From NCBI RefSeq assembly GCF_026339935.1, contig NZ_JAPEPX010000001.1, positions 1,346,501 to 1,410,500 of the forward strand: a stretch of DNA of 64,000 bases. Direction: 5' to 3'. Below, piece after piece: positions 1 to 64,000 of this stretch. The DNA is from Streptomyces sp. NBC_01551. Lineage in GTDB: Bacteria > Actinomycetota > Actinomycetes > Streptomycetales > Streptomycetaceae. Made by a program: the position numbers and the translations under genes. Each line of letters starts with the position of its first letter. Positions within the stretch are counted from its first letter, which is position 1. The notes under the pieces are model-generated. The model worked only from the letters and a program-made list of their open reading frames with translations, was not told where the DNA came from and did no database searches.

Positions 1-676
1 CGGACTTGACCGAGCCGCCGTACTGGATGCGGACCTTGTCGGCCAGCTCCTGCGAGTAGAGCTCGGCGAGGCGGCCGCGGATCGCCCCGCAGACCTCCTG
101 CGCGTCCTCGGGGGTGGCGACCTCGCCGGTCCCGATGGCCCAGACGGGCTCGTACGCGATCACGATGGACTCGGCCTGGTCGGCCGGAAGGTCCTTGAGC
201 CCGCCGTCGACCTGCGCCAGCGTGTAGGGGACCTGCTCGCCGGCCTTGCGGACGTCGAGGCCCTCGCCGACGCACAGGATCGGGGTGACCCCGTGCTTGT
301 AGGCGGCCTTCACCTTGGCGTTGCAGAGCTCGTCGCTCTCGCCGTGGTACTGGCGGCGCTCGCTGTGGCCGACGGCCACGTACGAGCAGCCCAGCTTGGC
401 CAGCATGGCGCCGGAGATCTCGCCGGTGTAGGCGCCGGAGTCCTGCGCCGAGAGGTCCTGGGCGCCGTACTTGATCTTCAGCTTGTCGCCGTCGACCAGG
501 GTCTGGACCGAGCGCAGGTCGACGAAGGGCGGCAGGACCGCGACCTCGACGGCGTCGTAGTCCTTGTCGGCCAGGGCGAAGGAGAGCTTCTGGACGTGCG
601 CGATGGCCTCGAGGTGGTTGAGGTTCATCTTCCAGTTGCCCGCCATCAGCGGGGTACGGCCGTTCACAGTGGTCAT
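1..676 (-). CDS. tpiA: Triosephosphate isomerase (C-terminus cut by window edge)
   Basis: Interconverts dihydroxyacetone phosphate and glyceraldehyde 3-phosphate in cytosolic glycolysis. The visible 225 residues start [18 protein letters not shown], the family N-terminal signature with the substrate-binding Asn-Lys. They also contain the catalytic His region (AVGHSERR) and the [10 protein letters not shown] motif with the catalytic Glu. The last part, about 30 residues, lies beyond base 1. It sits 6 bp after the pgk stop and reads the same way, so gap-pgk-tpiA form a leftward glycolytic operon. Identification is very secure. Confidence 0.97.
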
Positions 677-682
677 AAGGGT

Positions 683-1894
683 TCAGCCCTCCAGGGCGGC
701 GAGGCCGGGGAGCGTCTTGCCTTCGAGGTATTCGAGGCTGGCGCCGCCACCGGTCGAGATGTGGCCGAAGGCATTCTCGTCGAAGCCCAGGATGCGGACG
801 GCGGCGGCACTGTCTCCACCGCCGACGACGGTGAAGGCGCTGCTGTCGACGAGCGCCTGCGCGATGGCCTTGGTGCCGTTCGCGTAGTCGGGGTGCTCGA
901 AGACACCGACCGGGCCGTTCCAGAAGACGGTCTCGGCGTCGGAGATCTTCGAGGCGTACAGCTCACGGGTCTTGGGGCCGATGTCCAGACCCTCCTTGTC
1001 GGCGGGGATCTTGTCCGCGTCGACGGTGATGAACTCGGCCGGGGTCTTGCCCTTGAGGTCGGGGAAGTCCGCGGAGGCCAGGATGTCCACCGGGAGGACC
1101 AGCTCGACGCCCAGCTTCTCGGCGCGCTCCATGTACTCCAGGACCACCGGGATCTGGTCCTCCTGCAGGAGGGAGATGCCGATCTCGTGGCCCTTGGCCT
1201 TCAGGAAGGTGTAAGCCATGCCGCCGCCGATGAGGATGCGGTCGGCCTTGCCGAGCAGCTGGTCGATGACGGCCAGCTTGTCGGAGACCTTGGCGCCGCC
1301 GAGGACGACCACGTACGGGCGCTTGACGTCGGCGGTGAGCTTCTTGAGGACGCCGACCTCGGTGGCGATGAGGTAGCCGGCCGCGTGCGGGAGGCGCGCG
1401 GGGAGGTCGAAGACCGAGGCGTGCTTGCGGTGCACGGCGCCGAAGCCGTCGCCCACGTAGACGTCGGCCAGCTCGGCCAGCTGGTCCGCGAAGGCGCCGC
1501 GCTCGGCGTCGTCCTTCGAGGTCTCACCGGCGTTGAAGCGCAGGTTCTCGATGACGGCGACCTGGCCGTCGGCGAGGGCCGCGACGGTCTCCTTGGCGGA
1601 GGAGCCGACGGTGTCGGTCGCGAAGGCGACGTCTTGGCCGAGCAGTTCACCGAGCCGCTTGGCGGCGGGTGCCAGCGAGAAGGCCGGGTCCGGGGCGCCC
1701 TTGGGGCGGCCCAGGTGCGAGGCCACGATCACGCGGGCGCCGGCCTCGGCGAGCTTCGCGATGGTCGGCTGCACGGCGCGGATGCGGCCGTCGTCGGTGA
1801 TGGTGTCGCCCGCGAGCGGCACGTTGAGGTCGGCGCGGACGAAGACCCGCTTGCCGGAGACGCCCTCGGCGAGAAGTTCGTCGATCGTCTTCAT
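683..1894 (-). CDS. pgk: Phosphoglycerate kinase
   Basis: Transfers phosphate from 1,3-bisphosphoglycerate to ADP in glycolysis. The 403-residue length is normal for the family. The N-terminus reads MKTIDELLAEGVSGKRVFVR and is followed by the signature RADLNVPL and the SHLGRPKG substrate-binding loop. The C-terminal half has the nucleotide-binding VGGGDSAAA segment. It lies between gap (139 bp upstream) and tpiA (6 bp downstream) on the same strand. The spacing suggests co-transcription, with the 139-bp gap able to hold a separate promoter or processing site. Confidence 0.97.
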   Translation of the reverse strand: MKTIDELLAEGVSGKRVFVRADLNVPLAGDTITDDGRIRAVQPTIAKLAEAGARVIVASHLGRPKGAPDPAFSLAPAAKRLGELLGQDVAFATDTVGSSAKETVAALADGQVAVIENLRFNAGETSKDDAERGAFADQLAELADVYVGDGFGAVHRKHASVFDLPARLPHAAGYLIATEVGVLKKLTADVKRPYVVVLGGAKVSDKLAVIDQLLGKADRILIGGGMAYTFLKAKGHEIGISLLQEDQIPVVLEYMERAEKLGVELVLPVDILASADFPDLKGKTPAEFITVDADKIPADKEGLDIGPKTRELYASKISDAETVFWNGPVGVFEHPDYANGTKAIAQALVDSSAFTVVGGGDSAAAVRILGFDENAFGHISTGGGASLEYLEGKTLPGLAALEG

Positions 1895-2033
1895 TGCTTT
1901 TCTCTACTCCTTATACCGGTCCAGGCTGTTGCCCGTCCCGGGCGTGAGGAACGAACAAGCAACAGGGCCCGTGCCGCGCTCCATCGCGCTGCCGGACCCT
2001 GTGCTCACATCGTGCTGCCTTGCCCTGGGACTA

Positions 2034-3107
<1,074 letters not shown>

Positions 3108-3233
3108 TTACGACCCTACCTCTCCGTGAGCTTCGGAGTGACATCGGTCGAGGCCTGACACTCCCCCGACTGCCTGGGGGGACCCCGCGACGCCCTGTAC
3201 CAATCGCTGCGGAACAGGGCGCCCGGAACCTTG

Positions 3234-3267
3234 GGCCCCGTCACGCTCGGTGAGCAGTGACGGGGCC
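3234..3267 (-). terminator. Hairpin terminator after the M14 carboxypeptidase gene
   Basis: GGCCCCGTCAC (3234-3244) pairs perfectly with GTGACGGGGCC (3257-3267), an 11-bp stem with a 12-nt loop, 5 nt beyond the stop of the leftward carboxypeptidase gene. There is no long U-run, as is usual in Streptomyces. Confidence 0.75.
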
Positions 3268-3272
3268 GGTGC

Positions 3273-6233
3273 TCAGTGGTTCAGCGAACGGAGGGCCTTA
3301 CCGACGAGTACGGCTCGATCGGCCGCGGCCGGCACGTGCTCCAGGCCGAAGCCGAGGAGAACCGTGTTACGCGTAGTGATGGACGCGTAGGACGTGAACA
3401 GCTCTCCGGTACGGGACCAGTCGCCCGGAACCGCGGGGCTTCCGGCCGGTGCGCCCTGGGCGGACCAGCTTCCGAGGGAGGTCTCGAAGCCCTCCGCCGC
3501 CTGGTCGGTGCCGCCGACGGACAGCCGCACGTCGTCCGCGAAGACCCCGCGGCCGCCGGAACCCGGGTCGGTGATGGAGGACAGGGACACCTCCACCTTC
3601 TTGCCCGCGTACGCGCTCAGGTCGAAGGAGACCTGCTTCCAGCCGCCGGAGGAACCGGTGAAGCTGTTCCACTTGCCACTGGTGCCCTGCGGGGCGCAGC
3701 CGGCGGGGTCGAGCGTGAGGTAGCTGCGCAGGAACGGGTGGCCGGTGACGAAGAACCCGGCCTCGCACTCCTCCGGGACGGTGGTGCTGGTCAGGCCGCC
3801 CGCGTCGGGCAGCGTCGTCCAGTCCTCGGCGCCCGTCGTGTGCGCCTCCAGGACGACGTGGTCGTAGCCCTCCTCGGTGTTCCAGTTGAGGGCCGCCTTC
3901 AGCTGCGGCTTGTCGGCGGCGGTGACCGCGGTCAGGTCGATCGTCCGGACCAGCCGCTTCCAGTCGTTGTCCTCGTGGAGCGCCGAGGCCATCCCGGTGC
4001 CGGCGAAGGGGGCGTACGGGTTCACGACCCCGGCGTACTGGCCCGCCTGCGCGCTCTTGAACTGCGGGAACTGCGCGGCGGCGAGGGTGGCGGAGGTGGC
4101 GGTGTAGGAGCCGGGGGCGTTGAGCGGGTTGTCCGCCGCGTCCCCGAGACCGCCCTTGGCCCCGTTCAGGGAGCCCGCGCCGGTGAAGCCGGTGGCTCCC
4201 TTGACGCTCGTACGGCTGTAGGCGCCGAGGTAGTACTGGCTGAAGTCGTTGGTCACGGCCCGGCCGACCTGGGCGTTGCCGCCCGCCAGTTCACCGGTCT
4301 CGATCAGCTTGCCGCCCTCGTTGAGGAAGTCCCGTACGGCGAGCTGGGTGTCGCCGCCGGGGGTCTTGGCGCCGGTGTAGTGGACGGCCGTACGGAAGTG
4401 GGAGAGCACGCCGAGGTGGTGCGGGACGCCCTGGGTGGCCACGTCCCAGACCGCCGCGGACTTGCCGTTGGCGCGCAGGGCGTCGACGTACTCCTTGGCG
4501 TGCTGCGCCTTGGCGCCCTCCTCGGCGATCACCAGGACGTCCGCGCGCGGCCGCTCGGCCACCGTGTACGTGAAGTGCTCGCTGGAGACCTCCTTGCCCG
4601 AACGGTCGCGGCCGGTGAACCACACCTCGACCTTGTCGCCCGGCTTGGTGCCGTCCACCTTGGCCCGGTACTCGTCGAACCAGTTGTTGTCCTCGCCGCC
4701 GTAGACGTCGCCGCCCTTCCAGGCCCTGAGCCCGTCGTCGTGCGTGCGGCCGCCGTTGACGCGGAACTTGAGCTGCTTGTCGCGCAGCGCCTTGCGGGCC
4801 GTGACGGAGACCGTCTGGTCCTCGCCCTTGGCCACGTAGGAGGTGGTGAAGGGGTCGGTCGTGAAGTCGGCGGCGCTCAGACCGACGCAGGACTTCGGCT
4901 GGTCCGGGTGCGCGGCGCTCTCGCCGACGGACAGCGCGAAGGCGACGTTCTTGGCGAACTCCTCCTGGATCAGCTTCTCGTCGTCCGGGAAGTTGAAGCC
5001 GGAAGCGCAGTCCTCGGGCTTCCACCGGTCGTCGGGGTCGGCGGCGGAGGCCGTCTGGCAGGTGGTCATCTCCGGCGTGAACATCATGATGCCGTTGGCG
5101 TTGGCGGCGTGGCCGTCGGCTTCGCCGTTGGTGGTGTAGAGCTCGGAGGAGAGCTGCGGGTAGTAGCCCGGGACCGCGGGGTTCTCCGGGGTGCCGGCGA
5201 GCGCCTTGTAGGCGACGTCGTCCGGGGTCGGGGTGGCCACCTGCCAGCCCACGCCGTAGAGCAGCAGCTCGGAGGCGGAGTGGTAGTTGATGGCGTACGC
5301 GAAGCCGATGCGCTTCTCGAACGTGTCGAGGGCCACGGTCTCGGGCTCGGAGGACGCCTTGGTGCCGCGGTAGGTCTCGTTCGACGGGCTCGGGGAGGAG
5401 CCCTCGTTGTCGTAGCCCCACTTGTAGGCGAAGTTGCGGTTGAGGTCGACTCCGTCGCCGGCGGTGATCTTGCCGTCGCCGTTGTTGTCGCGCAGGTTCT
5501 TGCGCCAGAGCCGCGCGCCGTCGGGGGCGTGGGTGTAGTCGTACCCGTCGGGGTTCGCGGAGAGCAGGAACCACAGCTCGGTGGAGTCCACCAGCTTGGT
5601 GATCCGCTCGTCCTTGCCGTAGTTGTCCAGGGTGTGGTGCATCAGCCGCCGGGTCATCTCGGGGGTGATCCACTCACGGGCGTGCTGGTTGGACATGTAG
5701 AGCACGGACGGCTTGTCGCCGTCGCGGGTCTTCTTCGCGTCCTTGGTGACCTTGAGCGCGAGGATGTCCTTGCCCTGGACGGTCTTGCCGATGGAGACGA
5801 CCTTGGTGAGGCCGGGGTTCTCCTGGCCGGTGCGCAGGATCTCCTCCTGGAGGCCGCCCTTGCCGCTGTACGGGCGGAAGACCCCGTCGCCGGCGGCCTG
5901 GGAACGGGCCGTGGCTTTGGCGGGAACCTTGCGCTCCGCGAGCCTCACGCCCTTGGCCGCGAGCTCCTTGGCCTGGACCTTGGTGAGGAAGAGCTCGACC
6001 TTGGCCGTCCCGGTCTCCGGGGCCCGCTCGGTGAGCTCGTGGGCGTCCTGGCCGGCGGCGAGGACGAGCGGGACCTGGTCGCGGGTGATGTCGGCGTCGT
6101 AGACCCGCACCTCGTCGGCGTCGGACCCGGCTGTGGACGAAGGCTGTGCCTGGGCCGCGACGGGCAGCGCGGCCAGTGTGGTTCCGAAGACGAGTGCGCT
6201 TGCGGCGAGGATCGATCTCGCGCGGTGCCTCAT
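3273..6233 (-). CDS. Secreted zinc carboxypeptidase (M14 family) with C-terminal extensions
   Basis: Large (986 aa) exported peptidase. The N-terminus has an Arg-rich start, a hydrophobic core and an Ala-X-Ala cleavage region, a typical Sec signal. The catalytic domain (about 120-450) has QHAREWITPE with the zinc ligands HxxE, the RKNLRDNNGD and DLNRNF substrate-binding segments, a third zinc His in INYHS, and the catalytic Glu in FTPEMTT. The later part looks like a ThuA/DJ-1-like fold (RADVLVIAEEGA) followed by immune-inhibitor-A-like beta repeats (about 700-986). It sits alone between whiA and gap with its own terminator. The family assignment is strong; the C-terminal domains are inferred. 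Confidence 0.9.
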   Translation of the reverse strand: MRHRARSILAASALVFGTTLAALPVAAQAQPSSTAGSDADEVRVYDADITRDQVPLVLAAGQDAHELTERAPETGTAKVELFLTKVQAKELAAKGVRLAERKVPAKATARSQAAGDGVFRPYSGKGGLQEEILRTGQENPGLTKVVSIGKTVQGKDILALKVTKDAKKTRDGDKPSVLYMSNQHAREWITPEMTRRLMHHTLDNYGKDERITKLVDSTELWFLLSANPDGYDYTHAPDGARLWRKNLRDNNGDGKITAGDGVDLNRNFAYKWGYDNEGSSPSPSNETYRGTKASSEPETVALDTFEKRIGFAYAINYHSASELLLYGVGWQVATPTPDDVAYKALAGTPENPAVPGYYPQLSSELYTTNGEADGHAANANGIMMFTPEMTTCQTASAADPDDRWKPEDCASGFNFPDDEKLIQEEFAKNVAFALSVGESAAHPDQPKSCVGLSAADFTTDPFTTSYVAKGEDQTVSVTARKALRDKQLKFRVNGGRTHDDGLRAWKGGDVYGGEDNNWFDEYRAKVDGTKPGDKVEVWFTGRDRSGKEVSSEHFTYTVAERPRADVLVIAEEGAKAQHAKEYVDALRANGKSAAVWDVATQGVPHHLGVLSHFRTAVHYTGAKTPGGDTQLAVRDFLNEGGKLIETGELAGGNAQVGRAVTNDFSQYYLGAYSRTSVKGATGFTGAGSLNGAKGGLGDAADNPLNAPGSYTATSATLAAAQFPQFKSAQAGQYAGVVNPYAPFAGTGMASALHEDNDWKRLVRTIDLTAVTAADKPQLKAALNWNTEEGYDHVVLEAHTTGAEDWTTLPDAGGLTSTTVPEECEAGFFVTGHPFLRSYLTLDPAGCAPQGTSGKWNSFTGSSGGWKQVSFDLSAYAGKKVEVSLSSITDPGSGGRGVFADDVRLSVGGTDQAAEGFETSLGSWSAQGAPAGSPAVPGDWSRTGELFTSYASITTRNTVLLGFGLEHVPAAADRAVLVGKALRSLNH

Positions 6234-6320
6234 GTGCCCCCCTGGGCGTCGTCTGCAACCAAAGCGTTCGCCGACAGGCTCACGATCAGCCCATGCTCAT
6301 GTCAATGGGGCATGCCGAAA

Positions 6321-6350
6321 GGGGCCCGCACGAGTGATCGTGCGGGCCCC
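6321..6350 (-). terminator. Strong hairpin terminator downstream of whiA
   Basis: GGGGCCCGCACGA (6321-6333) pairs perfectly with TCGTGCGGGCCCC (6338-6350), leaving a GTGA tetraloop. It lies 60 bp after the whiA stop and so ends the leftward uvrC-rapZ-yvcK-whiA transcript before the carboxypeptidase promoter. Confidence 0.8.
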
Positions 6351-6410
6351 TGTCCGGCGTACGTCGGCTACGCGCCCGGGCGCGGCGGCTGCTGAGCCGC
6401 GGCCGGCGGC

Positions 6411-7406
6411 TCAGCCGGCCATGTTGTCGGCCAGCTCCTCGCTCAGGTCGAGGTTCGACTCCGTGCCCGGGATGCCGAGGTCCTGGGCCCGCTTGTCGGC
6501 CATCGCCAGCAGGCGGCGGATCCGACCCGCGACCGCGTCCTTGGTCAGCGGCGGGTCCGCGAGCGCGCCCAGCTCCTCCAGGGAGGCCTGCTTGTGCTCC
6601 ATGCGCAGCCGGCCGGCCGCGGCGAGGTGCTCGGGGACCTCCTCGCCGAGGATCTCCAGCGCGCGCTGCACCCGGGCCCCGGCGGCCACCGCGGCCCGCG
6701 CCGAGCGGCGCAGGTTGGCGTCGTCGAAGTTGGCCAGGCGGTTGGCGGTGGCGCGCACCTCGCGCCGCATCCGCCGCTCCTCCCAGGCCAGCACCGACTC
6801 GTGCGCGCCGAGCCGGGTCAGCAGGGCGCCGATCGCGTCGCCGTCGCGGACGACGACCCGGTCCACGCCTCGCACCTCGCGCGCCTTGGCGGCGATGGAG
6901 AGCCTGCGGGCGGCGCCCACCAGGGCCAGGGCGGCCTCCGGACCGGGGCAGGTGACCTCCAGCGAGGAGGACCGGCCCGGCTCGGTGAGCGAGCCGTGGG
7001 CCAGGAAGGCGCCGCGCCAGGCCGCCTCGGCGTCACAGGTGGCCCCGGAGACCACCTGCGGGGGAAGACCCCGGATCGGACGGCCCCGGCCGTCCACGAG
7101 CCCCGTCTGGCGTGCCAGCTGGTCACCGCCGGCCACGACCCGGACCACGTACCGGCTGCCGCGGCGCAGTCCGCCGGGCGCCATCACCACCAGGTCCGAG
7201 GAGTGGCCGAAGATCTCCAGGATGTCCTTGCGCAGGCGCCGGGCCGCGATCCCGGTGTCCAGCTCCGCCTCGATGACGATGCGGCCGCTCACCAGGTGCA
7301 GCCCGCCCGCGAACCGAAGAATCGCCGAGACCTCAGCCTTCCTGCAGCAGGTCCGGGTGACGGGGAGGCGGGAAATCTCATCCTTCACCGCGGGCGTCAT
7401 CGCCAT
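6411..7406 (-). CDS. whiA: Sporulation transcription regulator WhiA
   Basis: DNA-binding co-regulator that works with WhiB to switch sporulating aerial hyphae to septation. The 331-residue protein has the degenerate LAGLIDADG homing-endonuclease-like N-terminal half and a C-terminal helix-turn-helix ([20 protein letters not shown], about 270-300). It begins [20 protein letters not shown]. The start overlaps the yvcK end by 10 bp, so the genes are translationally linked. This whiA-yvcK-rapZ-uvrC order is strongly conserved in actinobacteria. Confidence 0.96.
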
Positions 7407-8452
7407 GGGCCGATCCTTCCATGCATCCGAAAAATACGGTCGTACGCGGCGGCCAGCAGCTCCGGATCGTGCTTCGGAGAGCCGTCCTGCCTGGCCACGG
7501 GCGCCAGCTCGACCGCGGCACCGAACCGTTTCGCGGCATCGGCGAGGGACTCGCGGTCGGGCACGGCGGCCTCGTCGGCCAGCACCACGTCCAGGGCGAG
7601 TTTAGGGGCGTGTCGGGCCAAAACCTCCAAATGACGCTGCGGAGAGAACCCCTCTGTTTCGCCGGGCTGCGGAGCGAGGTTCAGCGAGAGGACCCGCCGG
7701 GCCTTCGTCTCCATGAGCGCGTCGAGCAGTTCCGGCACCAGCAGGTGCGGGATCACGGAGGAGAACCACGATCCCGGGCCGAGCACCACCCAGTCGGCGT
7801 CCAGGACGGCCGCGACGGCCTCCGGCACGGCCGGCGGGGCGCTGGGCACCACCTGTACGGAGAGCACCTCGCCGGGGGTGAGGGCCACCGTGGCCTGCCC
7901 CCGTACGGTGTCGACGTCGTCCGGGCGCGCCGGGTCGTGGCCCTTGACCAGGGCCTGGAGCTCCAGCGGCACGGCGGACATCGGCAGCACCCGGCCCTGC
8001 GCGCCGAGCAGCCTGCCGACCAGGTCGAGGGCCTGGACGGGGTCGCCGAGCTGTTCCCACAGGGCGACGATCAGCAGGTTGCCGACCGCGTGCTCGTGCA
8101 GGTCACCGGCGGACTGGAAGCGGTGCTGGATGACGCGGGCCCAGGTCTGGCCCCAGTCGTCGTCCCCGCACAGCGCGGCCAGCGCCTTGCGCAGGTCGCC
8201 GGGCGGCAGCACGCCGAGCTCCTCCCGGAGCCGGCCGCTGGAGCCGCCGTCGTCGGCGACGGTGACCACGGCGGTGAGGTCACCGGTGATCCGGCGCAGG
8301 GCGGTGAGGGAGGCGGAGAGCCCCTGTCCACCGCCGAGCGCCACCACCTTGGGGGTGGCGCCGCGACGCCGGGTGGTGCGGGCGCCGCCGTCCTCGCCCC
8401 GGGCCGGGGCGAGCCGACGCAGGCGGCGCAGCCGCAGGGTGCGTCCGGTCAC
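7397..8452 (-). CDS. yvcK: Gluconeogenesis factor YvcK/CofD-like
   Basis: Member of the YvcK/CofD family that binds UDP-sugars and in other Gram-positives influences carbon flux and cell-wall synthesis. The diagnostic [10 protein letters not shown] and [12 protein letters not shown] motifs are present near the N-terminus, then [10 protein letters not shown] and the [16 protein letters not shown] segment. The GTG start was chosen because it overlaps the rapZ stop (GTGA, 8449-8452). The first about 30 residues are Arg-rich and non-conserved. It ends inside the whiA start. Confidence 0.93.
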
Positions 8453-9414
8453 TCGCGCCCCATGTCCCGGTGTACGACGACGGTCTCGACTCCCTCGGAG
8501 GCAAGGCGGGCGGCGAGCTTCTCGGACATGGCGACACTGCGGTGCTTGCCGCCGGTGCAGCCGACCGCGATGGTCACGTACCGCTTGCCCTCGCGGCGGT
8601 AGCCGGTGGCGATGAGCTGGAGCAGCTCGGTGTAGCGGTCGAGGAACTCCTTGGCGCCGGGCTGGCTGAAGACGTAGCCCGACACCTCCGGGTTGAGCCC
8701 GGTGAAGGGGCGCAGCTCGGGGACCCAGTGGGGGTTGGGGATGAACCGGCAGTCGACGACGAGGTCGGCGTCGACGGGCAGACCGTACTTGTAGCCGAAG
8801 GACATGACGGTGGCCCGCAGCTCGGGCTCCTCGTCGCCCGCGAACTGGGCGTCCATCTTGGCGCGCAGCTCGTGCACGTTCAGGCTGGAGGTGTCGATCA
8901 CCAGGTCGGCGTCGCCGCGCAGCTCGCGCAGCAGGTCGCGCTCGGCGGCGATGCCGTCGACGATGCGGCCGTCGCCCTGGAGCGGGTGCGGGCGGCGCAC
9001 CGACTCGAAGCGGCGCACCAGCGCGTCGTCGGAGGACTCCAGGAAGACGATGCGCCGGGTGACCCCGCGCGCCTCCAGGTCGGCCAGGGACTCGCGCAGC
9101 GCGTCGAAGAACTGGCGGCCGCGGACGTCGACGACGACGGCGATGCGCGCCACGTTGCCCTGGGAGCGGGCGCCCAGCTCCACCATGGTGGGGATGAGGG
9201 CCGGCGGCAGGTTGTCGACGACGAACCAGCCCAGGTCCTCCAGGCACTTGGCCGCCGTACTGCGGCCGGCTCCGGACATGCCGGAGATGATCACCAGCTC
9301 GGGGATGGCCGCCTCGGCGGCCTCGCCGGGCTCCACTGTCGTGCCCGTACTCACCTGTGCTCCGTCTCGGTCGTGCGCGGCGTCTCGGTCGTGCGCGGTC
9401 TCGTGCTCGGTCAT
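8449..9414 (-). CDS. rapZ: RNase adapter / nucleotide-binding protein RapZ (YvcJ)
   Basis: P-loop protein whose enterobacterial relative delivers small RNAs to RNase E. The 321-residue protein has the Walker A motif [14 protein letters not shown] (about 43-56), DNLPP shortly after, and the conserved C-terminal [11 protein letters not shown] and VVHRDMGRE. The first about 35 residues are an acidic, repetitive (HDRD) extension. It overlaps uvrC upstream by ATGA and yvcK downstream by GTGA. An RNA role is inferred from the family and has not been shown for Streptomyces here. Confidence 0.94.
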
Positions 9415-11420
9415 TGCTCGGTCCCCCGTTCGAACGATGTTCCCGCATGCGCGGGCGTCTCATCCTCAATGATCTCTCCTGTCGCCGTATTGACGGCAGG
9501 ACCGGCGGGGACCGCCCCGGCGAGGGCCGCGGCCACGGCCTCGGCCGTCTTGCGTCCTATGCCCGGGACCTCGCAGATCTGGTCGATTGTCGCCTGTCTC
9601 AGCTTCTTCACCGAACCGAAGTGCTTCACCAGGGCCTGCTTGCGGCTCTCGCCGAGGCCGGGCACCTCGTCGAGCGGGCCGGACTTCAGCCGCTTGCCGC
9701 GCTTGTTGCGCTGGTACTGGATGGCGAAGCGGTGGGCTTCGTCACGCACCCGCTGGAGCAGGTAGAGGCCCTCGCTGGTGCGGGGCAGCACGACCGGGTC
9801 GTCCTCGCCGGGCAGCCAGACCTCCTCCAGCCGCTTGGCCAGGCCGCACACGGCCACGTCGTCGATGCCGAGCTCCTCCATGGCCCGCTTGGCGGCCGCC
9901 ACCTGCGGCTGGCCGCCGTCGACGACGACGAGCTGCGGCGGGTACGCGAAGCGCTTCGGGCGCCCGTCGTCCTCGGCGAGGGGGTCCTCGCCCTCCTCCG
10001 GGGACCACTCGCCCGTCTTGAGCTTCTCCTGGAGGTAGCGGCGGAAGCGCCGGGAGACCACCTCGTGCATGGAGCGGACGTCGTCCTGCCCCTCGAAGGA
10101 CTTGATCTGGAAGCGCCGGTACTCGCTCTTGCGGGCCAGCCCGTCCTCGAAGACGACCATCGAGGCCACGACGTCGTCGCCCTGGAGGTGCGAGATGTCG
10201 AAGCACTCGATGCGCAGCGGGGCGCTGTCCAGCTCCAGCGCCTCGGCGATCTCCTCCAGGGCCCGGGAGCGGGTGGTGAGGTCGCTGGCGCGCTTCGTCT
10301 TGTGCAGGGCCAGCGACTGCTGGGCGTTGCGGTGGACGGTCTCCATGAGGGACTTCTTGTCGCCGCGCTGCGGAATGCGCAGGCTGACCTGGGCGCCGCG
10401 GCGCTCGGCGAGCCACTGGCTCAGCGCGGGCGTGTCCTCGGGGAGCGCCGGGACCAGCACCTCCTTGGGGACGGCCTCGCCCTTCTCCTCGCCGTAGAGC
10501 TGCTGGAGGGCGTGCTCGACGAGGCCGGCGGTGTCGACGGCCTCGACCTTGTCGGTGACCCAGCCGCGCTGGCCGCGGACGCGGCCGCCGCGTACGTGGA
10601 AGATCTGGACGGCGGCTTCGAGCTCGTCCTCGGCGACCGCGATCAGGTCGGCGTCGGTGGCGTCGGCGAGGACGACGGCGTTCTTCTCCATGGCCCGGCG
10701 CAGCGCCCCTATGTCGTCGCGCAGCCGGGCGGCCTTCTCGTACTCCATCTCCTCGGCGGCCTCGTGCATCTGGCGTTCGAGGCGGGAGAGGTAGGTGCCG
10801 GTGCGGCCGGCCATGAAGTCGCAGAAGTCCTCGGCGAGTTCGCGGTGCTCGTCGGGGGTGACGCGGCCGACGCAGGGCGCGGAGCACTTGCCGATGTAGC
10901 CGAGCAGGCAGGGCCGGCCGATCTGGGCGGACCGCTTGAACACCCCGGCGGAGCAGGTCCGGACCGGGAACACCCGGAGCATCAGGTCGACGGTCTCGCG
11001 GATCGCCCAGGCGTGCCCGTAGGGGCCGAAGTACCGCACGCCCTTCTTCTTGGGCCCGCGCATGACCTGGACCCTCGGATACTCCTCGTTCATCGTCACG
11101 GCGAGGGAGGGGTAGCTCTTGTCGTCCCGGTACTTGACGTTGAACCGGGGGTCGAACTCCTTGATCCAGGAGTATTCGAGCTGGAGCGCCTCGACCTCGG
11201 TGGAGACGACGGTCCACTCGACGGAGGCGGCCGTGGTCACCATCGTGGCGGTACGGGGGTGCAGGCTCGCGACGTCCTGGAAGTAGTTGGCCAGGCGCTG
11301 GCGCAGGCTCTTGGCCTTCCCGACGTAGATCACCCGGCGGTGCTCGTCGCGGAACTTGTAGACCCCCGGCGAGTCGGGGATCTGGCCCGGCGTGGGGCGG
11401 TAGCTGGAAGGGTCGGCCAT
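9411..11420 (-). CDS. uvrC: Excinuclease ABC subunit C
   Basis: Makes the dual incisions in UvrABC nucleotide excision repair. The 669-residue length is normal. Domains in order: N-terminal GIY-YIG nuclease (DSPGVYKF and [10 protein letters not shown]), a Cys-rich patch ([15 protein letters not shown]), UvrB-binding UVR motif (about 200-240), an RNase H-like C-terminal nuclease ([17 protein letters not shown]) and a C-terminal helix-hairpin-helix pair ([14 protein letters not shown] and [13 protein letters not shown]). MADPSSYRP was chosen as start because homology begins there. It is the first gene of the uvrC-rapZ-yvcK-whiA group. Confidence 0.97.
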
Positions 11421-11646
11421 GCCATCCACCCTACTGGCGCCCTCCGACAACCGAGCCGCACCACAACCCGTCACCTCCCGCCACCGACCCGGCCGTGCCG
11501 AGTCCCCCGCGGCGTTCGGGGCGCGGGGTCCGGGGCGGAGCCTCGGGGAGCGAGGGAAGGGCGGGGTGGGGTGGGCCCCGCAGGGTCCGGGCGCCTGGCG
11601 GACGGCCGGCGGGGCCTGCGGGGCTCACCCCGGGCTCAGTCCGGGC

Positions 11647-12489
11647 TCAGTCCGGCCGTCGCGCCCGCGCCACGGCGGCGGCTCCGACCACGAGCGCCCC
11701 GGCCAGCACCCCGGCCCCGGCGGTCAGCGGGACGCCCGGCCCGGTCACGGCCCCGGCGGTCAGCGGGCCGGCACCCGATCCGGTCACGGCCCCGGCGGCC
11801 GGCGAAACGGCGGAGCCCTCCGCGGCCGAGTACCCCCCGGCCTTGCCGGACTTCGCGTACGCGGACCCCGGCAGCTTGTCCCCGTACGCCTTCACCACGC
11901 GGTCGCGGTACGCGGCAAGGCTGACCCCGCCCCCCACCACCCGCCCCGCGTCCTCGTCCAGCGGCAGCACCCGCCCGCCCCCGGCGACGTACCACGCGTC
12001 GATCTGCGGCTCGCGGAACACCACCCCGCCGGGAAGTCTCTCCGCGCCGAGCCGCGCGTAGCGGAACTCGTCGTCGCCGGTCGCGATGTTCACGACCTGC
12101 CAGCCCGCCCCGGTCTTCGCCGTCCACAGCGCGGCGCGCTGCCCGTCGGACGCCACCGCCTCGCTGGCGAGGAACTCCAGCCGGGCGACGCTCGCGCCAG
12201 CCTTCCCCGCCACGAAGTCCGGGGAGAGGTAGTGCACCGGTATCGCCTCCCCCTCCACGCGCGGTCGCGCGGCGGCCGCCGCGACCTTGCCCTCGCGGGC
12301 GAAGAAACGGGACAGCGTGGCCAGGGTCTCGGGGGCGGAGGCCGCCCGCGCGGCCTCGGCCCGGGTCTCGTCGGTGGCCACCGACGGCTGCGGCACGGGA
12401 GCCGCGGGAACGGCGGCAACCGCCTGCGGCGCCGACACGAGCACGGCGGTCGCGCTCAGAACGGCTGCGGCGAAGGCGCGCGTCTTCAT
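11647..12489 (-). CDS. Exported protein with C-terminal membrane anchor, unknown function
   Basis: A 280-residue protein with a Sec signal (MKTRAFAAAVLSATAVLVSA), an extracellular domain of about 150 residues with no recognised fold, a Gly/Ala/Thr-rich linker (about 225-255) and a terminal hydrophobic helix followed by ARARRPD. The helix plus positive tail suggests anchoring in the membrane. A GTG nine bases upstream overlaps the protease stop and is an alternative start. It lies directly after the secreted Cys-protease gene and is probably co-transcribed, so the product may be its partner, substrate or inhibitor. That link is inferred. Confidence 0.7.
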   Translation of the reverse strand: MKTRAFAAAVLSATAVLVSAPQAVAAVPAAPVPQPSVATDETRAEAARAASAPETLATLSRFFAREGKVAAAAARPRVEGEAIPVHYLSPDFVAGKAGASVARLEFLASEAVASDGQRAALWTAKTGAGWQVVNIATGDDEFRYARLGAERLPGGVVFREPQIDAWYVAGGGRVLPLDEDAGRVVGGGVSLAAYRDRVVKAYGDKLPGSAYAKSGKAGGYSAAEGSAVSPAAGAVTGSGAGPLTAGAVTGPGVPLTAGAGVLAGALVVGAAAVARARRPD

Positions 12490-12494
12490 GGCGG

Positions 12495-13091
12495 TCACGC
12501 CCCGATCCGGTAGAGCGAGTGGGTCCAGGAGAAGGTGCCGTTGTCCACGTACCAGGCGTGCGACGCCCAGTTGTAGCGGTCGCTGGAGGGCCAGGGATCG
12601 CCCCAGTACACCCAGCTGTCGGCGGTGTCGTACCCGTAGAGGACGTGCATGTGGCCCCCGCCGTTGGACCACTGGATCCGCGTCTCGACGGGCCGGTCGG
12701 CGTTGATCTCGCTCTGGACGGTCGGGTAGCGCAGCCATCCGGTGACGTACGAGCCGGGGTTGATGCCGGCCCAGTCCAGGGCGGTCTGGACGTTGCCGAG
12801 GGTGGCCTGGTTGTTGGGGCAGTCGGGGCCCTGCTGACGGTTGAAGGCGGCGTTGCAGAACTGGTTCTGCGTGTAGTTCCGGCCGAACCAGGTGGCGATG
12901 GTGTTGCCGCCGGCAGCCCAGCACCAGTTGGTCTTCTGCTGCGCCTGCATGGTGACGTTCAGGCGCTTGTACGAGAGCGACAGCGCGGGGTCCGCCCCGG
13001 CGTCGGCGGCGGTCGCCGTGCCGGTGGACAGCGCGAGGAGCAGGGTGGCGAGCAAGGCGGCCGGGGAAAGCCGCCGGTGGGGATGGCGCAT
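12495..13091 (-). CDS. Secreted papain-like cysteine protease
   Basis: A 198-residue exported protein. A signal peptide with a hydrophobic stretch (AALLATLLLALSTGTATAA) precedes a papain-like domain. QKTNWCWAA matches the catalytic Cys context of the C39/C70 (AvrRpt2-like) proteases. GGHMHVLYGYD supplies the catalytic His, and YWGDPW is a typical companion motif. MRHPHRR was chosen as the start because a GGGAGG ribosome site lies just before it. The next gene starts only a few bases after the stop. Confidence 0.8.
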   Translation of the reverse strand: MRHPHRRLSPAALLATLLLALSTGTATAADAGADPALSLSYKRLNVTMQAQQKTNWCWAAGGNTIATWFGRNYTQNQFCNAAFNRQQGPDCPNNQATLGNVQTALDWAGINPGSYVTGWLRYPTVQSEINADRPVETRIQWSNGGGHMHVLYGYDTADSWVYWGDPWPSSDRYNWASHAWYVDNGTFSWTHSLYRIGA

Positions 13092-13322
13092 CGCGTTCCT
13101 CCCGAGGTAGGGAGAGTGGGGGTGGAGGACCGCGTCCGGACGCTGCTCAGGAGCATCAGGCAGTTGTCGCGAGCAGGTCAACAGGCTTCAATATCCGGTG
13201 ACATTGCAGTGTGAATGGTGGGGCCGTGATGTGAACGGCAGCCGTCCTGTCACCTGGGCCCCGGGCGTCACCGGCGAAACCTCCCGCCCCATCGTGCGTG
13301 AACGTTCACAGGAGGAGCCGGC

Positions 13323-14264
13323 ATGCGGTCGACCGCGGACACGGCACGGGAACTCCCGCAGCTGCTGCGCGCCGGACCCTTCCACGTCGCGCTGCGCGCC
13401 GCCCTCACCGCCCGCGGGCTGCCCCTGCACCGCGTCCAGCACCGGCTCGCCGCCCGCGGCATCAAGGTCGGCGTGACCAGCCTCAGTTACTGGCAGCAGG
13501 GCGCCCGGCGGCCGAGCCGTCCCGAGTCCCTGCGGGCCGTACGGGCGCTGGAGCAGATCCTGGAACTCCCCGGGGGAACCCTGTCGCGGCTGCTGGCCGC
13601 CCCGGAGGGCCTCGCGCCCGGGACGACGCCGCGCCCGCCGGGCCGCTCGTACCGGGCGCTGGTCAGCGTGGGCGCGGCCGTCGAGGAGCTGCTGGCCGGG
13701 ATGGAACTCCCCACCGACGGCGGCCTGCACACCGTGGGCCACCACGAGCGGGTGCGGATCGGGCCGGGCGGCGAGCTGCTGGGGCGCGCGTCGCAGCACG
13801 TCGTACGGGCCCACCGGGACGGCGTCGACAGGTACCTCGCCGTCCACCACGGCGACCCCGGCTGCGACCCGGCCCGGGTCCGGGTGCGGGCGGAGGAGAA
13901 CTGCCGGACCGGGCGCGTCCGGTGGCACCGGGAGGCCGAGGTGCTGGTCGCCGAGCTGCTCTTCGACGCCCGGCTGCGCGCCGGGGACACGTACGTCTTC
14001 GGCTACGGCTTCGAGGACGGCACCGGCGACCGCTGTACGGAGTACGTCCGCGGCTTCAGCTACAGCGGCGGGCAGTACGTGCTCCAGGTCCGCTTCGACG
14101 AGGCGGCGCTGCCGGTGCGCTGCCGGCGCTTCAGCCGGAGCGGGCCGGGAGCGCCGCGCGGCGCCCTCGCCGACCTCACGCCGAGCGGGCGGCACCGGTC
14201 GGTGCACCTGGTGGAGCCGGCGGTACGGCGCGGCCTGCTGGGGATCGCCTGGGACTGGGCGTAG
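13323..14264 (+). CDS. Helix-turn-helix DNA-binding protein
   Basis: A 313-residue protein. The N-terminal 100 residues resemble an XRE-type helix-turn-helix (LPLHRVQHRLAARGIKVG, then TSLSYWQQGARRPSRPESL). The rest is a conserved Streptomyces beta-rich domain of unknown role. The start has a GGAGG site just upstream (AGGAGCCGGC before the ATG). It reads away from the protease operon across a 231-bp shared promoter region, so it could regulate that operon; this is inferred. Confidence 0.75.
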   Translation: MRSTADTARELPQLLRAGPFHVALRAALTARGLPLHRVQHRLAARGIKVGVTSLSYWQQGARRPSRPESLRAVRALEQILELPGGTLSRLLAAPEGLAPGTTPRPPGRSYRALVSVGAAVEELLAGMELPTDGGLHTVGHHERVRIGPGGELLGRASQHVVRAHRDGVDRYLAVHHGDPGCDPARVRVRAEENCRTGRVRWHREAEVLVAELLFDARLRAGDTYVFGYGFEDGTGDRCTEYVRGFSYSGGQYVLQVRFDEAALPVRCRRFSRSGPGAPRGALADLTPSGRHRSVHLVEPAVRRGLLGIAWDWA

Positions 14265-14330
14265 GCGAAGGAGGCGGGGTAGGCGGGAGCCGTAGGAGGC
14301 GGGGTTCGAGGAGCCGGAAGAAGGACCCCG

Positions 14331-14762
14331 TCAGCCCGCGATCAGCTTCCCGCCCTCGGCCCTGACCGGGACGGCGGGCAGCGGGGCGGAGGCCGGGCCG
14401 CGCAGCACCTTGCCGGTGGCCGCGTCGAAACGGCTGCCGTGGCAGGGGCAGTTGCCCTCCCCCTCGACGATCTTGTCGAGGACGCACCCGGCGTGCGTGC
14501 ACTGGGCGCTGAACGCCTTGTACTGGCCCTCCGCCGGGCAGCTGACGATCAGCTTCCGCTCCCGGTACAGCTTCGCGCCGCCGACCGGGACCTCGGAGGC
14601 GGCACCCAGCTCGACCGGTTCGGCCGGGACCGCCGGGGAGCCCGCGCCGCTGTCGGTGGCGGTGGAGCAGGCCGCGAGGCCCAGCCCCGCGCCCGCGGCC
14701 CCGGCGAGGGCGGCGGCGCCCTTGAGCACGGTACGGCGGGCTGCGGACTGCGACGCGGACAT
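14331..14762 (-). CDS. Rieske [2Fe-2S] lipoprotein
   Basis: A 143-residue exported iron-sulfur protein. The N-terminus has a twin-arginine motif (ARRTVLKG), a hydrophobic stretch and a lipobox (GLAAC), so it is probably a Tat-exported lipoprotein. The cluster ligands are complete: CTHAGC (about 88-93) and CPCHGSRFD (about 106-114). Similar small Rieske proteins sit near uvr genes in many Streptomyces. The electron partner is not visible. It diverges from the adjacent sugar kinase. Confidence 0.9.
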   Translation of the reverse strand: MSASQSAARRTVLKGAAALAGAAGAGLGLAACSTATDSGAGSPAVPAEPVELGAASEVPVGGAKLYRERKLIVSCPAEGQYKAFSAQCTHAGCVLDKIVEGEGNCPCHGSRFDAATGKVLRGPASAPLPAVPVRAEGGKLIAG

Positions 14763-14837
14763 GCGGATCTCCTGGCGGGATGGGCTCGGCTCGGCCCACC
14801 CGACGATACCCGCGCCCGATGGGGTAGCTTCCCCCGC

Positions 14838-15710
14838 GTGATCGTCGTCGGTGGAGAAGCCCTGATCGACCTGGTGCCCGTGGCGGCGCCGCCCGGCGCG
14901 CTGCTGCCCCGGCCGGGCGGCGGCCCGTACAACACCGCGCTCGCGCTGGGCCGGCTCGGCGCGCGGGTGGCGTTCTGCTCCCGCGTCTCCTCGGACGGCT
15001 TCGGCGAGGGCCTGCTGGCCGGGCTGCGGGGCGCCGGGGTGGACCTGTCGCTGGTGCAGCGCGGGCCGGAGCCGACCACGCTGGCCGTGCCCTCGCTGGC
15101 CCCGGACGGCTCGGCGGCCTACGGCTTCTACGTCGAGGGCACGGCGGACCGGCTGTTCACGCTGCCGCCCGCGCTGCCCGCAGGGGTACGGGCCCTCGCC
15201 CTCGGCACCTGCTCGCTGGTGCTGGAGCCGGGGGCCAGTGCCTACGAGGCCCTGCTGCGCCGGGAGTCGGAGCGCGGGCTGCTGACCCTGCTCGACCCGA
15301 ACATCCGGCCCGCGCTGATCGCGGACCCGGCGGCGTACCGGTCGCGCTTCCTGGGCTGGCTGCCGTACGTCTCGGTGCTCAAGCTGTCCGAGGAGGACGC
15401 GGCCTGGCTCGGCGGGCGGGTCCGCGACTGGCTGGCGGCGGGTCCGTCGGCGGTGGTGCTCACCCGGGGCGCGAAGGGGCTGACGGTGTGGACCCGGGAC
15501 GGCGCGGAGCACTCGGTGCCGTCCCGCCGGGTCGCCGTGGCGGACACCATCGGCGCGGGCGACACCGTCAACGCGGCGCTGCTGCACCGCCTGGCGGGGC
15601 ACCGTTCCGGTCCCGTGGACTGGCCCGGCGTGCTGGCGTTCGCCGCCCACGCGGCGGCGCTGACCTGCACCCGGGCGGGCGCGGAGCCGCCGTTCGCGGC
15701 CGAGCTCTGA
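14838..15710 (+). CDS. PfkB-family carbohydrate kinase
   Basis: A 290-residue sugar kinase of the ribokinase/fructokinase fold. It has the N-terminal GGEALIDLVP and GGGPYNTALALGRLG sugar-binding segment and the C-terminal signature ADTIGAGDTVNAALL with the catalytic Asp and anion hole. LLDPNIRP supports a fructokinase-like substrate, but this cannot be fixed from sequence alone. The GTG start at 14838 was taken because homology begins directly at VIVVGGEA. It ends 24 bp before the convergent TetR gene. Confidence 0.88.
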   Translation: MIVVGGEALIDLVPVAAPPGALLPRPGGGPYNTALALGRLGARVAFCSRVSSDGFGEGLLAGLRGAGVDLSLVQRGPEPTTLAVPSLAPDGSAAYGFYVEGTADRLFTLPPALPAGVRALALGTCSLVLEPGASAYEALLRRESERGLLTLLDPNIRPALIADPAAYRSRFLGWLPYVSVLKLSEEDAAWLGGRVRDWLAAGPSAVVLTRGAKGLTVWTRDGAEHSVPSRRVAVADTIGAGDTVNAALLHRLAGHRSGPVDWPGVLAFAAHAAALTCTRAGAEPPFAAEL

Positions 15711-15733
15711 CGCCTCGGCCGGGCTTCGACGCC

Positions 15734-16339
15734 TCAGCGGAGGGCGGCCCAGGTGGTCCGGGCCACGGCGGGGGCGAACTCTTCGACCGGCTGGACCACG
15801 TCGGCGCCGGAGAAGTGCAGGAAGAAGGCCCGCTGGAAGCAGGCGCCGAGCAGAAGCGAGGCGGCGGCCCGCGGATCGGCGTCGGGCCGCAGTCGGCCGC
15901 GCTCGCGCTCGCGGAGCAGGTGCCCGCTCAGGGCGTCGAGCACGATGTGCGGGCCGGCGCCGATCGTGCGGACGCCGTCGCGGTGGCGGGTGAGCAGGGC
16001 GGGATCCGCGAAGAGCGAGGCCGCCATGGGCATGGCGTCGGCGTAGAACAGCGAGGCGTGCCGGGCGATGTCGGTCAGCACCTCCTCGACGGTGCGCTCC
16101 GCCGGGTCCTCGGTGAGCACGCTCATCAGCGCACCGGCGTTGGGCCGGCGCTCCATCAGCACCCGCACGAACAGCTCTTCCTTGTTCGTGAAGTACTTGT
16201 ACAGCGCGGCCTCCGAGCAGCCCGCCTCGCGGGCGATGGCCTTGGTGGTGGCGTTGGCCAGGCCGCTGGTGCGCATCAGGGTCTCGGCGGCGTCCAGCAG
16301 CCGCTCGGGGGTGGCGCGCCTTGACTTGGGGGTGAGCAT
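15734..16339 (-). CDS. TetR-family repressor
   Basis: A 201-residue regulator with a standard TetR N-terminus: TPERLLDAAETLMRTSGLAN, then TTKAIAREAGCSEAALYKYFTNKEELF (helix-turn-helix at about 29-50). The C-terminal ligand domain is divergent. It is transcribed away from the NAD(P)-binding reductase gene with 79 bp between them. Two inverted repeats of the GGTGAG/CTCACC type sit in that gap, one over its own start codon, so it probably represses both itself and the reductase gene. Confidence 0.9.
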   Translation of the reverse strand: MLTPKSRRATPERLLDAAETLMRTSGLANATTKAIAREAGCSEAALYKYFTNKEELFVRVLMERRPNAGALMSVLTEDPAERTVEEVLTDIARHASLFYADAMPMAASLFADPALLTRHRDGVRTIGAGPHIVLDALSGHLLRERERGRLRPDADPRAAASLLLGACFQRAFFLHFSGADVVQPVEEFAPAVARTTWAALR

Positions 16340-16381
16340 TCACTCACCATAGCCGTAAGGGCAGGTGAGTGAATACTCACC
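16331..16381. promoter_or_regulatory. Paired TetR operators between divergent genes
   Basis: Two inverted repeats are visible: GGTGAG-N6-CTCACC at 16331-16348, overlapping the TetR start codon, and GGTGAGT-N4-ACTCACC at 16364-16381, upstream of the reductase gene. The shared half-site and placement fit autoregulation plus control of the divergent gene. Confidence 0.7.
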
Positions 16382-16418
16382 CACCTGCACACCACCCATG
16401 AGGACGGAGGGCAGCGGG

Positions 16419-17069
16419 ATGCGACTCACGGTGTTCGGAGCCACGGGCGGAGTCGGCCACGAGGTCGTCCGGCAGGCGCTCGACGCGGGCCACGAGGTGA
16501 CGGCGGTCGTCCGCGACCCGGCCCGGCTGGACGTCCCGGCGCACGACCGGCTGCGGGTGGCCGTGGTGCGGGACCTGACGGACGAGGCCGCGCTCCTCCC
16601 GGTCCTGACGGGACAGGAGGCGGTGATCTCGGCCCTCGGCCCCACGAACAACAAGCAGGCCCGGCTCACGCCGATCGCCGGACCGGCGCTGCGGTCGATC
16701 GTCGCGGCGATGGAGCGGGCGGGGGTGAGCCGCCTGACGGCGGTGAGCGCCGCGCCGCTCGGCCCGAAGACACGGGAGGACGGGGCGTTCACCCGGCTGA
16801 TGGTCTACCCGATCCTGCGCCGGGTGCTGCGCGACCTGTACGCGGACCTGGCCGTCATGGAGGCGGCGATCGCCGCGAGCGACACGCAGTGGACGGTGAT
16901 CCGGCCGCCGAGGCTGCTGAACAGGCCGCACACGGGCCGGTACCGGCGGGCCCTCGACGCCAACGTCCCGGGCGGCACGGTCATCCCGCGCGCGGACGTC
17001 GCGGACGCCCTCCTCACCACCCTCTCCGACCCCACCACCACCCGCCACGCCGTGGGCATCGCCACCTGA
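16419..17069 (+). CDS. NAD(P)H-binding reductase-like protein (SDR/NmrA type)
   Basis: A 216-residue single-domain Rossmann protein. It starts MRLTVFGATGGVGHEVVRQA with the glycine-rich dinucleotide motif. SRLTAVSAAPL and WTVIRPPRLLN match the NAD(P)-binding atypical SDR family (flavin reductase/NmrA-like). The start was chosen for the CGGAGGGCAG ribosome site. It is probably controlled by the divergent TetR repressor through the operators at 16331-16381. Substrate unknown. Confidence 0.85.
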   Translation: MRLTVFGATGGVGHEVVRQALDAGHEVTAVVRDPARLDVPAHDRLRVAVVRDLTDEAALLPVLTGQEAVISALGPTNNKQARLTPIAGPALRSIVAAMERAGVSRLTAVSAAPLGPKTREDGAFTRLMVYPILRRVLRDLYADLAVMEAAIAASDTQWTVIRPPRLLNRPHTGRYRRALDANVPGGTVIPRADVADALLTTLSDPTTTRHAVGIAT

Positions 17070-17182
17070 CCGGACGACGGCGGGTGGCGGCCCCGCGGAG
17101 CTCCCCCGCCCGGCCCCTTCTCGAAACCGGGGCGAGCCCCCGGCCCCTCGGGCGGGGCACGGGACGGGTCCGCGCCAGACGA

Positions 17183-17213
17183 GAGGCCCCCGCCAAACGC
17201 CGGCAGGGGCCTC
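17183..17213. terminator. Bidirectional hairpin between reductase gene and uvrA
   Basis: GAGGCCCC (17183-17190) pairs with GGGGCCTC (17206-17213), with further partial pairing inside. It lies between two convergent stop codons and can serve both genes. Confidence 0.7.
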
Positions 17214-17230
17214 GTCACACCGGGCGGCGG

Positions 17231-20230
<3,000 letters not shown>

Positions 20231-20415
20231 GCCGGTCCGCACCTTTCTTGAGAGAGCGGGGGCACGGGCCCCCGTCCCAGGGTATGGGGGGCGCCTCTGC
20301 GATGGAGAAGAGCTTGGACTTCGAGCGTATAGCACGCGCATTCGATTTACGGCACTCCACAGACGGCTTCACCCGTTCGTGTGGCGGGAGGCCGCGGCGC
20401 ACTAGGCTCGGATCC

Positions 20416-21105
20416 ATGACTGATCATGTGCACGACCTGCGATCCGTACGTGAGGCCACGGACCGACTGCTGACCGCAGTCGCGAAACTGGACAACGCGG
20501 CGCTGGCCGAGGAGTCACACCTCCCGGGCTGGACCCGCGGCCACGTCCTGGCCCACCTCGCCCGCAACGCGGACGCCCTCGTCAACGTCTTCGCCGGCCG
20601 CCCGATGTACGAGAGCGCCGAGGCCCGCGACTTCGACATCGAGCGCGACGCCCCGCGCCCGCCGGCCGTCCAGCTCGCCGACCTGCGCGCGACCCACGAG
20701 GGCTTCCTCGCCCAGACCGAGCTCGACCAGGACTGGTCGCGCACCGTCGAGCTGCGGGGCGGGGTCACCGACCTCGCCTCGAACGTGCCGTTCCGCCGGC
20801 TCATCGAGGTCGAGCTCCACCACGTCGACCTGAACATCGGCTACGCGCTCGAAGACCTCCCCGACGAGTTCACCGGCCGGGAGATCGCCTTCCTCGCCGA
20901 CCGCTGGTCCGGGCGCCCCGAGGTCCCGCCGACCGCCCTGGTCGCGGCCGACGGGCGCACCTGGCGCACCGGCTCCGCCGGCGACCCGGCCGTCACCGTG
21001 TCCGGCACCGCCGCCGGGCTGCTCGGCTGGCTGGCCGGCCGCGCCGACAAGGGTGCCCGCCTGACTACCGCGGGCGGGCCCCTGCCGGCCCTCCCCCCGC
21101 TCTAG
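20416..21105 (+). CDS. Maleylpyruvate isomerase-family (DinB/MDMPI-type) protein
   Basis: A 229-residue protein of the mycothiol-dependent maleylpyruvate isomerase-like family. The N-terminal DinB-type helix bundle has LPGWTRGHVLAHLARNAD and VELHHVDLNIG, which supply the expected His metal ligands. A small C-terminal domain follows (VTVSGTAAGLLGWLAGR). The true substrate in this family is usually unknown; mycothiol involvement is inferred. It is 9 bp upstream of the metallo-beta-lactamase-fold gene and probably co-transcribed. Confidence 0.85.
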   Translation: MTDHVHDLRSVREATDRLLTAVAKLDNAALAEESHLPGWTRGHVLAHLARNADALVNVFAGRPMYESAEARDFDIERDAPRPPAVQLADLRATHEGFLAQTELDQDWSRTVELRGGVTDLASNVPFRRLIEVELHHVDLNIGYALEDLPDEFTGREIAFLADRWSGRPEVPPTALVAADGRTWRTGSAGDPAVTVSGTAAGLLGWLAGRADKGARLTTAGGPLPALPPL

Positions 21106-21114
21106 GATCAGCTC

Positions 21115-21768
21115 ATGACGTACAGCGGAGCGGTCAAGGTCGGCGGTCCGGCCGACGTGCACGAACTCCCGGACCTGATGATTTCCAAGGTCGCGGTGGG
21201 CCCCATGAACAACAACGCGTACCTGCTGCGCTGCCGGGCCACCGACGAGCAGCTGCTGATCGACGCGGCCGCGGAGCCGGAGACCCTGCTGCGGCTCATC
21301 GGTGACGACGGCATCGCGTCGGTCGTCACCACGCACCGGCACGGCGACCACTGGGGCGCGCTCGCGGACGTCGTCGGGGCGACCGGCGCGCGCACCTACG
21401 CGGGCGCCCACGACGCCGAGGGCATCCCGGTGGCGACCGACGTCCTCGTCGCCGACGGGGACACGGTCACGGTCGGACGGGTCACCCTGACCGCCCGCCA
21501 CCTGGTCGGCCACACCCCGGGCTCGATCGCCCTGATCTACGACGACCCGCACGGGCACCCGCACGTGTTCACCGGCGACTGCCTCTTCCCGGGCGGTCCT
21601 GGCCGGACCACACAGCCGGAGGAGTTCAACAGCCTCATGGACGGCCTGGAGGCCAAGCTGTTCGGTGTCCTCCCGGATGAGACGTGGGTCTATCCGGGCC
21701 ACGGCAACGACACCACGCTTGGCGCCGAGCGCCCCCACCTGGCGGAGTGGCGCGCCCGCGGCTGGTGA
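21115..21768 (+). CDS. Metallo-beta-lactamase-fold hydrolase, 3' end supplied by the integrated element
   Basis: A 217-residue glyoxalase II-like hydrolase. TTHRHGDHWGAL gives the HxHxDH zinc motif, HTPGS the next ligand, TGDCLF the bridging Asp, and YPGHGNDTT the final His. Codons up to about 21,596 are host sequence. The rest, about 57 residues, lies inside the left end of the integrated element and replaces the original 3' end, which survives at 48,698-48,883 with the same DETWVYPGHG and TTLGAERPHLAEW. The chimera is in frame and keeps all metal ligands, so it should be active. Confidence 0.92.
   Translation: MTYSGAVKVGGPADVHELPDLMISKVAVGPMNNNAYLLRCRATDEQLLIDAAAEPETLLRLIGDDGIASVVTTHRHGDHWGALADVVGATGARTYAGAHDAEGIPVATDVLVADGDTVTVGRVTLTARHLVGHTPGSIALIYDDPHGHPHVFTGDCLFPGGPGRTTQPEEFNSLMDGLEAKLFGVLPDETWVYPGHGNDTTLGAERPHLAEWRARGW
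21585..21601. other. attL (left attachment site)
   Basis: The core CTTCCCGGGCGG (21585-21596) is shared with the right end. The element-side arm GGTCCTG (21595-21601) is the reverse complement of CAGGACC beside the right core. The site lies in the codons for LFPGG of the hydrolase. Confidence 0.8.
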
Positions 21769-21788
21769 CCATACCCGGCCCCGGCATG

Positions 21789-21828
21789 ACTGCGCCCCCG
21801 CTCCCAGCCTCGGGAACGGGGGCGCAGT
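21789..21828. terminator. Bidirectional terminator after the restored hydrolase gene
   Basis: ACTGCGCCCCCG (21789-21800) pairs perfectly with CGGGGGCGCAGT (21817-21828), a 12-bp stem with a 16-nt loop. It lies between the hydrolase stop and the stop of the leftward recombinase operon, inside the element. Confidence 0.8.
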
Positions 21829-21889
21829 CGCGTACAGCACGACCAGCCTTCCCGGCCGGCCTGGGGCGTCAGGGTTTCCGCAGGTTCCG

Positions 21890-22345
21890 TCAGGGTCGGC
21901 GGGTCAGGCCGGGGCGCGGTGCGGCGAGGAGGTCGCGCAGGGCCTGGTGGTCCTCGTGCCCGACGAGCGCGGCGGACAACTGCTGTGCCACCGGGTCGGA
22001 GTACGGGTGCTCCCCACGCTCGGCGGCCTGCTGACGGCGGAGGCGGACGACGTCCCACGCCCGGTCATTGGACGCGTTCACGGCGCCCGTGGCGTCCCGT
22101 GCGGCGGTGAGGGAGGCGAGGACGTCGCCCAGGGGGTGCCCGGCGACGTGCTCGCGCACCAGGGCCTCCAGGACGGCCGGGGCTGCTGGGGCGTCGTGCC
22201 GGTCGTCGTGGTGCCACTCGCACCCGTCGAGCGGGCAGGCGAGGCACGTCCACCACCGTTCGTGTCCGGAGGCGTAGTGCGGGGCCTGCCCGCGGCTGGC
22301 CTTCCACCGGCCCGCGTGTTCCGCGGCCGCGCGGGTGCTGGTCAT
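21890..22345 (-). CDS. Small Cys/His protein coupled to the tyrosine recombinase
   Basis: A 151-residue protein not recognised. Near residues 33-45 it has a C-x2-C-x4-C-x2-HH cluster (WTCLACPLDGCEWHH) that could bind zinc; the rest is helical and polar. Its ATG overlaps the stop of the recombinase gene (ATGA, 22342-22345), so both are made from one leftward message. A role as directionality or accessory factor for the recombinase is only a guess from this coupling. Confidence 0.65.
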   Translation of the reverse strand: MTSTRAAAEHAGRWKASRGQAPHYASGHERWWTCLACPLDGCEWHHDDRHDAPAAPAVLEALVREHVAGHPLGDVLASLTAARDATGAVNASNDRAWDVVRLRRQQAAERGEHPYSDPVAQQLSAALVGHEDHQALRDLLAAPRPGLTRRP

Positions 22346-23544
22346 GCGGTGGCTCCCTGCTCGGCGGTGCGGTGGGTGGTCCAGCGGGTGAGGACGTGCC
22401 GGTACAGGTCGACGGAGGCGGCCGCGTTGCGGGCCTTGATCCCCTCGTCGTCGCGCTGCCGGATGTATCCGAGGGTGGTGGCCGGGTCGGCGTGGTCGGC
22501 GAACTGCTGGATCTCCTCTAGCGGCACGCCGTCGTCGTGCATGTGCGTCAGCTTCGAGGCGCGGAGCACGTGGGGTGTGACGTCCCGGCACCGGGTGCAG
22601 GTGCGGAAGGAGTGCCGCGGCTTGTCCTGGTCCTCCTTCCGGCGGCGGCCGCGGCCGGTGTAGGCGGCGCGGCAGGTGAGGACGCGGGCCTGCCGGCCGA
22701 GGCGGGTCAGCATCTGGTCCACACTGTCCGGGTCGTACGGGCGGCCGTCGGCGCGGAGCAGCAGGCGCCCGGAGGTCCGGCCGTCAAGCACTTCGTCCAG
22801 CAGCTCGCACAGCTCGGGCGGGATGGTGAACACGCGGACCTTCCCGCCCTTGCGGGTGAGGTTCAGTCGGCAGGTGCGGCCGCGGTCCTCCAGCGCGGAC
22901 AGGGTCGCGGTGCACAGCTCGGCGACGCGGCCGGCGATCGTGTACGCGAGGAGAACGACGAGTGCCTCATGGCGGTCGGCGCAGGCGTCCATGAGCCGCT
23001 GGAGCTCGTCCGCCTCCAGTACCGGTGTGGAACGGACGGCGGCGGCGGACCGGTCCACCTTCGGGCGGTCGAACCGGGTCACGAGCTTGACCGGGTGCCG
23101 GCCTTCCCGGTGCGCCCGGAAGTCGAAGAGGGATTGCAGCGAGGACAGGCGGCGATTGATGGTGCGGGCGGAGCGGCCCCGCTCCTCCTCCGACAGGCGC
23201 CAGGTGGTGAGGATGCCGGGGGTGACCGCGTCGAGGGTGAAGCGGTGCCCGTGCTCGCCGGTGACCCCGGCCCAGTGGCGGACGTCGTCGGCGTAGGCGC
23301 GCATGGTGGCCTCGCTGCTCGCCGCCTCGGACGCGAGCCAGTCCATGACGAGCCGGAACGTCTCCTCGTCGCACGCCTCGGCCAGGAGCGTGATCCGGTC
23401 GACACGGGCGCCGGTGCGTCCGGTGACGGGGTCGCGCGGGGCGACGGCGCCGAGCTGGGCGCGGATCCTCGCGTACGCGTCCTCGGCGCGGGTCGGGGCC
23501 GTCGCGAGCTGCGAACCGGGGCGTCTCGTTGGGTTGTTGACCAT
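22342..23544 (-). CDS. Tyrosine recombinase/integrase
   Basis: A 400-residue phage-integrase-family enzyme. The N-terminal SAM-like core-binding domain covers about 60-150. The catalytic domain shows the expected residues: Arg in AGRVAEL (about 206), Lys in RKGGKVR, HxxR in PHVLRAS (325/328), His in ADHADP (351) and the nucleophile Tyr in TTLGYI (360). A Lys/Arg-rich insert with CTRC precedes the HxxR box. The element ends are explained by the serine integrase instead, so this enzyme may resolve multimers or belong to a second element or cargo. Confidence 0.85.
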   Translation of the reverse strand: MVNNPTRRPGSQLATAPTRAEDAYARIRAQLGAVAPRDPVTGRTGARVDRITLLAEACDEETFRLVMDWLASEAASSEATMRAYADDVRHWAGVTGEHGHRFTLDAVTPGILTTWRLSEEERGRSARTINRRLSSLQSLFDFRAHREGRHPVKLVTRFDRPKVDRSAAAVRSTPVLEADELQRLMDACADRHEALVVLLAYTIAGRVAELCTATLSALEDRGRTCRLNLTRKGGKVRVFTIPPELCELLDEVLDGRTSGRLLLRADGRPYDPDSVDQMLTRLGRQARVLTCRAAYTGRGRRRKEDQDKPRHSFRTCTRCRDVTPHVLRASKLTHMHDDGVPLEEIQQFADHADPATTLGYIRQRDDEGIKARNAAASVDLYRHVLTRWTTHRTAEQGATA

Positions 23545-23560
23545 GCGTTAGACCGTAGCC

Positions 23561-23576
23561 GATAACACACGTTATC
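23561..23576. promoter_or_regulatory. Inverted repeat upstream of the tyrosine recombinase
   Basis: GATAAC-ACAC-GTTATC is a perfect 6-bp inverted repeat, 17 bp before the recombinase ATG and 160 bp before the divergent zinc-ribbon gene. Its A+T content stands out from the surroundings. It is likely a repressor operator or part of the promoter. Confidence 0.5.
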
Positions 23577-23735
23577 CGTGTCGTTTAAGAAATCCGACGT
23601 TCGTGCTGGCCTCCGTCCCCAGCCGGGCCCCGCGACACGGACGGAGGGCAGGGGGTGGGCTCGGCTGCGCGCGGCCCGCCGGTACGGAACGCTGCGGACT
23701 GCTGACGACCCGCCACCCCGAGACCGGAGCCGACC

Positions 23736-24887
23736 ATGCCGCGAACCTTCCCCGTATCCCTCGCCGACGCGTTCCCGACCGTGGCCGCGACGTGGCACCC
23801 CACCCGGAACGGCTCCCTCACCCCTGACCGGGTCGGGACGGGCGGCCCGATGATGTGGTGGCTGTGCCCGGCCGGTCACGAGTGGGAGGAGACCGTGATC
23901 AGCCGCCGGTCCCTCCCGAAGTGGAAGGCCGGCGACGTCGCCGCGTGCAAGGAATGCGTCGGGTTCAAGACCCGGCGGGTGTTCCCGGGGTGCGGGTGCG
24001 TCAAGTCGGTCCGCATCGGCACCCGTGAGGCCGAGCACGCCAAGTGCTTCAACTGCCGGACCCGGGAGTTCGAGGAGAACGCCCCGAGGATCAAGGCGGA
24101 GCTGTCCGCCGCCGCGAAGGCGGCCGCCGGCCGGGCCGGGAAGCTCCTCGCCGCGGTGCGCCTGCCGGACGGCATGCCGGAGGGCCTGGCGGTGGAGTGG
24201 CGCTACTGGGCGGCGAAGCACCTCCAGTACGCCATCGCCGGGGAAAAGGTCCTCGGGAAGGCCGGCGAGACCGGCCGGGTCCTGGAGCGGGTCACCGCGG
24301 CCGCCGAGCATGCCGTCCCGTCGCTGGAAGCCTGCGCGGAGGCCGCCCTCCGGGACGGGGTGCTGAGCATCTTCGGTCGGGCCTACTGGGCCGAGGGCTG
24401 GTGGCACGCCCTGGGCGGGGAGCTTGTCCCCCTACAGCCTGCCTCGGAGTTGGAGGAGTTCACCGGGGCGTTCCGGGAGGTGCTGACGGCGTGGGCGGAG
24501 CAGTGGCCCGACGACCGCCCCGTGCCGGGCACCACGGCCGCGGTGACCCGGTCCCTGACCGTAATGCTCCGCGGGTTCCTCCAGGAGCTGGCGGAGGAGG
24601 ACGGCGGGAGGGTGTACGCCGAGCTGCAAGTGCCGGTCGTCCCGGACGGCGCAGGCCGGTACGGGCGCATGGACCTGCTCGGGTGGTCGCCGAAGGGGAT
24701 CCCCGCCGTGGTGGTGGAGATCGACTCACGGCCGAACCTGTCATCCGTGCAGAAGCTGACGTTCGCCCGGGACCTGGGCGCGGTGCCGGTGTGGGTGCGG
24801 TTCGGGGCCGGGCCGGTGGAGGACATCGACGGGGTGGCCGTCGTGGACGCCCGCGAGACCGTCCGGGCCCTGACGGAGCGAGGGTGA
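23736..24887 (+). CDS. Zinc-ribbon protein with C-terminal nuclease-like domain
   Basis: A 383-residue protein. The N-terminus matches the treble-clef zinc-ribbon family (DUF4379-type): WHPTRNGSLTPDRV, then WWLCPAGHEW and CKEC (ligands C44, H48, C71, C74). A second Cys set follows (C86, C88, C104, C107). Residues 118-290 are helical. The C-terminal 90 residues read RMDLLGW (D313), VVVEIDS (E328, D330) and K340, then a beta strand VPVWVRFG. This resembles a PD-(D/E)xK fold with an ExD variant. It diverges from the recombinase and lies just upstream of the 61-bp repeat array on the same strand. A DNA-cutting role is inferred. Confidence 0.65.
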   Translation: MPRTFPVSLADAFPTVAATWHPTRNGSLTPDRVGTGGPMMWWLCPAGHEWEETVISRRSLPKWKAGDVAACKECVGFKTRRVFPGCGCVKSVRIGTREAEHAKCFNCRTREFEENAPRIKAELSAAAKAAAGRAGKLLAAVRLPDGMPEGLAVEWRYWAAKHLQYAIAGEKVLGKAGETGRVLERVTAAAEHAVPSLEACAEAALRDGVLSIFGRAYWAEGWWHALGGELVPLQPASELEEFTGAFREVLTAWAEQWPDDRPVPGTTAAVTRSLTVMLRGFLQELAEEDGGRVYAELQVPVVPDGAGRYGRMDLLGWSPKGIPAVVVEIDSRPNLSSVQKLTFARDLGAVPVWVRFGAGPVEDIDGVAVVDARETVRALTERG

Positions 24888-24901
24888 CCCCGTAGAGCGG
24901 G

Positions 24902-24931
24902 CGGCGGCCGACTCTCGGAGGCCGGCCGCCG
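24902..24931 (+). terminator. Hairpin after the zinc-ribbon gene
   Basis: CGGCGGCCG (24902-24910) pairs with CGGCCGCCG (24923-24931), a 9-bp stem 15 nt after the stop codon. It separates this gene from the repeat array downstream. Confidence 0.65.
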
Positions 24932-25058
24932 AGGGGGTGCCCGTGGTCCTGGTGCTCGTCGACGTCGCCGCGGCCGCGGGCTCCGGTGCTGGTCAGAGCA
25001 CCCGGGAGGAGCCCGGAGCTACAGGGGGCCGGGCCGTGAGGCGTAGCCGTTGTGCAGC

Positions 25059-25114
25059 GTCCTGTACCCGTCCAGGTCCGTCCACTGATGTCCATGGATG
25101 TCCGCCGACCGTCC
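25059..25114. repeat. Helically phased GTCC repeats
   Basis: GTCC begins at 25059, 25070, 25080, 25090, 25100 and 25111, steps of 11, 10, 10, 10 and 11 bp (an extra copy is at 25076). Two copies are ATGTCC and three are GTCCA. One repeat per helical turn is typical of a site where several protein copies bind one DNA face. It lies in the 332-bp non-coding stretch before the 61-bp array. It could be a transfer-protein binding locus or a promoter-control region. Confidence 0.55.
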
Positions 25115-25219
25115 GTCACCGGTACCGTGATGGCGCGGGCACTGCCAGAGCGTCGAGGGAGACGCGGACGACTCCATTCCGGCCGAGCGTCGTCGCATTC
25201 GCGCCGCAGGTCGTGAAGG

Positions 25220-25431
25220 GTCCGCCCCGTGCGGGCGGGGCCAGCCCTCCGGTGTCAGCTTCTGACACGGCTCGCGCGATGTCCGCCCCGTGCGGGCGGG
25301 GCCAGCCCTGCGCTTGAAGACTTCGTTACGGCCGTTACGAAGTCCGCCCCGTGCGGGCGGGGCCAGCCGAAAAGTGCAACGGTGCTTTTCGGAAGGGCCT
25401 CGGTCCGCCCCACATGGACCCCCGCCGCGCC
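25220..25431 (+). CRISPR. Short 61-bp-period repeat array (orphan type I-E-like mini-CRISPR, or new structured locus)
   Basis: Repeats of 29 bp start at 25220, 25281 and 25342, exactly 61 bp apart. The first two are identical and the third differs in the last two bases. A fourth, degenerate copy starts on register at 25403 (first 9 bases kept). The repeat core GCCCCGTGCGGGCGGGGC forms a hairpin whose position matches the E. coli type I-E repeat (CCCC at 6-9, GGGG at 18-21). Spacers are 32 bp, the I-E size. Each spacer contains its own dyad: 25252-25268, 25321-25342 and 25369-25390. No cas genes are in the window. Degeneration at the right end implies a leader on the left. Confidence 0.55.
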
Positions 25432-25447
25432 TCCGCGTCGGGGGTCC
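25416..25447 (+). terminator. Hairpin closing the repeat array
   Basis: GGACCCCCG (25416-25424) pairs perfectly with CGGGGGTCC (25439-25447). It begins inside the degenerate fourth repeat, so an RNA transcribed rightward through the array would end here. Confidence 0.6.
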
Positions 25448-25463
25448 GGTGCGTCCGGCCCGG

Positions 25464-25640
25464 TCAGCGGCGGCGCCGGTCCGGTCGGGTGCCGGCCGAA
25501 GGGGCCGGGGCGGGGTCGTGGGCCCGGGTCGCCGGGCGCCTTGCGGGGTCGGGGTGGAGACGCTCGATGGTGGCCCAGCCTCCGGCCCGGGTGAAGAACT
25601 CGTCAGCGTGCATCCAGCGCCGGGCCGGAGCGGCGGTCAC
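25464..25640 (-). CDS. Small hypothetical protein
   Basis: A 58-residue frame starting GTG and overlapping the stop of the upstream gene (GTGA). The beginning, RRWMHADEFFTRAGGWATIERLHPDP, looks like a real short protein; the rest is Arg/Pro-rich and disordered. It is the last member of the leftward small-gene operon. Function unknown. Confidence 0.45.
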   Translation of the reverse strand: MTAAPARRWMHADEFFTRAGGWATIERLHPDPARRPATRAHDPAPAPSAGTRPDRRRR

Positions 25641-26158
25641 CGGGCGGCCTCGGCGACCGCGGCCACCTGGTCCGTGACGTCGTCGCCCACGGTGAGGGCG
25701 GCGAGGACCTGACCGACGACCGTCCCCGGCTCGTACACCAGGACGCGGAGCGCCCCAGACGGGATGGAGGGTCCGGGGAACACGGCCAGGCCGACGTCTT
25801 CGAGCACCTGGAGGTGCGTACGCACCTGGTGCCCGGCCTCGGGGTCCCGCTGTGCGGCGGCGGCGTCCTGCCGCATCGTCTCCCCGACGCGGCGCCGTAC
25901 CACGTCGGCGCCCAGGGTCAGGAAGCCGCCGTGCGCGTCGACCTCCTCGGCGAGCAGCTGCGCGGGGTCGGCCGTGTTGCGGGTGCCGACGCTGGAGCGG
26001 CGCCCGCATCGCTGCTGGAGCACGACGGCGGTGTCTGTCAGGGCACCCGCGTTGACGCCGCCCTGTTCGGGCCGGGCCGTCGCGAGGAGGTCGGCGAGGA
26101 GGTCCGCCGTGCTGGCGGACTGGCGGGCCTGCTGCGCGGTCTGGGTCTTGGTCGACAT
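25637..26158 (-). CDS. Hypothetical element protein
   Basis: A 173-residue soluble protein of unknown function. The first half is helical (QQARQSASTADLLADLLATA); the second half reads as a small alpha/beta domain (LQVLEDVGLAVFPG, LRVLVYEPGTVVGQVL). It may have a winged-helix element (HQVRTHLQVLEDVGL), but this is weak. A 27-bp gap separates it from the upstream Cys-rich gene and it couples to the next small frame. Confidence 0.55.
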   Translation of the reverse strand: MSTKTQTAQQARQSASTADLLADLLATARPEQGGVNAGALTDTAVVLQQRCGRRSSVGTRNTADPAQLLAEEVDAHGGFLTLGADVVRRRVGETMRQDAAAAQRDPEAGHQVRTHLQVLEDVGLAVFPGPSIPSGALRVLVYEPGTVVGQVLAALTVGDDVTDQVAAVAEAAR

Positions 26159-26185
26159 GTGGGGTGTCCTCTCGGGTGGGGGTGA

Positions 26186-26503
26186 TCAGGTTCGGGGGGA
26201 GTCGGCGGTGAGGCAGTGGTCACAGGTGCGGAGCAGGATCTCCAAGCCGCCCGCGCGGGCCTGCGTGATGCCGGGGCGCGCTATGCCGTCGCACAGCAGG
26301 CACCAGGGCGTCAGCAGGAGGTCCCCGAGCGGGCGGTGTCCGCAGTCCACGCACCACGTGCCGGCCGACGGGGCGGCGGCCGACACGTAGATGGCTCCGA
26401 CGTGCCCGCAGCACCCGGCGGTGCGTGCCTCCGCGGCGGCCTGCACGGCTCGCTCGCGCACGGCCGCGCCGAGGATGACGGTCCAGATGCGTTCACCGGC
26501 CAC
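26186..26503 (-). CDS. Cys-rich small protein
   Basis: A 105-residue protein with three Cys pairs: CCGHVG, CVDCGHRP with CLLCDG, and CDHC near the end. This suggests two zinc sites. The GTG start overlaps the end of the upstream metallopeptidase-like gene by 11 bp. Function unknown; many genes of this element encode similar small zinc-binding proteins. Confidence 0.5.
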   Translation of the reverse strand: MAGERIWTVILGAAVRERAVQAAAEARTAGCCGHVGAIYVSAAAPSAGTWCVDCGHRPLGDLLLTPWCLLCDGIARPGITQARAGGLEILLRTCDHCLTADSPRT

Positions 26504-27347
26504 GGCGCCGCCCGGCCTGGTGCTCCTCGGCGCGCGCGAGGAGCTCGGCGGCCGTCGTGCCGGGGTGCACCCAGTCCTCTGCCTCCATCGCGAACGACTC
26601 GGCGGCGGCGGACCGGTGCGGGGTGTGGAACTCGCGGAGCCACGCGGCGTACGTCGAGGCGTCGCGCAGGCGCACGGTCTCGTCCCCCAGGTGCGCCAAC
26701 TCGTGCCGCATGATCGCGTCGAGGTCCTGTGCAGCCTCGACGGGGTCGACGGTGATCCGGGCCCACAGCTCCCCCGCCGGACTCCGGAGGATCTCCGTAC
26801 GGCCGCGGTCGCCGCCGCAGGCACCGGGCCTGACGTCGAGGCAGACGAGCGGCCCGGCCGCGGTCAGCGCCCGCGCGAGGCGCTCCCACCGATGCGAGTT
26901 CAGGCCGGGGTGCAGGTTCGCCCACCGCCAGCCGCCGGACGCCGCGAACCGGAGGGCACCCGGCGGGGCGTCAGGGGGCGTCAGGGCAGCGCGCGCGGTC
27001 TCCCGGGCCTTCCGGACCGCCCCCACGTTCAACGGCCGCGTACGGGCCGCCTCCGGCCGTGTGCGGGGCGCCGGGGCCTTCGGGGCCGGGGTGCCGGTGC
27101 GGGCGGCCTGGAGGGCAGCACGGGCCGCGCGGAGGTCCAGCGGCGGCCGGTCCCGCTCGCGCTCGGCGGCCTGCGCCTGGAGGACGTTCTCGAAGCGGCG
27201 GGAGTCGGCTCCGTCCCGCATCCACATCCGGGTTCGGCCGGACCCGCGCCATGCCGGGTCGATGCGGGCGAGGTGCGCCGCGTGGTCGCGGTCGGCTGGG
27301 TTGCGGGTCGCGTAGTCCCGGGCCGCGGCGAGGAACTCCGCGTTCAC
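26493..27347 (-). CDS. Putative zinc metallopeptidase-like protein (HExxH)
   Basis: A 284-residue protein. Residues 60-130 are Arg/Ala/Pro-rich and probably flexible. The C-terminal half has IMRHELAHLGDE, an exact HExxH (H215, E216, H219), with Glu residues at 250 and 255 in ESFAMEAEDW as possible third ligand. The spacing fits a compact gluzincin-like fold such as the ImmA/IrrE or SprT-like families, though the family was not identified. Its start overlaps the upstream gene by 4 bp. Targets are unknown. Confidence 0.6.
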   Translation of the reverse strand: MNAEFLAAARDYATRNPADRDHAAHLARIDPAWRGSGRTRMWMRDGADSRRFENVLQAQAAERERDRPPLDLRAARAALQAARTGTPAPKAPAPRTRPEAARTRPLNVGAVRKARETARAALTPPDAPPGALRFAASGGWRWANLHPGLNSHRWERLARALTAAGPLVCLDVRPGACGGDRGRTEILRSPAGELWARITVDPVEAAQDLDAIMRHELAHLGDETVRLRDASTYAAWLREFHTPHRSAAAESFAMEAEDWVHPGTTAAELLARAEEHQAGRRRGR

Positions 27348-27694
27348 CGGGGACCGTCCGGGGTCCGGGCGATCATGCGCATGAGGTCCTCGGCGGTGAC
27401 CTCGCCGTGGCCGGTGTCCTTCGCCGACGACGTCAGGCCGAGCAGGTCGGCTTGACGGTCGAGGAGCCGGACCGCGATGCCGGCCGAAGCGGTGTCACCC
27501 GCCATGGCGCGTGGCCAGACCCGGGCGAGGAGGAGTTCGAGCCGGGCGTTCATCAGGGTTCGCCGTTCCGCCTCCGTGGTGTCGGCGGCGTCCATGAGCG
27601 CGCCGAGGGTGGCCAGCTCGGGGAGCGGGGGGAGGTCGGTCGAGGAGGCGCACGCCTCCAGGCGGGACAGTCGGGCCGGGATCTTGGACATCAT
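27344..27694 (-). CDS. Small helical protein, terminase-small-subunit-like
   Basis: A 116-residue protein. The segment ARVWPRAMAGDTASAGIAVRLLDRQADLLGL resembles the C-terminal part of phage terminase small subunits and related element proteins, where a repeat of this kind counts helices. No large terminase is present, so packaging is not implied. It overlaps its neighbours on both sides (ATGATG region), a sign of tight translational coupling. Confidence 0.5.
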   Translation of the reverse strand: MMSKIPARLSRLEACASSTDLPPLPELATLGALMDAADTTEAERRTLMNARLELLLARVWPRAMAGDTASAGIAVRLLDRQADLLGLTSSAKDTGHGEVTAEDLMRMIARTPDGPR

Positions 27695-27855
27695 CGGTTC
27701 CTCTCGGGAGGGGTGGGGAACAGCAGGGGGCCGACGAGCGCGGCGGCCTCCTCGGGGGTCAGGGTGGCGAGGAGCGCGAGCACCTCGGCTCCGAGCCGGG
27801 CGGCTTCGGCGCGGCGCCGCTCCAGGTGCTCCAGGCGGGTGCGGAAGCGGGTCAC
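27691..27855 (-). CDS. Very small helical protein
   Basis: A 54-residue frame with GTG start, VTRFRTRLEHLERRRAEAAR, then a hydrophobic helix LGAEVLALLATLTPEEAAAL. It overlaps the next gene's ATG by 4 bp and the previous gene's stop by 4 bp. These overlaps are the main support. Function unknown. Confidence 0.45.
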   Translation of the reverse strand: MTRFRTRLEHLERRRAEAARLGAEVLALLATLTPEEAAALVGPLLFPTPPERNR

Positions 27856-28094
27856 GTCAGGGCCGTCCCGTCGACACCGGGCAGCACGTACGTGACGGCC
27901 CCGGCCGGAGTGATGGCGGTGAGCGTGAACTCCGTGCCGGCCTGCCGGGCGTAGGTCCGGTGCGGGCCGCTGTCGGAGCCGGGGGCGACGGGCTCGCCGT
28001 AGCGGCGCCGCTCCTCGGCGGAGTCGTACGGGGGCCGGGTCGAGGCGACGACGCGTTCCAGCCGGGCGAGGCGGGCGAGGAGGCGCCGGGTCAC
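27852..28094 (-). CDS. Small hypothetical protein
   Basis: An 80-residue frame starting GTG (VTRRLLARLARLERVVAS) that overlaps the stop of the HTH protein upstream. The N-terminal helix is basic; the C-terminus, FTLTAITPAGAVTYVLPGVDG, looks like a short beta sheet. Function unknown. Confidence 0.45.
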   Translation of the reverse strand: MTRRLLARLARLERVVASTRPPYDSAEERRRYGEPVAPGSDSGPHRTYARQAGTEFTLTAITPAGAVTYVLPGVDGTALT

Positions 28095-28480
28095 CGCTGC
28101 GCCCCGTCCACGCACGCGGCGGCGGCCTCCAGGATCGCGAGGCGCTCCTCCAACTCGACGTGCTCGGCGATGCGCGGGAGCGCAGCGAGGATGCCCAGGG
28201 CGGCGCGGACGCGGACCGGCTCCGGGGCGTTGACGTCCCGGATCGTGGCGGCGAGGTAGGCGACGGCGGAGCGGGCGGTGACCTCCAGGGCGCGCAGGGT
28301 CTCCGTCAGCGCGGTGCGCCGGGCGTCCTGGACCTCCTCGGCGAAGGCGGGGTCATCGAGCCAGCGGCGGACGGTCCGGCCGGTCACGCCGATGTCCCGG
28401 CCCACGGCCTCCGTCGGGACGCCCCGGGCGAGGAGCTCGACGGCGCGCACGCGTTGCCCAGCTAGGACACGTTTGGACAT
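28091..28480 (-). CDS. Helix-turn-helix protein (terminase-small-subunit-like)
   Basis: A 129-residue protein. Residues 12-42, AVELLARGVPTEAVGRDIGVTGRTVRRWLDD, form a clear helix-turn-helix of the kind found in transposases and small terminases. A helical domain follows that ends VRVRAALGILAALPRI. It is first in the group of overlapping genes running left to 25464. The 229-bp region upstream carries TGGAC-type repeats it might bind. Confidence 0.6.
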   Translation of the reverse strand: MSKRVLAGQRVRAVELLARGVPTEAVGRDIGVTGRTVRRWLDDPAFAEEVQDARRTALTETLRALEVTARSAVAYLAATIRDVNAPEPVRVRAALGILAALPRIAEHVELEERLAILEAAAACVDGAQR

Positions 28481-28603
28481 TGCTGTGCCTCCGGGTGCTG
28501 GTCGGTGGTGCCGGTCATGGCGTTGGTCCTGGTCAATGGCGTGTGGTCATCGGCGGGTTCTGGCGGGCGTGCCGGGCGACGGTGTCCGGGTGCTCCCCCG
28601 GGC

Positions 28604-28696
28604 TGGACATTGCGGCGGCGGATTGGGCCGGTTTGGGCCGGTGTTGGCTGGGAGGTGCTGGACGTTCCCGGACGCTGGTGGACGCTCCTGGACATT
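28604..28696. repeat. TGGAC-type direct repeats in the 229-bp gap before the HTH gene
   Basis: TGGACATT (28604-28611), TGGACGTT (28659-28666), CGGACGCT (28669-28676), TGGACGCT (28679-28686) and TGGACATT (28689-28696). The last four are 10 bp apart start to start. The GGAC core is the reverse complement of the GTCC repeated near 25.1 kb. The region has no credible gene and probably holds a promoter. Confidence 0.5.
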
Positions 28697-28709
28697 CCGG
28701 GGGCGTGGT

Positions 28710-29015
28710 CTACAGGTCGGGGTACCGGTCGATGACTCCCTCCGTCTCCAGCACGTGGATGTGGTCGAGGGCCTGGAGGCGCTCCCCGTGGGTCATCCGT
28801 GCCACGGCGTCCCAGACGTACAGCGGTGCGCCGTCGTCCTCCTCGCCGGTGAGGTAGGGGCGGGTCAGCACCTCCAGGTGCTCCAGGGCGGCCCGTACGC
28901 GGGCGGTCGCCTCCTGCTCCGCGGCGAGGGTGTCGAGGACGGCCTCCACGGTCTCCAGGGAGTAGGAGGTCAGGGCGTCGGCGGTGAAGGCGTCGGCGGT
29001 CAGTCGGTCGGTCAT
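28710..29015 (-). CDS. Small acidic protein
   Basis: A 101-residue acidic, helical protein (MTDRLTADAFTADALTSYSL, later HGERLQALDHIHVLETEGVI). No family recognised. It overlaps the end of the upstream zinc-finger gene by 4 bp (ATGA) and ends at the repeat-rich gap. Confidence 0.5.
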   Translation of the reverse strand: MTDRLTADAFTADALTSYSLETVEAVLDTLAAEQEATARVRAALEHLEVLTRPYLTGEEDDGAPLYVWDAVARMTHGERLQALDHIHVLETEGVIDRYPDL

Positions 29016-29479
29016 CGGGTGCTCCTGGTCGGGTCGGTGAGGGTTCGGCCGGCACGGATCGCGGCGCGGACGATGGCGGCCTGCGCAGCGGGGTCAGTGG
29101 CCGGAGGTGCGGCCTGCCGGTAGGCGCAGGCGGCGCACATCGGCAGGCGTAGCCGGTCGTGGAGGTGGACGACCGTGCCGGCCTCCTGTCCGCGGGCGCC
29201 GCAGACGTAGCAGGGGGTGCGCAGGGCGCGGCGGGGTAGCCGGCGGATCCGGGCGCTAAGGACGGCCGGGTACGAGCGGACCGGTATCACCGGGGCCTCG
29301 GTGAGGCGGGCGGCGAGGGCGTCGTCCAGGAGCCAGCCGCGGGTTCGGGCGCGGTGGGTCAGGAGCGGGGCGAGGCCCTGCGCGGCGGCCGGGTCGGGTG
29401 TCCAGGGGGCGGGCAGCGAGAGGAGGAACCCGGCGGGGTCGGCGGGGCGGCTGGAGGGACGTCGGGCAGCGGACGGCAC
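29012..29479 (-). CDS. Small zinc-finger protein
   Basis: A 155-residue protein. Near the C-terminus CYVCGARG and CAACAY form a two-pair Cys cluster (about 100-125), as in treble-clef fingers. The GTG at 29479 was chosen because a perfect AAGGAGG (29485-29491) sits 5 nt upstream, while homology is unlikely in the longer frame. The N-terminal part has LPAPWTPDP and a helical stretch. Function unknown. Confidence 0.55.
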   Translation of the reverse strand: MPSAARRPSSRPADPAGFLLSLPAPWTPDPAAAQGLAPLLTHRARTRGWLLDDALAARLTEAPVIPVRSYPAVLSARIRRLPRRALRTPCYVCGARGQEAGTVVHLHDRLRLPMCAACAYRQAAPPATDPAAQAAIVRAAIRAGRTLTDPTRSTR

Positions 29480-29577
29480 TCTGACCTCCTTAGGTCGGTG
29501 CTCTGTCCGTCCGGCCCATAACCAGCGACGGGGCGCCGGGCTGTACCGCCCGGCGGTGAATCGATTCTGCGGTGGGG

Positions 29578-29838
29578 TCAGATGGCGGGGGCGTCGTCGG
29601 AGGCCGGCGCGGGGGTCTCGGTGTCGAGGATGGAGCGGTGGACGCGGATCGCGGTCCCGGTCGGGCCGATCCTCTTCACGCGGAGTTCGGGGTGCGTGGC
29701 GGCCCAGCGGCGGACCGTGCGCGGCGACACCTGGAGCTCGGCGGCGACTTGACTGCACGTGAGCCACTCGGGGCCGAGGGCGGCGGGGGGTTGGGGCACG
29801 GGGTCCTCCGGAGGGTGCTGCCGGACATGGCGCACCAT
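29578..29838 (-). CDS. Helix-turn-helix / excisionase-like regulator
   Basis: An 86-residue protein with a MerR/excisionase-type winged helix: WLTCSQVAAELQVSPRTVRRWA, then a wing VKRIGPTGTAIRVHRSIL. Small proteins of this shape serve as excisionases or as activators in actinomycete elements. A GTTCC-N5-GGAAC operator at 29918-29932 lies about 80 bp upstream and matches the sites at the XRE repressor gene, so it is probably silenced while the element is integrated. Confidence 0.65.
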   Translation of the reverse strand: MVRHVRQHPPEDPVPQPPAALGPEWLTCSQVAAELQVSPRTVRRWAATHPELRVKRIGPTGTAIRVHRSILDTETPAPASDDAPAI

Positions 29839-29886
29839 TGTGGCACGTGGTGACCTGACGGTGACGGTCCGTGATCCGGGGAAGGT

Positions 29887-29932
29887 GGTTCGACCGAAAC
29901 GCCTTCCCGGTCGAACCGTTCCGTCCCGGAAC
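29887..29932. promoter_or_regulatory. Two inverted repeats upstream of the excisionase-like gene
   Basis: GGTTCGACCG (29887-29896) pairs with CGGTCGAACC (29908-29917). Directly next is GTTCCGTCCCGGAAC (29918-29932), which matches the 15-bp operators at 46,460 and 46,529. The second is read as a repressor operator; the first may be a separate operator. Confidence 0.6.
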
Positions 29933-29933
29933 G

Positions 29934-29985
29934 CAAAAAGGCCCCGGCCGCCTCCTCCCGGGGTGGGAGAGGGCGGCCGGGGCCT
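29934..29985 (-). terminator. Strong intrinsic terminator, leftward
   Basis: AGGCCCCGGCCGCC (29939-29952) pairs perfectly with GGCGGCCGGGGCCT (29972-29985). On the minus strand the stem is followed by CTTTTTG, a rare U-run in this genome. It ends the transcript of the gene at 30046-30420. Confidence 0.85.
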
Positions 29986-30045
29986 GGCCGTGCTGGTGGT
30001 GCGGGAAGGGCCGCCGCGGGGCCGGCGGCCCGGGAGTGGGTCAGG

Positions 30046-30420
30046 TCACCAGACGGCGGCGTCGTAGGACGCGCGGACGTACGCTCGCAACTCCTCGTGC
30101 GTCGCCTGGACGCCAGGCACCGTCAGCCCGGCCGGAACAAGCCAGGGGTGCGCGCGGTCGTGGCCGGCGAGGAGCCAGAACGACTCCTCCGCCTGCGCCC
30201 GGGATGTTGCCGCGCCGAACAGGCCGCCGGCCGCCACGCGATCCGCCTGAGCTGCGCGGCGCAGCAGATATGCGCGCAGCTCCTCGGGGTCGTTCTGCTC
30301 CCCGGCGAGGGTCTGAGCCAGGAACCGGGAGGACAGCGTCAGGAGTTCGTGGGCCTCGGTAAGGAGGTCGGGGGCGTAGCGGTAGATGCGGGCGGGGTCG
30401 AGGGCGGAGAGGTCACTCAC
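30046..30420 (-). CDS. Hypothetical element protein
   Basis: A 124-residue soluble protein, helical throughout (YRYAPDLLTEAHELLTLSSR and ELRAYLLRRAAQADRVAAGG). No family recognised. It ends 60 bp before the strong leftward terminator and follows the next gene by 46 bp. Confidence 0.55.
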   Translation of the reverse strand: MSDLSALDPARIYRYAPDLLTEAHELLTLSSRFLAQTLAGEQNDPEELRAYLLRRAAQADRVAAGGLFGAATSRAQAEESFWLLAGHDRAHPWLVPAGLTVPGVQATHEELRAYVRASYDAAVW

Positions 30421-30466
30421 GGGCGCTCCTGGTGGGCGGTGACGGGCGGGTGCGGGTGAGGGGCGA

Positions 30467-30937
30467 TCATCGGCCGGGCCCGGCGGTGACGACTGCGGCC
30501 GCCGCGATCCATGCCCGGTGCCATGCCTGGTCGAGGAGCGGCCCGGCGCCCGGGTCCCGCTTCAACCACTTCGTCTTGCCGGAGCGGTGGGCGAAGCGGA
30601 CCAGGGCCGGGGCCTCGTCGCCGTCCTCGCGCCAGTGGCCGGCGCACCTGTCGGCGACGTAGTGCGTGACGGCGGAGACGGCGAGGCCGGCCGCCGCGCG
30701 CCGCCAGTCGAGGCGCAGCCCGAGGTACCTCCCGGCGACCCCGAGGGCCAGGGCCTGCGTCGCGGTGTACGAGGCGACATGGCGGAGGCACGCGGCCCTC
30801 CCTGCGTGGCCCGCGTGGCCCTTGGCGCCTGCATCGGCGTCCTGCTGCACCCAGTAGTCCCCGGCCTCGTGAGCGGCCGTCAGGGGGGCGTACGCGGCGG
30901 CGAAGCGGGCGGCGGCGTCGGTGGTCGTGCTGGTCAT
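30467..30937 (-). CDS. Possible DUF3307-like membrane-associated protein
   Basis: A 156-residue protein. AHEAGDYWVQQDADAGAKG and AVSAVTHYVADR resemble the HxxGDYxLQ and SHxxxDR motifs of DUF3307 proteins; two hydrophobic stretches (about 58-95) could be membrane helices. The start has a GAGGAGCAAGCC site. The resemblance is partial, so the family call is tentative. It is common among Streptomyces conjugative elements. Confidence 0.55.
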   Translation of the reverse strand: MTSTTTDAAARFAAAYAPLTAAHEAGDYWVQQDADAGAKGHAGHAGRAACLRHVASYTATQALALGVAGRYLGLRLDWRRAAAGLAVSAVTHYVADRCAGHWREDGDEAPALVRFAHRSGKTKWLKRDPGAGPLLDQAWHRAWIAAAAVVTAGPGR

Positions 30938-30968
30938 GGCTTGCTCCTCGTGGTCGTGTGCAAGGCAA

Positions 30969-30998
30969 AGGGCGGGCCCGTGATGCCGGGCCCGCCCT
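30969..30998 (-). terminator. Hairpin terminator
   Basis: AGGGCGGGCCCG (30969-30980) pairs perfectly with CGGGCCCGCCCT (30987-30998), and minus-strand transcription continues into TTTG. It lies after the stop at 31024. Confidence 0.75.
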
Positions 30999-31023
30999 CG
31001 GGGTGGGGTTGTGCGGTGCGGGG

Positions 31024-31287
31024 TCAGTCCGGGGACCGCCGGGATTTCCACAGGTTTTGGACAGCGCCGAGCTGGAACACCCAGGAACCCGATTCCGGGT
31101 TCTGCCACTCGTGCTCGATGTAGACGTAATAGCTGGTGCGCAGCACGCCGATTGCCTGGAGGCATCCCGAGCGGTCGCCTGTCACCTCGATCTGCACGAT
31201 CGAGCTGTGGTTGCAGGCCGTGGTGCGCTCGTGGTCGCCCAGGGCGCCGCAGTTGCACGGCGCCTCGATGCTGATCGGCTCGTCCAT
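31024..31287 (-). CDS. Small Cys-containing protein
   Basis: An 87-residue protein with CNCGALGDHERTTACNHS near the start, a possible metal site, then an alpha/beta stretch (TSYYVYIEHEWQNPESGSWV). The ATG has GAGG five nucleotides before it. No family recognised. It stands as its own unit between two terminators. Confidence 0.55.
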   Translation of the reverse strand: MDEPISIEAPCNCGALGDHERTTACNHSSIVQIEVTGDRSGCLQAIGVLRTSYYVYIEHEWQNPESGSWVFQLGAVQNLWKSRRSPD

Positions 31288-31309
31288 GGCCTCATGAAAG
31301 CGCAGACGG

Positions 31310-31335
31310 GCCCGCCAGCACAGGAGTTGGCGGGC
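31310..31335 (-). terminator. Hairpin after the DUF6197-like gene
   Basis: GCCCGCCA (31310-31317) pairs with TGGCGGGC (31328-31335), 9 nt beyond the stop at 31344, with more pairing possible outside it. Confidence 0.55.
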
Positions 31336-31343
31336 CGTCCGTG

Positions 31344-31766
31344 TCAGTGGGCGGCGCGTAGCAGGAGGTCCAGGACCGGCCCGGCCCACGTCTGGGCGTT
31401 GTTGAAGCGGGGCAGGTCGTGCGGGTCGCGGGTGCCGAGCGTGGTCATGAGCTGTGCCTCGGCGGCGCGGACTTCGCGTTTCCAGACGGCCGGGTCGTAG
31501 GGGAGGGCCGCGGCCTGGACGGATCCGAGGAGGCACAGGCCGTTGCGGTCGCAGAGCGTGCCGCGGGTCCACCCGTACCGGATGATCAGCTCGCGGGCGG
31601 TGCGCAGCGTACGGCGGACGGTCGGCTCCGGGTAGCCGGTGGGGCCGGCGGCGTACACCGCCTCGACCTCCGCGGCCAGGGCCTGAACCGCCCGGGGGTC
31701 CGGCCGGAGGGAGCCCGGCCGGAGGGGCGCCGTACGGGGCACGGCACCCTCCAGGTTTCTGATCAT
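31344..31766 (-). CDS. DUF6197-like protein
   Basis: A 140-residue protein. TARELIIRYGWTRGTLCDRNGLCLLGSVQAAA matches the core of DUF6197, a family spread through Streptomyces and their mobile elements with no known function. It follows the TraB-like gene by 15 bp and is probably on the same message. Confidence 0.65.
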   Translation of the reverse strand: MIRNLEGAVPRTAPLRPGSLRPDPRAVQALAAEVEAVYAAGPTGYPEPTVRRTLRTARELIIRYGWTRGTLCDRNGLCLLGSVQAAALPYDPAVWKREVRAAEAQLMTTLGTRDPHDLPRFNNAQTWAGPVLDLLLRAAH

Positions 31767-31781
31767 GACTGCTGTTCCCCC

Positions 31782-33992
31782 CTACGAGTTCTTGCGGTAG
31801 ACGCCGGGCTTGACGCGCTCGATGGCGCCGGCCTTCACGAGGACGGTCAGGACGTTCGACAGCGTCTTCTCGTTGATGCCGGTCAGGGTGCGGATGTCGT
31901 CCTTGGTGACCTCCAGCCCGAGCATGGTGTCCATGTAGGCCAGGACCGCGGCGTCTGCGCCCGCGTCGGCCTGTGCCTTGGTGAACCCGCCGCCGGCCGG
32001 AGGCGCGTAGTCCCCGCCCCAGCCCGAGCCGCCTCCGGACGGGCCGTCGCCGTCGCCGGGCATCAGGGACGTCTCGGCGACCGTGTGCCGCTCGTCCCAC
32101 CCCGGCCAGTCCTTCGGCCAGGTGATGAGTCCGGGGCTGACGTAGGGGGCGGCGGACTCCAGGATCCAGCTGCGCATCATCTGGACGGGCTCGCCGGGCG
32201 AGCCGACGTAGCCGAGGCCGTACGTCCTCTTGGGGTCGTTCAGCGGGATGTCGTCCGACCACACGAGGGGTTCGTCCTCGGCGGACCAGGCGGCCGGGAT
32301 GGCGCCGGGGTCGATGCCCTCGAAGCCGTCCACGGTGACCAGGTTCGACTGGGCGGAGTCGGTGCGGAGCATGACCATGGCGCCGCCCTGGATCACGTTG
32401 GTCCGCAGGGCCGTGGACCCGCCGAGCTTGTCGGCGTTGACGGCCTGGTTCACGATCAGCAGCGTCATCCCGAGGTTCCGGCCGAGCGCGGCGATCTTGT
32501 CCAGGATGAACACCGCCTCCTTGCCCTCCTCGGTGGACGAGTCGGTGATCATGTGGGTCTCGTCCACGATGACCATGACCCACGGGCAGTCCGGGGTGGC
32601 TTTGAAGTTCTTCCGGCCGAGGCGCGCGGACTCCGCTACGCGGTACTGGAGCAGGGCGTACGCGACGCGCAACGCCTTGATGGAGCCGGGGCCGGTCGCC
32701 GAGTACGCGGCCATGTCCGCAACGTCGGGGTTGCTGGATCCCTTCGGGTCGGCGTAGATGATCGCCGTCCCCGCCAAGTGAGCGGCGAGCGCGATGATCT
32801 GGACGACGCCGCCCTTGCCGGACCCGGTGACCCCGGCAATGAACACGTGCTGTGCGCCGAGCTTGGGGTCGAAGAGCTGGAGGCGGGCGACCCGCCCGGA
32901 GATGCCGCGGCCGATAGCGATGTATCCGCCAGGCGAGGGCTCCAGGGCCTGCGGGCCGGGGAAGGGCACCCCGTCCTCCAGCGGGTTCCGGTCCATGATG
33001 CGGATCTTGCCCCGGCGCGGGTCGGACGCGTGAGGCTGGTAGTCGACCAGGGTCATGCTGCTGCGGAGGGCGCCGACCAGCTGCTTGCGGTCGGGGACGG
33101 GGAGGGAGGGCGTGTCATCGTCGGCGACGACCCACGCGACCCACCCGCCGGTCGCCGGGTCGACCTGGGCGTCCTTGAGGTGGGTACCCGGCATCACCTT
33201 GGGCCGGACCAGCCGGGCCCACATGCCCTCCATGGTGGTCGGGTCGACTTCCGCCGGCGGGGTCCGGCGGACGGTCACGTACTGCTCACCGGGGTGGGCG
33301 CCGGGGGCGAAGGTGACGCACGCGGAGGGGACCCGGTACGCGGAGCCGACGGACTCGGCGGACACGTTGACGGCCTTGCCCTGGGGGGCCTCGATGATGC
33401 CCTCCCACAGGTCGCCGGCGTCGGTCACGCCCACGAGGTGCTGCCCGGGGTGCGCACCGTCCTCGCCCGAGATGTGGTCGGCCCAGATCCGGTAAAGGCC
33501 GCCCGGGCCGGGGAGGTTGCCCGGGGCCGCGCCCGGCTCGGGGGCGGGGACGCGGACCTTACGGGCGGCGAGGGCGGGGCGCAGCTTGTAGGTGAGGCCG
33601 CCCCACACCGACCACCAGGCGGCGGAGACGATGCCGGACACGGTGGCCGGGTCGAGGAACCCGACCATGAGCGCGTCGGCGTACGCGGGGCCGAGGAATG
33701 CCCCGGGCACGACGGCCATGGACGTGAGGAGGCTGGACCCGAGCAGGGTCGCGCGCTGGGCCGTCAGGACGTCGGGGATGCCGGTGGAGTTGACGATGCC
33801 GACGGGGAGGCGGCCTACGTAGTGCGCGGCGAACGCCGCCGACCCGCACACCGTGGCGGCGGCGGTGAGGGCGGCGAGGCCGGGTTCCAGGAGCGGGGCG
33901 AGGGCTCCGAGGGCGGGCGGTGCGATCACCGAGACCAGCGCGGGGACCTGGTCGGCGATGGCGGGGCGGCGGGTCACGGTGATCTCAGACAT
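31782..33992 (-). CDS. FtsK/SpoIIIE-type conjugative DNA translocase (TraB-like)
   Basis: A 736-residue protein that should pump double-stranded DNA between hyphae, the single-protein transfer mode of Streptomyces. The N-terminal 140 residues hold hydrophobic helices for membrane anchoring. The ATPase domain has Walker A GVTGSGKG (387-394) and Walker B VMVIVDE (472-478), plus YADPKGSSNPDV. The C-terminal 45 residues, VTKDDIRTLTGINEKTLSNV and VKAGAIERV, form a winged helix comparable to the gamma/TraB DNA-binding domain. It lies in an operon with the helical protein gene upstream. Confidence 0.85.
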   Translation of the reverse strand: MSEITVTRRPAIADQVPALVSVIAPPALGALAPLLEPGLAALTAAATVCGSAAFAAHYVGRLPVGIVNSTGIPDVLTAQRATLLGSSLLTSMAVVPGAFLGPAYADALMVGFLDPATVSGIVSAAWWSVWGGLTYKLRPALAARKVRVPAPEPGAAPGNLPGPGGLYRIWADHISGEDGAHPGQHLVGVTDAGDLWEGIIEAPQGKAVNVSAESVGSAYRVPSACVTFAPGAHPGEQYVTVRRTPPAEVDPTTMEGMWARLVRPKVMPGTHLKDAQVDPATGGWVAWVVADDDTPSLPVPDRKQLVGALRSSMTLVDYQPHASDPRRGKIRIMDRNPLEDGVPFPGPQALEPSPGGYIAIGRGISGRVARLQLFDPKLGAQHVFIAGVTGSGKGGVVQIIALAAHLAGTAIIYADPKGSSNPDVADMAAYSATGPGSIKALRVAYALLQYRVAESARLGRKNFKATPDCPWVMVIVDETHMITDSSTEEGKEAVFILDKIAALGRNLGMTLLIVNQAVNADKLGGSTALRTNVIQGGAMVMLRTDSAQSNLVTVDGFEGIDPGAIPAAWSAEDEPLVWSDDIPLNDPKRTYGLGYVGSPGEPVQMMRSWILESAAPYVSPGLITWPKDWPGWDERHTVAETSLMPGDGDGPSGGGSGWGGDYAPPAGGGFTKAQADAGADAAVLAYMDTMLGLEVTKDDIRTLTGINEKTLSNVLTVLVKAGAIERVKPGVYRKNS

Positions 33993-33998
33993 GAGTGG

Positions 33999-34370
33999 TT
34001 ACTCCTCGGTGTAGAAGACGGCGCGGGCCATACGGACGGGCATGGCGTTGACCTGCTCGTCAATGCCTTCGTGGGACTGCTGGGCCTGGGCGTCGGCGGC
34101 GCGGGCCGCGCCGTGCACGGTGTCGGACGCGGACGCGGTGGCGATGGCGGCCGTGGACAGGCCGCGCATGATCCGCGCCACGTCCTTCGCCTCGCCCGTG
34201 GTGAGCGTGTCCACTTCGAGGTTGGCGAGGCTGTCGGCGACCCGGGCGACGTCCGTCGCGTTCTCGTCGGCCCGCCGGCCGATCTGCCGGATCCGCTCGC
34301 CGTCGGCGGCCACCGATCGGGCCAGTTGCTGAACCCGGGCGCGCAGCTCGCGGTACGTGGTCTCTGACAC
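33999..34370 (-). CDS. Small coiled-coil protein
   Basis: A 123-residue protein, almost all helical with heptad-like pattern (TYRELRARVQQLARSVAADG, DENATDVARVADSLANLEVD). The GTG start at 34370 has AGGAG before it. It lies between the long repeat protein (8 bp) and the translocase gene (6 bp), so it is made with them. A structural role in the transfer complex is inferred from position. Confidence 0.6.
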   Translation of the reverse strand: MSETTYRELRARVQQLARSVAADGERIRQIGRRADENATDVARVADSLANLEVDTLTTGEAKDVARIMRGLSTAAIATASASDTVHGAARAADAQAQQSHEGIDEQVNAMPVRMARAVFYTEE

Positions 34371-34378
34371 GGGGTCTC

Positions 34379-36184
34379 CTAGCGTGCGTAAAAGGCGCGT
34401 TCGGCGGGGCTGGTCTCCGGGCTGTCCACGACGGCCCGGTACACGCCGCCGTGCCGGGCCTCCGCGTTGTGGCTGAGGGTGCGCAGCGCCTCGATCCCGC
34501 GCTGCGCGCTGACGTGCATCTGCTCTGCCTCGCGGGCCTGCACTGAGGTGGCCTCGTGGAGCTTCTGGAGCGAGGCGATCAGGAGCTTTCCGCCCTTGAT
34601 CTTCGGGTCCTGGCACCGCTCGATGAGCTCCTGGATCTCCTTGACCCGGTCGGCTGACACGGTCTTGGCCTCCTGGCACTCGTCGGCGATCTGGTGGGAC
34701 TCGCGCTGCTTGCCGCCCAGGTACCGGGTGAAGCCGCGGAGGCTGCGGACCTCGCCGCGGGTGAGGGTCTTGCCGTTGGAGAGCTGCACAGTGTCGCCGG
34801 ACACCCTCGCCCCCAGCGGCACGACCGCCGCCGGCGGCCCGGGCGGCACGGGGGGCGTGGCCGGGCGGGGCGGGGCAGTCGACTGGGGCGGGACGGGGGG
34901 CTTGGGGGACACGGGCGGGACTCCTCGGGTGCGGTCGCGGGTGGCGTCCATCTGCGCTTTGTCGCGGGCGGCCTTGTCGCGGATGGCCTGCTGGCCGTCC
35001 TCGTAGCCGTCCCGCCACGCGGCCTTGTCCGCCTCGTCGGCGGCCTGCTGCGCCCCCGCCTTGAACCCCTCCTCGCGGGCGGGCTGCGCGGTGTACGGGC
35101 CTTTGCGGGGCTTGGCCTTGCCCTCCTTCTCCTTCGGGGACTGACCGGCGGGGGCCGGGCCGGTCGGTCCGGCCGGCCCGGGCGCGGGCTGGCCCTCCGG
35201 CTTCGTGGTGGCAGGGTCCGGCTTCGCCGCCGTGGGCTTGTCGCCGGCCTTCGCCGGGTCGGGCGCCTTCGACGGCTGAGGCGCGGCGGACGGCTTGCCC
35301 TCCGGCTGCTTCGCGGCGGTGTCGTCCGTCTTGCGGCTGGTCTTGTCGTCGCGGCCCGTACGGTCCTGCCGGTCGGTGGCCGTCTTGTCCGCCGAGCTGC
35401 GGGTGTCGTGGTCCTTGCGGTCCGATGCCGCCTTGGCGTCCCGGCTGTTCTTGTCGGCGGCGCTGCGGGTGTCGGACGTCTTGGCGTCCCTCGTGTCGGC
35501 GGTCTTCGCGTCCCGGCTGCTCTTGTCCGCCGAGCTGCGGGTGTCGTGGTCCTTGCGGTCGGATGCCGCCTTGACGTCGCGGCTGTTCTTGTCGGCCGCG
35601 CTGCGGGTGTCGGACGTCTTGGCGTCCTTCATGTCGGCGGTCTTCGCGTCCCGGCTGCTCTTGTCCGCCGAGCTGCGCATGTCCGACGTCTTGGCGTCGC
35701 GGGAGTCAGCCGTCTTGGCGTCCCTCGTGTCGGCGGTCTTGGCGGACTTGTCGCTCTTGCTGGCGTGAGCGGTGGTCGCCGTCCGGTTCGACTTGGTGTC
35801 GGAGGTGGCGCCGCGCTTCTCCGCCACCTGGTGATTGATCTTGCGATCGGTGGACGAGCCTCGGATCTCACTGATCGTGTGCTGCACCTTGATCTGCTGC
35901 TGCGGGCGGTTCGCGATGTAGGCGGCGAGGCCCTTCCACATGCCGGGGTTGGACCGGTTCTTTTCAGCCTTGCCGGGCTTGCCGTCCGGGCCTCCGCCCT
36001 CCTCCTGGGAGGCGTAGGCGGCGGACCCGCCGGAGGCGTCCCGGGTGGGGCGCGCGAGCGTAACCGGAGTGAGTAGCCCGCCCCCGGCCGGGGCGGGCAC
36101 GGGGGGCGTTGCGGGCGCCGCGGCCGGGGCGCCCACGGTGGGCGGCTGGCTGGGCACCGGAGGCACTGCGGGGGGAGTCGTCAA
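34379..36184 (-). CDS. Long disordered repeat protein of the transfer operon
   Basis: A 601-residue protein from the TTG at 36184, chosen because GAGG lies 8 nt upstream; an ATG 72 bp further up is inside an RNA hairpin and has no ribosome site. The order is a Pro-rich head, a Lys/Asp/Ser/Arg repeat region (about 130-280) of 46-residue units built on DAKTADTRDAKTSDTRSAAD, a Pro/Lys linker, a Lys/Gln-rich helix, and a C-terminal helical domain of about 150 residues (QLSNGKTLTRGEVRSLRGFT). The repeats are highly charged and likely disordered. Its place next to TraB suggests a scaffold or spread function. Confidence 0.7.
   Translation of the reverse strand: MTTPPAVPPVPSQPPTVGAPAAAPATPPVPAPAGGGLLTPVTLARPTRDASGGSAAYASQEEGGGPDGKPGKAEKNRSNPGMWKGLAAYIANRPQQQIKVQHTISEIRGSSTDRKINHQVAEKRGATSDTKSNRTATTAHASKSDKSAKTADTRDAKTADSRDAKTSDMRSSADKSSRDAKTADMKDAKTSDTRSAADKNSRDVKAASDRKDHDTRSSADKSSRDAKTADTRDAKTSDTRSAADKNSRDAKAASDRKDHDTRSSADKTATDRQDRTGRDDKTSRKTDDTAAKQPEGKPSAAPQPSKAPDPAKAGDKPTAAKPDPATTKPEGQPAPGPAGPTGPAPAGQSPKEKEGKAKPRKGPYTAQPAREEGFKAGAQQAADEADKAAWRDGYEDGQQAIRDKAARDKAQMDATRDRTRGVPPVSPKPPVPPQSTAPPRPATPPVPPGPPAAVVPLGARVSGDTVQLSNGKTLTRGEVRSLRGFTRYLGGKQRESHQIADECQEAKTVSADRVKEIQELIERCQDPKIKGGKLLIASLQKLHEATSVQAREAEQMHVSAQRGIEALRTLSHNAEARHGGVYRAVVDSPETSPAERAFYAR
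35391..35770. repeat. 138-bp tandem repeats inside the disordered protein gene
   Basis: The string GCCGAGCTGC recurs at 35391, 35529 and 35667, 138 bp apart (46 codons). Two full units and a part of a third are nearly identical in DNA, pointing to recent expansion by slippage or unequal exchange. The frame is preserved. Confidence 0.8.
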
Positions 36185-36208
36185 CGAACAATCCTCACTG
36201 TGTGTGAC

Positions 36209-36303
36209 TTCCCTCCTTCCTTCCTTCCCGACGAAAGGGCCTGCTCGCGGACTCATGGGAACCGGGAACAGGCCCTTCGGTGGGAGGGAAGGAAGGAAGG
36301 AAA
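36209..36303 (-). promoter_or_regulatory. Long mRNA hairpin before the disordered protein gene
   Basis: On the minus strand a pyrimidine tract (36282-36303) faces a purine tract (36209-36229), and inside them AAGGGCCTG (36235-36243) pairs with CAGGCCCTT (36269-36277). Together they fold the intergenic RNA into one long arm. The arm contains the purine-rich AAGGAGG-like sequence and could act as an attenuator or translation control. Confidence 0.55.
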
Positions 36304-36852
36304 CTACTCGGCGTTACCGGCCTTGTTGCTCTTGCGGACCATGAAGACGACCCCGGCGACCGCGAGACCGGCCACGATCAGGCCGCCGCTGACACCGATC
36401 CCGCCGCCCTGGCTGCTGTCCGAAGCGGAACCCACGTTCACCGTGCCGAGGGTGCGGGCGGGCGGTGCGCCGGCGGACGCCGGGAACGCCTGCGCGCAGA
36501 CATCCGAGTTCATGCCGGCTTTCTCGATGCATGCCTGAAAACCAGCCATGCGCCGCTCCTCCGCCTGCGCGTCCGGGGCGCTGGCCTTGGCCCGCTCCAC
36601 CTCCAGCTGCTGGGCCTGGAGGGCGATCTCCTGGGCCCGCACATCGGCCTCCCCGGAGGCGGCGTTGAACGCGGCGATGCCCACGGCGCTGCTGCCGACG
36701 ATGACCAGCCCGGCGATGGCGATCACCGCTTTGGCCTGTCCGCTCATGGGGGCCTTGACGGGCGGCCCGTAGGGGGTGGGGGCGGGCTGCTCCCACCCGA
36801 CACCCGAGGTCAGGTTGGCGAACCTCTGGTCGATGTACTCACGCTCGTTCAC
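36304..36852 (-). CDS. Small membrane protein
   Basis: A 182-residue protein with two hydrophobic helices: about 40-62 (AKAVIAIAGLVIVGSSAVGI) and about 152-172 (GLIVAGLAVAGVVFMVRKSN). Between them is an Ala/Glu/Gln-rich helix with two Cys. The C-terminus, RKSNKAG, should be cytoplasmic. It is in the conjugation segment and could be a Spd-type spread protein, but no family was recognised. Confidence 0.6.
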   Translation of the reverse strand: MNEREYIDQRFANLTSGVGWEQPAPTPYGPPVKAPMSGQAKAVIAIAGLVIVGSSAVGIAAFNAASGEADVRAQEIALQAQQLEVERAKASAPDAQAEERRMAGFQACIEKAGMNSDVCAQAFPASAGAPPARTLGTVNVGSASDSSQGGGIGVSGGLIVAGLAVAGVVFMVRKSNKAGNAE

Positions 36853-36966
36853 GGGGGGCTCTCCTCAGGTGCTGCGCTGGAGGGGTCGTGCTGGTGGTCA
36901 CGCAACCGGACCCGGCGAGGCCGGGGCCGGCAGGGCGAGCGCCAGAACGCGGTACGGTCAACGCCA

Positions 36967-37001
36967 GGCCCGCCCCCTCGTTTCCGTCGAGGGGGCGGGC
37001 C
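36967..37001 (-). terminator. Strong hairpin terminator
   Basis: GGCCCGCCCCCTCG (36967-36980) pairs perfectly with CGAGGGGGCGGGCC (36988-37001), a 14-bp stem 12 nt past the stop of the leftward SpdB-like gene. Confidence 0.8.
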
Positions 37002-37013
37002 GTCGCTGTCGGG

Positions 37014-38096
37014 TCAGCCGGTGATGCCGGCCCGGATGTTCTTCGCGGTCGACGCGCTGACCGCGCCGAGGCCGGCGGCGGCGATGGCGTCGGCGAACTC
37101 GGGGCCGCTGGGCTGGCGGCCGAGTCGCTCGGTCTCGGCGTGGAGGACAGGCGCCGCCAGCTCCACCCATTCCGTCATCGGGCGCCGGGTCTTGGCGGCC
37201 GTGCTGGCGGGCTTCCTGGCGGCCCTCTTGGCGGGCTGCTGGCGGGCGCTGCTGGCGGCTTCCTGGCGGCCCGTGCTGGCGGGTGCTGGGGCCGCCTCCT
37301 GGCGGGTCGTGCTGGCGGTCAGGACCGCCCCGAACCCGAAGGCGGAACCGGCCGCCGGGACCGTCGGGGCGATCGGGTATTCGGTCTCCGTGGAGTCGAC
37401 CGCCCACTCCGTCACGGGGTCCTCCTGGCGGGCCGTGTTGGCGGCTTCCTGGCGGTCGTCATGGCGGGTGTCCGGGGCCGCCAGGACGGGCGCGCTGGCG
37501 GCCGCCGGTTCCAGCTCCAGCGGGCGCCTGAGGTCTAGCTCCGCCTGCTTGTTCAGGCGGGCCAACTGGACGTCGAAGATGACTTCCGTCCGGACGATCG
37601 CCACCTTGCCCTGCGCCTGGATTCGGGCGATCTCGGCGGCGGTCTCCCGGTCGATCTCGGCGGCCGTCTTGCGGGCGATGTACTCCGACTCGCGGATGAC
37701 GTCGTTGATCTCCGCCTCCTGGTCGGGCGCCAGCGCGGCCGGGTCCCGGCGCAGCCGGATGTCCCCGATCCACGACAGCTTGGCGACGATCGGCGGGAGC
37801 GCTCCGGCCACCGCGGCCGCCGGGTTGATCGTCCACCCGTGGTAGCCGAGGAGGCCGCACGCGGCGGCGAGGGTGATCCACCCGGCGACCTGGACCGCCC
37901 GCCCGCCGATGCCTTTCGCGTCGAGGTACTGCACGACGCCCCACAGGCCGTCGACGCTGACCGCGGCGAGGAGGCCCCACGCGCCGGCCTCCATCAGGTC
38001 CGTGATGCTGTAGCCGGTCCAGGCCAGGGACACCGCCGTGAAGAACGCGGCGACGTAGGTCAGGGGGTTCATGGGGTACCCGTTGATCTCTTTCAC
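37014..38096 (-). CDS. Multi-helix membrane protein with long cytoplasmic tail (Spd-like)
   Basis: A 360-residue protein. The first 120 residues hold four hydrophobic segments (YVAAFFTAVSLAWTGYSI, AWGLLAAVSVDGLWGVVQYL, VAGWITLAAACGLLGYHGW, AAVAGALPPIVAKLSW). A charged coiled coil follows (ESEYIARKTAAEIDRETAAE), then a Thr/Arg/Gln/Glu-rich tail with repeated TARQE-like units, and a C-terminal domain ending SASTAKNIRAGI that looks like a helix-turn-helix. The layout matches membrane-anchored spread or DUF2637-like proteins of Streptomyces plasmids. The assignment is inferred. Confidence 0.6.
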   Translation of the reverse strand: MKEINGYPMNPLTYVAAFFTAVSLAWTGYSITDLMEAGAWGLLAAVSVDGLWGVVQYLDAKGIGGRAVQVAGWITLAAACGLLGYHGWTINPAAAVAGALPPIVAKLSWIGDIRLRRDPAALAPDQEAEINDVIRESEYIARKTAAEIDRETAAEIARIQAQGKVAIVRTEVIFDVQLARLNKQAELDLRRPLELEPAAASAPVLAAPDTRHDDRQEAANTARQEDPVTEWAVDSTETEYPIAPTVPAAGSAFGFGAVLTASTTRQEAAPAPASTGRQEAASSARQQPAKRAARKPASTAAKTRRPMTEWVELAAPVLHAETERLGRQPSGPEFADAIAAAGLGAVSASTAKNIRAGITG

Positions 38097-38124
38097 TTGC
38101 TCTCCTCCTGGTGGTGCGGGTGGG

Positions 38125-38787
38125 TCAGCGGCTGGCGGTGATCGCCGGGCAGCCGAGGCAGATCGCGCCGCGGTCGAAGTCGGCGAGGGGGCGGCGGGTG
38201 GAGCAGGCGGCGCAGACCTGAGTGCCGGCCGGGGCGGCCTCCTCGCGGACCGGCGCGGCGGCGTCCTCGTCGGCCTGGCCGTCGTCGAGGCCGAGGACCA
38301 GGGCGACGACGTCGAGCGGGCGGGGCAGGTGGGCCTCCTCGCCGGCCTCCGCCCGCTCCTGCCGCACCCGGCCGATCAGGTCCCGCAGGACCCCGTACGC
38401 GAGCGCGCCGCGCAGGGCGTTCCCGTTGACGGGGCCGGCGGCGTGTTCGCGGAGGCGGATCAGGTCGGCGCGGACGTCGGCGAGGCCGGGCTCCATCCCT
38501 TGCCGCGCGGCGTCCCTCGCGGCGTCCCGCTCGGCGCGGGCGTCGTCCCGCTCCCGGGTGATCTGCTTCACGAGGGCCTGCATGCCGGTGTCGGCCGCGA
38601 TGACGTCGGCGCGGGCCTGCCCCAACTGCGTCAGCAGGCTCTGCCCGGTGGCCCGGTCCTTCGCGAGGTCGGTCAGCGCCCGGTCCCGGGCGGCGGTGAC
38701 GGTGTCGACCTCGGCGAGGGCCTCCGTCAGGGCGGCGCGGTCGGCGAGCAGGGCGGCGTATGTGCTGGCGGTGACGATGCGGATCAC
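38125..38787 (-). CDS. Coiled-coil protein with C-terminal zinc ribbon
   Basis: A 220-residue protein. The first 100 residues are a long charged helix ([40 protein letters not shown]). A helical middle follows (GALAYGVLRDLIGRVRQERA), and the last 30 residues contain CAACSTRRP and CLGCP, a zinc ribbon. Function unknown. It is 16 bp before the next gene in the operon. Confidence 0.55.
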   Translation of the reverse strand: MIRIVTASTYAALLADRAALTEALAEVDTVTAARDRALTDLAKDRATGQSLLTQLGQARADVIAADTGMQALVKQITRERDDARAERDAARDAARQGMEPGLADVRADLIRLREHAAGPVNGNALRGALAYGVLRDLIGRVRQERAEAGEEAHLPRPLDVVALVLGLDDGQADEDAAAPVREEAAPAGTQVCAACSTRRPLADFDRGAICLGCPAITASR

Positions 38788-38803
38788 GGGGTGTCTCCTC
38801 GGG

Positions 38804-39106
38804 TCAGGTGGTGAACAGGGCGAGCTGGTCGGAGGTGAGGGCGGCCGCGGCGGCCTCCTCGCGGATGCGGCGCCCGGCTCGGTCCGCGTCGGCGGCGTGC
38901 GGGGCGCAGACGGCCGTCAGGGCGTCCGTCGGGAGGTGGACGGCGTCGACCAGGCGCACGGCCGGGTCCGCCGGGGTCAGGACGGTCGCCAGCTCCCAGC
39001 ACTCCGGGGCGGCGCGGCAGAGGCGGCCGTCCCGGCGGGTGACCGCCCGGAACACGGGGTTTGCGTGCGCCGGGGCGGTCGAGGCCGGGTGCGGGGTAGC
39101 GGTCAC
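38804..39106 (-). CDS. Small hypothetical protein
   Basis: A 100-residue protein starting GTG, overlapping the stop of the upstream gene (39103-39106). It has RDGRLCRAAPECWELATVLT and CAPH, possibly a metal site. The C-terminal helix ends LTSDQLALFTT. Function unknown. Confidence 0.5.
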   Translation of the reverse strand: MTATPHPASTAPAHANPVFRAVTRRDGRLCRAAPECWELATVLTPADPAVRLVDAVHLPTDALTAVCAPHAADADRAGRRIREEAAAAALTSDQLALFTT

Positions 39107-39813
39107 CGGGGGTCCGGGGCGCCGGCCTGCCAGCGGTCGAACCCCTCGACCTGGGAGTGGACCCACGCCAGGGGGCCGCGGCCGATGACGCCCTCCGCCC
39201 AGTCGAGGGCGGCCGTGATGTCGGCGTTGGAGTCGGCCGGGTCGAAGGTGTCGTGCGTGTCGTAGTGGTCGCCCTCCAGCTCCCACCCCCACACGTCGAT
39301 GTCGATGTGGCAGGCCGTCAGGGTCCAGCGCACGGGCGCCTCCTCCGGGGTCGTGGCGTTGCCGGGGCCGTTCAGGCCGGGGCGCAGGAACAGGCGGCCG
39401 TTCGGGCCGCCCGGGGTGGTGCTGACGGCGGCGGTGCGCCGCTGTTGGGGGATGGACACCGGCCGCCCGCCCGGACCCGTCAGCGGGCCGGTGAGGGGCG
39501 GGGGTGAGGGGACCGACCCGGAGGTCGGGGCCGGGGCCTTCGCTGCGTCCCGGGCGTCCTGGCGGCGGCCGAGCCGTTCGCTCGCCCATGTGCCGGTCAG
39601 GCCGGCCGCGGTCATCAGCGCGGCCGCGCCGTCGAGGTGGCGGCCGGTGGCCAGGCAGCCGACGGCGATGACGGCCGCGACGGCCGGAGGCACCGGGGAG
39701 GTCAGGGCGGCGGTGAGGCCGTTCTCCACGCGGGCGGTGGCGGTGCGGAGCGCGGCCCGCACGGGGTGCTGCTGCGCCTCGCCGGTCGGGGCCGGCGTGT
39801 TGGTCGGATCCAT
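39103..39813 (-). CDS. Membrane-associated hypothetical protein
   Basis: A 236-residue protein. Residues 40-75 form two hydrophobic segments (PPAVAAVIAVGCLATG, AAALMTAAGLTGTW). A Pro/Thr-rich linker leads to a C-terminal domain (WTLTACHIDIDVWGWELEGD; ADITAALDWAEGVIGRGPLA) of unknown fold. A perfect 14-bp palindrome lies 12 bp before its ATG. It is the first gene of the leftward group that ends at 37014. Confidence 0.55.
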   Translation of the reverse strand: MDPTNTPAPTGEAQQHPVRAALRTATARVENGLTAALTSPVPPAVAAVIAVGCLATGRHLDGAAALMTAAGLTGTWASERLGRRQDARDAAKAPAPTSGSVPSPPPLTGPLTGPGGRPVSIPQQRRTAAVSTTPGGPNGRLFLRPGLNGPGNATTPEEAPVRWTLTACHIDIDVWGWELEGDHYDTHDTFDPADSNADITAALDWAEGVIGRGPLAWVHSQVEGFDRWQAGAPDPR

Positions 39814-39824
39814 GCGTCGTATCC

Positions 39825-39838
39825 CGTTCTCGAGAACG
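39825..39838. promoter_or_regulatory. Perfect palindrome before the 39103-39813 gene
   Basis: CGTTCTCGAGAACG is a perfect 14-bp palindrome 12 bp upstream of the ATG. Placement fits a repressor operator. It resembles but does not equal the GTTCC-N5-GGAAC operators elsewhere in the element. Confidence 0.5.
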
Positions 39839-39886
39839 CTCCGCCGCGCGGGGCGGGGCGGGTGACTGGTGGTCGGGACGCAGCAG

Positions 39887-39916
39887 GGCCGCCGCCCCCG
39901 GGGAGGGGCGGCGGCC
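39887..39916 (-). terminator. Hairpin terminator
   Basis: GGCCGCCGCCCC (39887-39898) pairs perfectly with GGGGCGGCGGCC (39905-39916). It follows the stop at 39943 on the minus strand. Confidence 0.75.
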
Positions 39917-39942
39917 GGTACTGCGGTGCGTGCTCGGGAGGG

Positions 39943-40215
39943 TCAGGGGCGGAGCAGGGCGCGGAGGCGCCGGAGGTCGACCGCGAAGGCGTCAACGCGG
40001 TCCAGGAGCGCGTCTACGCCGGGGCCGTCCAACTCGGCGTCCAGGCCGGCGGACCAGACCGAGACGACCGCCGGGGAACCGGGGGTGCCGAGGTCGCGGA
40101 ACCACTCGGCCGTCAGCCCGCCCGCCTCGGCGACGGGGAGCCAGGCCGGGGCGGGGAGGAACGCGGCCAGGAGGCCGGAGGAGGTGCCGGTGCCGTACAC
40201 CGTGGCGGCCGTCAC
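39943..40215 (-). CDS. Small hypothetical protein
   Basis: A 90-residue protein with GTG start overlapping the upstream stop (40212-40215). It reads SSGLLAAFLPAPAWLPVAEA and ends in an Arg/Leu-rich helix LRRLRALLRP. Function unknown. Confidence 0.45.
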   Translation of the reverse strand: MTAATVYGTGTSSGLLAAFLPAPAWLPVAEAGGLTAEWFRDLGTPGSPAVVSVWSAGLDAELDGPGVDALLDRVDAFAVDLRRLRALLRP

Positions 40216-40439
40216 CGGCCGGACCGGATCCGGCGCAGCATCTCGTCCGCCGACGGGTCGGCGGGGTAGGCGACGGCGGCGGGCCGGGGCCGGGACGGGG
40301 TGGTGACGGTGAAGGCCGGCCGGTTGCAGCGGCACGCCCAGTACTCACACAGCGGGCACACGTCGTTGGGAAGGACGGCCGCCGCGGCCGGGGCGGGGGT
40401 GGTGAGGGGACGGGCGAGGGTGTTGGTACGGTCGCTCAT
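40212..40439 (-). CDS. Small zinc-binding protein
   Basis: A 75-residue protein. CPLCEYWACRC (about 28-38) is a tight Cys cluster likely to bind zinc. The rest is Pro/Arg/Ala-rich. It is first of a two-gene unit and has the TGAGCGACCG start region immediately after a promoter-like gap. Function unknown. Confidence 0.5.
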   Translation of the reverse strand: MSDRTNTLARPLTTPAPAAAAVLPNDVCPLCEYWACRCNRPAFTVTTPSRPRPAAVAYPADPSADEMLRRIRSGR

Positions 40440-40494
40440 GCTGGTGCGTTCCTCTCGTCAGGTGATCTCTGCTGAGGGGGCGTGCTGCGTGCGA

Positions 40495-40548
40495 AGGACG
40501 GCCCGTCCGGGCTTACGGCGTTGGTAGCGCCGCCGGACGGGCCGTCCT
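40495..40548 (-). terminator. Long-stem terminator with GTTGGTAGCG apical loop
   Basis: AGGACGGCCCGTCCGG (40495-40510) pairs perfectly with CCGGACGGGCCGTCCT (40533-40548). The apical region carries GTTGGTAGCG (40520-40529), also present in the hairpin at 41316-41350. Confidence 0.8.
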
Positions 40549-40572
40549 GTTGTGCGGTGGGGCTCTGGAGGG

Positions 40573-40767
40573 TCAGGGGGCCGGGCAGTGCAGCGGGCAC
40601 CGGCACGGCGGGTACTGAGAGGTGATCTCGGGGACCACGTCGCGGTCGGGGTCGACCGTGACCGGCGGCCCGTACGTACGGCCGCCGTCCCTGCTGATCC
40701 GAATGGTGAGGACGGGCCGCTGCTCCTGGCCGTCGTTCCCGCCGAGGGCGGGCCGGGCGGCCGTCAC
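40573..40767 (-). CDS. Small hypothetical protein
   Basis: A 64-residue protein overlapping the upstream gene by 4 bp (ATGA). It has QRPVLTIRISRDGGRTYGPP, a beta hairpin, then a C-terminal CRCPLHC, a possible metal site. Function unknown. Confidence 0.5.
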   Translation of the reverse strand: MTAARPALGGNDGQEQRPVLTIRISRDGGRTYGPPVTVDPDRDVVPEITSQYPPCRCPLHCPAP

Positions 40768-41270
40768 GCCGCCACGTCCACGTCAGCGCCGGTGACGGCC
40801 GCAACCGGGAGGTCGACGGGGGCCGGGACCGTCACCGGGGCGATGTCCGTCACGCGGAGGCTCGCCGCGACCTCCTTCATGGGCACCTCGCCGAGCCCGT
40901 GCCGCTTGTACGTGGCGCGGATCGCGTCGAGGTCCGGAGTCTGACGGGTTGACACGACCCGCTCGATCAGCCAGCGGCCGCCGTACAGGCCGGCGGGGAG
41001 TCGGGAGATCAGCTTCTTCGCGGCCCTCTTGTTCCGCTCCGCGGCGCGGGCCTGGTCGGCCGCCTTCGCGTAGGCGGCGGCGGAGGCGCTGATCTCCTCC
41101 TCGGTGGGGACCTCGTCGGCGTTGAACACGTCGGCCGGGTCCGGGGCGAGGAGGTCACGGTCATCGGTGCCGCCGGTGAGGGCGGTCACGGTGCCGGACA
41201 CGACACCGGTGACGGTGCCGGTGACTGCGGCGGTGGCGATGCGGGCGAGCTGGAGAGCGGTACGGAACAT
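40764..41270 (-). CDS. Hypothetical protein with N-terminal membrane-like segment
   Basis: A 168-residue protein. The first 35 residues are a Val/Thr/Ala-rich hydrophobic stretch (ALQLARIATAAVTGTVTGVV), then an acidic region and a basic helix (KAADQARAAERNKRAAKKLI). A compact domain follows (WLIERVVSTRQTPDLDAIRA). It is the first gene left of the GntR regulator and diverges from it over 531 bp. Function unknown. Confidence 0.55.
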   Translation of the reverse strand: MFRTALQLARIATAAVTGTVTGVVSGTVTALTGGTDDRDLLAPDPADVFNADEVPTEEEISASAAAYAKAADQARAAERNKRAAKKLISRLPAGLYGGRWLIERVVSTRQTPDLDAIRATYKRHGLGEVPMKEVAASLRVTDIAPVTVPAPVDLPVAAVTGADVDVAA

Positions 41271-41315
41271 TCGGGCCTCCGTGCTGTGCGGTTGCTCTGT
41301 GCCTGGTGCGTGCGA

Positions 41316-41350
41316 AGGCCCCGGGCCGTTGGTAGCGGCGTCCGGGGCCT
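41316..41350. terminator. Hairpin with GTTGGTAGCG loop in the divergent region
   Basis: AGGCCCCGG (41316-41324) pairs with CCGGGGCCT (41342-41350), loop containing GTTGGTAGCG (41328-41337). It lies in the 5' region of the leftward gene, so it may be an attenuator. Confidence 0.5.
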
Positions 41351-41370
41351 GGTGGCCGAGGGGCCGACGA

Positions 41371-41402
41371 CCGGCACCCCCGCGTCATGTCGGGGGTGCC
41401 GG
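41371..41402. terminator. Second hairpin in the divergent region
   Basis: CCGGCACCCCCG (41371-41382) pairs perfectly with CGGGGGTGCCGG (41391-41402), loop CGTCATGT. It would lie in the leader of the leftward message. Confidence 0.6.
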
Positions 41403-41629
41403 AGGTCGACGGCTCGGAGCCGTCAGCAAAGGTTGAGATGCGATGTTCGCCTCACCACCCGAGGGCGGTGGGGCCGGCTTGTCGCCGGTGCCGTTTCTCG
41501 TGCACGCCGTCCCCCCTACTGGCTGGCTGGGGCTGCACGCATATCCAGTTCTCAAGTACCGCCGGGCGCTCTCTTTCGGCGTGATCCGTGCGTGGTCCTC
41601 CGCGCGGTGCCGTCCGGGCCGTGACGTGC

Positions 41630-41759
41630 AGTCAAGTCGCCTTGGGAGCGGCTTGACTGATGGACCGTCAATGACCAAGGTAGGGGCTCCAACACGGAGA
41701 GTCAAGTCTCTTGCTAACTGTCTTGAGTCTCGTCAAGATGGAAGCTGCACCGGCTTGAC
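41630..41759. promoter_or_regulatory. Cluster of CAAG/CTTG operator half-sites upstream of the GntR gene
   Basis: The 531-bp gap 41271-41801 has no credible gene. Near the GntR gene it holds AGTCAAG (41630-41636) facing CTTGACT (41652-41658), GAGTCAAG (41699-41706) facing CTTGAGTC (41722-41729), GTCAAG (41732-41737) and CTTGAC (41754-41759). These A+T-richer, repeated half-sites fit autoregulation by the GntR protein and control of the divergent operon. Confidence 0.6.
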
Positions 41760-41801
41760 GCTCCGGTAGCCTGGGAGTCAGTCGACGGAAGGACACACGC
41801 C

Positions 41802-42572
41802 ATGAGTGAGAGTCAGCGGCCGACCACGAACGGGATCGCGGCCGCGATCCGGGAAGGGATCAGCGCCGGCCGCTACCCGTACGGGAGCAGGCTGCCGAGC
41901 GTGAAGGACGGGGCGGCCGAGTGGGGTTGCTCGCAGCAGACCGTTGCGTCGGCGTACTCGCAGCTCCAGGGGCTCGGCCTGGTCCGCATCGACCGAGGTA
42001 ACGGCACGATCGTGACGGCCGGCCGTCAGGCTGACGCCCACCTGGGCACCTACTCGCCTCCGCACCTCGCCGAGGCGGTGCCGTGGAAGGCGACCGGCGG
42101 CGGCGTCGAGACCTCGGAGACCACCCTGGTTCGTCAGCTGACGGCCACGAAGGTGATGACCGCGTGGGGCATCCCGGACGGGGAGGACGTGATCGAGCGG
42201 ACGCGGATCCGTCGGCTCGACGGCGTGCCGGTGCAGCACAAGCTGACGGTGATCCCGTACGCGCTGGCGTCGCGCATGCCGGAGGGTCACCAGGGCACGC
42301 CGCCGATGATGACTCCGGTCGGCGCGCCGGACATCACGCCCCCGGAGGGGGTCCGCGTCGCGGACTGGCTCGGGTGGGAGGTGATCGGTACGCAGTGCGC
42401 GATCACGGCGGAGCCGATGGACGCGGCCGCCGCCGAGGCCCTCGGCGTCCCGGAGGGCACGCCCGGGTTCCGGGTGGTCGCCATCGCGAGGGACTCTGAG
42501 AACCGCGTCGTGTCCGCGACGGTGACGACCGCTCCCCTGCACCACCGGATCACGCTCGACATCATCGGGTGA
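41802..42572 (+). CDS. GntR-family regulator (UTRA domain), KorSA-like
   Basis: A 256-residue repressor. The N-terminal winged helix has GIAAAIREGISAGRYPYGSR and DGAAEWGCSQQTVASAYSQL; the UTRA ligand domain (about 110-256) contains TRIRRLDGVPVQHKLTVIPY and ends LHHRITLDIIG. GGAAGGA is a good ribosome site. In pSAM2-type elements such regulators (KorSA) hold transfer and replication genes silent. The CAAG/CTTG sites upstream are probable targets. It is one of the few rightward genes in the element. Confidence 0.8.
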   Translation: MSESQRPTTNGIAAAIREGISAGRYPYGSRLPSVKDGAAEWGCSQQTVASAYSQLQGLGLVRIDRGNGTIVTAGRQADAHLGTYSPPHLAEAVPWKATGGGVETSETTLVRQLTATKVMTAWGIPDGEDVIERTRIRRLDGVPVQHKLTVIPYALASRMPEGHQGTPPMMTPVGAPDITPPEGVRVADWLGWEVIGTQCAITAEPMDAAAAEALGVPEGTPGFRVVAIARDSENRVVSATVTTAPLHHRITLDIIG

Positions 42573-42630
42573 CCCCCGCGCCAGCGGCCCGACAGATGGC
42601 CCCTGCCTCACCGCGTCGGCCCCGGGCAGC

Positions 42631-42670
42631 ACAGCGCCCCCCGTCCCAGGCCAGGGACGGGGGGCGCTGT
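42631..42670. terminator. Bidirectional terminator between GntR gene and the leftward operon
   Basis: ACAGCGCCCCCCGTCCC (42631-42647) pairs perfectly with GGGACGGGGGGCGCTGT (42654-42670), a 17-bp stem with a 6-nt loop, between convergent stops. Confidence 0.85.
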
Positions 42671-42689
42671 CGTGCGTCCGCTCCGGTAG

Positions 42690-43181
42690 TCACCACTCCT
42701 GATAGGGCGGCAGGTTCTGCACCGCCCGGGCCTCGACGTCCCGCAGGGCGTCCGTGATGTCCTCGCCCCGGGCGAACCGCCCCACCAGGGCCGCCACCCC
42801 CGCCAACGGGTTGTAGAGCAGCACCTCCACCGCATCGGCGGCGGGCAGCGGGTCCGGGAAGGAGCACAGGTTCACCGTGGACAGGGGCCGGCCTCCCATC
42901 GCGGCCCGCACCTCCCCGGCCGCCACGGCGAGGAAGCCGTTCCCCTCGTACGAGACCCGCCGCATCAGGTCCACGGAGGGGATCCCGGAGTCGGGGCGCG
43001 GCCCGGCCGCGCCCTGGTGGAGCGGGAACGAGTACCGGTACTGGAGGATCCCGGCGGCGGCCGCGAGCTCGGCGGCCCGGCCTCCTTCCGCGGCGTGGAC
43101 GGCGGCGAGGGACTGGACTGCCCACAGCACGTCTGCGCTGTCCATGTCCCGGTACTGGGCCCGCATGTCAGGAGTCGTCAT
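42690..43181 (-). CDS. Hypothetical element protein
   Basis: A 163-residue soluble protein, mostly helical (YRDMDSADVLWAVQSLAAVH; PAADAVEVLLYNPLAGVAAL). It overlaps the upstream gene by 4 bp (ATGA). No family recognised. It is conserved-looking but without catalytic motifs. Confidence 0.55.
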   Translation of the reverse strand: MTTPDMRAQYRDMDSADVLWAVQSLAAVHAAEGGRAAELAAAAGILQYRYSFPLHQGAAGPRPDSGIPSVDLMRRVSYEGNGFLAVAAGEVRAAMGGRPLSTVNLCSFPDPLPAADAVEVLLYNPLAGVAALVGRFARGEDITDALRDVEARAVQNLPPYQEW

Positions 43182-43954
43182 CGCTGCGCCCCCGGCTGAT
43201 GGCCGGTGAGGGCCGTCAGGGCCGCCGTCCTGTACGCGGTGACGTGCCCGCACGGCCACGGGTCCCACCGGTGGGACGCCGGGGCCGGGGACACCTCCGC
43301 CCTGTACTCGCCGCCGCCCGTGACGCGCCCCTCCGCCGCGGCCTGGTGCTCCGGGCATGCGTAGATCACACCGTGGAGCGTCCCGAGGCGGCCGGGCCCG
43401 GGCGTCGTCGCTTCCACGTGCAGTGAGGCGCCCGCCGTGCACTCCCATCCGGTGTGTCCGTCGCTGGAGGCGGTGCCGGGGTTCGCCCGGAGTTCCTCGG
43501 CGTACCGCGCAGCCTCGGGCCGCACGACCGGCGCGGGGACGGAGGCCGGCCCCGGCCGCGCCGTGCCGGTGCACTTCGCCGCCCCGTGGCAGTCCAGCGC
43601 GCAGTTGTCGCCCTCCTCCTCGGCGTCCAGGGCGGGGCGTACGGTCGCGCGGAGGCACCCGCGCACCAACCCGTCCACCCCTCCCTTCCACCCGGCGTAC
43701 AGGTGCTGGACGCCGTCCGCGTCGGTACGGGTGTCCACCTCGGCGGCGAGGTGTGCCGCCCACCCGCGCACGGCCTCCTGCTGCTCGGCGGCGCTGTAAC
43801 TCAGGCTGTCCGCCTCGCCGGTCACGGCCCCGCTGGTGGCGAGCGTCCAGACCAGCGGCGGGAGGTCGAGGCGGCGGCCGGCGGCGAGGAGGTCGCCGAG
43901 GAATGCGTACGCGCGGGCCTGCCAGCGGTGCAGGTCGGCGGTGGGTGTGGTCAC
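43178..43954 (-). CDS. Hypothetical Cys/His-containing protein
   Basis: A 258-residue protein. GTG at 43954 was chosen because AAGGAG lies about 6 nt upstream. The first 130 residues are helical (ADLHRWQARAYAFLGDLLAA). Then come CALDCHGAAKC, WECTAG, YACPEHQ and PWPCGH, enough Cys/His for one or two zinc sites. Function unknown. It couples to the next gene by ATGA. Confidence 0.55.
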   Translation of the reverse strand: MTTPTADLHRWQARAYAFLGDLLAAGRRLDLPPLVWTLATSGAVTGEADSLSYSAAEQQEAVRGWAAHLAAEVDTRTDADGVQHLYAGWKGGVDGLVRGCLRATVRPALDAEEEGDNCALDCHGAAKCTGTARPGPASVPAPVVRPEAARYAEELRANPGTASSDGHTGWECTAGASLHVEATTPGPGRLGTLHGVIYACPEHQAAAEGRVTGGGEYRAEVSPAPASHRWDPWPCGHVTAYRTAALTALTGHQPGAQR

Positions 43955-44086
43955 GTGCTGCTCCTTCGTTGTGCGGCCGTGTGCGGGCCGCGTAGGGGTG
44001 GGTGGGTGTTCGGGGGGCCGGGTGGACCCGGTAGGGCCGCGTACGGCCCGTGTGCGGCCGCGTTCGGGCAGTGACGGCCGGAGGGT

Positions 44087-44116
44087 GCCCGGCACCCCGT
44101 GGTCGAGGTGCCGGGC
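44087..44116 (-). terminator. Hairpin after the replication-type gene
   Basis: GCCCGGCACC (44087-44096) pairs perfectly with GGTGCCGGGC (44107-44116), 9 nt beyond the stop at 44126 on the minus strand. Confidence 0.7.
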
Positions 44117-44125
44117 GAGGTGGGG

Positions 44126-45736
44126 CTAGAACGGGGCGTCGACCAGGACGGCGGCGGCCCTGCGCTCCATCTCCGCGTCGATCCGGCACCGGAGGCACAG
44201 GCCGAGGACGGTCCCGGGCTGCGCCCGGCCGTCGCACGGTTCACCCCTGCGGCCGGGGCACTTGCCGTCATCGGTCGGCGGCGCGGTGACTCCGGCGGCG
44301 GCCCATGCCGCCGCGCAGGTGTCGCACATCTCGCCCTCGTCCGGGGCGCGGCGGCCGCAACCGGTAGCGCAGTCCGGCAGCTCGGCGCAGTCCTCGCACA
44401 GGTCGAACCCGGGGATGGGCTCACGGGAGCACACGGTGCACTCGTAGTGCACGCGGTGGTTCTTGGCTTCCTCGACGGTGCGGCCGGCCACGGCGGTGCT
44501 GGAGTGGTCGACGGGGCTGTACTCCTCCGCCCGGGCCTGTGCCGGGACGGGGCCCCACGTGGCCGTGGGCGACGGCGGCGGGTTCTTCGCGGCCTCCTTG
44601 AGACGGGCGGAGACGATCGCGCCGACGGTGCGGGTCAGCGGTTCCGGGAGCGGCCGCCCCACGATGACCTGACGGAGGGTCGACTCCTTCCAGCCGATGG
44701 CGAGCATGCCGGTCACCATCCGGCCCTGATCGGTAAAGGTCTTGCCGGTCAGGAGGAACTCCGGGTGCCATGCGCCGATCTCCCGGAGCAGCCGCTCCCC
44801 GGGGGTGTCCGACGCCGGCGGGCTGTCAGCGGCCGGACCTCCGCCCGGGGTGGCCTCCGCTGCTGCTGCGCTGTTGTCCGGCGCGGCGTCAGCCGCCGCC
44901 GGTCCCCGGAGGCCGGCCTGCGGCTGCTCGGGCACCTGCTCCTCCTCGACCTCGCCGCCTCCGTCCGTCCGTCCATCCGTGTCGTTCGCGCGCACGCCAC
45001 TACCTACAGATACGGACGGACGGACGGGGGGCTCGTTCTCGGATGGTGACTGAGAGGGTCCCTCGGAAGGTGACTCAGAAGGTTGTGGGACTTCAAGTCC
45101 CCGGGGTGGGGACTTCAAGTCCCCGGGGGTAGGGACTTCAAGTCCGGGGGGTGGGGATTTGAAGTCTCTGGGGGTGGGGATTTGAAGTCCCTGGGGGTGG
45201 GGACTTGAAGTCCCCGGGGTGGCGCCCTCGGTGTCCGTTTCGCCCTGGGGACTCGAAGTTCCTGGGGCGGCGGCCGGTGCGGTGCTCGCGGCCTTCCTCG
45301 GGCGCTTTGAGCCCTTGTCCACCCGGGCCTTCTTCGGCGGCGCGGGCGCCAGCGGAGGCCTGTTCTCCGGCGTGATCGGCGGCCGGCCGAGGTTCGCCCG
45401 CTGCTCGTTGATGCTCTTCAACTGTTCCGCGCTCCACCACTCAGCGGGGATCATCACCTCCCAGATGACGGGCCGCATCTCCTCGTGGATCCTCAGCCAC
45501 ACCGCCGACTGGTGCGAGGTCTGGCGGCGCAGGATGCCGCGCGACTCCATCGCGCGGCACTTGACCCCGGCCGTCTTCTTGTCGATCCGGGCGGCGTTGC
45601 CGAGGGTGGTGTACGACCGGAAGCAGTTCATTCCGTCGAAGTCGCCTTTGACGACGAGGGCCACCAGGACAGCGCGCTCCTCGGCGTCGGCGATGGGGGC
45701 GTGGTCGATGGCCCACAGGACCGGGTACAGGCTCAT
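44126..45736 (-). CDS. Replication-initiator-type helix-turn-helix protein containing iterons
   Basis: A 536-residue protein. Residues 1-110 form a winged-helix domain (MSLYPVLWAIDHAPIADAEE, ARIDKKTAGVKCRAMESRGI) similar to plasmid and phage replication initiators. The middle (about 160-230) is a repetitive GLEVPTPGDLKSPP stretch encoded by 22-23-bp DNA repeats. Another helical domain follows (LAIGWKESTLRQVIVGRPLP), then a C-terminal Cys-rich region with four Cys pairs (CTVCSREPIPGFDLCEDCAE and CLRCR). ATG overlaps the upstream gene (45733-45736). A replication role is inferred from domain shape and the iterons. Confidence 0.65.
   Translation of the reverse strand: MSLYPVLWAIDHAPIADAEERAVLVALVVKGDFDGMNCFRSYTTLGNAARIDKKTAGVKCRAMESRGILRRQTSHQSAVWLRIHEEMRPVIWEVMIPAEWWSAEQLKSINEQRANLGRPPITPENRPPLAPAPPKKARVDKGSKRPRKAASTAPAAAPGTSSPQGETDTEGATPGTSSPHPQGLQIPTPRDFKSPPPGLEVPTPGDLKSPPRGLEVPQPSESPSEGPSQSPSENEPPVRPSVSVGSGVRANDTDGRTDGGGEVEEEQVPEQPQAGLRGPAAADAAPDNSAAAAEATPGGGPAADSPPASDTPGERLLREIGAWHPEFLLTGKTFTDQGRMVTGMLAIGWKESTLRQVIVGRPLPEPLTRTVGAIVSARLKEAAKNPPPSPTATWGPVPAQARAEEYSPVDHSSTAVAGRTVEEAKNHRVHYECTVCSREPIPGFDLCEDCAELPDCATGCGRRAPDEGEMCDTCAAAWAAAGVTAPPTDDGKCPGRRGEPCDGRAQPGTVLGLCLRCRIDAEMERRAAAVLVDAPF
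45089..45260. repeat. Seven iteron-like repeats (candidate replication origin)
   Basis: The near-palindrome GACTTSAAGTC (or GATTTGAAGTC) starts at 45089, 45111, 45134, 45156, 45179, 45202 and, more diverged, 45250. Steps are 22, 23, 22, 23, 23 and 48 bp, about two helical turns, each followed by a C/G run. The spacing is not a multiple of three, so DNA conservation rather than protein is selected. It lies inside the replication-type gene. Confidence 0.75.
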
Positions 45737-45930
45737 CGGGCACCCCCGGCAGCCAGGAGGCCAGCGTGCGCGGCTGCGGGACGGGGAGCGGGCAGGGACG
45801 GCATCATGGCCTCCGTGGTGAGGCCGCCCGGCGTGCTCGCGGCACAGTGCCGGGCGGTGTGCGTACCGGCGGCCCAGAACCAGCCCGGGTAGTTGGCGCG
45901 GGCTGCGGGGCCCGCTAGGGTGTGGCGCAT
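45733..45930 (-). CDS. Small hypothetical protein upstream of the replication-type gene
   Basis: A 65-residue frame, MRHTLAGPAARANYPGWFWA, with HxxxxCA and a Pro/Ala-rich end. GGAG lies 8 nt before the ATG. Its stop overlaps the start of the replication-type gene (ATGA), so it may be a leader cistron. Function unknown. Confidence 0.45.
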   Translation of the reverse strand: MRHTLAGPAARANYPGWFWAAGTHTARHCAASTPGGLTTEAMMPSLPAPRPAAAHAGLLAAGGAR

Positions 45931-45958
45931 TGCAGGCGCTCCTGAGGAGTGCTGAGAG

Positions 45959-45990
45959 AGGCCCGGCGACTGTGAGAGGGAGCCGGGCCT
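45959..45990. terminator. Hairpin between small genes
   Basis: AGGCCCGGC (45959-45967) pairs with GCCGGGCCT (45982-45990). It lies 20 bp past the stop at 46010, so it may attenuate transcription into the replication gene. Confidence 0.55.
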
Positions 45991-46009
45991 TTCGCATGTC
46001 TGGGGACGG

Positions 46010-46210
46010 TTAGGCGGCATCCGTGCTCGTCTCGGTGAGCCGGTCCGCGGCCTCCGCCATGACCTTCGCCACGGCCGGCCGGAAGATGGCGCGCAGTTCG
46101 GCGATCTCCGCGCCGGTGAGCGGGGCCCGCGACTCGACGAACTCGTCCAGAAACGCGTCGATGTTCTGTCCGGGGGACGGCCTGCACCGTCCGCGCGCGT
46201 CGACGATCAC
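46010..46210 (-). CDS. Small hypothetical protein
   Basis: A 66-residue protein, helical (IDAFLDEFVESRAPLTGAEI; FRPAVAKVMAEAADRLTETS). It overlaps the XRE regulator upstream by 4 bp (ATGA). No family recognised; small size and coupling suggest a partner of that regulator. Confidence 0.5.
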   Translation of the reverse strand: MIVDARGRCRPSPGQNIDAFLDEFVESRAPLTGAEIAELRAIFRPAVAKVMAEAADRLTETSTDAA

Positions 46211-46416
46211 TTCTTGTGCTCCAGCACGTAGGGCGCCAGCTCGCGCTCCAGCGCCTCAAGACCGATGGCCTTAGCCAGCCGGTACAGCGCGGGGAGGCTC
46301 ACGTGCTCCTGACCGCGCTCGAAGCGCGAGAGCGCTCCGGTGTCGACGCCAGCCATCGCGGCGGCGTCCTTGAGCATGAGTCCGCGTGCGAGTCGTGCCT
46401 CACGCATCGGCGTCAT
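46207..46416 (-). CDS. Small XRE-type regulator
   Basis: A 69-residue helix-turn-helix protein: MREARLARGLMLKDAAAMAG, then GVDTGALSRFERGQEHVSLP and LYRLAKAIGLEALE, the full Cro/CI fold. It faces the 169-residue XRE regulator across a 120-bp gap holding two matching operators. With its divergent partner it could form a bistable switch of the CI/Cro type. That is inferred. Confidence 0.75.
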   Translation of the reverse strand: MTPMREARLARGLMLKDAAAMAGVDTGALSRFERGQEHVSLPALYRLAKAIGLEALERELAPYVLEHKK

Positions 46417-46459
46417 GGTTCCCTCCCGGGTGCATCGTCATCGCTGAACGATCCTTAAA

Positions 46460-46543
46460 GTTCCATGGTGGAACTTGAGTGATCCGCAACGTACACATCG
46501 GTTGAGCGTTCCGCAAGTGATCAATAGGGTTCCCTCATGGAAC
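46460..46543. promoter_or_regulatory. Two GTTCC-N5-GGAAC operators between divergent XRE genes
   Basis: GTTCCATGGTGGAAC (46460-46474) and GTTCCCTCATGGAAC (46529-46543) share GTTCC-N5-GGAAC. The second spans the ATG of the rightward regulator gene, so binding would block its own translation start region. A third copy is at 29918-29932. Confidence 0.75.
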
Positions 46544-47046
46544 ACGAGGCATCTCCCCCAGATGGACCAGTCGCGACCGTCGCTCGCCGCGTCCGCGAGG
46601 TGCGCAAGCGCCGCGACCTCACCGCCGAGCAGCTCGCGCAGCGGCTCCAGGCCGTCGGATTGCCCTGGGAGCGGGGGACCGTGGTCAAGCTCGAAGCTGG
46701 CTACCGGCAGAACGTCGGCGTCGCCGAGGTGTTCGCCCTCGCGGTCGCACTCGACATGAGCCCGCTGCACCTACTGGTCCCGCTCGATGACCGGCCGTGC
46801 CAGGTCACACCGAACCGAGTCGAGTCCGCGAACACCGTTCGCGCGTGGGTCCGCGGTGAGGAGCCGCTGCCTGGCATGGACGCCCACGCCTACGGAACTG
46901 AGGTCTCGGTTCAGGACATGCGTCGGCAGGTCCTTGGGCGCCGCGGCCACCTCGCAGAGCGCAGCGAGGACGAGCAGAGCGCCGCCAATGAGGCATTCGC
47001 CGCGCAGCTCGAAGAGATGGCCCGCCGGATGCGCGGGCAGTTCTGA
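46537..47046 (+). CDS. XRE-family repressor
   Basis: A 169-residue regulator. The N-terminal Cro/CI helix-turn-helix reads VATVARRVREVRKRRDLTAE, then QLAQRLQAVG and VVKLEAGYRQNVGVAEVFAL. The C-terminal 80 residues are helical (RSEDEQSAANEAFAAQLEEM). It starts within an operator matching one upstream and one at the excisionase-like gene. It is the best candidate for the master repressor that keeps the element integrated. Confidence 0.78.
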   Translation: MEHEASPPDGPVATVARRVREVRKRRDLTAEQLAQRLQAVGLPWERGTVVKLEAGYRQNVGVAEVFALAVALDMSPLHLLVPLDDRPCQVTPNRVESANTVRAWVRGEEPLPGMDAHAYGTEVSVQDMRRQVLGRRGHLAERSEDEQSAANEAFAAQLEEMARRMRGQF

Positions 47047-47115
47047 CCACCCCGCCGCCTATATCGCCGCCGGTGCGGGCAGGCCCCACGCGCCCTCTGC
47101 GGCCCCGACAACGCC

Positions 47116-47149
47116 GAAGCGGCCCCGGGGATACCCCCGGAGCCGCTTC
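47116..47149. terminator. Bidirectional terminator between repressor and integrase
   Basis: GAAGCGGC (47116-47123) pairs with GCCGCTTC (47142-47149), with C/G pairing continuing inward. It lies between convergent stops. Confidence 0.7.
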
Positions 47150-47176
47150 CGCCCGCGTGTCACACCCTGTCGGCCG

Positions 47177-48679
47177 TCACGACCACTCCAGGTCGATGGT
47201 GGTCTCATCGAACCCCGGACCGCGCCGCGCGACCGGTTGCACCGTCAGGCGCAGCCCGAGGCCGTCCAGGACCCGCCGCTTCTGAGGCACCAGGAGTGCC
47301 TTCCACGCCTCCTCGGATCCAGGCCCCACAAGCCCTTTGAACGCGTCGAGGTCGAAGGCCGGCCGCAACCTGCGCGCCTCGTTCTGCGCGTCCGTGATCT
47401 GCTTCGCCAGCTTCGCCGTGATCCGTCGTAGCTGCTCGCGGGTAATGATCCCGTCCGCGTAGTCGTCCGCCGCCGCCTCCTGCCGGGCCTTCAACCCCTC
47501 CGCCCGTTCCAGGGCCGCCAAAGCCGCCGAGTCGTCACCGCGGAACACGTCAGCCGCCGCAGGCTTCGACAGCAGCTTCACCACCACCGTGCCGACGTAC
47601 CTGTCGAGGGCTTCCTCATTCCGGCCGACGCATCCGCTCGCGTCGCAGACGTACGTCGACTGCTTCCGGCCGCGCGTCGCGTTCCCCTTCAGGGCGACCC
47701 GGAGGACCGACCCGCACGGCCCGCACGTCGCGACCTCGCCCCACGTCAGCAGGTGTTTCCGCGCCCCTGGCAGCTCACGCACGACGGCCCGCTCCGCGAA
47801 CAGGTTCCGGAGCTGCGCGTACTGCTCGTCCGTGATGAGCGCCGGCCATGCCGCTTTGTACTCCACGCCCTGGTGGACGCGGAGCCCCACGTTCGCCGGG
47901 CGCAGCGCGAGCTTCTTGACGCTGGTCTTGTTCCACAGCGACCCGTCAGCGTTCTGTCCGACCGCCCGCCGCTTGAGTCGCATCCCCGCACCGGGCGCCG
48001 GCACCCCGCGCTCGTTCAGGTCGGCCGTGATGCTGATGAGGCTGGCTCCGGACAGCAGGCGGGTGACGATGTCGCGGACGACGGCGGCCTGTTCGGGGTC
48101 CTCGACGTCATGGAACCCGTCGACCTGGCCGCGGGCGTCGTACTCGTACTGGCGCCTCCACCCGTACGCCACGGGCCCGTTCGCCCGGCCCTCCTGTGCG
48201 CGCTCCAGGGCTGCGCGGGCGACGCGTTCCGACTTCACCTCGGACTCGGCGGTGTCGGACTCGCCGAGGTTGGCGAGCTGCGACCGGTCCGACGCCTTCG
48301 CCATGTTGAACAGGCCGCCCGACTCGAACGCCACCCAGCACTTCGCGTGCCTCAGGTCCTCGATGGCCTGCGCCCGCTCGACACGGCGCCGCCAGACGCG
48401 GGACGGGTGGTATCCGACCACGATGACGCGCACCCCCGGCTCTTGAGCGGCCTCGATGGCGTCGGCCATCAGCCGGTCGTACTCGGGGCGCTCCTCCCCC
48501 GAGTGGGCGGAGACGTCGTTCTCGATGTACTCCCCGCCGACCTCCCAATCGTTCTCCTCGGAGAACGTGCGCAGGTCGCTCATCTGCCGGTTGACGCCCC
48601 GTCGCCGGTCGCGCGGGTCCTCGGAGATCCGGGCGTACAGGAAGGCGACGGTACGGCGCGGCAGCGTCTTAGTGTTCAC
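47177..48679 (-). CDS. Large serine integrase
   Basis: A 500-residue serine recombinase that inserts and removes the element. The N-terminal catalytic domain has AFLYARISEDPRD with the nucleophile Ser (about residue 19), NRQ and VVGYHPSRVWRR. The recombinase domain has PVAYGWRRQY and the zinc-ribbon domain CGPCGSVLR with VCDASGC (about 340-370). A long coiled coil (GLKARQEAAADDYADGIITR) follows. The GTG start at 48679 lies 18 bp from the right core. Size and domain order match phiC31-type integrases. Confidence 0.93.
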   Translation of the reverse strand: MNTKTLPRRTVAFLYARISEDPRDRRRGVNRQMSDLRTFSEENDWEVGGEYIENDVSAHSGEERPEYDRLMADAIEAAQEPGVRVIVVGYHPSRVWRRRVERAQAIEDLRHAKCWVAFESGGLFNMAKASDRSQLANLGESDTAESEVKSERVARAALERAQEGRANGPVAYGWRRQYEYDARGQVDGFHDVEDPEQAAVVRDIVTRLLSGASLISITADLNERGVPAPGAGMRLKRRAVGQNADGSLWNKTSVKKLALRPANVGLRVHQGVEYKAAWPALITDEQYAQLRNLFAERAVVRELPGARKHLLTWGEVATCGPCGSVLRVALKGNATRGRKQSTYVCDASGCVGRNEEALDRYVGTVVVKLLSKPAAADVFRGDDSAALAALERAEGLKARQEAAADDYADGIITREQLRRITAKLAKQITDAQNEARRLRPAFDLDAFKGLVGPGSEEAWKALLVPQKRRVLDGLGLRLTVQPVARRGPGFDETTIDLEWS

Positions 48680-48683
48680 GGGA

Positions 48684-48708
48684 CAGGACCCTAGGGCTTC
48701 CCGGGCGG
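48684..48708. other. attR (right attachment site)
   Basis: CAGGACC (48684-48690) lies beside the core CTTCCCGGGCGG (48697-48708). The arm mirrors GGTCCTG at 21595-21601 of attL. To the right the host hydrolase reading frame resumes. Confidence 0.8.
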
Positions 48709-48883
48709 CGTCGGCAACACCTGGGGCGACCCCAAGGCCTTCGAGCGGCTGATCGACGACGTCGAGCAGAAGCTCTTCGAGCGGCTTCCCGACGAGACCT
48801 GGGTCTACCCGGGCCACGGCGACGACACCACGCTCGGCGCCGAGCGGCCGCATCTGGCCGAGTGGCGCGAACGCGGCTGGTAG
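48698..48883 (+). pseudogene. Displaced 3' end of the metallo-beta-lactamase-fold gene
   Basis: From TTC at 48698 the frame reads FPGGVGNTWGDPKAFERLID through DETWVYPGHGDD to the TAG at 48881-48883. It has no start codon or ribosome site. The sequence matches the C-terminus of the restored gene at 21115-21768 with about 60-70 percent of residues the same, and marks where the host gene was cut. It becomes functional again if the element leaves. Confidence 0.9.
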
Positions 48884-48998
48884 GTCCCGGCGGTTCCCGG
48901 TCAACCCATCGGTCAACGCCCTGAAGGGATGAACTCCTTCCGGTCGAGCCTGACCGAACGCACGTCCTGGGGGTGCGGGGCGGGGTAATTGCTGCACC

Positions 48999-50360
48999 AT
49001 GCAACAAGACCCCTCCCTGCCCTCCCCGTCCTCCCCGTCCCGCTCCCCCTCGATGCTGCGGCTCGCCTCGGCCTCCCTCGCCGGCACCGCCATCGAGTTC
49101 TACGACTTCTTCGTCTACGGCACGGCCGCCGCCCTGGTGCTCGGCCCGCTGTTCTTCCCGTCCTTCTCCCCGCTCGCCGGCACCCTCGCCGCCTTCGCGA
49201 CCTTCGGCGTCGGCTTCCTCGCCCGCCCCCTCGGCTCGGCCGTCTTCGGCCACATCGGCGACCGCTACGGACGGCGCCCGGTGCTGCTGGGCTCCCTGCT
49301 GCTCACCGGCCTGGCCACCGTCGCGGTGGGCTGCGTGCCCTCGTACGCCTCGATCGGGGTGGCCGCGCCCCTCCTGCTGCTCCTGCTCCGCTTCCTGCAG
49401 GGGCTCGGCCTCGGCGGCGAATGGGGCGGCGCGGTGCTGCTGACCGCCGAGCACGCCCCCGAGGGCCGGCGCGGGCTGTGGTCCAGCTTCCCGCAGGCCG
49501 GCCCGGCGGTGGGCTTCCTGCTGGCCAACGGGCTGATGCTGGGCCTGTCCGCGTCCCTGACCGACGCGCAGTTCACCGCCTGGGGCTGGCGGGTGCCGTT
49601 CTGGGCCGCCGGACTGCTGGCCCTGGCCGGGCTGTGGCTGCGGCGATCGGTCGAGGAGACCCCCGAGTTCCGGGCGCTCGCCGAGACCGGCCGGCGCGCC
49701 GAGGCACCCCTGGCCGAGGTGGTACGGGGCCACTGGCGGCTGCTCCTGCTGACCGGCGGGGCCCTCGCCGTCGGATACGCCGTCTTCTACGCGGTCACCA
49801 CCTGGTCCCTCGCCTACGCGACCGAGCACCTGCGGGTGGAGCGCACCGTGATGCTCGCCTGCGTCATGGCGGCCGTCGCCCTAAAGGGCCTGGCGACCCC
49901 GCTGATGGCGCTGCTCGGCGACCGCTACGGGCGGCGGCCGGTGTCCCTGGCGGGGTGCACGGCCTGCGCCCTGTGGATGTTCCCCTTCGTGGCGCTGCTG
50001 CGCACGGCGGACCCGCTGCTGATGACGCTGGGCTGCGTCGGGGCGCTGCTGGGCATGGTGGCGATGTTCGCGGTGGTGGGCGCGTACCTCCCGGAGCTGT
50101 ACGCCCCTCGGATCCGCTGTACGGGCGCGGCCGTCGGCTACAACCTCGGCGGGGTGCTGGGCGGGGCGCTGACCCCGATCGTGGCGACGGCGCTGGCGGA
50201 CGGCTCGGGTCCGCCGTGGGGCGTCGCGGTGTACCTGACCGGCGTGGCCCTGGTCAGCCTGGTGTGCTTCGCGCTGCTGCCGGAGACGAACCCGGTGCTG
50301 GTACGGGCGAAGGCGCCGGGCACGGAAACGGGGGCGGCCGAAGCGGCCGCCCCCGCGTAG
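48999..50360 (+). CDS. MFS transporter, metabolite:H+ symporter type
   Basis: A 453-residue protein with 12 expected hydrophobic helices. It has EFYDFFVYG near the start, GHIGDRYGRRPVLL (loop 2-3 signature), GGEWGGA and GDRYGRRPVSL again after the central loop. These match the MHS family (ProP/ShiA/KgtP type). Substrate cannot be told; organic acids or osmolytes are possible. It is the first intact host gene after the element and ends 16 bp from the convergent terC. Confidence 0.85.
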   Translation: MQQDPSLPSPSSPSRSPSMLRLASASLAGTAIEFYDFFVYGTAAALVLGPLFFPSFSPLAGTLAAFATFGVGFLARPLGSAVFGHIGDRYGRRPVLLGSLLLTGLATVAVGCVPSYASIGVAAPLLLLLLRFLQGLGLGGEWGGAVLLTAEHAPEGRRGLWSSFPQAGPAVGFLLANGLMLGLSASLTDAQFTAWGWRVPFWAAGLLALAGLWLRRSVEETPEFRALAETGRRAEAPLAEVVRGHWRLLLLTGGALAVGYAVFYAVTTWSLAYATEHLRVERTVMLACVMAAVALKGLATPLMALLGDRYGRRPVSLAGCTACALWMFPFVALLRTADPLLMTLGCVGALLGMVAMFAVVGAYLPELYAPRIRCTGAAVGYNLGGVLGGALTPIVATALADGSGPPWGVAVYLTGVALVSLVCFALLPETNPVLVRAKAPGTETGAAEAAAPA

Positions 50361-50376
50361 TCCCCGAGGGACCGCG

Positions 50377-51372
50377 TTACGCGTCGATGCTCTCCTGGCG
50401 GGCGGCCTCCGCCTCGGCGGCTGCCTGCTTCTTCGAGGCGATCAGGCTGGTGATGGTGGTGATCACCAGGACACCGCAGATGACACCCAGCGAGACCGGG
50501 ATGGAGATCTGCGGGACGTGCACCCCGGACTCGTGCAGGGCGTGCAGCACCAGCTTGATCCCGATGAAGCCGAGGATGACGGACAGGCCGTAGCTGAGGT
50601 GGACCAGCTTCTTGAGCAGGCCGCCGATGAGGAAGTACAGCTGGCGCAGACCCATCAGGGCGAAGGCGTTGGCGGTGAAGACGATGTACGGGTCCTGGGT
50701 GAGGCCGAAGATCGCGGGGATCGAGTCCAGGGCGAACAGCACGTCGGTGGTGCCGATGGCCAGCATCACGATCATCAGCGGGGTCAGGATCCGCTTGCCG
50801 TTGTTCCGGATGAAGAGCTTGGTGCCGTGGTACTGGTCGGCGACGCCGAACTTCTTCTCGATCGACTTCAGCAGACGGTTCTCCTCGAACTCGTCTTCCT
50901 CTTCGTCCTGGCGCGCCTCCTGGATGAGCTTCCAGGCGGTGTAGATCAGGAACGCGCCGAAGATGTAGAAGACCCACGAGAAGTTGGTGATGATCGCGGC
51001 GCCGGCGGCGATGAAGATCGCGCGGAGCACCAGGGCGATCAGCACGCCCACGAGCAGCACGCGCTGCTGGAGCTGGGAGGGCACCGCGAACTTCGCCATG
51101 ATCAGGACGAAGACGAACAGGTTGTCCACGCTCAGGGACTTCTCGGTGATGAAGCCGGCGAAGAACTCCTGGGAGGCCTGGCCGTGACCGAAGAACATCA
51201 GGCCGAGGCCGAAGAGCACGGCGAGGACGATCCAGACGACCGTCCAGATGCCGGCTTCCTTCACCGACACGTCATGGGGTTTGCGGCCGATGAAGAAATC
51301 GGCGCCGATCAGGATGCCCAGACCGAGAATGGTCAGCACCCAGAGGTACAACGAAACGTCCACTGTTTTCAC
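50377..51372 (-). CDS. TerC-family integral membrane protein
   Basis: A 331-residue protein with eight or so hydrophobic helices. EKSLSVDNLFVF and ALDSIPAIFGLTQDPYIVF are the two TerC signatures with acidic residues in the membrane. Between them is an acidic loop DEEEDEFEEN. The family is tied to tellurite resistance and, in several bacteria, to Mn or other metal export at the cell envelope. Two TerD-family genes lie directly upstream on the same strand. The 287-bp gap before the next gene contains no clear gene and may hold its promoter. Confidence 0.9.
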   Translation of the reverse strand: MKTVDVSLYLWVLTILGLGILIGADFFIGRKPHDVSVKEAGIWTVVWIVLAVLFGLGLMFFGHGQASQEFFAGFITEKSLSVDNLFVFVLIMAKFAVPSQLQQRVLLVGVLIALVLRAIFIAAGAAIITNFSWVFYIFGAFLIYTAWKLIQEARQDEEEDEFEENRLLKSIEKKFGVADQYHGTKLFIRNNGKRILTPLMIVMLAIGTTDVLFALDSIPAIFGLTQDPYIVFTANAFALMGLRQLYFLIGGLLKKLVHLSYGLSVILGFIGIKLVLHALHESGVHVPQISIPVSLGVICGVLVITTITSLIASKKQAAAEAEAARQESIDA

Positions 51373-51659
51373 GCCTCCGGCAGATGGCTCAGCACTTCGT
51401 CAGCGTCATCGCTGCCGGAGGTCTCTTCCACCCGTGCGGCCTGGAGACCGTGGGCCGACGCCCCGGGACCGACCGCGTTCGTACAGCCGCAGTGGTGGTC
51501 CGTATTGACGGGCACGCCGTAGCAGGAAAGCAGGAATACTCCCCTCCGCGGTCACCAGGGTACCGGCAAGGGAGTGAAAAGGTAAAGGGAACCCCAAGGA
51601 CTGGTCAGCGGCAGGTCAGTGAACGGTCATCGACCGGCCAGGACCCGCCGCCGCCGTCA

Positions 51660-53627
51660 TCAGGGGCGGGACCCGCGCCGGGCCGCCGCGATCCGGTCGA
51701 GTGCCTGGTCCAGGACCTGACTGCCCCGCGGCGGCAGATCCGGCTCGAAGGTCCAGTGGTGCCCGACCCAGGGGTCGGCGAGGTGGTTGTCCGGGACCGG
51801 CGACAGCCGCATGAGCGAGCGCCAGAGCGGATCCAGCAGCGGCCCGTACGCCGAGGCCTCGTCCCGGTCCGCGACCATCAGCAGGTGCACGCCGACCGCC
51901 GGGCCCTCGTCGGCCAGGTACCGCAGCCGGGTGACCGCGCGGTCGTCGAACCCGTGCGGGAAGTCGTGGACGATCAGCAGCTGCCCGGCCGTGTCCACGT
52001 CCGGCGGCAGGTCCTCCGGCGCCCCGGCCCGCAGCGCCATCTGTACGAGGTCCACCCGTCGGGTCAGCGCCTCCAGCGTCCGGGTCACTCCCTCGGCCCC
52101 GGCGGCGGGCGGCCCGGCCAGCACCCCGGAGCGCACCAGCGGGGCCAGCGAGGCCGCGCCGGCCCCGGCCGCGTCGATGACGTGGACGGAGAGCTTGTCG
52201 CAGGGGTGGACCGCGAGCAGCCGCACGGCGTGCGCGACGGCCATGTCCATGGCGGCCCGGCGCAGCCGGTCGGTGTCCATGGCCATGGCGGCCTCGGAAC
52301 CGGTGCGGCCGTTGTCGATCCAGATCCCGCGCTCCAGCGGGAGCCGCATCAGCATCGGGATGCGCAGGCCGGGCCGCTCGGGCAGGTGCAGGTCGCCGAG
52401 GCGCAGGGCCAGCGGGTTCTCCTCGGGCAGCCCGGCGGAGCGGCCGCCGTGCCAGACGGGGTTGTCCCAGCGGGCGTACGGGGCCGGCAGCGCGGGCTCG
52501 ACCACCTCGGTCTCCGCGACCAGCTGGGCGAGGTCCCGGTCGAGCACGGCCTGGGCCCGCTCGACCAGCTCGTCGCGGCGCCCGCGCGCGGCGTCCCGGG
52601 CGGCGTCGCCGGCCCCTCCGATGCGGTGCCGGGGGTCGGACAGGGCCTCGTCGAGCTCCCGGTCCATCCGGGAGTCGGCGAACTCGACGGCGCCGCGGTA
52701 GGCGGCGACCGTGCGGGCCAGGTCCTCGAACATGCCCCAGACCTGGTTGTAGAGCCGCTCCTCCATGGACCACCCCGCCGCGTCCCCGGCGACGGGGCGG
52801 GGCGGCTCGCCGGGCTGCGGCGGCTCGGCCCGCGGCGGCGCCGGCTCGGGCGGTTCGGTGCTGGTCCGGCGGCGGCGCGGGTGCGCGTAGCTGATGGTGG
52901 GCGGCCCGTCGGCGGAGTCCGCCGGCGCGGGGCCCGGCGTACCGGGGTAGGGGACCGCGGAGACGGGGATCGGCTCCGGCGCCTCGGGCGCGGGACCGGC
53001 GGGAACGGCCGGAGCGGCGGACGAAGGCGCGGCCTCCTGCGGGGCCCGCGGACCCCGCGTCACGGCGGGCGAGGGCTCGGCGGGCGCCGCGACTCCCACG
53101 ACCTCCGCGGCCAGCGCGACGGCGGCGGGACCGGCCAGCCCGGCGTCGGCCAGCAGCGCGCCGAGCCCGTCGGCGTACCCCTGGCCCACGGCGCGGACCT
53201 TCCAGGCGCCCTGGCGCCGGTAGAGCTCCAGGGCCACGACGGCGCTCTCGGAGTCCAGCCCGGTCAGGGTGTACCCGGCGATCTCGGCGCCCCCGGGTTC
53301 GGCCACCGCCACGTAGGACGCGGGGACCGCGCCGAAGCGCACCGGGCCGCCGGCCGGCAGGACGAGCAGCAGCCCGACCCGGTGCACGGCCGGCCCGACG
53401 GCGTCGAGGTCGACGGTGAACCGGTGTGCGCCGGACACCGCCCCGGGGACCTCCAGTCCGGCGAGGGCGCGGGCACCGGGGTGGGCCACCGCCCCGGGGC
53501 CGGCCAGCCGGCCCTCGTCGTCGGCGGCGGAAGCCAGGGCCAGCACGGGCGTACCCGCCGAAACCCTGATCTCCACCCGGCTCTGGGACAGGGGGTGATT
53601 CTGCCCCCGGACCAGTTCGGCCGTCAT
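51660..53627 (-). CDS. TerD-domain protein fused to a FtsK-like domain lacking a P-loop
   Basis: A 655-residue protein. Residues 1-180 form a TerD-type domain ([54 protein letters not shown]). A 130-residue Pro/Ala-rich linker follows. The C-terminal 330 residues resemble the FtsK/SpoIIIE core ([45 protein letters not shown]) but no Walker A lysine motif is seen. It belongs to the terC-terD group. Such fusions are known from Streptomyces, but their role is unknown. Confidence 0.75.
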
Positions 53628-53673
53628 CGTGCAGCCCTCCCCCGTGCCCTTTGTGCTGTTGTCGCCTTGTGCT

Positions 53674-54252
53674 TTACAGGTGCGGCAGGATCGCCGGCAT
53701 CAGGTCCTGGAACGTCCGGCCGTTGGCCGGGTTGCCGAGGGCCGTCATCTGCCAGCCCGCGCCGACACGGGACACCTTCGCCATGATCTGCGCGGTGTAC
53801 TGGCCGCCGCCGTCGAGGGTGTAGCGGGCCAGCTCCTGGCCGTTGGTCTCGTCGACGATGCGGCAGAACGCGTTCTGCACTTCCTGGAAGGTCTGGCCGG
53901 TGAACGAGTTCACCGTGAAGACGATCTGGTCGATGTGCACCGGCACCCGCTGGAGGTCGACGAGGATCGACTCGTCGTCCCCGCCCTGGCCGGCGCCGCC
54001 GACGAGGTTGTCACCCGTGTGCCGGACCGAGCCGTCGTCGCTCTGCAGGTGCCGGAAGAACACGACGTCCACGGGCTGCTTGTCGGCGAAGAGAACCGCC
54101 GACGCGTCCAGGTCGATCTCCCGGGTCCGCGAACCGAACAGTCCGCGGCGCTTGGCCGCCTGCCAGCCGAGGCCCATCCGGACCGCGGTCAGCGTGCCTC
54201 CGTCCGCCTTCTGCAGACTGATGGCCTGACCCTTGGTCATGTTGACCGTCAC
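53674..54252 (-). CDS. TerD-family protein
   Basis: A 192-residue calcium-binding stress protein of the TerD family. It starts [20 protein letters not shown] and carries [17 protein letters not shown] sequence, [11 protein letters not shown] (Ca site), [20 protein letters not shown] and [19 protein letters not shown]. Function is tied to tellurite and oxidative stress and to cell differentiation in Streptomyces. It is the first gene of the leftward terD-TerD/FtsK-terC group, 46 bp from the next. Confidence 0.9.
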
Positions 54253-54336
54253 GCGTGTCCCCTCTCCTTGCCCGCCCCATTGTGGGCCGCAGGGTCTGCC
54301 TGCGGCCGTGTGCCAACCCTACTGACCACCCACGGG

Positions 54337-56490
54337 TCAGGCGAGGCCCGCTTCCTTCATCTGTCGCAGCTCCTTCTTCAGCTCGCCCACCTCGTCCCGG
54401 ATCCGGGCGGCCACCTCGAACTGGAGCTCGGCCGCGGCGGCCCGCATCCGCTCGGTCATCTGCTCGATGAGCGATGCCAGTTCCTCGGCCGGCCGGTCGG
54501 TGAGCACCTCGGCGCCCTTGGCCCCCTTGCCGCCCTTGGCTCCCTTGCCCGCCTTCGCCTGGGTGGCCTTGCCGCCGAGCGCGGGCACCGCGGCCTTGGG
54601 GCCCTTGCCGTCCTTGCCCTGCCGGTACCCGGTCCCGAGCAGCTGCTCGGTGTCGAGCTCCTCGCGGGCGATGGTGGCCACGATGTCGTTGATCTTCTTG
54701 CGCAGCGGCTGCGGGTCGATCCCGTTGGCCGTGTTGTACGCGATCTGCTTCTCGCGGCGCCGATTGGTCTCGTCGATGGCCTTCTCCATCGCCGGGGTCA
54801 TCTTGTCCGCATACATGTGGACCTGGCCGGAGACGTTGCGCGCCGCGCGGCCGATGGTCTGGATCAGCGAGGTCCCGGAGCGCAGGAAGCCTTCCTTGTC
54901 CGCGTCGAGGATGGCCACCAGCGACACCTCGGGCAGGTCGAGGCCCTCGCGCAGCAGGTTGATGCCGACCAGGACGTCGTACTCGCCGGCCCGCAGCTCG
55001 CGCAGCAGCTCGATGCGGCGCAGGGTGTCCACGTCGCTGTGCAGGTAGCGGACCTGGATGCCGAGCTCCAGGAAGTAGTCGGTGAGGTCCTCGGCCATCT
55101 TCTTGGTGAGGGTGGTGACCAGGACCCGCTCGTCCTTCTCGACCCGCGCGCGGATCTCGTGCACCAGGTCGTCGATCTGACCCTCGGTCGGCTTGACCAC
55201 GACCTCGGGGTCGACGAGCCCGGTCGGGCGGATGATCTGCTCGACGAAACCGTCGCCGCGCGAGAGCTCGTACTTGCCGGGGGTGGCCGACAGATAGACC
55301 GTCTGGCCGATCCGCTCCTGGAACTCCTCCCACTTCAGCGGCCGGTTGTCGAGCGCCGACGGCAGCCGGAAGCCGTGGTCGACCAGGGTCCGCTTGCGCG
55401 AGGCGTCTCCCTCGTACATCGCGCCGATCTGCGGAACGGTGACATGCGACTCGTCGATGACTAGGAGGAAGTCCTCGGGGAAGTAGTCGATGAGGGTGTT
55501 GGGCGCGGAGCCCCGCTCACGGTCGTCCATGTGCAGCGAGTAGTTCTCGATACCGGAGCAGGAGCCGATCTGACGCATCATCTCCAGGTCGTACGTGGTG
55601 CGCATGCGCAGCCGCTGCGCCTCCAGCATCTTGCCCTGCTTCTCCAGCTCGGCCAGGCGCTCCGCCAGCTCGGCCTCGATGCCGGCGACCGCCTTCTCCA
55701 TGCGCTCGGGGCCGGCGACGTAGTGGCTGGCGGGGAAGACGTACAGCTCGCGGTCCTCGCTGATGACCTCGCCGGTCAGCGGGTGCAGGGTGGAGAGGGC
55801 CTCGATCTCGTCGCCGAACATCTCGATGCGGACGGCCAGTTCCTCGTAGACCGGGAAGATCTCGATGGTGTCGCCGCGCACGCGGAAGGTGCCCCGGGTG
55901 AAGGCCACGTCGTTGCGGGTGTACTGGATGTCGACGAAGCGGCGCAGCAGCTGGTCGCGGTCGATCTCCTCGCCCACCTTGAGGGCGACCATCCGGTCGA
56001 CGTACTCCTGCGGGGTGCCGAGGCCGTAGATGCAGGACACGGACGCGACGACGATGACGTCCCGCCGGGTCAGCAGCGAGTTGGTGGCGGAGTGGCGCAG
56101 CCGCTCCACCTCCTCGTTGATCGAGGAGTCCTTCTCGATGTAGGTGTCCGACTGCGGTACGTAGGCCTCGGGCTGGTAGTAGTCGTAGTACGAGACGAAG
56201 TACTCGACGGCGTTGTTCGGCAGCAGCTCGCGGAACTCGTTCGCCAGCTGGGCGGCGAGGGTCTTGTTCGGAGCCATCACCAGCGTGGGCCGCTGGAGCT
56301 TCTCGATCATCCACGCCGTGGTCGCCGACTTGCCGGTGCCGGTCGCACCCAGCAGTACGACGTCCTTCTCACCTGCACGGATGCGCTTCTCCAGCTCGGC
56401 GATGGCCGTCGGCTGGTCACCGCTGGGCTGGTAGGGGCTGACGACCTCGAAAGGCGCCACCGTGCGTTCGATCTTCGATACGGGCCGCAT
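54337..56490 (-). CDS. uvrB: Excinuclease ABC subunit B
   Basis: DNA-unwinding subunit of nucleotide excision repair. The 717-residue protein has the Walker [15 protein letters not shown] near residue 48, the [12 protein letters not shown] beta hairpin, the helicase motifs ([30 protein letters not shown]), and a C-terminal UVR domain ([20 protein letters not shown]) that binds UvrC. A 50-residue Lys/Gly/Ala linker lies before that domain. The start [11 protein letters not shown] is upstream of [14 protein letters not shown]. Confidence 0.97.
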
Positions 56491-56762
56491 GACTCAACCG
56501 TACGACCCCCCACTGACACTCACGCATCCCCGCCGCTCCCCGCGGGTCCCCGGGGTCCGCGCGCAACGCCACGCCGACGGTCCGGTTCGCGGAGCCATGG
56601 TCCGTTTGTCGTAGTTCGGTGGCGGCTCGGTGATCTTCAACCCCATGATCGCCATGAGATATCCGCATGAAGTACGCCCCGTGAAAGTGCATCGCCGCAA
56701 CGTCTGCCGTTCCGCGCCCGCTTGGGGCGGGGAACAGGGCTCACGACCCGAGGAGAACGCAC

Positions 56763-57677
56763 ATGTACGTCCGACCCGCCGCCGCGGCCGCAGCCGCGTT
56801 CCTGGGCTTCACCCTCACCGTGCTGGGCGGGACGGCCTCGTGCGCCGCCTCCGGTCCGGCCCCCGGTCCGCGCGCCGCCCCCGGTCCGGTGGGGTTCTCG
56901 ACCCCCGTCGTGTACGCCCACCGGGGGGCTTCGGCGTACGCCCCGGAGAACACCCTGGAGGCGATCGACCTCGCGATGCGGCTCGGCTTCGACTGGGTCG
57001 AGAACGACGTCCAGCGCACCCGGGACGGCGTGCTGGTGGTGGTCCACGACGACACCCTCAACCGTACGACCGACGTCGAGCAGCGCTACCCGAACCGCAA
57101 GCCCTGGAAGGTCAAGGACTTCACGGCGGAGGAGATCGCCGGGCTGGACGCGGGCAGCTGGTTCTCCGAGGAGTTCGCGGGCGCCCGCATCCCGACGCTG
57201 CGGGAGTACCTCGCCCGGGTGCAGCGCAACCAGCAGCGGCTGCTGCTGGAGATCAAGAAGCCCGAGCTCTACCCCGGGATCGAGCGCGAGACCCTGAAGG
57301 TGCTGGACGAGACCGGCTGGCTCGACGAGCGCCACGTGGCGAGCCGGCTGGTCGTGCAGAGCTTCAGCGCCGATTCCGTACGGATCGTGCACGACCTGCG
57401 CCCGGACCTCGTGACGGCGTTCCTCGGCACCCCGACGGTGGCCGACCTCCCGCAGTACGCCCGCTTCACGGACCGGATCAACCCCTGGCACACCACCATC
57501 TCGGCCGACTACGTCGCCGCGGTGCACAACCTGCTGGGCGCCCACGGCAAGGCCATGGAGGTGGACACCTGGATCGTGGACGACCCGGCGACCGCGCGGA
57601 AGGTTCAGGAGATGGGGGTCGACGGAATCATCAGCAACGCCCCGGACGTCGTACGGGAGGCGATCGGCGGGTACTGA
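56763..57677 (+). CDS. Glycerophosphodiester phosphodiesterase, exported
   Basis: A 304-residue GDPD. The signal segment (AAAAAAAFLGFTLTVLGGTA) ends in SCA, a possible lipobox. YAHRGASAYAPENT has the catalytic His and Glu; ENDVQRTRDGVLVVVHDDTL carries the second His and the metal ligands; LLLEIKKPELYPG and VDTWIVDDPATA complete the TIM barrel. It releases glycerol 3-phosphate from phospholipid headgroups outside the cell. The start has GAGGAGAACGC. Confidence 0.9.
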   Translation: MYVRPAAAAAAAFLGFTLTVLGGTASCAASGPAPGPRAAPGPVGFSTPVVYAHRGASAYAPENTLEAIDLAMRLGFDWVENDVQRTRDGVLVVVHDDTLNRTTDVEQRYPNRKPWKVKDFTAEEIAGLDAGSWFSEEFAGARIPTLREYLARVQRNQQRLLLEIKKPELYPGIERETLKVLDETGWLDERHVASRLVVQSFSADSVRIVHDLRPDLVTAFLGTPTVADLPQYARFTDRINPWHTTISADYVAAVHNLLGAHGKAMEVDTWIVDDPATARKVQEMGVDGIISNAPDVVREAIGGY

Positions 57678-57752
57678 GCGCCGGGCGACCGGGCGCGCCG
57701 GCGCGGGGGTGGGCGGGCGGGTGATGTCAGTGGGGCGCCGTACCGTGGAGGC

Positions 57753-58316
57753 GTGGACAGCACCGAGCGGCCCCGCGGGCCGCGCCTCGAATGGACCGTC
57801 GTCGCCAGCGACATCGGTCCCCTGCTCCTGGCCGCGACCCCCGAGGGCCTGGTCCGGGTCGAGTTCCATGCCGCCCCGGACCGGGTCGACAAGATGATCG
57901 GCTCGCTCGTCTCCCGGCTCGGCGCCGACGCCTGGCGGCCGCCGCCGGGCGAGGAGGTGCTGCTGGCCGAGCCGATACGTCAGCTGACCGCGTACTTCGC
58001 CGGATCGCTGCGCCGTTTCGACCTGCCCCTGGACTGGCGGCTCAGCTCCGGCTTCAACCGCCAGGTACTCCTGGAGCTGGACCGCTCCGTGCCCTACGGC
58101 GCGGTCGTCGGGTACGGGGAGCTGGCCGCCCGCGTCGGTCAGCCCGGCGCGGCCCAGGCGGTGGGCAACGCCATGGGGTCGAACCCGCTGCCGTTGGTGG
58201 TCGCCTGCCACCGGGTCGTGGAGAACGACGGCGGCATCGGGGGCTTCGGCGGCGGCGTCGAGACCAAACGCCGGCTACTGGCGCTGGAGGGCGTCCTCCC
58301 CGAGCCCCTGTTCTGA
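57753..58316 (+). CDS. ogt: Methylated-DNA-[protein]-cysteine S-methyltransferase
   Basis: A 187-residue suicide repair protein that moves methyl groups from O6-methylguanine to its own Cys. The C-terminal domain has YGELAARVGQPGAAQAVGNA, NPLPLVVACHRVVENDGG, and GGVETKRRLLALE. The active Cys stands in ACHRV where the family most often has PCHRV, so the motif's Pro is replaced by Ala. GTG start with upstream GGAGGC. Start region MDSTERPRG. Confidence 0.88.
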   Translation: MDSTERPRGPRLEWTVVASDIGPLLLAATPEGLVRVEFHAAPDRVDKMIGSLVSRLGADAWRPPPGEEVLLAEPIRQLTAYFAGSLRRFDLPLDWRLSSGFNRQVLLELDRSVPYGAVVGYGELAARVGQPGAAQAVGNAMGSNPLPLVVACHRVVENDGGIGGFGGGVETKRRLLALEGVLPEPLF

Positions 58317-58373
58317 CCTCCGACGGGACACTCGCCGCCACCGCGACCCGCGGCGGACATCGGGTGCTGCCGC

Positions 58374-58620
58374 AGCACATGGGGGCGCCACCTTGCCGCT
58401 CCGCTCCGAGGCGCCCACCCCGGTCCCCCACGGCATGCGGCGGCGCCACCGCGACGGCTCGGCCCGGGTCCGACACCCGGCTCCGCCGCGGCATGCGGGG
58501 GCGCCACCGCGCCGGCTCGGTCCGGGGCCGACACCCGGTTCCGCCGCGGCATGCGGGGCGGCACCGCGTCGCTTCGGTCCGGGGTGGATACCCGGTTCCG
58601 CCGTGCGGTGCGGGGTGCGA
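58374..58620. repeat. 58-bp tandem repeats in an intergenic gap
   Basis: In the 388-bp gap after ogt, GGCATGCGG recurs at 58432, 58490 and 58548 (58 bp apart). The unit is GGCATGCGG-GGCGCCACCGCG-N-CGGCTCGG followed by CCGGG and GACACCCGG. A weaker unit begins near 58374 and another near 58603. The period is not a multiple of three and no frame is protein-like. No gene is seen in 58317-58704. Confidence 0.7.
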
Positions 58621-58704
58621 CACTGCGCCGGTGACCACTCCTGCCGCCCCTCACGGCGCCACCGCGTCCGCACCCCGCCTCCCGCTCCGGCCAGGAGCCC
58701 GGGC

Positions 58705-59991
58705 GTGACCGCCACGCCGGGCACCGACCGCCCGGTTCCGCCGGTCGACCGGGCGGCGCTGCCGCGGCTCCAGCGGCGCACCACCACGGTGCTGATCGCC
58801 AGCCAGATGCTGGGCGGCCTCGGCGTGCCCATCAGCATCGCCCTCGCCCCGGTCCTGGCGACCGAGGTCAGCGGCACCGAGGCACTGTCCGGCTTCGCCT
58901 CCACCGCCGCGGTGATCGGCACCGCCCTGGTCTCGCTGCCGCTGGCCGCGCTGATGACCGCGCGCGGGCGCCGGCCCGGGCTGGTCGTGGCCTACGCGAT
59001 CGGCGCGGCGGGCGCCGCCATGGTCGTCCTCGCCGCCGCGATCAAGAGCTTCCCGCTGCTGATGCTCGGCATGGCCTGCTTCGGAGCCGCCTCCTCCGCC
59101 AACCTCCAGGCCCGGTTCGCGGCCGCCGACCTCGCCGCCCCGGACCGCCGGGCCCGGGCGATCTCGGTCGTCGTCTGGGCCTCCACCATCGGCGCGGTGC
59201 TCGGCCCGAACCTCTCCGCCCCCGCCAGCCGCAGCTTCGCCGGCACCTCCATACCCGAGACGGCGGGCCCCTTCGTCTGGGCCGGAGCCGTCTTCGTCCT
59301 CACCGGCACGCTGCTCGGCGTACTCCTGCGCCCGGACCCGCTGCTGACGGCCCGGGCGCTGGCCGCGCCCGAGGAGCAGACCCGCGCGGGCCGTTCGCTG
59401 CGCGCCGGGTTCGCCGCCGTCAAGGCCTCGCCGCGGGCCCGGCTGGCACTGGTCACCGTCGCGGTGTCCCACACCGCCATGGTCTCGATCATGGTGATGA
59501 CCCCGGTGGACCTCAGCCACCACGGCGCCGGGCTTGAGCTCATCGGCCTGGTGATCAGCGGTCACATCGCCGGCATGTTCGCCTTCTCCCCGGTCATGGG
59601 GTGGCTCGCCGACCGCCTCGGCCGCCTGTCGGTGATCGGCCTGGCCGCCGGGCTGCTGTCTGTCGCCGCCCTGCTCGCCGGCACCGCCGGAGCGAGCCAC
59701 GGCCAGAGCGCACTCGGCCTGTTCCTGCTCGGCCTGGGCTGGTCCGCCGGCATGGTCTCCGGTTCGGCGCTGCTGACCGACTCGGTGCCGCAGCCCGCGC
59801 GGGCCGCCGTACAGGGCCTGAGCGACCTCACGATGAACACGGCGGCGGGCGTGGGCGGCGCGGCCGCCGGCCTGGTCATGTCCCAGGCGGGGTACGGCTG
59901 GCTGAACGCCATCGGGGCGGCCCTGCTGCTGCCGATGGCCGCGCTCGCCCTGTTCACCGCGCGCCGGCACCCGGCGCCCGCGAAGGCGTAG
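58705..59991 (+). CDS. MFS transporter (drug/metabolite efflux type)
   Basis: A 428-residue protein with 12 likely helices. It has MTARGRRPGLVVAYAIGAAG after helix 2, GWLADRLGRLSVIGLAAGLL in the second half, and QGLSDLTMNTAAGVGGAAAG. It belongs to the general MFS efflux type; substrate unknown. The GTG at 58705 was chosen because AGGAG lies 8 nt upstream. It is followed by the convergent cupin gene after 15 bp. Confidence 0.8.
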   Translation: MTATPGTDRPVPPVDRAALPRLQRRTTTVLIASQMLGGLGVPISIALAPVLATEVSGTEALSGFASTAAVIGTALVSLPLAALMTARGRRPGLVVAYAIGAAGAAMVVLAAAIKSFPLLMLGMACFGAASSANLQARFAAADLAAPDRRARAISVVVWASTIGAVLGPNLSAPASRSFAGTSIPETAGPFVWAGAVFVLTGTLLGVLLRPDPLLTARALAAPEEQTRAGRSLRAGFAAVKASPRARLALVTVAVSHTAMVSIMVMTPVDLSHHGAGLELIGLVISGHIAGMFAFSPVMGWLADRLGRLSVIGLAAGLLSVAALLAGTAGASHGQSALGLFLLGLGWSAGMVSGSALLTDSVPQPARAAVQGLSDLTMNTAAGVGGAAAGLVMSQAGYGWLNAIGAALLLPMAALALFTARRHPAPAKA

Positions 59992-60006
59992 GCGTAGGAC
60001 CGGTCG

Positions 60007-60393
60007 TCAGTAGCTGATGTGATAGGCCTTGCGGAGCGTCTCGTGGACGGTCCAGGTGGTCTTGTCGCCCTCGCGGAGCACGCACGCGGAGCCGGGGCCG
60101 ACCTCCAGCGTCGGGCCGCCCTCCACCTCGATGGTGGCGCGGCCGCTGACGACCACGAACAGCTCGTTGGCCTCGGTGTCGGTGACCACGCCCGGGGTGA
60201 TCTGCCAGATCCCGCGCACCTGCGAGCCGTCCTCGGCCTCCCACAGCACCTTGCCCGTCACCACGGGATCGCCGGAGACGATCTGCGCCGGGTCGAGCTC
60301 CTCGACCTCCAGGTCCGTGTCCGGGACGTCCGGTACCGAGACGGCGAAGGAGGCGGGGGCGGAGGCGGACGCGGTGTGATCACTGGTGCTCAT
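60007..60393 (-). CDS. Cupin-domain protein
   Basis: A 128-residue single cupin. The first 45 residues are a flexible acidic head. The barrel has KVLWEAEDGSQVRGIWQITP, NELFVVVSGRATIEVEGGPT and GPGSACVLREGDKTTWTVHE, a typical cupin_3-like pattern. ANELF rather than HxH at the usual metal motif suggests weak or altered metal binding. ATG start. It may share a message with the broken methyltransferase gene upstream. Confidence 0.8.
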   Translation of the reverse strand: MSTSDHTASASAPASFAVSVPDVPDTDLEVEELDPAQIVSGDPVVTGKVLWEAEDGSQVRGIWQITPGVVTDTEANELFVVVSGRATIEVEGGPTLEVGPGSACVLREGDKTTWTVHETLRKAYHISY

Positions 60394-60404
60394 GGCGCGC
60401 CAGC

Positions 60405-61036
60405 CTAATCCGGCCGGGCCGCCCGGCGCGGTGACCAGAGCGTCCAGGTTCGGCCGGGCGGACGAGTCACCTTGTCCAGCCCTCCCCGCCCGAGGCGGCG
60501 GGCGCCGAGGACCGGCTGGTGGAACCCGGTGTCCGAGGAGGGGTGCCAGCGCGTCGCCTCGAACCCGGCCTGCCGGGCGTACTCCGCCGTCTCCTCCTCG
60601 GGCAGCGCCCGGTAGGTGGCGCGTGACGTCGTCGTCCGCCACGTGTCCCCCGTGGGCAGCAGCTGGAAGAGCTCCAGGTCGTAGCGCTCGCCGTCCTCGT
60701 GCCCCAGCTGGAAGGTGATGGTCCGCCCGTCCGGGCCGGTGCGCACGTGCGGGGCTTCGCTCCGCGGCCGGGCCCGGCGCAGTTCTCCGTACGGGCGGGT
60801 GGAGATCAGCAGTACGCCGCCGGGGCGCAGCACCCGCCGGGTTTCGGCCAGCGCGGCGCGGACGTCCTCGGCGGTCAGGAGGTGCGGGAGGGCGTTGTCG
60901 GCGCAGACGACGGCGTCGAAGGCCTCGTCCCGGAAAGGCAGGGCCCGCATGTCCGCCGCCCCGGCCGGCAGTCCCAGTCCGCGTACATGAGGTCGTACCG
61001 GTCTGCCAGCCCGTCGTAGAAGCCCTGCGTGTTCAT
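60405..61036 (-). pseudogene. SAM-dependent methyltransferase, internally deleted and frameshifted
   Basis: The N-terminus MNTQGFYDGLADRYDLMYAD is in one frame from 61036. After WDW the frame that continues with AADMRALPFRDEAFDAVVCA, LAETRRVLRPGGVLLISTRP and WTLWSPRR is shifted. The missing part, about 60 residues, would hold the SAM-binding motif I. The segment from 60405 to about 60960 reads well in one frame, so the break is at about 60,965-60,985. It is most likely a decayed gene; a sequencing gap is possible but the deletion is large. Confidence 0.65.
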
Positions 61037-61106
61037 GGGGGAACGGTACTCGGACAGGTTGTGACGGGTGGGGCTGGAGGGAGTTTGGGGGCGTGAATTC
61101 CGTGCC

Positions 61107-62063
61107 ATGGATGGGGACATGCCACAGCACACAGCATCCGAGCCCCTGTCCGAAGTGCCGGTCCTGTCAGAGGAGGTGCGCGAGGCGCTCGCCCGGAACC
61201 GGCCCGTCGTGGCCCTGGAGTCGACGATCATCGCGCACGGCCTGCCGCGTCCCCGGAATCTGGCGGTGGGCCTGGAACTGGAGGCGCTGGTCCGGTCGGA
61301 AGGCGCCGTTCCGGCGACGATCGCTGTCGTGGACGGGGTCGCGTACGCGGGCCTCGACAAGGAGCAGCTGGAGCGGATCGCGGGCGGCGAGGGCGTACGC
61401 AAGCTCGGCCACCGGGACCTGGCGCCCGCGCTCGCGACCGGCGCGACCGGCGCGACGACGGTGTCCGCGACGGCGTTCCTGGCCGCGCGGGCGGGGCTGC
61501 GGGTGTTCGCGACGGGCGGGCTGGGCGGCGTACACCGGGAGTACGCGCACACGCAGGACGAGTCGGCGGATCTGGCGCTGCTGGCGCGGACGCGGATCAC
61601 GGTGGTGTGCGCGGGGGTGAAGTCGATCCTGGACGTGCCGGCCACGCTGCAGCGGCTGGAGACGCTGGGGGTCGGCGTGCTGGGCTACGGGACGGAACGT
61701 TTCCCCGGGTTCTACCTGGCCAGTTCCGGCGAGCCGGTGGACTGGACCGTGCACCGCCCGGAGGAGGTCGCGGCGGTGATGGCCGCCCAGGACGCGCTGG
61801 GCGGAGGGGAGTCGGCGCTGCTGGTGGCCAATCCGGTCGCGGAGGCGGAGCAGTTGAATCCGGAGCTGCACGACCGGGTACTGGCCGAGGCCCTGGCCGA
61901 GTGCCACGAGCGCGGGATCGCGGGACAGGCGGTGACCCCGTTCCTGCTGGGGTACCTGGTACGGGCGACCGGCGGGGCCTCGCTGGAGGCCAACCTGGCG
62001 GCGGTACGGGGCAACGTGCGGCTCGGGGCCCGGATCGCGGGGGCCTGGACGGCCCGGCTGTGA
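61107..62063 (+). CDS. psuG: Pseudouridine-5'-phosphate glycosidase
   Basis: A 318-residue enzyme that splits pseudouridine 5'-phosphate to uracil and ribose 5-phosphate. VVALESTIIAHGLPRPRN is the family N-terminal signature; VRKLGHRDLAPALATGATGA, FATGGLGGVHR, VVCAGVKSILDVPATLQRLE and LVANPVAEAEQ follow in order. MDGDMPQ was taken as start; an ATG 12 bp later is possible. Its stop overlaps the start of the PfkB kinase, the usual psuG-psuK order. Confidence 0.93.
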   Translation: MDGDMPQHTASEPLSEVPVLSEEVREALARNRPVVALESTIIAHGLPRPRNLAVGLELEALVRSEGAVPATIAVVDGVAYAGLDKEQLERIAGGEGVRKLGHRDLAPALATGATGATTVSATAFLAARAGLRVFATGGLGGVHREYAHTQDESADLALLARTRITVVCAGVKSILDVPATLQRLETLGVGVLGYGTERFPGFYLASSGEPVDWTVHRPEEVAAVMAAQDALGGGESALLVANPVAEAEQLNPELHDRVLAEALAECHERGIAGQAVTPFLLGYLVRATGGASLEANLAAVRGNVRLGARIAGAWTARL

Positions 62064-62971
62064 CGGGGGCGGGGGCCGGGGCGGGGGCGCTGCTCGTCGT
62101 CGGGGACGTGGTGACCGATGTGGTGGCGGTGCACCCGGAGCCGCTGGCCCCGGCCACCGACACGGCGGCCCGGATCCGCACCCTGCCCGGCGGCGCGGGG
62201 GCCAACGCGGCCTGCTGGGCGGCGTGCGCGGGCGCGCCGGAGGTACGCCTCCTCGCGCGGGTGGGTGCCGAATCGGCCCGGTGGCACGAGCGGGCCCTGG
62301 TGGACGCGGGGGTGCGGCCCCGGCTGGTGATCGACCCGGTCGAGCCGACGGGGACGGTGGTGGCGCTGGTCGGCAAGGACACGGAGCGGACGTTCCTGAC
62401 CGACAGCGGGGCCGCGCTGCGGCTGTGCCCCGACGACTGGGCGCCGGCCCTGCTGGACGGGGCGGCCCATCTGCACCTGTCCGGCTACCTGTTCTTCGCC
62501 GACACCAGCCGGGAGCTGGCCCTGGTGGCGCTGCGGGCGGCGCGGGCCCGGGGGGTGCCGGTGAGCGTGGATCCGGCCTCGGCCGGGTTCCTGCTCACGC
62601 TGGGGCCGCGGCGGTTCCTCGATGCCGTGGCGGGGGTCGACGTACTGCTGCCCAACGAGGACGAGGCCCGGCTGCTGGCCGGGCTGCCCGAGCGGTCCGG
62701 TGCGGCCAGGGCGGCGGTGGAGCTGAGCCGGCGGGTGCCGCTGGTGGTGGTCACGCTGGGCGCGGCCGGGGCGCTGGTGGCCGAGGCGGGGCGGATCACC
62801 GCCGAGGTCGCCGGGGAGGCGGTGCGGGCGGTGGACTCCACGGGCGCGGGCGACGCGTTCACCGGCGGGTTCCTCGCGGCCCGGCTCGCGGGCGCGGACC
62901 CGGCGCAGGCCGCCCGGGCGGGCTGCCGGACGGCCGCGATGGCGGTCACCCGGCTGGGCGGGCGACCGTAG
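62060..62971 (+). CDS. PfkB-family kinase, probable pseudouridine kinase
   Basis: A 303-residue ribokinase-fold enzyme. LLVVGDVVTDVVAVHPEPLA, LPGGAGANAACWAA, VSVDPASAGF and VDSTGAGDAFTGGFLAARLA mark the family. GTG start overlaps the psuG stop (GTGA), so the two are translationally coupled. In this context it should phosphorylate pseudouridine for PsuG; substrate is inferred from the neighbour. Confidence 0.82.
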   Translation: MTGAGAGAGALLVVGDVVTDVVAVHPEPLAPATDTAARIRTLPGGAGANAACWAACAGAPEVRLLARVGAESARWHERALVDAGVRPRLVIDPVEPTGTVVALVGKDTERTFLTDSGAALRLCPDDWAPALLDGAAHLHLSGYLFFADTSRELALVALRAARARGVPVSVDPASAGFLLTLGPRRFLDAVAGVDVLLPNEDEARLLAGLPERSGAARAAVELSRRVPLVVVTLGAAGALVAEAGRITAEVAGEAVRAVDSTGAGDAFTGGFLAARLAGADPAQAARAGCRTAAMAVTRLGGRP

Positions 62972-63004
62972 CGGCCGTACCGGGGCCGGAGGCGACGGGC
63001 GGGC

Positions 63005-63679
63005 TCAGAGCGTGTACTCCTCCTGGTCGAGGGTGGTGATCACGCCCTTGCCGTCGAGGTGGTAGCGGAAGACCAGGCCCTTGTTCGGGTGGCTTTCCAG
63101 CCACGAGGTGAGCTCGTGCAGGGTGATCGGCTTGCTCACCGGGCTCGCGACGATCGGGGTGACCGCGGTGATCTTGGCGTCCTCGGCGATCGGGAGGAAG
63201 GTCTCGACGCCGACCGTCTCGAAGGGGGTGGCGCCGCCCGCGACGGCGCAGCCCCAGTTGCCGTGCTTGACGATCAGGCTGTGGAAGCCGCCTTCGGGGG
63301 TGTAGCGGTAGACGGCGATCTCGTCGGGCGAGATCGGCATCTTGTGGTCGCAGGTGGGGCCGGGCGCGGGCGGCTTCGGCTTGCCCGGCGTCGCGGCGGT
63401 CGGGGTGGCCGTCGGGGCCGGCTTCTTCGTGGCGGTCGCCGACCCGGAGGGCGTCGCTGCGGCGGCGGGCGCCGAGGGGGCGGCCGAGGCCGCCGGGGTG
63501 GCCGGGCTCCCGCCGGGGCTCGCACCCGCGGCTCCAGCGCCGCCGCCGTTGCCGGTGCCGTCCCCGTCCCCGTTGCAGGCCGTGAGGGCCAGGGCCCCGC
63601 ACAGCGCCAGCGCGGCGGCGCAAGCCTGCCGCCGCCGCAAGCGTCTGCGACCCCGAACCGACGTGCCGTCTGCGCGCAT
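63005..63679 (-). CDS. Exported lipoprotein, unknown function
   Basis: A 224-residue lipoprotein. After an Arg-rich start (SVRGRRRLRRRQ) the lipobox reads LALTACN. A 75-residue Ala/Pro/Thr/Ser-rich linker follows, likely spanning the wall, and a C-terminal domain of about 120 residues with CDHKMPISPDEIAVYRYTPE and NKGLVFRYHLDGKGVITTLD. Two Cys could form a disulfide. GGGAG precedes MRADGTS. No family recognised. Confidence 0.7.
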   Translation of the reverse strand: MRADGTSVRGRRRLRRRQACAAALALCGALALTACNGDGDGTGNGGGAGAAGASPGGSPATPAASAAPSAPAAAATPSGSATATKKPAPTATPTAATPGKPKPPAPGPTCDHKMPISPDEIAVYRYTPEGGFHSLIVKHGNWGCAVAGGATPFETVGVETFLPIAEDAKITAVTPIVASPVSKPITLHELTSWLESHPNKGLVFRYHLDGKGVITTLDQEEYTL

Positions 63680-63847
63680 TGCCGTCTCCCTCTGCCAAGG
63701 CGCCACCGGTGGCCGCCGTCGAAGCGTGGCCTCAACGTAGCGCCGGGTATCGGCCACGACGATGGCCGGATCCGGTTCGTCACCGAGCCGGGATGCCGCT
63801 GTTGCGGATCCCGGACGTCCGTGACCCGGCGGGGGTTCGAGGGGGCG

Positions 63848-63907
63848 GCCGGGCAGGCCCGTCCAGGCCGGGGTTCAGCCGGGCAGGCCCGTCCAGGCCG
63901 GGTGGCG
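63848..63907. repeat. Two 30-bp tandem repeats at a gene end
   Basis: GCCGGGCAGGCCCGTCCAGG begins at 63848 and 63878, two adjacent 30-bp units. The right unit encodes the C-terminal residues of the leftward gene and its stop; the left unit is non-coding. Confidence 0.6.
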
Positions 63908-64000
63908 GGGGTCGTCCGCCCTGACGACGACGTCGGCCCGGGCCGCCGGGTCGGTCTCGTCCTCGTAGCGCGCGAAGGCGGGCAGCGTCCACCGCTCGGA
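63875..64000 (-). CDS. C-terminal end of an unidentified protein (cut by window edge)
   Basis: Only the last 41 residues are in the window, SERWTLPAFARYEDETDPAA... ending DPRHPAWTGLPG. The stop is at 63875-63877. The frame is polar and reads like a real protein, but no family can be named from this piece. Its 3' end lies in the 30-bp tandem repeat. Confidence 0.5.
   Translation of the reverse strand, partial: SERWTLPAFARYEDETDPAARADVVVRADDPRHPAWTGLPG

Follow-up and report, generated by a model that had tools for sequence, protein, structure and literature searches.

An integrated element of Streptomyces sp. NBC_01551, contained in the 64,000-nt stretch of DNA analyzed here (the window), carries a small repeat array that is, judged by its leader and repeats, a mini-array derived from a type I-E CRISPR. 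Its spacers contain inverted repeats (dyads). A related element in another genome of the genus (G269) carries a sister array with different spacers that are again dyads, and the mini-array spacers are dyads far more often than the spacers of genuine type I-E arrays. Mobile elements borrow CRISPR parts against rivals or host immunity, and the carrier in this case is a mobile element of a soil bacterium. The mini-array, of CRISPR descent, is marked by an unusual spacer property that recurs and is known from two arrays and five spacers. We tentatively favor the explanation that its guides were taken from competing elements, at sites of control that are palindromic. If spacers are indeed selected for palindromy, this would be a new rule for what makes a guide useful: either the control sites of rivals are hard to change, or guides are useful through their inability to guide.

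The array lies near the left end of the element (25220–25402). Three perfect repeats of 27 bp (GTCCGCCCCGTGCGGGCGGGGCCAGCC) are spaced by 61 and 61 bp, and a partial fourth copy, on register, retains only the first bases (GTCCGCCCC). The initial annotation had described 29-bp repeats at 61-bp steps; the step and the on-register fourth copy were borne out, but the perfect repeat is 27 bp, the base after each copy being C, C, and G. With up to three mismatches allowed, the repeat is present in its own genome (7.05 Mb; GC content of the window, 73%) only at these three array copies. A terminator had been proposed to close the array, and a strong dyad does lie there, but it is without a T run. Neither a sigma-70 type promoter nor a T-tailed terminator was found near the array in a scan that covered this one promoter type. 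No Rfam family matched the array at gathering scores, and two sub-threshold matches were taken as chance. The reported lack of cas genes agrees with our scan, in which 20 of 27 ORFs picked in the element gave zero cas family matches.

Table 1. Features of the mini-array, its neighbor, and the carrier element, in window positions
Feature	Position	Strand	Remark
Leader end, type I-E CRISPR	25202..25219	+	CGCCGCAGGTCGTGAAGG; assigned by likeness to leaders of genuine arrays
Repeat 1	25220..25246	+	27 bp
Spacer w1	25247..25280	+	Dyad GTGTCAG-CTT-CTGACAC at 25252-25268
Repeat 2	25281..25307	+	
Spacer w2	25308..25341	+	Dyad 25319-25344, arms GACTTCGTTACGG/CCGTTACGAAGTC; one T-T pair; 3 bp into repeat 3
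Repeat 3	25342..25368	+	
Spacer w3	25369..25402	+	Dyad 25367-25392, CCGAAAAGTGC-AACG-GTGCTTTTCGG; two G-U pairs; 2 bases into the preceding repeat
Fourth repeat, degenerate, on register	25403..25412	+	TCCGCCCC at 25404
Strong dyad at array end	25416..25447	.	14-nt arms, 93%; without T run
Convergent neighbor gene, 173 aa	25637..26158	-	No family match; also beside the sister array
TraB/FtsK-like transfer ATPase	31782..33992	-	NCBIfam plasmid_TraB and Pfam FtsK, both below curated cut-offs
Putative gntR operator	41632..41656	+	TCAAG-N15-CTTGA
Putative gntR operator	41702..41726	+	TCAAG-N15-CTTGA
Putative gntR operator	41733..41758	+	TCAAG-N16-CTTGA
GntR/UTRA regulator	41802..42572	+	
Tandem palindromes GGGACTTCAAGTCCC	45087..45215	.	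In ORF 44126-45997; possible replication iterons (inferred role)
Serine integrase	47177..49093	-	Pfam Resolvase and Recombinase; start probably inside the ORF

When the array and its flanks were compared with 392 Streptomyces genomes, matches were found in 49, many of them short and elsewhere in the query. The useful matches took in the start of the repeat together with the 18 bases that precede repeat 1, and those in G156, G078, and G037 led to genuine type I-E arrays, the longest of about two dozen units, in genomes that have Cse1. Genuine leaders (GCAGGTC...AAGG) end in CGCCGCAGGTCAAAAAGG or GTGCAGGTCGGGAAGG and are followed directly by GTCCGCCCC, GTCCTCCCC, or GTGCTCTCC. The window junction reads CGCCGCAGGTCGTGAAGG-GTCCGCCCC: its leader end has 15 of 18 bases in common with the G156 and G037 arrays (CGCCGCAGGTCAAAAAGG), its repeat start is that of G156 and G078, and its unit is exactly the 61 bp of these arrays. 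Type I-E arrays are characterized by repeats of 28–29 nt and unique spacers of 32–33 nt in such a unit, and the window array agrees with this layout, its perfect repeat being 27 nt. The window repeat folds into a 7-bp stem with a 4-base loop, whose stem positions are those of the I-E repeat in the host arrays of G269; when folded, the repeat of the G269 mini-array departs from the I-E register. Because an I-E leader end directly precedes repeat 1 and the stem of the window repeat sits at I-E positions, a type I-E origin is indicated, one of the possibilities raised at the outset. The mini-array differs from the Streptomyces I-E arrays in its repeat tail (GCCAGCC, against ATCGACC or ATCAACC), in belonging to an element without cas genes in the scanned ORFs, and in having two to three units with dyad spacers.

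The junction was also met outside arrays. In G258, all 18 of the window's leader bases (18/18) stand before one degenerate repeat and no more, so that leader and repeat form a solo unit (L021/L204; contig C8, near 198212). The leader-repeat pattern had three matches in viral contigs, with a second GTCCGCCCC in none of the three within the stretch inspected. One of these contigs (IMGVR_UViG_2867369537_000002; L192:9577-9598) carries TTGCAGGTCAGAGAGGGTCCGCCCCGC, which resembles a CRISPR leader-repeat junction, and no second repeat is seen in the stretch inspected.

The related element of G269 occupies the same chromosomal site as the window element. By blastn, the two are 91% identical in the integrase region and 84% in the tra region, and their TraB proteins are 88% identical. 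The sister leader ends in GCAGGTCGTACAGG, and the G269 mini-array consists of two full repeats of 28 bases and a degenerate third. Its repeat has 25 of 27 bases in common with that of the window plus one inserted base. There are two units in G269 and three in the window, and the G269 spacers, g1 and g2, have nothing in common with w1–w3. From this one comparison, repeats appear to persist while spacers turn over between sister elements. Since repeats were kept and spacers replaced within a backbone of 84–91% identity, the array shows CRISPR behavior, and this speaks against both an origin and a structured RNA that is fixed. The initial annotation had held that whole units conserved in relatives, variable parts included, would favor an origin or RNA over CRISPR; by this criterion, the G269 element favors CRISPR.

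An inverted repeat had been claimed for every window spacer. All three do contain one, but the third only if G-U pairs are admitted; counting in two repeat bases, w3 then forms an 11-bp stem with two such pairs. The coordinates given for w1 (25252-25268) stand, whereas the other two dyads widen to 25319-25344 and 25367-25392, with the mismatched pairs given in Table 1. By eye, the dyads are off-center within the spacers. Against shuffled sequences, P values were 0.0145 (w1), 0.0047 (w2), and 0.62 (w3) with Watson-Crick pairs only, and 0.074, 0.040, and 0.047 with G-U pairs allowed on the + strand.

Mini-array spacers and controls were scored by a single scheme, the controls being 87 distinct spacers from the arrays of L017, L019, L024, G037, G156, and G269 (41 in the first set). 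With Watson-Crick pairs only, w1, w2, and w3 scored 7, 7.5, and 3.5 and the G269 spacers 11 and 9.5, whereas the 87 genuine spacers averaged 4.33 and reached 7 at most (Mann-Whitney P = 0.004 for the five mini-array spacers). Allowing G-U pairs on the + strand gave 7, 7.5, and 7 for the window and 11 and 11.5 for G269; the genuine spacers then averaged 5.03 and reached 8.5 at most (P = 0.0002). A score of at least 7 was reached by 2/3 window spacers, or 4/5 with the sister array, and by 1/87 genuine spacers when Watson-Crick pairs alone were counted; with G-U the figures were 3/3, 5/5, and 8/87.

Folded array transcripts have a hairpin in all five variable segments. By eye, four of the five non-Watson-Crick pairs in the dyads are G-U on the + strand, and allowing G-U raised the scores of w3 and g2 on that strand only. 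In RNA folding energy, w1–w3 alone were no better than shuffles; among whole window units only unit 3 was (z = −3.4), and both G269 spacers were (z = −3.8 and −4.9). RNA structure alone was dropped as a signal, the folding of w1–w3 being at shuffle level.

No near-exact protospacer was found in the Streptomyces genomes, plasmids, phages, and viral contigs searched. Among the best two candidates per genome in the 392 Streptomyces genomes, whole-spacer matches to the window array were limited to its own array, those of G269 and G037, and one in G304. The G304 match (79% over 60 bases) spans w1 and repeat bases without the w1 dyad and was judged to be chance. The G269 array had matches in 60 of 382 genomes, and among the best two candidates per genome a whole spacer was spanned only by the two arrays; because two candidates were scored per genome, a weak protospacer could hide behind repeat matches. 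The core of g2, searched in 145 genomes with three mismatches, had one match, which was non-palindromic. Plasmids, at E values up to 10, gave weak partial matches in 43 records for w1 and in three each for w2 and w3, and phages gave weak partial matches to w3 in four records. The array with its flanks matched no plasmid or phage, and the sister array had short matches in 29 plasmid records. In viral contigs, the w3 and w2 patterns had no matches, and the 17-base core of w1 had six. An operator-like pattern was too loose for viral contigs (at least 120 matches) and was discarded.

At the level of motifs, palindromic sites resembling the spacers were found in related elements. The gntR promoter of the window element contains TCAAG-N15-CTTGA twice and TCAAG-N16-CTTGA once. 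The N15 motif lies just upstream of gntR in G202 and G038 (GntR 62% and 60% identical), and among 15 plasmid records taken from 82 with a GntR match it was exact in seven, had one mismatch in one, and was absent from seven. From this conservation, we infer that it is a putative GntR operator. Spacer g2 contains TCAAG-N15-CTTGA exactly, and g1 contains it with one mismatch, counting the first repeat base. In dyad-preserving permutations, the exact motif arose in 0.08% of cases for g2 and 0.06% for g1, and with one mismatch allowed in 0.18% and 0.15%; none of the 87 genuine I-E spacers has it. Because the motif was picked out post hoc and g1 and g2 are possibly related to each other, their likeness to gntR operators is suggestive only. 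The operators read GTCAAG at the flank and the G269 spacers ATCAAG and TTCAAG. For the GntR-like gene carried by the G269 element, the promoter shows, by eye, repeats of another kind (AGGTAC).

Spacer w3 resembles one tandem hairpin of the G269 element in 21 of 26 bases, above 60/60 dyad-preserving nulls; by raw identity, nothing in the scanned loci matched w1, w2, g1, or g2 better than the null. In all, three of the five spacers are suggested to resemble palindromic sites of related elements, namely gntR operators and a hairpin array. Targets at palindromic operators, as proposed earlier, are thus suggested by the motif-level likeness of three spacers, but none of the collections searched yielded a near-exact protospacer. 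The hairpins of the G269 element (L060:374-521, minus strand) are three in tandem, CCGAAA-N5-AACG/ATCG-N5-TTTCGG, one with CCGAGA. They are about 60 and 62 bp apart within an FDXHR-type gene, in its 5′ portion, and, by eye, show paired changes between copies. Relatives of this gene encode FDXHR-type zinc-binding proteins of 83–104 aa that align to 42–58% of it, and therefore the hairpin part seems to be extra to the gene. A search of plasmids and phages with the DNA of the hairpins returned nothing.

The host has type I-E components of its own. Two of nine ORFs scanned on contig 2 are cas8e and cas5e, on another contig than the mini-array, and several short, degenerate I-E arrays with another repeat lie near them (for example, CTGCTCCCCGCGCCTGCGGGGATGAGCC). 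These arrays (G000:C2 at 52.7, 69.7–69.9, 72.8, 79.9, and 81.0–81.1 kb) have strongly degenerate, mutually different repeats. The host repeats, with GGGGATGAACC-like tails, are degenerate versions of the G269 host-array repeat (CTGCTCCCCGCGCCTGCGGGGATGAACC, present there in long arrays) and differ from the element repeat, which is nearer to the other I-E group (G156, G078). The initial annotation had advised looking for a host I-E locus with the same repeat, but the host arrays have other repeats; although the host has at least cas8e and cas5e, use of an orphan mini-CRISPR with host I-E Cas proteins is therefore conjectural.

In the explanation we favor, type I-E Cas1-Cas2 would act in trans to insert spacers at the leader junction, and a spacer would be retained if its source is a palindromic control site, such as a regulator operator or a hairpin array, in a related element that may compete for the same hosts and the same integration site. 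The array transcript would be cut by type I-E Cas6, also in trans, and the processed guides would lead Cascade to the control sites of the rival, blocking or destroying it. In favor of targeting are the match of leader and repeat to I-E arrays, the turnover of spacers, the excess of dyads, the operator and hairpin likeness, and the shared chromosomal site. The lack of a near-exact protospacer in the collections searched, the differing host repeats, the G269 repeat outside the I-E register, the differing operator flank, and the half of the plasmid records without the exact motif count against it, as does the expectation that self-pairing would make a guide work badly. It is possible, if somewhat doubtful, that a family of integrative conjugative elements keeps a CRISPR-derived module whose spacers must all be self-complementary, with new spacers taken in but only folding ones kept, whether these act as decoy crRNAs against Cascade or as guides from rival operators. 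In the portions of text that a literature search returned, no guide class defined by self-pairing was met, and none of the papers searched joins palindromic spacers with a CRISPR array.

The main rival explanation, which we consider unlikely, holds that the I-E-like repeats and self-folding segments form an RNA anti-CRISPR, whose units occupy Cas6 or Cascade as decoy crRNAs. A spacer folded on itself would not guide, so that its sequence would be free and its pairing fixed. This would account for the hairpins in every variable segment, for the G-U pairs on the strand of a leader-to-array transcript, for w2 and w3 dyads that run 3 and 2 bp into the repeats, as expected for pairing in place, and for the want of convincing protospacers, and it is consistent with the I-E stem geometry of the window repeat. 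RNA anti-CRISPRs against I-E systems have been reported (PMC10651486), but those described in this source are solitary repeats, whereas the window has three in register with hairpin spacers. Moreover, the element repeat is unlike that of the host, the I-E stem is disrupted in the mini-array repeat of G269, and the folding of w1–w3 on their own is matched by shuffles. Identical repeats beside unrelated spacers suggest spacer insertion, which a decoy does not need. Palindromic spacers could instead stem from biased capture of DNA broken at cruciforms or hairpins, in a decaying orphan CRISPR with no present function, so that the dyads need none. Orphan arrays on plasmids are described as common and shorter (PMC9071438), and the fourth repeat is degenerate. 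This account is still harder to credit, since a bias of this kind is absent from genuine I-E spacers in the genus (1/87), the window array has repeats without any difference among them, the repeats persist in two elements, and the dyads are not centered.

It is also improbable that the CRISPR-derived locus has been co-opted as a cis-acting transfer locus (clt) or as a structured RNA with a regulatory role, to which a protein of the element binds. Of the same-strand 8-mer clusters (at least three copies within 300 bp) that both elements share, only TCCGCCCC, recurring every 61 bp, falls outside the genes called in the window, and TraB is well conserved between the two. The clt loci described for pWTY27, pIJ101, and pJV1 likewise combine direct and inverted repeats on TraB-type elements, that of pWTY27 with CCCGCCC repeats (PMC3583192). 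The pWTY27 clt adjoins traB in that account, whereas the window array lies about 6 kb from the traB end at 31782, has a CRISPR leader, and differs from its sister in unit number and variable parts. The iteron-like palindromes (Table 1) are a better place to seek a replication origin, and a structured RNA is disfavored by the Rfam search. The TGACACC repeats of pWTY27, tried as a guide to a clt, show no enrichment: the window has 5, where 7.2 would be expected.

Viral mini-CRISPR arrays serve inter-virus conflict (PMC11656645; PMC6858448), and those described in the former resemble the window array in having few spacers, a mobile carrier, and no cas genes. They have host-identical repeats and mostly spacers against related viruses, whereas here the repeat differs and no exact target was found in the collections searched. 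The likeness to the RNA anti-CRISPRs termed Racr (PMC10651486) lies in a CRISPR-like repeat on a mobile element.

The carrier is best explained as an integrative conjugative element of the TraB type. By eye, it lies between genes for an MBL-fold protein and an MFS transporter, and it encodes a serine integrase, a TraB/FtsK-like ATPase, a GntR/UTRA regulator, and HTH proteins. The protein encoded next to the array is 39% identical to its G269 counterpart, whose gene has the same convergent placement by the sister array. An AlphaFold2 model had a mean pLDDT of 75, and for the modeled protein no PDB match was found at E ≤ 0.001. It had no family match (one PHROG at E = 0.17) and no relatives that would reveal more sister loci in the genome contigs, viral contigs, plasmids, and phages searched. 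Among 382 genomes of the genus, it was found in its own, in G269 (strong), and in G022 (weak), where no array was found within 20 kb; among 58 relatives of G269, only G269 itself has it. Three further sources have relatives at the protein level: P0002 (Streptomyces sp. NPDC056485, contig of 16 kb), P0003 (contig of 23 kb), and P0005 (S. virginiae, contig of 194 kb). Sequences at the two ends of the element (21581-21766 and 48731-48881) each match the opposite end of the G269 element at 77–79% and are probably diverged copies of the end of the attachment-site gene. Some 350 bp upstream of gntR (41270-41622), including a long dyad (41356-41417), are 82–86% conserved in G269, although the repeats in the promoter, close to the regulator gene, differ.
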